From the NCBI GenBank assembly GCA_030040475.1, contig JASHTQ010000076.1, positions 1 through 23,573 on the forward strand: a DNA stretch of 23,573 bases. The letters are read 5' to 3'. Below are positions 1-23,573 of the stretch, piece by piece. The notes beneath the pieces are model-generated. The model was given only the letters and a program-made list of their open reading frames with translations. It was not told where the DNA came from and did not search any database. Position 1 is the stretch's first letter; each line of letters starts with the position of its first letter. The translations under genes were made by a program, and so were the position numbers. The stretch is from Streptosporangiaceae bacterium (GTDB lineage Bacteria > Actinomycetota > Actinomycetes > Streptosporangiales > Streptosporangiaceae).

Positions 1-492
1 CTGGCCGAGCAGCCGTGCCTGCCGGACCAGGTCCGAGGCGCGCCGGGATCCGAGCCGCGGCGGGATCTGGTGCAGCAGCGGCCCGAGCACCCGGCCGATG
101 CCGGCCAGATGCTCGACGTACCTGGGGTAGGCGTCGGCGTCCTTCACCGAGAACCGCGCTATCTCCGCCCGGCGCAAGGTCGGGTTGTCGGGCAGCCGCA
201 GGTACCGGCCGTCCGCCCGCGGCGCGAAGTACGGTCCCTGCGGGTACACGTGGTAGCCGTGCTGTTCCAGCCGCAGGTCGCGCACGAGGTCGGGCGGCAG
301 CAGCGAGACCACGTAGGACAGCGACGTCACCGTGTACTCGGGCCCGAACGGATGCTCGCTCACCGCCGCGCCGCCCGTCACCCCGCGCCGCTCGCACACC
401 ACCACCGTGAGCCCGGCCCTGGCGAGATACGCCGCCGCGACCAGCCCGTTGTGCCCGCCGCCCACCACAACCACGTCCGCCTGTGCCGTCAC
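1..492 (-). CDS. FAD-dependent oxidoreductase, PYROXD2/phytoene-desaturase-like (N-terminal part, cut by window edge)
   Basis: This is the first 164 codons of a minus-strand gene that continues past base 1. The protein opens with a Rossmann FAD-binding motif (VVVVGGGHNGLVAAAYLARA, about residues 7-26), then VCERRGVTGG, where the Glu at the end of beta-2 would bind the FAD ribose. That opening, with GGGHNG, is typical of the PYROXD2-like branch of the phytoene-desaturase superfamily of flavin oxidoreductases, which are usually about 500 residues and soluble. The substrate cannot be inferred. The start is GTG at 492, chosen because GAAAGGGG lies about 8 nt upstream and the FAD motif follows almost at once. 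It is divergent from the amidohydrolase gene across a 132-bp gap containing a palindrome. The family is seen directly; the specific function is unknown. Confidence 0.85.
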   Translation of the reverse strand, partial: MTAQADVVVVGGGHNGLVAAAYLARAGLTVVVCERRGVTGGAAVSEHPFGPEYTVTSLSYVVSLLPPDLVRDLRLEQHGYHVYPQGPYFAPRADGRYLRLPDNPTLRRAEIARFSVKDADAYPRYVEHLAGIGRVLGPLLHQIPPRLGSRRASDLVRQARLLGQ

Positions 493-526
493 CGGCGACC
501 CCTTTCTCGCAGATCGTCCTCAGCTG

Positions 527-561
527 ACGGTACGGGATGGCGGTGACCGGCTTCGTCACCG
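527..561. promoter_or_regulatory. Divergent intergenic control region with a 7-7-7 palindrome
   Basis: The gap between the two divergent genes holds a perfect inverted repeat: CGGTGAC (541-547), a 7-nt spacer, GTCACCG (555-561). On the minus strand TACCGT (527-532) fits the actinobacterial TANNNT -10 consensus and would serve the flavin oxidoreductase gene. The palindrome then falls about where the -35 element should be, as expected for an operator. No regulator gene is adjacent in the window, so the binding protein is unknown. Confidence 0.35.
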
Positions 562-624
562 ATGCTGTAAGGACCACGCGACGAACCCAGAAGAGACGAA
601 CCGAAACGAACGGAGCGCGACACG

Positions 625-1491
625 GTGGACAGCTCGCCCGTCACGATCGCGGTCGCCCAGCTGGCGATCACCATCGGTGAGCCCGACGCCAACCGGCAGG
701 CCGCGGCCGGCGCGGTGGCCGAGGCTGCCGCGGCCGGCGCCCGGCTCGTGGTCCTGCCCGAGCTGTGCGATTCGGGCTACGTCTTCGGCGACGATCCCGA
801 GAAGGCGCCGGCCGAGGCCCGCGGCCTCGCCTCACGGGCCGGCGACAGCGTCACGCTGCGGCAGTGGCGCGCCCTCGCCGCCGCGCACCAGGTCGTCATC
901 GTCGGCGGGTTCTGCGAGCTCGGCGGTGACGACCGCCTCTACAACAGCGCGGCCGTCGTCGACGCGTCCGGAACCCTGGCCGTGTACCGCAAGGCGCACC
1001 TGTGGGACAAGGAGAAGCTCGTCTTCACCCCCGGCGACGCGCACCCGCCGCTTGTCGACCTGGACTTCGGCCGGGTCGCCGTGATGATCTGCTACGACCT
1101 GGAGTTCCCCGAATGGACCCGGCTGGCCGCGCTGGCCGGCGCCGACCTGATCGCGGCCCCGGTGAACTGGCCCGCCGCGAGCTGGCCGACGGGGGAGCGC
1201 CCCGCCGAGGTGATCAAGGCCCAGGCCGCGGCCGCCACCAACGGGGTGTTCGTCGCGGTGGCCGACCGGTCAGGGACCGAACGCGGCGTGGACTGGATCA
1301 GCGGCTCGGTCATCGTCGGCCCCGGCGGCTACCCGCTGGCCGGCCCCGTCCTCGCCGACCGGCCGGCCGTGCTGACCGCGACCTGCGACCTGATAAGCGC
1401 CAGGGACAAGAGCCTGGACGGCGACAACGACCTGCTCGCCGACCGCCGCCCGGCCCTGTACCAGGAGCAACACCACGACCGGCGGCGCTGA
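625..1491 (+). CDS. Carbon-nitrogen hydrolase (nitrilase superfamily amidase)
   Basis: A 288-residue cytoplasmic hydrolase of the nitrilase/amidase superfamily, which cleaves non-peptide C-N bonds (amides, carbamoyl groups, nitriles) through a cysteine thioester intermediate. The catalytic triad is visible: Glu46 in VVLPELCDSGY, Lys123 in YRKAHLWDKE and Cys156 in VAVMICYDLEFPEW. The length is normal for a single-domain member. The CYDLEFPE signature is typical of amidases rather than true nitrilases. The start is GTG at 625, with a modest purine-rich stretch (cggagcg) upstream, and it gives the family's usual VTIAVAQLAI N-terminus. It ends 19 bp before the convergent alcohol dehydrogenase gene. 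The true substrate cannot be read from the sequence; omega-amidase- or N-carbamoyl-hydrolase-like activity is possible. Confidence 0.9.
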   Translation: MDSSPVTIAVAQLAITIGEPDANRQAAAGAVAEAAAAGARLVVLPELCDSGYVFGDDPEKAPAEARGLASRAGDSVTLRQWRALAAAHQVVIVGGFCELGGDDRLYNSAAVVDASGTLAVYRKAHLWDKEKLVFTPGDAHPPLVDLDFGRVAVMICYDLEFPEWTRLAALAGADLIAAPVNWPAASWPTGERPAEVIKAQAAAATNGVFVAVADRSGTERGVDWISGSVIVGPGGYPLAGPVLADRPAVLTATCDLISARDKSLDGDNDLLADRRPALYQEQHHDRRR

Positions 1492-1510
1492 TCCCGCCTA
1501 AGCCCGCGTC

Positions 1511-2548
1511 CTAGCCCGCCAGCAGCCGGACGACCGTCATGCCGGCCGTCGCGCCGAGCTCGTCCATCGCGGCCAGCGCCCGCCCGGCGTCCTCCAGCGC
1601 GATCACCGCCCCGACCAGCAGCCCGGGCCGCAACGTCCCGTCCGCGACCATGTTCATCATCGGCGGGTAGTCCCCGGCCGCCATCCCGTGCGACCCGTAG
1701 ATCTCCAGTTCCCGCGCCACCACCAGGTCCATCGGCAGCGCCGTCGCCCCGTCGAGCAGCAGTCCGACCTGCACGTGCCGACCCCGCCGCCGCAGGCACC
1801 GCACCGAGCAGTCCGCCGTCCGCGCCGACCCGAGCGCGTCCACCGACACGTGCGCCCCGCCCCCGGTAACCTCCGCAACCGCCGCCGCCGTATCCCCAGA
1901 ACTGCCGTCCACGACCACCTCCGCGCCAAGCTCCCGCGCCCGCTCCAGCGCCGCGGGAACCACGTCCACCGCCACCACCCGCGCCCCGCGCGCCGTCCCG
2001 ATGAGAACCGCCGACAGCCCCACCCCGCCGCACCCGTGCACGGCCAGCCACTCCCCGGCCCGCACCCGCCCGTGCGCGGTGACCGCACGGAACGCGGTGG
2101 CGAACCGGCACCCAAGGCACGCGGCGGTCACGAAGTCCACGGAAGCCGGCACCGCGACCAGGTTCGCGTCCGCCGCGTGTACCGCCACGAGCTCCGCGAA
2201 CGACCCGGGCCCGGTAAACCCCGGCTGAGTCTGCCAAGGGCACACCTGCGCGTCCCCGCCCAGGCAGAACTCACACCGCCCGCACCCGCAAGCGAACGGC
2301 GCCGTCACCCGGTCCCCGACCCGCCACCGGGCGACCGACGGCCCCGCAGACGCCACCACCCCGGCGAACTCGTGCCCCCCGATGTGCGGCAGCGTCACCG
2401 GATCGTGCCCCCGCCAGGCATGCCAGTCCGACCGGCACACCCCGGTCGCGCCCACCGCGATCACGACACCGTCCGCCGGGCAGACCGGGGCGGCCACGTC
2501 CGCAACCGAGGGCATGACCCCGTACCCGGAGTACACGACCGCCCTCAT
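1511..2548 (-). CDS. Zinc-dependent alcohol dehydrogenase (MDR superfamily)
   Basis: A 345-residue medium-chain dehydrogenase that oxidises an alcohol or reduces an aldehyde with NAD(P). Catalytic zinc ligands are Cys38 (GVCRSDWHAW) and His59-Glu60 (GGHEFAG), with Cys147 in the third-ligand region. The structural zinc loop is intact at Cys89, Cys92, Cys95 and Cys103. The nucleotide-binding motif GCGGVG sits at 172-177, and Asp195 at the end of beta-2 favours NAD over NADP. The pattern GCRFATAFRA and GRHVQVGL matches the Zn-ADH subgroup found widely in actinobacteria. The open frame extends 88 codons further upstream, but that part is a shadow of the regulator gene. The true start is ATG at 2548, which overlaps the regulator's stop as ATGA, so the two are probably translationally coupled. 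The physiological substrate is unknown. Confidence 0.9.
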   Translation of the reverse strand: MRAVVYSGYGVMPSVADVAAPVCPADGVVIAVGATGVCRSDWHAWRGHDPVTLPHIGGHEFAGVVASAGPSVARWRVGDRVTAPFACGCGRCEFCLGGDAQVCPWQTQPGFTGPGSFAELVAVHAADANLVAVPASVDFVTAACLGCRFATAFRAVTAHGRVRAGEWLAVHGCGGVGLSAVLIGTARGARVVAVDVVPAALERARELGAEVVVDGSSGDTAAAVAEVTGGGAHVSVDALGSARTADCSVRCLRRRGRHVQVGLLLDGATALPMDLVVARELEIYGSHGMAAGDYPPMMNMVADGTLRPGLLVGAVIALEDAGRALAAMDELGATAGMTVVRLLAG

Positions 2549-3555
2549 GACCCAGCCGGACGATCGAGCAGCCCAAGCCCCAGCTCCGAGGCCTGGTACA
2601 GCACCATGCGCCCGGATCGCTGCCGGTCCACGAGCCCGCCGCGATGCAGCACCGCCAGATGCTGCGAGACCGCCGAAGCGGTAACCCCGAACCGGAGGGC
2701 CAGCGCGCTCGTGGTGGCCGGCGACCGCAGCGCGCCGAGCAGCCGCGCCCGCGCCGGACCCAACAGGTCCTCCACGGGCCGGGGCACCACCCCGCAGACG
2801 CCGCCCTCCCACACCGCCGCGGTCCCCCGAGCCGGGTAGATCAGCGTGGTCTGGGAACTGGTTGCCCTGCTCAGCGACACAATCGGCCAGTTGAACACGC
2901 TCGGCATGAGCACTACCCCGTCAGGTCCCAGCATGACCCGGAAAGGCGACGGGCTCTCGTCGCTGTCGTCCAGGGTGAGCGTCCCGCCCGACCAGCGCAG
3001 GTCAGGATGCAGGTCGCCGAACAGCGACCGTGCACCGCCACCGGCAAGCAGCCCGGCGCGGTAGGCAATGTCGGCGTCGAGAACGGAGCAGATCCTCTCC
3101 CAGTGCGGGGCGATGAGCCGGTCGTGGAACTCGGCAAGCTCGGCGGCTATCTCCGCCAGCGATTCCCGCGGTCGCTCGAAAAGCTCAGTCGCGCTGTCCG
3201 GCCACGGGTCCTCACCGAACACCCGGCGCAGGCTGGCCTGGACCGGCTCGGCGGGTGTCGCGCGCACCCGGGCCAGCTCGGCGTCGATTCCCGGCGCCCT
3301 GACGGCGGGCGCGGGCACCAGGAACTCCGGATAGACGGTCAGGCCGTTCACGATGAGCGGCCACGTCCTTGCCATCCGCAGCGCTCGCCGGTCAAGCTGC
3401 GCCCGGGCCCAGCGGACCCACGGCAGGTTGACCGCGGGCGGCCTCGGGTTGGCCAGCAGCAGCATCGCCCTGCTCGTCTCGCTCAGCGGCGAGATCGCGA
3501 ACCTGCTCGCGGCAAGGTCCGCCACGTCCAATTCCAGCGTCAGCTTCATCGCCAT
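2545..3555 (-). CDS. ArsR-family transcriptional regulator with N-terminal DUF5937-like domain
   Basis: A 336-residue protein with a long N-terminal domain (about 1-250) resembling the actinobacterial DUF5937 region, with LPWVRWARAQLDR, a YPEFL segment and DAELARVRATPAEPV. A C-terminal ArsR-type winged helix-turn-helix follows (about 265-325): LLGPARARLLGALRSPATTSALALRFGVTASAVSQHLAVLHRGGLV. No metal-binding cysteine pair is seen in the HTH, so it is unlikely to sense metals in the classical ArsR way; the N-terminal domain may bind the ligand. It is first in a two-gene operon with the alcohol dehydrogenase and divergent from an MFS exporter, and it probably represses both. A palindrome lies 15 bp upstream of its start. 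The start could be ATG 3555 or ATG 3549; neither has a clear ribosome-binding site. Confidence 0.85.
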   Translation of the reverse strand: MAMKLTLELDVADLAASRFAISPLSETSRAMLLLANPRPPAVNLPWVRWARAQLDRRALRMARTWPLIVNGLTVYPEFLVPAPAVRAPGIDAELARVRATPAEPVQASLRRVFGEDPWPDSATELFERPRESLAEIAAELAEFHDRLIAPHWERICSVLDADIAYRAGLLAGGGARSLFGDLHPDLRWSGGTLTLDDSDESPSPFRVMLGPDGVVLMPSVFNWPIVSLSRATSSQTTLIYPARGTAAVWEGGVCGVVPRPVEDLLGPARARLLGALRSPATTSALALRFGVTASAVSQHLAVLHRGGLVDRQRSGRMVLYQASELGLGLLDRPAGS

Positions 3556-3569
3556 ACCCGAACCGAGGA

Positions 3570-3586
3570 TTAAGCAGTGGACTTAA
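3570..3586. promoter_or_regulatory. Candidate operator for the ArsR-type regulator
   Basis: An inverted repeat TTAAG (3570-3574), 7-nt spacer, CTTAA (3582-3586) lies inside the 53-bp gap between the divergent regulator and exporter genes. It is strikingly AT-rich for this DNA. On the minus strand TACGGT (3586-3591) could be the -10 of the regulator, so a protein bound here would block its start site and also sit upstream of the exporter. This is the expected place for an autoregulatory operator. Binding is inferred, not shown. Confidence 0.5.
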
Positions 3587-3608
3587 CCGTAGCTGGCCGG
3601 CCCTCTGC

Positions 3609-4871
3609 ATGCCCATCCTGGCGAGCATGACCGAGACAAGGGCCGACCCCAAGGCCACCCAGAAGCCGAGGCTCGGGCGGCACTACTGGCGTATCTGGTG
3701 GGCTAACGCGATCAGCAGCACCGGGGACGGCGCGTTCGTGGCCGCGCTGCCGCTGCTCGCCGTCGCCATCACCAGGGATCCGCGCCTGGTCTCGGTCGTC
3801 ACCGCTGCCTTCTACCTGCCCTGGATGCTCCTGTCGCTGCCGGCCGGCGCGATCGTCGACCGGCACGACCGCGCCACGCTGATGTGGCGGTCCCAGGCCG
3901 TCCAGGCCGCGATCGTGGCCGCGGTCACGATCGGGATCGTCTTCCACCAGGCGAGCATCGCGGTGCTCGGCCTGGCCGCATTCGGCCTCGGCTGCGCCGA
4001 GGTCATCTTCAGCAACGCCGCGCAGGCCGTGCTCCCCGCCCTGGTGCCGCCCGAACTCCTGGCGAAGGCCAACGGCAGCCAGCAGATCAGCCTGACGGTG
4101 GGGGAGTCGTTCATCGGCCCGCCGGTCGGCAGCCTGCTGTTCGCCGCCGCCGCCGCGCTGCCGTTCGGCCTGGACGCCGCCTCCTTCGCCGGCTCGGCCG
4201 CGCTCGTCGCCACGCTGCCCAAGACCGCCAAGACAGGCCGGGACACGGAAACCAAGATCCGCACCCAGATCCGCGAGGGCCTGCGCTGGCTGACCAGGCA
4301 CCGCCTGCTGCGCGTGGTCGCCGTCCTGCTCGGCGTCTACAACTTCGCCAACCAGATGGGCCAGGCCATCCTGGTCCTGCTGGCCACGGTCACGCTGCAC
4401 GTCGGCACCAGGGGCTACGGCCTGCTGCTCGCCGCCACGGCCGTGGGCAGCGTGATCGGGGGCCTGGTCAGCCCCAAGCTGACCGCCAGGCTCGGCATGC
4501 TGCCCTCGCTGGTCCTCGGCGGGGCGATCGACGCCGCCGTCTTCGTCGGCATCGGGCTGGCCCCGGACGCGGTCGTGGCGGCGGTCCTGCTGGCAGGCCA
4601 GGGGTTCGGCGTCGCGCTGTGGAACGTGGTCACGGTCAGCCTCCGCCAGCAGATCGTGCCCGCGCGCCTGCTCGGCCGGGTCAACAGCGTCTACCGCATG
4701 CTCGGCTGGGGCCTGATGCCGGTCGGCGCGCTGGCCGGCGGCTTCGTCGCGCACGCGGCGGGCCTGCGCGCCCCCTACGTGGTCGCGGGCGTGCTGTGCG
4801 GCCTGTCCCTGCTGGTCGCGCTCCCGCTGCTACGCGTCGCCGCTCTCGCGGGCGATGCCGAAGAACGGTGA
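3609..4871 (+). CDS. MFS transporter, EntS/MFS_3-type drug or metabolite exporter
   Basis: A 420-residue integral membrane protein of the major facilitator superfamily with about 12 hydrophobic segments. Recognisable signatures are WWANAISSTGDGAF in helix 1, LPAGAIVDRHDRATLM in the helix 2-3 loop (the MFS A-like motif with DRHDR) and a second-half counterpart SPKLTARLGML. This pattern fits proton-driven efflux proteins related to EntS/MFS_3 that export small hydrophobic molecules. It is divergent from the ArsR-type regulator, so its substrate is probably that regulator's inducer, perhaps related to the alcohol or aldehyde handled by the neighbouring dehydrogenase (inference). ATG 3609 has no clear ribosome-binding site; ATG 3627 is an equally plausible start and would remove six residues. 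The last 42 bp overlap the 3' end of the convergent permease gene. Confidence 0.9.
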   Translation: MPILASMTETRADPKATQKPRLGRHYWRIWWANAISSTGDGAFVAALPLLAVAITRDPRLVSVVTAAFYLPWMLLSLPAGAIVDRHDRATLMWRSQAVQAAIVAAVTIGIVFHQASIAVLGLAAFGLGCAEVIFSNAAQAVLPALVPPELLAKANGSQQISLTVGESFIGPPVGSLLFAAAAALPFGLDAASFAGSAALVATLPKTAKTGRDTETKIRTQIREGLRWLTRHRLLRVVAVLLGVYNFANQMGQAILVLLATVTLHVGTRGYGLLLAATAVGSVIGGLVSPKLTARLGMLPSLVLGGAIDAAVFVGIGLAPDAVVAAVLLAGQGFGVALWNVVTVSLRQQIVPARLLGRVNSVYRMLGWGLMPVGALAGGFVAHAAGLRAPYVVAGVLCGLSLLVALPLLRVAALAGDAEER

Positions 4872-6263
4872 GCGCAGCCCGAACCGCGCGACGAACATCA
4901 AGATCACGCCGACGCCGACGACGCCGAGAATCGACCAGTTCTCCGGCGCGCCCGCCAGCTGCATCGACCGGAAGATGATCCAGACGAGGAAGACCGCCGC
5001 GCCAAGCGGCAGCACGCCAAGCCACACCAGGTCCCAGGGCCGCGCCAGGATGCGCCGCCGGTAGTACACGATGGTGGCCAGCGCGGTGAGCACGTAGAAC
5101 GCGGAGAACAGCAGCCCGGTCGCGTCCACCACGTAGGTGAACGCGTTCTGCACCGAGGTGGCAAGCAGGTACACCCAGGTGATCGCGATCACGAAGAACC
5201 CGACCACCACGCTGGCCGCGACCGGGGTGGCGAACCGCCGCGACACGATGGCCAGGGACGGCGGCAGCACCCGCCGCTCGGCCATGCCGTACACGATCCG
5301 CGCCGTGATCACGATCCCGGCGCCGGTACTCGCGATCGCCGACAGCGCGACCGACAGCGCCAGCACCTTCGCCCACCCGCCGCCGCCCATCGCCTGGGCG
5401 ATGGTGACCAGCGGGGACGCTGAGCTCTGCAGCTTGGCCGGCGAGATGACGCCCTGCAGGCCCACCGTGGCCAGCGTGTAGATCACCGCGAGCAACGCGA
5501 CCGCGATCAGCACCGCCTTGCCCGGGTTGGTGTGCCGCCGCGTGGTTTCCTCGTTGACGTAGATGGCCCCGTCCCACCCGGTGAACATGAACACCGCGAT
5601 GAGGAACCCGGCCGCCGCGCTGCCGTGCCCGCCGATCCCGTCCGGATTGAACCAGCCGCTGGTAATCGGATAGCTGCCATGCCCGTGCGAGGCCACGAAT
5701 ATCAGCCCTGCGATCCCGAATCCGATCAGGATCACGTACTCGATCAGCGCCATCCCGACCTGGGTGCGCGCCGTGATCTTGATTCCGATAACGGCTATGA
5801 CCAGAACGATCAGCCCGAGCGCGGTGTCGATGCCGATATTGCCCCAGGTGTTATTCGAATTGTTCCCGAAGGCGGCCAGGACGGTCGGCGCGAGGATCTC
5901 GACGCCGCTTATCGTGCCGAGGATGTAGGCGGCCACCATCAGCCATCCGGTCTGGTAGCCCAGGTACGGGTTGATCGCCCGTCCCACCCATTCGAACGAC
6001 GCGCCGGCGTTGGCGCTCCACATGTTCAGCCGCCGGTAGGCGTTGGCGATGATGAGCATGGGGATCGCGGTCAGGATGATGACCGGCCCGCTGCCGTACG
6101 CCGCCGCGGCGGCGAGGGCCGCGATCGTCAGCCCAACCGAGGCGGCCGGCGCCGAGGCAGCCATGCCGATGACGGTGTCCTGCACTACCCCGATCGCGTC
6201 GGGCTCAAGCTCTCCGGGCGCCTGATCGGCCACGTTGACGGGAACTGCGGATCGATCGGTCAT
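4830..6263 (-). CDS. APC-family amino acid permease
   Basis: A 477-residue membrane protein with about 12 predicted helices, of the amino acid-polyamine-organocation superfamily, importing an amino acid or related amine by cation coupling. Typical features are the first broken helix (GMAASAPAASVGLTIAALAA), GASFEWVGRAINPYLGYQTG in helix 3 and FTGWDGAIYVNEETTRRHTNPG around helix 6, which matches the substrate-contacting helix 6 of this superfamily. The closest general type is the actinobacterial AA_permease_2 group; the substrate is unknown. The start is ATG at 6263, with GCGGAG about 5 nt upstream. A possible -10, TATAAC, lies at 6299-6304. It is a single-gene transcription unit. Its 3' end overlaps the convergent MFS gene by 42 bp, so both C-termini are encoded in the same stretch. 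Confidence 0.9.
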   Translation of the reverse strand: MTDRSAVPVNVADQAPGELEPDAIGVVQDTVIGMAASAPAASVGLTIAALAAAAAYGSGPVIILTAIPMLIIANAYRRLNMWSANAGASFEWVGRAINPYLGYQTGWLMVAAYILGTISGVEILAPTVLAAFGNNSNNTWGNIGIDTALGLIVLVIAVIGIKITARTQVGMALIEYVILIGFGIAGLIFVASHGHGSYPITSGWFNPDGIGGHGSAAAGFLIAVFMFTGWDGAIYVNEETTRRHTNPGKAVLIAVALLAVIYTLATVGLQGVISPAKLQSSASPLVTIAQAMGGGGWAKVLALSVALSAIASTGAGIVITARIVYGMAERRVLPPSLAIVSRRFATPVAASVVVGFFVIAITWVYLLATSVQNAFTYVVDATGLLFSAFYVLTALATIVYYRRRILARPWDLVWLGVLPLGAAVFLVWIIFRSMQLAGAPENWSILGVVGVGVILMFVARFGLRSPFFGIARESGDA

Positions 6264-6298
6264 GTCGGCTCCGCTTCTGCGACATCAGGTGCAGATGA

Positions 6299-6304
6299 GT
6301 TATA
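6299..6304 (-). promoter_or_regulatory. Possible -10 element of the permease gene
   Basis: The minus strand reads TATAAC here, about 36 nt upstream of the permease start, an AT-rich island in GC-rich DNA. No convincing -35 is visible. The rest of the 199-bp gap (6264-6462) holds no gene; it contains a T6 tract on the plus strand near 6402 without a convincing stem. Confidence 0.3.
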
Positions 6305-6462
6305 TCCGCATTGTGGCGTCTCCAGAGTCAGTAATCCAGACCAAAGACCGCCCCGATGACCGTCGGCTCACCCCGTCAGCGCCGCGGTGGTCGGCCTCTT
6401 TTTTCATTTATGCCGAACGAGCAGTGGTTCGTCACCCAGGTCCGCGAACCAGGCCCAGGTGG

Positions 6463-6912
6463 TTAGCCTTTCCCGTGGTTCTCCAGCCGCTTCTTCAGCT
6501 TCTCGCAACTCTCCGGCACTTCCTTGCGTGCCTGGCCGATCGCCACGGGAACGATCAATCTGCCGATCCCGTAACCGGTGAATTCGACCCTGATCGTGAC
6601 CCGCGATCGCGTGCCGTCCCCGATCGGGTCCACGCTGACGCGCACATTCACCCTGATGGGACCGTCGATTCCCCGAATGGCCCAGGTCCTGGGCGGGCTG
6701 ATCTCGGTAATCTCCGACGTCGAGGTCCTGTCCTTCCCGCCGATCTGCCGCGTCATCACGCACAGTGATCCGGCCCGCTGCGTTCCGTCGCCCTCGATGT
6801 GCGCCTCGACCACCCCGTCCTGCCACTCCCCGAACCGCGAGGGATCCGTGACATAGGCAAACACCTCGTCGGCGCCCCGGCCGATGTCGACCCGCGACAC
6901 AATCTCCGCCAT
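6463..6912 (-). CDS. SRPBCC-family (START/Bet v1-like) protein
   Basis: A 149-residue soluble protein of the SRPBCC helix-grip fold. The N-terminus MAEIVSRVDIGRGADEVFAYVTDPSRFGEWQDGV is the standard opening of the polyketide-cyclase/dehydrase-like subgroup, where a beta strand is followed by a helix starting at the ADEVFAYV segment. The alternating strands end in the family's long C-terminal helix (about residues 124-147), which lines a hydrophobic ligand cavity. Length is usual. No enzymatic residues can be assigned; such proteins often bind lipids or other hydrophobic ligands. The start is ATG at 6912 with a very strong ribosome-binding site (GGGAAGGGAG) upstream. It is divergent from the sulfotransferase gene and probably shares its control region, so the two may respond to the same signal (inference). 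Confidence 0.88.
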   Translation of the reverse strand: MAEIVSRVDIGRGADEVFAYVTDPSRFGEWQDGVVEAHIEGDGTQRAGSLCVMTRQIGGKDRTSTSEITEISPPRTWAIRGIDGPIRVNVRVSVDPIGDGTRSRVTIRVEFTGYGIGRLIVPVAIGQARKEVPESCEKLKKRLENHGKG

Positions 6913-7005
6913 GCCGGCTCCCTTCCCTATCCGTCAGCCCACCCTAGGGCCAGGCCCACTCTCCCCAGGTACGGGTAGGGGTACAGGTAGAGGTAGCCGG
7001 AGTCT

Positions 7006-7040
7006 GTATTACTAACTAAACTGACCGGTAATATTTAGTT
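7006..7040. promoter_or_regulatory. Overlapping divergent promoters with an AT-rich palindrome
   Basis: A perfect inverted repeat, AACTAAA (7014-7020) and TTTAGTT (7034-7040) with a 13-nt spacer, stands out from the GC-rich surroundings. TAATAT (plus strand, 7029-7034) is a good -10 for the sulfotransferase gene. TAATAC (minus strand, 7006-7011) is a good -10 for the SRPBCC gene. The spacing of 17 bp means each -10 sits where the other promoter's -35 would be. The palindrome covers the plus -10 and much of the shared core, so one repressor could silence both genes. Confidence 0.5.
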
Positions 7041-7058
7041 CGCTTCCCTGGAGGCCCC

Positions 7059-8084
7059 GTGTCGATGCCCGATTTCCTGGTGATCGGCGCTCCGAAGGCG
7101 GGCACCACGGCGCTGCACGCGGCGCTGGCCCGGCACCCTGGGCTCTACATGTCACCGATCAAGGAGCCCAAGTTCTTCCTCACCGACGGCCCGCCGCCCA
7201 CCAAGGGCGGCCCGGGAGACGCGCTGACCTACCGCGAGCATGTATGGCGCCGCGCGGATTACGAGGCCCTGTTCGACCCGGCCCCGCCCGGTACCCTCCG
7301 CGGCGAGTCGACCCCGCTCTACCTCTACGACCGCGCCGCGGTGCAGCGGATACGCACCGCCATTCCCGATGCCAAGCTGATCGTGATCGTCCGCGATCCG
7401 GTGGAACGGGCGCACTCCAACTGGACCCATCTGTGGTCGGCGGGCCTCGAGCCGGTCGGCGACTTCGTGCGGGCCTGCGGCCAGGAGGAGCGGCGGATCG
7501 CCGCGGGCTGGGCCAGCTTCTGGCACTACGCCGGGCTGGGCCGCTACGGCGAGCAACTGGAGTACCTGTTCACGCTGTTCCCCCGCGAGCAGGTCCTCGT
7601 CCTGCGCTACCGGCTGCTCGTCGACGAGCCCGCGCAGACCCTGGACCGGATCTGCGCGTTCCTCGGCGTCGAGCCGGGCCTGCTGACCGAGATACCGCGG
7701 CAGAACGTCACCTCCCACCCCGAATCCACCGCGTCGCACCGTGCCGTGTCGGTGGCCCAGCGGGCGGCCAGCGCGCTGGGCAGCTGGATCCCCGGCCTGA
7801 CCGCTGCCACGCTGACCGGCCCGCTCGAGCGATTCCTGCAGCGGCACAGCCGCGAGCGCCAGCCGTTGAGCTGGCAGCAGCGCCAGCAGCTCGTGCCGCG
7901 GTTCGAGGCCGACATCAGGCTCCTCGAGAGCGTCCTCGGCGAGGACTTCAGCGACTGGGTGCGCCCGCGGGAGCGCTCTGGCGGCATGGTCGGCGGCAGG
8001 CCGGCCGGGCAGGGTCAAGCCAGGAACGGGCGGCCCGCCTCGGTCTCGCCCTCGGGGTCGTCCTCAGCGCAGCTCGGTGAGTAG
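7059..8084 (+). CDS. PAPS-dependent sulfotransferase
   Basis: A 341-residue sulfotransferase that transfers sulfate from PAPS to a hydroxyl or amine acceptor. The 5'-phosphosulfate loop is GAPKAGTT (residues 10-17). The 3'-phosphate-binding motif is [12 protein letters not shown] (about 111-122), whose Arg and Ser contact the nucleotide. Downstream [23 protein letters not shown] is the usual C-terminal part of bacterial and heparan-type sulfotransferase domains. The acceptor cannot be told; lipids, glycans and secondary metabolites are all possible. GGAGG lies at 7050-7054, so either GTG 7059 (4 nt) or ATG 7065 (10 nt) may be the start; they differ by two residues. The C-terminal 45 or so residues are low-complexity and rich in Gly, Ser and Arg. 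The last 21 bp overlap the convergent propeller gene. Confidence 0.9.
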
Positions 8085-8945
8085 CGCGTGCGATCCGTCT
8101 GCCCTGGTCATCTCGTAGTACAGCCGGTGACGGCCGCCGGGTAGCGGCACGATGCTCAGGTACCGCAACCCTCCGCCGTGATACGGCGAGGATGCCAGCG
8201 GCCCGTCGCCAAGGCCGGTGAGCGCCGCGCCGTCCGTCCCGGTCGCCACCCCGGTCCGCTCCTCGTAGTTCTCCGCCGCGCTCGCCCGCCCGTCGTAGTA
8301 GGCCGTCACCGTGTCCCCGTCAAGCTGCACCGCGGTGACCCGCGTCCCCCTGGAGTCCCACCGCCCGGGCGTCCCGCTCAGCGCGGTCCCGTGCCACGTC
8401 CAGCTCAGCCCGTCGTCGCTGGTGGCGTACTCGGTAGTCATCTGATCCGCCTGCAACGGATCGGTCAGCGGGTGGCACGACGCCCACAGGTGCCACCGCC
8501 CGCCATGATGGAGGATCACCGGGTCCTTCACCGCGGTCTTGACGTCCCCGGGCAAGACGGTCTTGCGGTCGCTGACGTCGAATTCCCCGGGGTGCGCGGC
8601 CTCGGTCATCTCCACCCGCCAGTGCTTGGTCCCCGGGGTCGCGCAGCTCAGGTAGAGCCGCCACCGCCCTTCCGGCGTGCGCACCAGCGCGGGCCTCTCC
8701 AGCGACTCGGCGCCCAGCTGATCCTTGCCCACCGTCAGCAGCGGCTGGAACCGCACCCCGTCCGCCGACCGCGCCACCGTCACGGCGTAACCGCGTCCCC
8801 GCCCGATCGGCCGCCTGAGCCGGTAGGCAAGGAAGATCTCTTCGCCGCCGCCGATCGCGCTTGCCGCTCCCGCCCAGTACCCGGCCCCCTTGCCCGGCGG
8901 CTCGATAGCGACGACACCCCGCTCGTCACCCCGCGGCAGCAGCAT
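8064..8945 (-). CDS. Five-bladed beta-propeller protein, GH43/GH130-like, function unknown
   Basis: A 293-residue protein with repeated propeller-blade patterns, each ending in an aromatic strand: [27 protein letters not shown] and HRLYYEM. Blades begin with [20 protein letters not shown] and [10 protein letters not shown], the arrangement seen in the five-bladed glycosidase clans around GH32, GH43, GH62 and GH130. Candidate acidic residues occur in SLERP, VKDP and YDGR, but I cannot assign a catalytic set, so it may be a glycan-binding or non-catalytic homologue. No signal peptide is seen. The start is ATG 8945, with GGAGG 4 nt upstream. It converges on the sulfotransferase with a 21-bp overlap and is divergent from the S9 peptidase gene. 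A glycosidase role is inference. Confidence 0.7.
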
Positions 8946-8963
8946 GAGTCCTCCAATCCAGCC

Positions 8964-8989
8964 TATTCATATCGGAATAATGGATAATA
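8964..8989. promoter_or_regulatory. AT-rich divergent promoter region
   Basis: Between the propeller gene and the peptidase gene lies an inverted repeat TATTC (8964-8968), 6-nt spacer, GAATA (8975-8979). It is followed by an AT-rich patch containing GATAAT on the plus strand (8983-8988) and TATTAT on the minus strand (8984-8989), either of which could be a -10. Another plus-strand candidate, TAGTGT (9075-9080), lies 46 nt before the peptidase start. Nothing else is seen in this 181-bp gap. Confidence 0.3.
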
Positions 8990-9126
8990 CCTGACTGGCC
9001 CCGCCCGAGTCACGTTCGCCAGCGTGTGCCTCGGGCCTGCCTCCCATTCGCCCTGAACCATAAACCACGCAGGATAGTGTCGGTGGCGGACATCGGCCCG
9101 CAACTCTGCAATTACTGGAGCCCCAT

Positions 9127-11652
9127 ATGCGTTACCCGCGCTCGGAGCGCGATCCGGTCGTCGAGATGCTGCACGGCGTCAACGTTGCCGATCCCTATCG
9201 GTGGCTGGAGGATCCCGACTCCGCGCGTACCAGGGAGTGGGTGGCCGCCCAGCATGCCGTCACGGAAGAGTACCTGGCTGGCCTCGCCTCCCGGGGCTGG
9301 TTCCGCGAGCGGCTCGGCGCGATCCTGGGCGTGCCGCGAGCCGGCGTGCCGCGCCCCCGCGGCGGACGCTACCTGCTCGATCGCAACGACGGCAGCCAGG
9401 ACCAGGACGTAGTCACGGTGGCGGACGACCTGACGACCCTGGCAGCCGGCGGGCGCGTGCTGATCGATCCGGCCGAGTTCTCCCCGGACGGGACGGCGTC
9501 GCTGCGCGCCGTGGTGCTCAGCCCGGATGGCAAGTGGGTCGCGTACGCGGTCAGCGAGGCCGGCAGCGACTGGATACGGCTACGGGTCCGTGCCGTGGAG
9601 TCCGCGGCGGACACCGCGGACGTGGTGCCGCATGCGAAGTTCATGCCCCCGGAGTGGACACCGGACTCCTCGGGGTTCTTCTACTGGACCTATCCGGAAC
9701 ACGGCCGCGCCGCAGGCGACGACCCGACGGCGCTCGGCACGGGCCAGCTGATGCTGCACCGGCTCGGCCGCGATGACGACGAGCTGATCTACCGGCCGGA
9801 CAGCCCGCGCCTGCTTGCCTGGCCGTACGTCTTCGCGGAGGGGTGGCTGATCCTGGTCATCACGCCCGGATCCGAACGCAAGCGCCTCGTGCAGGCCAGG
9901 CGATTGGCAGACGGCGCCGTGGGACCCGTCGTGCACGTGGTCACCGAGCCGCGGGCCCGCTTCGAGCCGGCCGGCCTGCAGAACGGCGTGCTCTACCTGG
10001 TCACCGACGACGACGCTCCGCGCGGCAAGGTAGTGGCGGCCGACCTGGCCCTGGTGGAGTCCGGCGGCACCGGCGCATGGGCCGAGCTGATCCCCGAACG
10101 GGACGACGTCCTGCAACGGGCCCAACGGGCCGGCGGCGGCTTCCTCGCGGTCTACTTGCACGATGCCCGGCACCGTGTCCTGCGGTTCGATGCTGCCGGA
10201 ACCGAGCTTGGCGAGGTGGATCTCGGCGAACCCGGATCGGTCAGCGAAGTCCGTGCCGAGGAGGACGGCCAGGAGTGCTTCCTCGGCGTCCAGTCGTTCG
10301 TCCGCGGCACCCGTGCCTACCGGGTCGACCTGCTCACCGGCCGGGCTGATCCGCTGGTCCTCACGGACAGGACAGCGCCGGTGCCCGACGTCACCATCGA
10401 GCGCCGGCTGGCGGCCAGCGCCGACGGGACCACGGTGCCGTACTTCTTGCTGCGCCCGGCCGGCGCCGGGTCCGCGCTGCCCACCCTGCTCTACGGTTAC
10501 GGCGGGTACAACCTGGCCATCACGCCATCGTTCATGGCGGCCTGGCCGGCCTGGCTGGCAGGCGGCGGCGCGCTGGCGGTAGCGAACCTGCGCGGCGGCG
10601 GAGAGTACGGCAGGCAGTGGCACGAGGCCGGCCGGCGGGAGCACAAGCAGAACGTCTTCGACGATTTCATCGCGGTCGGCGAGCACCTCATCTCGACCGG
10701 CGTCACCACGCATGGCCAGCTTGCGCTGCACGGCCGCAGCAACGGCGGCCTGCTCGTCGGGGCGGTGATGACGCAGCGGCCAGACCTGGCGGCGGTGGCG
10801 CTGCCGGCGGTCGGCGTCCTGGACAGGCTGCGGTTCCACAAGTTCACCATCGGCGCCTCGTGGATCCCGGAGGAGGGCGACCCGGACGTGGCGGAAGACT
10901 TCGCGTTCCTGTACCCCCGTTCGCCCCTGCACGCCCTCCGCCCGGGCATCTGCTATCCGGCGACGCTGATCCTCACCGGTGACCACGACGACCGGGTGGC
11001 ACCGGCCCACAGCTACAAGTTCGGCGCCGAGCTGCAGCACGACCAGGCATGCGACGCGCCGGTCCTGCTCCGGATCGAGGCGGCGACCGGGCACGGGCTC
11101 GGCAAGCCAAGGCGAATGGTCGCCGCGGAGTTCGCCGACATGCTCGCGTTCGCGGCGGAACACACCGGCCTCACGCCAGGCCGGGCGGCGAGCTTACCGC
11201 CGGACGCCGGGCCGGCCCCTCCCGTTTCTACTCCGCGGACCCGCACGGCAACAGGCTCGAATTCCTCGAACCCATCGAAAAAGGCTAATTGGCAGGAAGC
11301 ACCTCGAAGGCCGGATGCTTGGGCGCGATGGCGCGGATCTGGTCGTCGCTCGAGTCCGGCCCGGTGCCCTCGAAGAAGATCCCGACCTCTGCCTTCCACC
11401 GCCTCAGATAGGCGCGCAGGACCGGTACCTTCTCCTCGTCGGTCAGCTCCCTGCCGCGGAAGCTCTCGGCCCGCTTGCCAAGTCGCAGCTCACCGGTTCC
11501 TGCTGCCCGCAGGTTGCGTACCCACTGGGTCTCGCCGCGCGGCGCGACGAGGTAACGCCGGCCCTCGAAGGTCAGCAGGTTTACCGGCGTCGTCCGCCAT
11601 TCGCCGCTGGTCCGTCCCCGCACCGCAAGGACGCGGGAGCCGAGCACGCTGA
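9127..11652 (+). CDS. Prolyl oligopeptidase (S9A) with a non-native C-terminal extension
   Basis: A serine peptidase of the prolyl-oligopeptidase family, which cuts short peptides after proline. The opening [18 protein letters not shown] is the family hallmark. A propeller domain follows (about 60-400), then an alpha/beta-hydrolase domain with [16 protein letters not shown] and the triad: Ser538 in GRSNGG, Asp in GDHDDRV (about 619-622) and His656 in GHGLGKP. No signal peptide is visible, so it is probably cytoplasmic. The start is ATG 9127, with GGAG 6 nt upstream. Normal members end shortly after the EHTGL-like helix, here residues 678-682. This frame instead runs on for about 159 residues of Arg/Ser/Pro-rich sequence, first through the remnant of a VOC gene and then antisense to the next gene. 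The tail is therefore probably an artefact of a lost stop codon; catalytic function may survive. Confidence 0.85.
11211..11288 (+). pseudogene. Remnant of a VOC (glyoxalase/bleomycin-resistance fold) gene, C-terminal tail only
   Basis: In a different frame from the peptidase, the plus strand encodes [20 protein letters not shown] followed by IEKG and a TAA stop at 11286-11288. The [14 protein letters not shown] pattern is the classic last strand of vicinal-oxygen-chelate proteins, with the Glu that serves as metal ligand. No other part of a VOC domain is found upstream, where the peptidase is coded. This is best explained as the tail of a deleted gene fused to the end of the peptidase gene. 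It is seen directly in translation; the deletion is inferred. Confidence 0.7.
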
Positions 11653-11734
11653 CGCCCAGCCCGGTGAGCACCGCCACCAGCTGGTTGAAGACGTTGCGGG
11701 TGAACCAGCCAGGCGCACGATAGTGATCGGACAC
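11285..11734 (-). CDS. Deazaflavin (F420)-dependent nitroreductase-family protein
   Basis: A 149-residue split-barrel protein of the Ddn-like nitroreductase/quinone-reductase family, which usually binds coenzyme F420 (some members bind other flavins) and reduces quinones or nitro compounds. The hallmark run is [20 protein letters not shown], then [21 protein letters not shown], which form the cofactor phosphate-binding strands. I place the start at GTG 11734 (MSDHYRAPGWFTRNVFNQL) because TAGGCT, a TANNNT-type -10, lies exactly 7 nt upstream, implying a leaderless mRNA. An in-frame GTG at 11755 would add seven residues but lies upstream of that -10. Its stop overlaps the VOC remnant's stop by a few bases. 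The extended peptidase frame runs antisense through most of it. Confidence 0.87.
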   Translation of the reverse strand: MSDHYRAPGWFTRNVFNQLVAVLTGLGVSVLGSRVLAVRGRTSGEWRTTPVNLLTFEGRRYLVAPRGETQWVRNLRAAGTGELRLGKRAESFRGRELTDEEKVPVLRAYLRRWKAEVGIFFEGTGPDSSDDQIRAIAPKHPAFEVLPAN

Positions 11735-11741
11735 GCCATCC

Positions 11742-11769
11742 AGCCTAGCCAGCACTCGGGCGCCATACT
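11742..11769. promoter_or_regulatory. Back-to-back overlapping promoters for two leaderless genes
   Basis: In a 41-bp gap, TAGGCT on the minus strand (11747 to 11742) ends 7 nt before the F420-type reductase GTG. CATACT on the plus strand (11764-11769) ends 6 nt before the glycosyltransferase GTG at 11776. The two -10 boxes are 16 bp apart, so each coincides with the other's -35 position. Neither gene has a ribosome-binding site. This fits two leaderless genes that compete for RNA polymerase. Confidence 0.5.
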
Positions 11770-11775
11770 GGGCAG

Positions 11776-13737
11776 GTGGGGACGGGAACGCCGGTTACCC
11801 CGGAAACAGCGCCAGCGCCGGTGCCTGCATCAGGAGAACCTCGCTGGCGCCGGCTCGTGACGCCATGGCGCTCGCCGGCGGATCAGCCCGCCTGGGCCAG
11901 GCCGGCGCTGCTGGCGGTCGCCGCCCTCGCGGCGCTGGCGTACGGCTGGGGCATGGCCGGTGCCAGCGTCGAGTCGTTCTACGGCGCGGCGGCCCGCAGC
12001 ATGTCGGAGAGCTGGCACGACTTCATCTTCGGTGCGTTCGATCCGGCCGGGACCATCACCGTCGACAAGCTGCCGGGCGCGCTGTGGGTGCAGGCGCTGT
12101 CGCTGCGGGTCTTCGGCTTCCACATCTGGGCGCTGGTCCTGCCGCAGGTGGTCGAGGGCGTGCTCACCGTCTTGGTGCTGTACCGGGCGGTTCGCCGGCT
12201 GGCCGGGCCCGCGGCAGGCCTGACCGCCGCGGTCGTGCTCGCCGTCACGCCCGTCACCGTGCTGCTGGGCCGCGGCAACATATCGGACTCGCTGCTGATC
12301 CTGCTGCTCGTGCTCGCCGCCGACGCCACGTCCGCCGCGCTGCTTTCCGGGTCGCTGCGGCAGCTGCTGCTGGCAGGCGTGTGGGTCGGCCTGGCGTTCC
12401 AGGCGAAGATGATCCAGGCCTGGCTGGCGCTGCCCGCGCTGGCCGCCGCCTACCTGCTCGCCGCTCCCGCGGCACGGCTGCGCACCAGGTGCGCGCACGT
12501 CGCGCTGGCCGGGCTGGTCACCGCCGTGGTCTCGCTGTCCTGGATGACGGCGGTCTCGCTGGTCCCTGCGCAGGACCGGCCGTACGTGGACGGCAGCGCG
12601 AACGACTCGGTGTACACGCAGGTCTTCGACTACAACGGCCTGGGTCGGCTCACCGGGGACTGGAAGAGCATCGCCGGGCCGCCGTCACCGCTGCTGACCG
12701 CGGCGGTAGAGAGCGGGCAGCTGCCGACCGCCGAGACCCTGGGCATCAGGCCAAGCTGGCACCGGCTGCTGGCCGGCCCGTTCGCTGCCGACAGCGGCTG
12801 GCTGCTGCCGGCGGCCGTCGTCGGCGCGGCGGGCGTGCTCGTCTCCCGGCGCCGCCAGGGCAGGCGCGACCCGCTGCGCGCCGCCGTCGTGCTGTGGGGC
12901 GGCTGGTGGCTGGTCCTCGCGGTCTTCTTCAGCGTCGGCGTGTACCTCAACGCGTACTACGTCGCCGCGCTGGTTCCCGCGGTGGCCGCGCTGTGCGCCG
13001 CCGGCATCGCCGCGTGCGGACCTCGCCCCTGGCCGGCCCGGGTGCGCCGGATCGCGGCAGCGACGGTGCTCGGCTGCGTCGGCTACGGCGCCTACCTCAT
13101 GTCAGGGACGGCGTCTGCCCCCGTCGTGCTCACGGTGGTGGCCCTGGTCGTGGCGGCAGGCGCCGTCGCCTTGCTGCTGCTGCCAGAGCCGGAGCCGGAG
13201 CCGGGACCGGGACCGGGCAAGGCCGGGCGCCCGACCGCGGTCGCGTTCGCCGCCGTGCTCCTGCTGCCCGCCGCGGCGTCCGTGAGCTGCGTCGGCCGCG
13301 GGCTGGGTCCGTTTGACACCCCGTTCGAATCGGCGCGGGCGGTGCGCATCAGCCACCTCCTGGCCACCGACGCGCCCGCGCTCACCACCGCAATCCAGCG
13401 GCTGGAGTCCATCACGCCACCGGGTGACGCGTTGTTCGCCGCCGACACGTCCGGGTACGCGCAGAGCTACATCCTGTACAGCGGCAGGGAGGTGCTGCCG
13501 ATCGGCGGCTACCTCGGCAACGTGCCGTCTCCGACGCTCGCCACGCTGCAGGCCGACATCAGCCGCGGCTACGTACGGCTATTCGTGCTGCCTGTAGCAC
13601 CGGAGGGCCCGGACCCGCGGGTGCGTTGGCTGGAGTCGCACTGCGCCAGGATGCCCCCGCCCGCCAACCGTCCCCCGGTCCCGTACGGGAACTTCCTGTG
13701 CGGCGGCCCGGTACCCGCCAGCGCGCCACGCTCCTAG
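11776..13737 (+). CDS. GT39/ArnT-like membrane glycosyltransferase
   Basis: A 653-residue polytopic membrane protein of the PMT/ArnT class (GT-C fold), which moves a sugar from a polyprenyl-phosphate donor to an acceptor on the outer face of the membrane. The conserved first extracellular loop is present: SFYGAAARSMSESWHDFIFG, then FDPAGTITVDKLPGALWVQA (about 88-107), where the acidic residues likely include the catalytic Asp. Next comes VLLGRGNISDSLLILLLVLA, also a family signature. About 11-13 hydrophobic segments are visible, then a C-terminal soluble domain (about 530-653). A short Pro-Glu/Pro-Gly repeat near 13190-13218 sits in a loop between helices. The start GTG 11776 is chosen on the leaderless spacing; an in-frame GTG at 11821 is possible. 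It ends 2 bp from the convergent reductase gene. Donor and acceptor are unknown. Confidence 0.88.
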   Translation: MGTGTPVTPETAPAPVPASGEPRWRRLVTPWRSPADQPAWARPALLAVAALAALAYGWGMAGASVESFYGAAARSMSESWHDFIFGAFDPAGTITVDKLPGALWVQALSLRVFGFHIWALVLPQVVEGVLTVLVLYRAVRRLAGPAAGLTAAVVLAVTPVTVLLGRGNISDSLLILLLVLAADATSAALLSGSLRQLLLAGVWVGLAFQAKMIQAWLALPALAAAYLLAAPAARLRTRCAHVALAGLVTAVVSLSWMTAVSLVPAQDRPYVDGSANDSVYTQVFDYNGLGRLTGDWKSIAGPPSPLLTAAVESGQLPTAETLGIRPSWHRLLAGPFAADSGWLLPAAVVGAAGVLVSRRRQGRRDPLRAAVVLWGGWWLVLAVFFSVGVYLNAYYVAALVPAVAALCAAGIAACGPRPWPARVRRIAAATVLGCVGYGAYLMSGTASAPVVLTVVALVVAAGAVALLLLPEPEPEPGPGPGKAGRPTAVAFAAVLLLPAAASVSCVGRGLGPFDTPFESARAVRISHLLATDAPALTTAIQRLESITPPGDALFAADTSGYAQSYILYSGREVLPIGGYLGNVPSPTLATLQADISRGYVRLFVLPVAPEGPDPRVRWLESHCARMPPPANRPPVPYGNFLCGGPVPASAPRS

Positions 13738-13739
13738 CG

Positions 13740-14282
13740 TCAATCGGCGTGCAGGACGCGGTAGTCGGCAAGCAGATGGCCACTCGGTGCGGTGGAGCTT
13801 CGGATCGATTCGAGCTGGATCGGCGGCAACCCGTCGAGTAGCCTTCGCCCGCTGCCGGCGATCCTCGGCGCGATCACGAGCCTGAGCTCGTCGACGACAC
13901 CTGCGGCGAGCAGTGCCTGGGCCACCGAGATACTGGCGTGGACTCCGATGTCGCCGCCCGGCCGGGCCTTCAGGTCACGGGCGAATTCGGCCAGCCCGCC
14001 GTCGACCGCAGTCGCATTGGCCCACTGCGGCTGGAGCGGTGCGGATGTCGCGACGAATTTCGCGACCCCGTTGATGAACGTCGCAAACGGCTGGATATCG
14101 CTGCCCGGCCAGAACTGAGCCCACTCGCCGTAGCTGCGGTGACCGAGGATGACCGCGTCCTGCGCCGCGATCACGGCAGCGAGGTTGGCGTCCATCGCGT
14201 CGTCCCAGTCGGTGATGAAGGAGTCGGGATCCTCGGCGACGCCGTCGAGTGACAACAGTTCGTACACGACGACCTTACGCAC
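13740..14282 (-). CDS. Dihydrofolate reductase family protein (RibD C-terminal domain-like)
   Basis: A 180-residue soluble reductase-fold protein. The start VRKVVVYELLSLDGVAEDPDSF and the block GDIGVHASISVAQALLAAGVVDELRLVIAPRI are typical of small stand-alone RibD-C/DHFR-like proteins common in actinobacteria (YwjB/YyaP type). These usually bind NADPH, but most have no known substrate. I start it at GTG 14282 because GGAGG lies 8 nt upstream and the family N-terminus begins there. The open frame continues 54 codons further up without any family resemblance and contains a 9-bp tandem repeat. It lies downstream of the methyltransferase gene on the same strand across a 175-bp gap, so cotranscription is uncertain. 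Confidence 0.87.
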   Translation of the reverse strand: MRKVVVYELLSLDGVAEDPDSFITDWDDAMDANLAAVIAAQDAVILGHRSYGEWAQFWPGSDIQPFATFINGVAKFVATSAPLQPQWANATAVDGGLAEFARDLKARPGGDIGVHASISVAQALLAAGVVDELRLVIAPRIAGSGRRLLDGLPPIQLESIRSSTAPSGHLLADYRVLHAD

Positions 14283-14349
14283 GCTCAGCACCTCCGGTTC
14301 GCTTGCCCGATGCTGCGTAGACGGTTCGCGCAGCCAGAACTCATCGGCC

Positions 14350-14376
14350 GCCAGGCCCGCCAGGCCCGCTAGGCCC
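14350..14376. repeat. Three tandem copies of a 9-bp unit
   Basis: GCCAGGCCC occurs at 14350-14358 and 14359-14367, followed by GCTAGGCCC at 14368-14376. It lies in the 175-bp gap between the methyltransferase and the reductase genes, which otherwise holds no gene. If the reductase frame were extended upstream the unit would encode Gly-Leu-Ala three times. Confidence 0.8.
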
Positions 14377-14457
14377 GTGGGGAGCCGGCCGGTGTCCTCG
14401 AAGCGGTCTCCCAGTGCCTTGCCGGCCCGCCGGCGCCATGGCATTCCGCGAGCGGCG

Positions 14458-15141
14458 TCAGGAAACCGGGCGCGCCGTGAACCAGGAGTGGTCGTCGGTC
14501 AGGTAGCGGTCGAAGGCGAGTCCGGCCGAGGCCAGGTCCCCGGATAGTTCGGACTCGCCGATCTCGTAGCTTCCCCACGCGTGCGTCCAGACCCGGTCGC
14601 CGACCTGGTACTCGACCTCCAGGAACATCCGGGGCGGCTCCCTGCGGGCCGACCGGACGATCCGGGTGATCCCGCCGGGATCCTCCCGCACCCGGGGCGC
14701 CTGCTCCACGGTCTCGAACCAGCCGGGCGGATTCTGCTGGAACACCGCCACCCCGTCGCCGTCCAGGTGCTCGCGGCAGGTGACCAGGAACTGGTGCCGC
14801 AGCGTCGGATCGACGTTGATCATCGTGCTGGCCAGCAGGACAGCGCCGAAGCTGCGACCCAGGCGCGCCTCCTGGATCGAGGACTGGAAGGTCGGCAGGT
14901 CCGGGACCCGGGCGAGCATCTCGGCCGATTCGTCCACGCCGACCACCGGGTGCCCGAGCGCGGCCAGCGGCCGCAGGATGCGGCCCGTGCCGCAGCCGAG
15001 TTCGAGGATCGACGCGCCCTCCGGGACGGCCCCGTGCACGATCTCCGGCTCCCCGAAGACCGGCAGCAGGGCGTAGAAGTCGACGGCGCAGCCGTCCTCG
15101 GCGATAACTCCGGGGCCGGTGCCCCGCTGGCCTTCATCCAT
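14458..15141 (-). CDS. Class I SAM-dependent methyltransferase
   Basis: A 227-residue soluble methyltransferase. Motif I, ILELGCGTGRI, lies at about residues 45-55 and binds SAM. Asp70 in VVGVDESAEML is the acidic residue at the end of beta-2 that contacts the ribose. ASTMINVDP follows at the usual position of motif IV. The acceptor-binding region after it is not diagnostic, so the substrate (small molecule most likely) is unknown. The start is ATG 15141 with a strong ribosome-binding site (GGGAGG, 7 nt upstream). It is divergent from the K+ transporter gene across 153 bp. I saw no resemblance in that gap to a c-di-AMP (ydaO) riboswitch. Confidence 0.9.
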   Translation of the reverse strand: MDEGQRGTGPGVIAEDGCAVDFYALLPVFGEPEIVHGAVPEGASILELGCGTGRILRPLAALGHPVVGVDESAEMLARVPDLPTFQSSIQEARLGRSFGAVLLASTMINVDPTLRHQFLVTCREHLDGDGVAVFQQNPPGWFETVEQAPRVREDPGGITRIVRSARREPPRMFLEVEYQVGDRVWTHAWGSYEIGESELSGDLASAGLAFDRYLTDDHSWFTARPVS

Positions 15142-15282
15142 CAGTCACCCTCCCGGGAAACGATGATCGATGACAGATGAACGCGCCCGAGCCGAGCCGC
15201 GCTTCCCGCGCCCGCATCCTGGAATCCAGGCTGAAGCCGGGCCACTGACCCGGCCGGCCCAGGTTCGCGCACGGCGATTGCA

Positions 15283-15288
15283 TAGGCT
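15283..15288 (+). promoter_or_regulatory. -10 element of the K+ transporter gene (leaderless)
   Basis: TAGGCT matches the actinobacterial TANNNT consensus and ends 6 nt before GTG 15295. There is no ribosome-binding site, so transcription probably begins at or next to the start codon. The same hexamer serves the F420-type reductase gene. Confidence 0.5.
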
Positions 15289-15294
15289 ACCCCC

Positions 15295-17241
15295 GTGTCG
15301 GGCGAGGACGGGCAGGGCGGACGGGACGGGCACAGCGGGCAGGCGATGCCCAGGTCGCTGTGGCGTTTCCTGGTTGGGCCGCCGCTGCGCGCACGGGACG
15401 TGTCCCGGGAGCAGATCACCCCGGTGGAGGGGCTGCCGGCGCTGTCCCTTGACGCGCTGACATCGGTCGCCTACGGCCCGGAGGCGATCATCGCCGTGCT
15501 GGCCGTGGCCGGCGCCACCGCCCTGCACCTGGTGCTGCCGATCACGATCGCGATCGTGGCGCTGCTCGCGATCCTGGTGTTCTCCTACCGCCAGGTGATC
15601 GACGCCTACCCGGGCGGCGGCGGGGCCTACGCGGTGTCGCGGGACAACCTGGGGGCCGGCGCCAGCCTGCTCGCCGGCGCCTCGCTCGTGGTGGACTACA
15701 CGCTGACCGTCGCGGTCTCCATCGCGGCCGGCGTCGCGTCGCTGACCTCGGCCTTCCCCGGCCTGACCGCGGCCACCGTGCCGATCTGCCTGGCCATCCT
15801 CGCCGTGATCATGCTGCTGAACCTGCGCGGCCTGGCCGACGCGGCCCGTGGCTTCCTGCTGCCCACGATGGTGTTCATCATCGGGCTGATGATCGTGATC
15901 GCGATCGGCCTGATCCACCCGCTGGCCCTGCACGCCACCCAGCCGGCCCGCTCGCAGCTGCCCGCGAAGGCCCTCGAGGCGGTGAGCGTGCTGCTCGTGC
16001 TGAAGGCGTTCTCCGCCGGGTGCAGCGCGCTGACCGGCGTGGAGGCGATCGCGAACGGCGTGCCGCTGTTTAAGGAACCTCGGGTGAAAAGAGCCAAGAT
16101 CACCGAGGTGCTGCTGGGTTCCATCCTCGGCGTGCTGCTGCTCGGCCTGGCTATCCTTGCCGACCGCTGGCACATCGGGCCCAGGTCCGGGCAGACCGTG
16201 CTGAGCCAGATCGTCGGCGAGGCCGTCGGCAGGGGCTGGGCCTACTACGTGCTGTCCGTGACGATCACCGTCGTCCTCGCGCTGGCGGCCAACACCTCCT
16301 TCGGCGGCCTGCCGGTCCTTGCCAGCCTGCTGGCCAGGGACAACTACCTGCCGCATCTGTTCGCGCTGCGCGATGACCGGCAGGTGTTCGCGTCCGGCAT
16401 CTGGGCGCTGGCCATCCTGGCCGCGGCGCTGCTGATCGCGGTCGACGGCAACACCCTCACCCTGATCCCGCTGTACGCGATCGGCGTGTTCACCGGCTTC
16501 ACGCTGTCCCAGTCCGGCCTGGTCGTGCACTGGTGGCGGCACCGCCCCGCAGGCTGGCGGCGCCGGGCGATGATCAACGGCACCGGCGCGATCGTGACGG
16601 CCGCCGCCACGGTGATCTTCCTGATCACCAAGTTCACCGAGGGCGCCTGGGTGGTGGTGGCGGCGGTGCCGAGCTTCATCTTCCTGTTCACCAGGATCCA
16701 CAGGTACTACCACCTGGCCGCGGAGATGCTCGGCTTCGATCGCACCCCCGCCAGGCCCCAGGCCAGACCCACTATCGTCGTCGTCCCCATAGCCAGCGTC
16801 TCCCGGCTGGCCGAGCGCGGGATATCGGCCGCGCTGTCGATCAGCGATCAGGTCATCGCCGTCACCTCGATCCCAGAGGAGGCAACCGGGGAGGGCGGCG
16901 ATACCCGCGGGGCGGACAAGGCGCGCAAGATCCAGGAGGAGTGGGCCAGCTGGAACCCCGGCGTGCCGCTGCGACTGCTGCGCACCGAGTACGCCTCCGT
17001 CGCCGACCCCCTGCTCGCCTTCGTCGACGAGCTCGGCGAACAGCACTCCGAGCAGATCATGGTGCTGATCCCGGTGGCGGTGCCGAACCGGCTACGCTAT
17101 CGCCCGCTGCACAACCACTTCGACCTCGTGCTAACCGCCGCGCTGCGCAACCGCCCCGACGTTCTCACCGCCCGGGTCGAGATGACGCTGCAAGTGCCGG
17201 GCCGCAAGCACGGCGCGAGGGACCCCGGGGAGAAGGCGTGA
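15295..17241 (+). CDS. kimA-like: KimA/YdaO-like potassium transporter (APC superfamily)
   Basis: A 648-residue membrane protein with about 12 helices and a cytoplasmic C-terminal alpha/beta domain (about 485-630). It closely follows the B. subtilis KimA pattern: FLVGPPL, SLDALTSVAYG, SYRQVIDAYPGGGGAYAVSRDNLG, VDYTLTVAVSIAAG, LKAFSAGCSALTGVEAIANG and LAANTSFGGLP. KimA is a high-affinity proton-coupled K+ importer inhibited by c-di-AMP. Residues implicated in its ion path (Asp36, Tyr43, Asp117, Tyr118, Ser125, from memory) correspond to Asp53, Tyr60, Asp134, Tyr135 and Ser142, a constant offset of 17. Starting at ATG 15346 would make the numbering identical to KimA, so that start is an alternative. 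GTG 15295 is preferred because of the well-spaced -10. The stop overlaps the start of the next gene by 4 bp. Confidence 0.85.
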   Translation: MSGEDGQGGRDGHSGQAMPRSLWRFLVGPPLRARDVSREQITPVEGLPALSLDALTSVAYGPEAIIAVLAVAGATALHLVLPITIAIVALLAILVFSYRQVIDAYPGGGGAYAVSRDNLGAGASLLAGASLVVDYTLTVAVSIAAGVASLTSAFPGLTAATVPICLAILAVIMLLNLRGLADAARGFLLPTMVFIIGLMIVIAIGLIHPLALHATQPARSQLPAKALEAVSVLLVLKAFSAGCSALTGVEAIANGVPLFKEPRVKRAKITEVLLGSILGVLLLGLAILADRWHIGPRSGQTVLSQIVGEAVGRGWAYYVLSVTITVVLALAANTSFGGLPVLASLLARDNYLPHLFALRDDRQVFASGIWALAILAAALLIAVDGNTLTLIPLYAIGVFTGFTLSQSGLVVHWWRHRPAGWRRRAMINGTGAIVTAAATVIFLITKFTEGAWVVVAAVPSFIFLFTRIHRYYHLAAEMLGFDRTPARPQARPTIVVVPIASVSRLAERGISAALSISDQVIAVTSIPEEATGEGGDTRGADKARKIQEEWASWNPGVPLRLLRTEYASVADPLLAFVDELGEQHSEQIMVLIPVAVPNRLRYRPLHNHFDLVLTAALRNRPDVLTARVEMTLQVPGRKHGARDPGEKA

Positions 17242-18359
17242 TAGTTCCGGAGGCGGCCCGGACGGTGGCCGCGGTGATCGGCGGGCTGCTCGTGCTGACC
17301 GCCATCGGCAGCGTGGTCGGCACGCTGATCGTGTCGCGCTCGGTCAGCGGCCGGCTGATGCGCTGGGTGGACAAGGCCGTGGACATGACGTACCAGGCGC
17401 TGCTCAGCCGCATCGATGAGTACAAGCGGCGCGACCGGCTGCTCGCCACCCAGGCGGCGGCGCTGCTGATGGCCCAGCTTGTCGCCTGGCTGGGGGTCGT
17501 CTTCGTCGGGTACGGCTTCCTGCTCTGGCCGTTCGCGGCCCGTGGCGCCGCGTCGGCCTTCACCGACGCCGGGTCCTCGATGTTCACCCTGGGTTTCGCC
17601 GAACCCCCTGGCGCGGTACCCGCCGCGATCGTCTTCCTCGCCGCGGCGAGCGGCCTGGTCATAGTCACCCTGCAGATCGCCTACCTGCCCACCCTGTACG
17701 CGGCGTTCAACCGCAGGGAGACCGAGGTGGCGCTGCTCAACGCGCGGGCCGGCATCCCGTCCTGGGGCCCCGAGCTGCTGGCCAGAACCCACTACGGGCT
17801 CGGCTCCGGCTCGACCTTGGACACGATGCCCGACCTGTACGCCCAGTGGGAACGCTGGGCCGCCGACGTGTCGGAAAGCCACACCACCTACCTGCCGCTT
17901 GTCCGGTTCCGTTCCCCCGGCGCGCTGTCGTCCTGGGCGACCGCGCTGCTCGCCGTGCTGGACTCCGCCTCGCTGTTCCTCTCGCTGTCCCCCGAGATCG
18001 CGCCGACCGTCCCGGCCCGGCTGTGCCTGCGCGGCGGGTTCCAGTGCTTCAACCGGGTCGCGACGGCGATGGGCATCGACATGCCGAGCGAGATGGCTGT
18101 CCCGCCGGGAGAGATCAGCCTGACCTACGCCGAGTTCGAGGAGGCGGTGGACCGGATGAAGGAGGTCGGCTTCCCCGTCGAGCGCGACCCGAAGGATGCC
18201 TGGCCGGATTTCGTCGGCTGGCGGGCCAACTACGAGCAGGCCGCCTACGCCGTGGCCGCCGCGGTCTACGCCGTGCCCGCGCTGTGGTCGGGCCCGCGCC
18301 GTCACCCCATCGCGCCGATCCCCCCCATCCGGCCCGCCCCCGGCCGCCCGCCGAAGTAG
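17238..18359 (+). CDS. Potassium-channel-like membrane protein with altered selectivity filter
   Basis: A 373-residue protein. Membrane segments are visible at about 7-33, 72-98 and 128-152. Between the last two lies a pore-loop-like segment, AFTDAGSSMFTLGFAEPPG (residues 107-125), followed by an inner helix ending YLPTLYAAFNRRETEVALLNARAG. That whole arrangement matches bacterial Ion_trans_2 channel-like proteins, whose loop usually ends TLGFGD or TLGYGD. Here the filter reads T117-L-G-F-A-E-P, with Ala for the last Gly and Glu for Asp. The large C-terminal part (about 165-373) is soluble and has no domain I recognise. GTG 17238 overlaps the transporter stop (GTGA), implying translational coupling. 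The open frame extends far upstream only as a shadow of the transporter. It could be a subunit or regulator of the transporter rather than a channel (inference). Confidence 0.75.
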   Translation: MIVPEAARTVAAVIGGLLVLTAIGSVVGTLIVSRSVSGRLMRWVDKAVDMTYQALLSRIDEYKRRDRLLATQAAALLMAQLVAWLGVVFVGYGFLLWPFAARGAASAFTDAGSSMFTLGFAEPPGAVPAAIVFLAAASGLVIVTLQIAYLPTLYAAFNRRETEVALLNARAGIPSWGPELLARTHYGLGSGSTLDTMPDLYAQWERWAADVSESHTTYLPLVRFRSPGALSSWATALLAVLDSASLFLSLSPEIAPTVPARLCLRGGFQCFNRVATAMGIDMPSEMAVPPGEISLTYAEFEEAVDRMKEVGFPVERDPKDAWPDFVGWRANYEQAAYAVAAAVYAVPALWSGPRRHPIAPIPPIRPAPGRPPK

Positions 18360-18583
18360 CAGGGTCCGGTGACCGTCCCGCGCCGCACCGCGCCGTACTT
18401 TCTTCCGCCGAACGGGAAGTGGTCACTCTCCCGGGCACCTGCTTCCTCCCAGGGGCGATCACCCGGTAAGCTCAGGGGTTCTGTCACGATGACGAAGGAC
18501 CCACGGAATAAGGCACAGTTACGGATTGCGTCCATGGCACGCCGCTGTTCGCCGCAGACAGGCGCACCGGGCGCACTCTGCGT

Positions 18584-18589
18584 TACTAT
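18584..18589 (+). promoter_or_regulatory. -10 element of the flavoprotein gene (leaderless)
   Basis: TACTAT, a clear TANNNT match, ends 7 nt before GTG 18597. No ribosome-binding site precedes that GTG. The remainder of the 237-bp gap (18360-18596) holds no recognisable gene or riboswitch, although the flavoprotein frame is open through it. Confidence 0.55.
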
Positions 18590-18596
18590 CCGCGCC

Positions 18597-20003
18597 GTGG
18601 ACCCAATCGACTCTCTTGCCAGCCGCCTGCCGCGCGGCGCCGTCACGACCGACCCCCAGATCCTGCGCGAACGCGCGATCGACAGCTGGACCCTTGGCCT
18701 CCTGCGCCGGGTCAGGGGCGACGAACTGCTCGAGCCCGCCGCGGTGGTCTTCCCCACCTGCACCGAGGACGTGGCCACCGTGCTGTCCTGGGCCGCGCCC
18801 ATGCGGATACCCGTGATCACCCGCGGCGGCGGGTCCGGCGTGTGCGGCGGCGCCAGCGGCGCCAAGGCGTCCGTCGTGCTCGACATGTCCCGGATGGACA
18901 AGGTCACCGACGTCGACCTCACCTCGCGCGTGGTGCACGTCCAGGCCGGCGTGCGCGGCGACCAGCTGGAAGACGTGCTGGCCGCCGACGGCCTGACCGT
19001 CGGCCACTACCCGCAGTCGCTCGCGATGTCCACGGTGGGCGGCTGGATCGCCGCGTCCTCCGCCGGGCAGGCCTCCACCGGCTTCGGGGCCATCGAGGAC
19101 GTGCTGCTCGGGCTGACCGCGGTCCTGCCGACCGGCCGGATCCTGCGCTGCCGGCCGGTGCCACGCTCGGCCGCCGGGCCGGACCTGCGGCGGCTGCTCG
19201 TCGGGTCCGAGGGGACGTTCGCCGTGGTGACCGAGGCGACGCTGGCCTGCCGGGCCAGGCCCGCGGGCTGGCAGTGGCTGGCCTTCGGGTTCCCCTCGTT
19301 CGACGCGCTCGCCGACGGTCTGCGCGACGCCGTGCGCGCGGAGACCGGGGCGGTCATCTGCCGCGGGTACGACCCGACCGACGCCCAGCTGAGCTTCGGG
19401 CCGCTCGGCCACTCCAGTGGGTGCGTGGGGCTGCTCGGCTTCCCCGTCGGCCTGCCGGGCCTGCAGGAGAGGATGTCGGCCGCCACGGAGGCAATCGGGG
19501 CGGCCGGCACCCGGCTCGACTCTTCCTACGGAGAGCACTGGTGGCGGCACCGCAACGACGCCGTGGACACCTACGCCAGGATCATGGGGCCGGATCGCGC
19601 GTTCGGATCCGGGGTCGTGGTCGACACGATGGAGGTCGCTGGCCTGTGGTCCGCCGTGCCGCGGCTGTACGCGGGCGTGCGGAGCGCCCTGGCCGCGACC
19701 GCCCAGGCGGTGGGGTGCCACCTGTCCCATCTGTACCCGTCGGGCTCCTCGCTGTACTTCACGTTCCTGATCAGCGGGGCCGACGACAGGGACGCCGAGA
19801 CCCGGTACCTTGCAGCCTGGGAGCAGGCCGTGCGAAGCTGCGCGGCCATGGGCGGAACGATGACCCACCACCACGGCGTGGGGCGCCTGAAGTCCGCGTA
19901 CATGCAGGGCGAGCTCGGCGAGACCGGGGTGGAGTTGCTGCGCAGGATCAAGGCGTCCTTCGATCCTGACGGGATCATGAACCCCCGGGTCCTGCTGCCG
20001 TGA
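18597..20003 (+). CDS. FAD-binding oxidoreductase, alkylglycerone-phosphate-synthase-like
   Basis: A 468-residue VAO-type flavoprotein. The FAD pyrophosphate loop is VITRGGGSGVCGG (about 73-85), with SLAMSTVGGWIAASSAGQ and LLVGSEGTFAVVTEATL as further FAD-domain signatures. The C-terminus carries THHHGVGRLK (His424-426) and ends IKASFDPDGIMNPRVLLP. The triple-His motif is the mark of alkyldihydroxyacetonephosphate synthases, which make the ether bond in ether lipids, but it also occurs in uncharacterised relatives such as mycobacterial Rv2251. The start GTG 18597 is chosen because TACTAT lies 7 nt upstream and the sequence before it has no family resemblance; an upstream in-frame start would add 76 residues. 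It converges on a glpD-type gene, whose product makes dihydroxyacetone phosphate. An ether-lipid role is inference. Confidence 0.85.
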   Translation: MDPIDSLASRLPRGAVTTDPQILRERAIDSWTLGLLRRVRGDELLEPAAVVFPTCTEDVATVLSWAAPMRIPVITRGGGSGVCGGASGAKASVVLDMSRMDKVTDVDLTSRVVHVQAGVRGDQLEDVLAADGLTVGHYPQSLAMSTVGGWIAASSAGQASTGFGAIEDVLLGLTAVLPTGRILRCRPVPRSAAGPDLRRLLVGSEGTFAVVTEATLACRARPAGWQWLAFGFPSFDALADGLRDAVRAETGAVICRGYDPTDAQLSFGPLGHSSGCVGLLGFPVGLPGLQERMSAATEAIGAAGTRLDSSYGEHWWRHRNDAVDTYARIMGPDRAFGSGVVVDTMEVAGLWSAVPRLYAGVRSALAATAQAVGCHLSHLYPSGSSLYFTFLISGADDRDAETRYLAAWEQAVRSCAAMGGTMTHHHGVGRLKSAYMQGELGETGVELLRRIKASFDPDGIMNPRVLLP

Positions 20004-20007
20004 CCAG

Positions 20008-20030
20008 CCCGTCCGGCCCGCTGCGACGGG
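20008..20030. terminator. Possible bidirectional terminator hairpin
   Basis: CCCGTC (20008-20013) and GACGGG (20025-20030) form a 6-bp GC stem with an 11-nt loop. It fills almost all of the 27-bp gap between the convergent flavoprotein and GlpD stop codons. There is no U-tract, so termination by this hairpin alone is uncertain, as is common in high-GC actinomycetes. Confidence 0.4.
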
Positions 20031-21530
20031 TCAGGCCGAGGCGTCCAGCGTGCTGAGGCGGGTCCTGCGCACGAGCACGTCCTCGTCGGTGATCGCCATC
20101 TCGCGGCTGCGGGCCAGGTCGAGTTCCACCTTCAGGACCGGCAGCCCGGCCGCGGCAGGCTCGCCGAGCGACCGGTCCCGGCCGATCATGGCGGCGGCCT
20201 CGCGCCAGTCGTCGCCGTACCGCCGCACCAGCCGGGTGCCGGCCCGCGGTGGCAGGCCGAGCCCGGCCGCCTCGGCCGTGGCGAGCTGCACGGCCTGCCG
20301 CACCGGGCCGTGCAGCCCGAGCGGGATGCCCCTGGTCAGGCACCGCCCGCCTCCTCCCAGCGCCGCCTGGACGCGGTCGACAAGATCCTCGGCCATGGCC
20401 CGGTAGGTGGTCAGCTTCCCGCCGGTGATGGTGAACAGGCCGGGCGGCTCCTCGAAGACCGCGTGCCGGCGGGACAGGTCGGCGGTGGCGGTACCGCCCG
20501 TGCCCTGGTCGAGCAGCGGGCGCAGCCCGGCCCAGGACGCCACCACGTCGCGCCCGGTCACGCCGGGGAAGTCGGCCGCCACCGCGGCCAGGATGTAGTC
20601 CCGGTCGGCGTCGCCCACGGCCGGGTGGTCCAGGTCGCCCGAATATGGCGTGTCGGTCGTCCCCGCGTAGACCCGGTCCTCCCACGGGATGACGAACAAG
20701 TACCGGCCGTCACCGGCCGCCGAGGGCAGCACCATGGCGACCTTCGTCCGCACCGCTCCGGGGCGGAACACCAGGTGGACCCCCTTGCTCGGCACCAGCC
20801 GCGCGCCGAGGGCGCCGATCCCTTCGGCCCCGCCGATCCCCCCGGCCCACACGCCGCAGGCGTTGACCGTGGCCGCGGCCCGGACCTCGAACCGCTGCCC
20901 GCCGATCACGTCGGTCACCACGGCTCCCGTCACCGCGCCGTCGCCGAGCAGCCGCTCGACCCTCGCGTGGTTGGCGAGCACGGCGCCGTAGGCCGCCGCG
21001 GTCCGTGCCACCTCGATCGTCAGCCGGGCGTCGTCGGTCTGCCCCTCGTAGTACCGGTAGCCGCGCGACCAGGCGCGCAGCCCGGGGATGGCGGCCCGGA
21101 CCCGCTGCGCGCTGACCGCCCGGTGGCCGCCGATGTTCCGCCCTGCCGCCAGCACGTCGTAGGCGGCCAGCCCGAGCCGGTAGCGGGCCCGGCTGCGCCG
21201 GTCGTCCGCCAGCATGTACATGGGCACCGGCCTGATCAGGTGCGGCGCCAGCCGCAGCAGCGTGCCGCGCTCGGCCAGCGACTCCCGCACCAGGCCGAGC
21301 TCCCCGTGCTCGAGGTACCGCAGCCCCCCGTGGACCAGCCGGGACGAGCGGCCGGAGGTGCCCGCCGCAAAGTCGTCCTTCTCCACAAGCGCCACCGAAT
21401 ACCCGCGCGCGGCGGCGTCGAGGGCGATGCCCACGCCGGTGATCCCGCCGCCGATGACAAGCACGTCGAACGTGCCCTCGGCCATCCTGGCCAGGTTCGC
21501 GGTCCGGGTCGCCGCGCAGAACGACAGCAC
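20031..21530 (-). CDS. glpD: Glycerol-3-phosphate dehydrogenase (FAD-dependent, GlpD/GlpA family)
   Basis: A 499-residue membrane-associated flavoprotein that oxidises glycerol 3-phosphate to dihydroxyacetone phosphate and passes electrons to the quinone pool. The FAD motif VIGGGITGVGIALDAAARG lies at about 25-43. It is followed by TSGRSSRLVHGGLRYLE, the diagnostic GlpD signature; GLRPLLD and FTITGGKLTTYRAMAED lie further on. A C-terminal domain of about 120 residues completes a normal length. The start GTG 21530 is supported by TACCAT exactly 6 nt upstream, pointing to a leaderless transcript. ATG at residue 16 (MAEGTFDVLV) is the alternative that most family members would suggest. It lies 18 bp downstream of the GH39 gene on the same strand, but its own promoter is probably embedded in the end of that gene. 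Confidence 0.93.
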   Translation of the reverse strand: MLSFCAATRTANLARMAEGTFDVLVIGGGITGVGIALDAAARGYSVALVEKDDFAAGTSGRSSRLVHGGLRYLEHGELGLVRESLAERGTLLRLAPHLIRPVPMYMLADDRRSRARYRLGLAAYDVLAAGRNIGGHRAVSAQRVRAAIPGLRAWSRGYRYYEGQTDDARLTIEVARTAAAYGAVLANHARVERLLGDGAVTGAVVTDVIGGQRFEVRAAATVNACGVWAGGIGGAEGIGALGARLVPSKGVHLVFRPGAVRTKVAMVLPSAAGDGRYLFVIPWEDRVYAGTTDTPYSGDLDHPAVGDADRDYILAAVAADFPGVTGRDVVASWAGLRPLLDQGTGGTATADLSRRHAVFEEPPGLFTITGGKLTTYRAMAEDLVDRVQAALGGGGRCLTRGIPLGLHGPVRQAVQLATAEAAGLGLPPRAGTRLVRRYGDDWREAAAMIGRDRSLGEPAAAGLPVLKVELDLARSREMAITDEDVLVRRTRLSTLDASA

Positions 21531-21536
21531 CAGCCG

Positions 21537-21542
21537 ATGGTA
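21537..21542 (-). promoter_or_regulatory. -10 element of glpD (leaderless), in the GH39-glpD gap
   Basis: The minus strand reads TACCAT (TANNNT type), ending 6 nt before GTG 21530. The -35 would fall inside the last codons of the GH39 gene. This gives glpD a way to be transcribed independently of the upstream glycosidase genes. Confidence 0.5.
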
Positions 21543-21548
21543 GCGGTG

Positions 21549-23405
21549 CTAAGGGAGGATCTCCAGGCAGGAGACGCCCGGCATCGGCAGGTCGAAGGCG
21601 AGCTCGAGCAGCCCGTCCTCACCTGCCGCAAGCGTGGCAGGAACGAGTTCGTCCAGCGTGTTCGCCTCCCGCAGCAGCGCCCACTGCTTGTCGTCCGGCC
21701 AGGCGGCCGCGCCGCCCATCTCCTCCCAGACCCGGGTGATGTTGGAGTGGTCCGCGTCGATGCGGTAGTGCCTGACCATGTAGGAGACCCCGGCCGGCAC
21801 GGCTATCCGCACCGTGACCTGCCGGTCCAGGCTGGCGCGGATCGCGGCTTGGGCGAGCGTGACGTTCCAGACCAGGACCGAGATCCTGCCGTCCTCGGCG
21901 CGCGCCGCGAGCGCCTCCACGAGCCCGCCCGCCCCGTCGCCGCTGACCGTCACAGGCAGCCGCCGCGGTCCCAGCCGCGCCAGCCGGTCCAGCGCCCAGT
22001 ACCTGGGCTTGCGCAGGTTCCCCACCGACAGCAGCCCGAACCCGCCGTGGAACAACTCGGGCGGCGCGCCGAGCTCCTCGAAGTGGTCGGAGGCGACCCA
22101 GTGCGACAGCGCCTGGATCCGGCCCATCGCCGAGGCCATGCCGCGGAGCAGGAACGCCGCCGCGAAGACGGTGTCGCCGACCCGGTGGAAGTGCGTCGGC
22201 GTCGGCCCCCACTCCGTCCACCACGTCGGCGTCCCCGCCAGTCCGTAGTCGGCGAGCACCGGCCGCAGGTCAAGCGGCACGTTGCCGTACACGTGCGTGG
22301 ACAAGAAGTCCGCCGGCGCGCCGGAGCCCCGTACGTGGGCGAGGAACCCGCCGATCCAGCCCGCCGCCGCCGAGGCGGGCCCGCCGACCCGCAGCCGGGG
22401 ATCCACGGCCCGGATCGCGGCCGCGGAGACGTCGTAGAGCCGGTAGTACTCCTGCTCCGTGCCGGACCAGAACACCTCCAGGTTCGGCTCGTTCCAGACC
22501 TCGAACGCCCACCGGGAGACGACCTCCTCCCGGCCGTACCGCCGGACCAGGTGCTCGGCCAGGTGCCCGACGAGGTCCGCCCAGCGGTCCCAGTCCCGCG
22601 GCGGCGAGACGATCGCCTGCCAGGTGAACACGGTCTTGCCAGGGTCGCGGGCCAGGTCGCGGGGCATGAAGGACAGCTCGACGACCGGCCGCAGGCCCAG
22701 CCCCATCAGCGCGTCGTACACCCGGTCGATCCCGCTGAAGTCGTGCACCGCGCGCCCGCCGGCCTCGGTGTACACCCCGAGGTCGTCGCACAGGATCCCG
22801 TGCGCCCGCACCGCCTGCACCCCGAGTTCGTCATGCGCGATCCGCAGCGCCTCACGCAGTTCGGTCCCGATCACCTGCCCTCCGGTGGTGTCCTCCCGCA
22901 GCAGGTAACTCAGGTGCTCCGACCCGATCATCGCCTCCCACGGCCGCTCCAGCTCACCCGGAACGCCGCCGCTTGCGCCGTCCTCCGCGGCCGGGTCACC
23001 TGCGATCCCGTCCGTCCCGCCGACCTCGACCGTCACAGGTCCGCGGACCGCCCCCGGCGTCGCCGCGACCGGCTCGGACCGCGGCCCGGCGGACGTCCCG
23101 TCGGTGACCGCCGCGACCGCGTAGTACCTGACCCGTCCCGGCTCGCCGGACGTGTCCGCGTACGGCCCGCCCGGCACCGCCAGCACGTCCCCGCCGCCGT
23201 GGTCAAGCGGCTCGAACGGCCCGTCGGCCGCCTCGGCGCGGTAGACCAGGTACCCGGCCGCCCCGGGCACCGGGTCCCAGTCCAGCGTGACGTGCCCGCC
23301 GCCCGCCACCGCGCGCAGTCCGGACGGCGGCGGCAGCCGCCCGCCCTCGTCGGCTGGCAAGCCCCGCCGCCCGATCCGCCGTTCCCAATCGGCTCGCGCC
23401 GTCAC
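21549..23405 (-). CDS. GH39-family glycoside hydrolase with N-terminal fibronectin type III domain
   Basis: A 618-residue retaining glycosidase of the beta-xylosidase/alpha-iduronidase family. An N-terminal Fn3 domain is clear (about 28-122: PPSGLRAV, VTLDWDPVPGAAGYLVYRA, YYAVAAVT). A TIM barrel follows, with the acid/base Glu306 in EVWNEPNLEVFW and the nucleophile Glu398 in TWWTEWG, then a C-terminal beta-sandwich. IGSEHLSYLLRED and VQAVRAHGILCDD fit the GH39 start of barrel. The start is GTG 23405, with AAAGGA upstream; 29 further codons of open frame are not protein-like. No signal peptide is visible, so it would act in the cytoplasm on imported oligosaccharides, or be exported by another route. 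It is probably cotranscribed with the upstream glucoamylase-like gene (22-bp gap). Substrate is unknown. Confidence 0.88.
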   Translation of the reverse strand: MTARADWERRIGRRGLPADEGGRLPPPSGLRAVAGGGHVTLDWDPVPGAAGYLVYRAEAADGPFEPLDHGGGDVLAVPGGPYADTSGEPGRVRYYAVAAVTDGTSAGPRSEPVAATPGAVRGPVTVEVGGTDGIAGDPAAEDGASGGVPGELERPWEAMIGSEHLSYLLREDTTGGQVIGTELREALRIAHDELGVQAVRAHGILCDDLGVYTEAGGRAVHDFSGIDRVYDALMGLGLRPVVELSFMPRDLARDPGKTVFTWQAIVSPPRDWDRWADLVGHLAEHLVRRYGREEVVSRWAFEVWNEPNLEVFWSGTEQEYYRLYDVSAAAIRAVDPRLRVGGPASAAAGWIGGFLAHVRGSGAPADFLSTHVYGNVPLDLRPVLADYGLAGTPTWWTEWGPTPTHFHRVGDTVFAAAFLLRGMASAMGRIQALSHWVASDHFEELGAPPELFHGGFGLLSVGNLRKPRYWALDRLARLGPRRLPVTVSGDGAGGLVEALAARAEDGRISVLVWNVTLAQAAIRASLDRQVTVRIAVPAGVSYMVRHYRIDADHSNITRVWEEMGGAAAWPDDKQWALLREANTLDELVPATLAAGEDGLLELAFDLPMPGVSCLEILP

Positions 23406-23427
23406 CTGATCTTCCTTTCTTTTTTGC

Positions 23428-23573
23428 CTATCCCGCGATCGACATCGTTTCCATCGACAGATACGTGTGCGCGGCCCAGGCAACCGGGTCACGGGCGAAG
23501 TCGCGCTGGATCGCGCGGTTGTCCAGCGCGTTGTCCAGCGACGCCATGATCATCGACTGGTCGAGCACGAGGA
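23428..23573 (-). CDS. C-terminal end of a probable glucoamylase-family protein (cut by window edge)
   Basis: Only the last 47 codons lie in the window; the gene starts beyond base 23573. The tail contains LVLDQSMIMASLDNALDNRA, then DPVAWAAHTYLSMETMSIAG and a TAG stop (23428-23430). The LDQSMIMASLDNAL block resembles the C-terminal end of the PF10091 glucoamylase-like (alpha/alpha-barrel) family, where an ALDQG-type motif is conserved. This family includes beta-1,2-glucan-degrading enzymes. It sits 22 bp upstream of the GH39 gene on the same strand, which fits a glycan-degradation operon. The short segment limits confidence in the family name. Confidence 0.55.
   Translation of the reverse strand, partial: LVLDQSMIMASLDNALDNRAIQRDFARDPVAWAAHTYLSMETMSIAG

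Follow-up and report, generated by a model that had tools for sequence, protein, structure and literature searches.

A KimA-type potassium transporter gene overlaps a gene for a P-loop channel-like protein in a Streptosporangiaceae bacterium

Introduction

The potassium importer KimA of Bacillus subtilis belongs to the KUP family and is represented in the PDB by the entries 6s3k, 8b70 and 8b71. In the accessible parts of the published accounts (PMC6994465; PMC10284832; PMC10117811) it is described as a homodimer, and a channel-like partner is not mentioned. The accessible sections of PMC10117811 also name no such partner for the KimA-like actinobacterial homologues Vnz_27465 and Vnz_15480 of Streptomyces. 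A literature search for a KimA gene paired with a gene for a channel-like protein returned no description, with most subscription papers being outside its reach. A dedicated pore partner, if true, would alter the homodimer picture of KimA.

Pore-loop proteins of two kinds are relevant for comparison. The two-helix K+ channels of the Ion_trans_2 family (PF07885), as well as NaK and MloK1, combine an outer helix, a pore helix, a selectivity filter and an inner helix. KtrB and TrkH of the Trk/Ktr superfamily contain four linked repeats per chain and possess, according to the accessible part of PMC5449183, one conserved filter glycine per pore loop.

Here we analyse a KimA-type gene (gene 1) that overlaps a gene for a P-loop channel-like membrane protein (gene 2). 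Both lie in the window, i.e. the whole stretch of 23,573 nucleotides of a Streptosporangiaceae bacterium contig that was analysed. A sequence-only reading of this DNA had proposed that the pair could constitute a two-gene potassium module, with gene 2 as a leak valve, a gating subunit or a sensor.

Results

Arrangement of the two genes

ORF translation of the window places the KimA-type K+/H+ symporter gene at positions 15295–17241 of the forward strand (648 amino acids) and gene 2 at positions 17238–18359 of the same strand (373 amino acids). The two genes have the four bases GTGA (17238–17241) in common: the TGA stop codon of gene 1 covers 17239–17241 and the GTG start codon of gene 2 covers 17238–17240. 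Direct inspection of the DNA thus confirmed the earlier statement that gene 2 starts inside the stop codon of the transporter gene. A Shine-Dalgarno-like GGGGAG within the 3' end of gene 1 (17227–17232, forward strand) ends five bases 5' of this GTG. Gene 1 itself starts with the GTG at 15295; an alternative in-frame ATG at 15346 would yield a protein of 631 amino acids.

Upstream of gene 1 a methyltransferase gene runs divergently (14458–15141, reverse strand), and downstream of gene 2 the ORF of a FAD-linked oxidase follows on the forward strand (18369–20003). The listed start of this ORF lies ten bases past gene 2; judged from the sequence, the true start is probably near 18597. Genes 1 and 2 look co-transcribed and would then also be co-expressed. 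No terminator-like or promoter-like site was found, and the oxidase ORF may or may not belong to the same transcript. In the whole window no known RNA element matched at the Rfam gathering score.

Gene 1 encodes a KimA-type protein

The gene 1 protein matched one sequence of the PDB, namely that of KimA, with an E-value of 1.5e-132. The alignment runs from residue 20 to 627 of 648 (chain residues 3–600); the full-length similarity noted before thus holds for nearly the whole protein. In Pfam the protein is a member of AA_permease_2 (4e-27). We mapped 14 positions that are named for Bacillus KimA in the accessible parts of two papers (PMC6994465; PMC10284832), which was achieved with a constant offset of 17. 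Eleven of them are identical in gene 1 (D36, Y43, D117, Y118, T121, S125, T230, E233, N237, T317 and Y377). This includes the residues named for the K+ site and gate (D36, Y43, T121, T230 and Y377, here D53, Y60, T138, T247 and Y394) as well as the proton residue (E233, here E250). The three differing positions are the tunnel-lining S320 and Q324, which became G337 and V341, and the c-di-AMP contact R337, which became H354. Five of the seven polar residues of the cytoplasmic tunnel (D117, Y118, E233, N237, T317, S320 and Q324) are identical. The claim that the ion-path residues are kept is therefore correct as regards the sites for K+ and H+ but does not extend to each residue of the tunnel, where S320 and Q324 have changed.

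In Bacillus KimA, R337 is the membrane-domain contact for c-di-AMP. It increases the affinity for this ligand and R337A binds it more weakly, yet inhibition is possible without R337, as reported in the accessible part of one of these papers. Since R337 is dispensable for inhibition, H354 does not decide on the membership of gene 1 among the KimA proteins. By its sequence gene 1 is a KimA-type protein of the KUP family, and it would function as a proton-coupled K+ importer.

Predicted fold of the gene 2 protein

Searches with gene 2 against Pfam (no family at E ≤ 1), NCBIfam and, as a single sequence, the PDB gave no match, and the gathering cut-off of Ion_trans_2 was not reached. The structural model (pLDDT 89.2) nevertheless predicts a P-loop channel fold. 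It comprises an outer helix (residues 72–99, positions 17451–17534), a pore helix (residues 104–116, 17547–17585), a filter position with the motif TLGFAE (residues 117–122, 17586–17603), and a long inner helix that leads into a YLPTLYAAFNRRE linker (residues 126–171, 17613–17750), all on the forward strand. The pore fragment resembles P-loop channels, and the predicted order of helices and filter is that of the Ion_trans_2 channels, NaK and MloK1. Gene 2 differs from Ion_trans_2 channels by having TLGFAE in place of, e.g., TVGFGD, by an additional N-terminal helix that we take as transmembrane (residues 5–31, 17250–17330) and by an all-helical C-terminal domain without a family match (residues 177–342, 17766–18263). 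The sequence-only reading had seen a pore-loop protein with the inner helix of a K+ channel. The predicted architecture bears this out. The filter motif TLGFAE lacks the T-x-G-[YF]-G signature of K+ channels.

The gene 2 family and its filter

Among 8,000 candidates scored, at least 7,306 were homologues of gene 2, such that gene 2 can be regarded as a real gene. No fitting Pfam model was found for the family when 54 members were scanned (the NCBIfam search was made with gene 2 alone), and a tblastn search of a plasmid collection at 1e-5 gave no match to gene 2. One copy of gene 2 (L034 / L142) is broken by a stop or a frame break, the protein being otherwise 78–79% identical.

The motif T[LVI]G[FY] occurs in 198 of 224 distinct family sequences and the motif T[LVIT]G[FY]G in 2 of them. 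On these counts gene 2 was rejected as a canonical K+ channel. Within residues 117–122, G119 alone is invariant in two alignments, one of them (A2) built from 44 of the 80 loci described below and 9 of 120 listed proteins; T117 is found in at least 90% of the sequences. The YLPTLYAAFNRRE stretch past the inner helix is among the most conserved parts, and many positions of the C-terminal domain are nearly fixed as well.

Canonical filters were found for two of 20 distant homologues sampled from other actinobacterial genomes, TVGFGD in L148 and TIGFGE in L156. These two score above the cut-off of Ion_trans_2 (9.8e-10 and 4.3e-6), and a third homologue, L157, stays slightly below it (21.5 versus 22.5 bits). 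L148 and L156 were also retrieved with gene 2 as query, over residues 10–371 in genome G373 (4.6e-30) and residues 10–246 in G592 (9.6e-21). With their intact filters they (L148, 705–1712; L156, 539–1306) would make useful functional reference channels. The other members mostly carry TLG[FY], followed by a two-residue gap relative to L148 and L156. Compared to these canonical relatives, the second glycine is missing from gene 2, Asp is replaced by Glu, and the outer loop is shorter by two residues. A sub-branch that is 59–65% identical to gene 2 has replaced TLGF by [EQFT][IF]G, e.g. WEIG or WQIG; its W[EQF]IG forms are found at L007, L016, L017, L019, L023 and L025, where the remainder of the protein has 59–64% identity to gene 2. 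With the motif lost in this sub-branch, selective K+ conduction seems not to be the conserved task of the family. By sequence, the channel resemblance of gene 2 is thus real and the signature of K+ selectivity is absent.

The single filter glycine recalls KtrB and TrkH. This likeness is an analogy, with one pore loop per chain in gene 2 versus four linked repeats in KtrB and TrkH, and neither was among the profile matches listed.

The genes lie apart in the other genomes examined

On the side of gene 2 we inspected the best 80 of 128 loci from other genomes, some of which share a genome. None of the 80 had KimA in the flanks available; 69 offered more than 1 kb of upstream sequence (62 more than 2.5 kb) and 11 offered 1 kb or less. 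A control scan that included the window gave 1270 bits for the window itself and an E-value of 1.6 for the best hit after it. The neighbourhood of gene 2 is not conserved, the commonest neighbour cluster being present at 8 of the 80 loci. Nine neighbours were scanned. The five upstream ones comprise an L,D-transpeptidase, a D-Ala-D-Ala carboxypeptidase, a short-chain dehydrogenase, an MFS protein and an epimerase; the four downstream ones comprise a MarR regulator, an NDK and two proteins without a match.

On the side of KimA there were 32 distinct loci (30 plus L111 and L115, with L112–L114 repeating earlier loci). Gene 2 is present at none of them, downstream sequence being available for 30 (in L085 and L087 the sequence stops with KimA or shortly past it). 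In five KimA orthologues of 68–73% identity with downstream sequence, no same-strand ORF of at least 90 amino acids overlaps the KimA stop codon. A general KimA-channel module is rejected by these two counts and the whole-genome comparison below, and the proposed two-gene module finds no support outside the clade of the window.

Whole genomes gave a similar picture. In the family of genome G003, gene 2 (E 1e-40 or better) was detected in 33 of 341 genomes and KimA (E 1e-100 or better) in 48 of the 150 genomes placed; a stricter KimA scan at 1e-175 covered all 341. Both genes were present in 19 genomes, always on separate contigs. The closest intact copy of gene 2 in this sample is 73% identical, a broken copy 78%. 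A second sample of 396 genomes from the phylum, which also contains G003, had gene 2 in 51 (E 1e-15), KimA in 140 (E 1e-60) and both in 43. Among the KimA matches listed, 36 of these 43 could be checked and two alone had both genes on a common contig, at distances of about 30 kb (G381) and 116 kb (G592). The comparison of contigs is weaker than that of loci, because many genomes are fragmented and some copies of gene 2 lie at a contig edge (e.g. G131:C564). KimA is present in 43 of the 51 genomes with gene 2 versus 97 of the 345 others (Fisher p 1.5e-14), an association that is uncorrected for genome size and kinship, which could produce it in the absence of a link.

Indirect marks of the overlap within the clade

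We define the clade of the window by about 80% identity and up. Its label, Streptosporangiaceae, stems from one close entry, P0005 (Streptosporangiaceae bacterium). An overlap of the type NTGA demands that the second codon of gene 2 begins with A. The protein starts with [MV]I in 13 of the 14 closest clusters (P0002–P0015, 80–94% identity), the fourteenth entry starting later; of the 106 other clusters listed, 95 start with xV and 3 with MI. The C-terminal residue of KimA is A, S or P in all 22 closest clusters (P0122–P0143, 82% and up) versus 20 of 98 others (24 when T is counted as well). The tail differs in P0144–P0160. Furthermore, P0011 (gene 2, 84%) and P0140 (KimA, 82%) are single-contig entries with contigs of equal length (5246). 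When the lengths were shifted by 1–60, no match occurred in the top clade in 120 trials, and 0.67 matches are expected over the whole lists. These indirect marks suggest that the overlap has been kept as a trait of one clade.

Discussion

The genes stand apart in the other genomes examined, which makes a local pairing of independent genes probable. We therefore favour two independent proteins that were brought together in one clade over an obligatory machine of transporter and subunit, and consider this explanation rather likely. Taken whole it has gene 2 as a member of an actinobacterial P-loop channel-like family that stands free of KimA elsewhere and that, with the same degree of belief, would derive from the Ion_trans_2 K+ channels or be their sister. 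A local rearrangement would have put gene 2 behind KimA, after which both proteins would be synthesised jointly and work side by side in K+ or osmotic homeostasis. Gene 2 would probably form a homotetramer of its own with a relaxed single-glycine filter, or serve as a non-conducting sensor.

In operons of bacteria, overlaps of four bases are commonplace. This weakens the idea that the overlap was selected for stoichiometric synthesis of a clade-specific pair, in which gene 2 would be a regulatory or gating subunit of KimA or a K+ sensor. The apparent retention of the overlap across the clade, the Shine-Dalgarno-like site, which together with the overlap suits translational coupling, and the co-occurrence of both genes at the genome level would fit such a partnership. 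Since gene 2 occurs without adjoining KimA in the other genomes examined and KimA orthologues as close as 68–73% do without gene 2, we consider it unlikely. Slightly less likely still is a leak valve, with gene 2 as a genuine K+-conducting channel that releases the K+ imported by KimA: the fold of its pore fragment and the existence of relatives with canonical filters speak for it, the missing second filter glycine and Asp and the replacement of TLGF in a sub-branch of the family against it. A pure accident, in which a selectively neutral rearrangement became fixed in a small clade and the two genes have no common physiology, would agree with the unconserved neighbourhoods of gene 2 and is improbable given that both proteins resemble cation transport proteins and that the overlap was apparently retained.

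Besides local pairing, a bolder combination may be considered. A clade of soil actinobacteria would have captured the single-glycine-filter protein as a dedicated partner that is translated together with KimA, which would create a symporter-plus-pore K+ system. The thousands of relatives would at the same time represent a branch of pore-loop proteins, hitherto undescribed and homotetrameric, in which the filter was reduced to one glycine, a homotetrameric counterpart to the KtrB/TrkH filter. We give this joint proposal as little credence as the clade-specific partnership.

The cross-genome comparison opposes a general pore partner of KimA. We judge the gene 2 family to be the more lasting point, as it is large, keeps a single filter glycine and has almost fixed positions in the linker and the C-terminal domain. 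It allows one to test whether a pore-loop protein keeps a function after the loss of its selectivity filter.

KimA-like paralogues were also seen in pairs with one another. At L168 (1–7601) two KimA-like ORFs of 860 and 834 amino acids point towards one another, with an HTH_31/DUF5753 gene and a Methyltransf_19 gene between them, and at L167 two such ORFs (857 and 817 amino acids) are convergent. By their match coordinates, G612:C170 and G531:C75 also hold KimA-like pairs, one divergent and about 110 bases apart, the other in tandem and about 40 bases apart.
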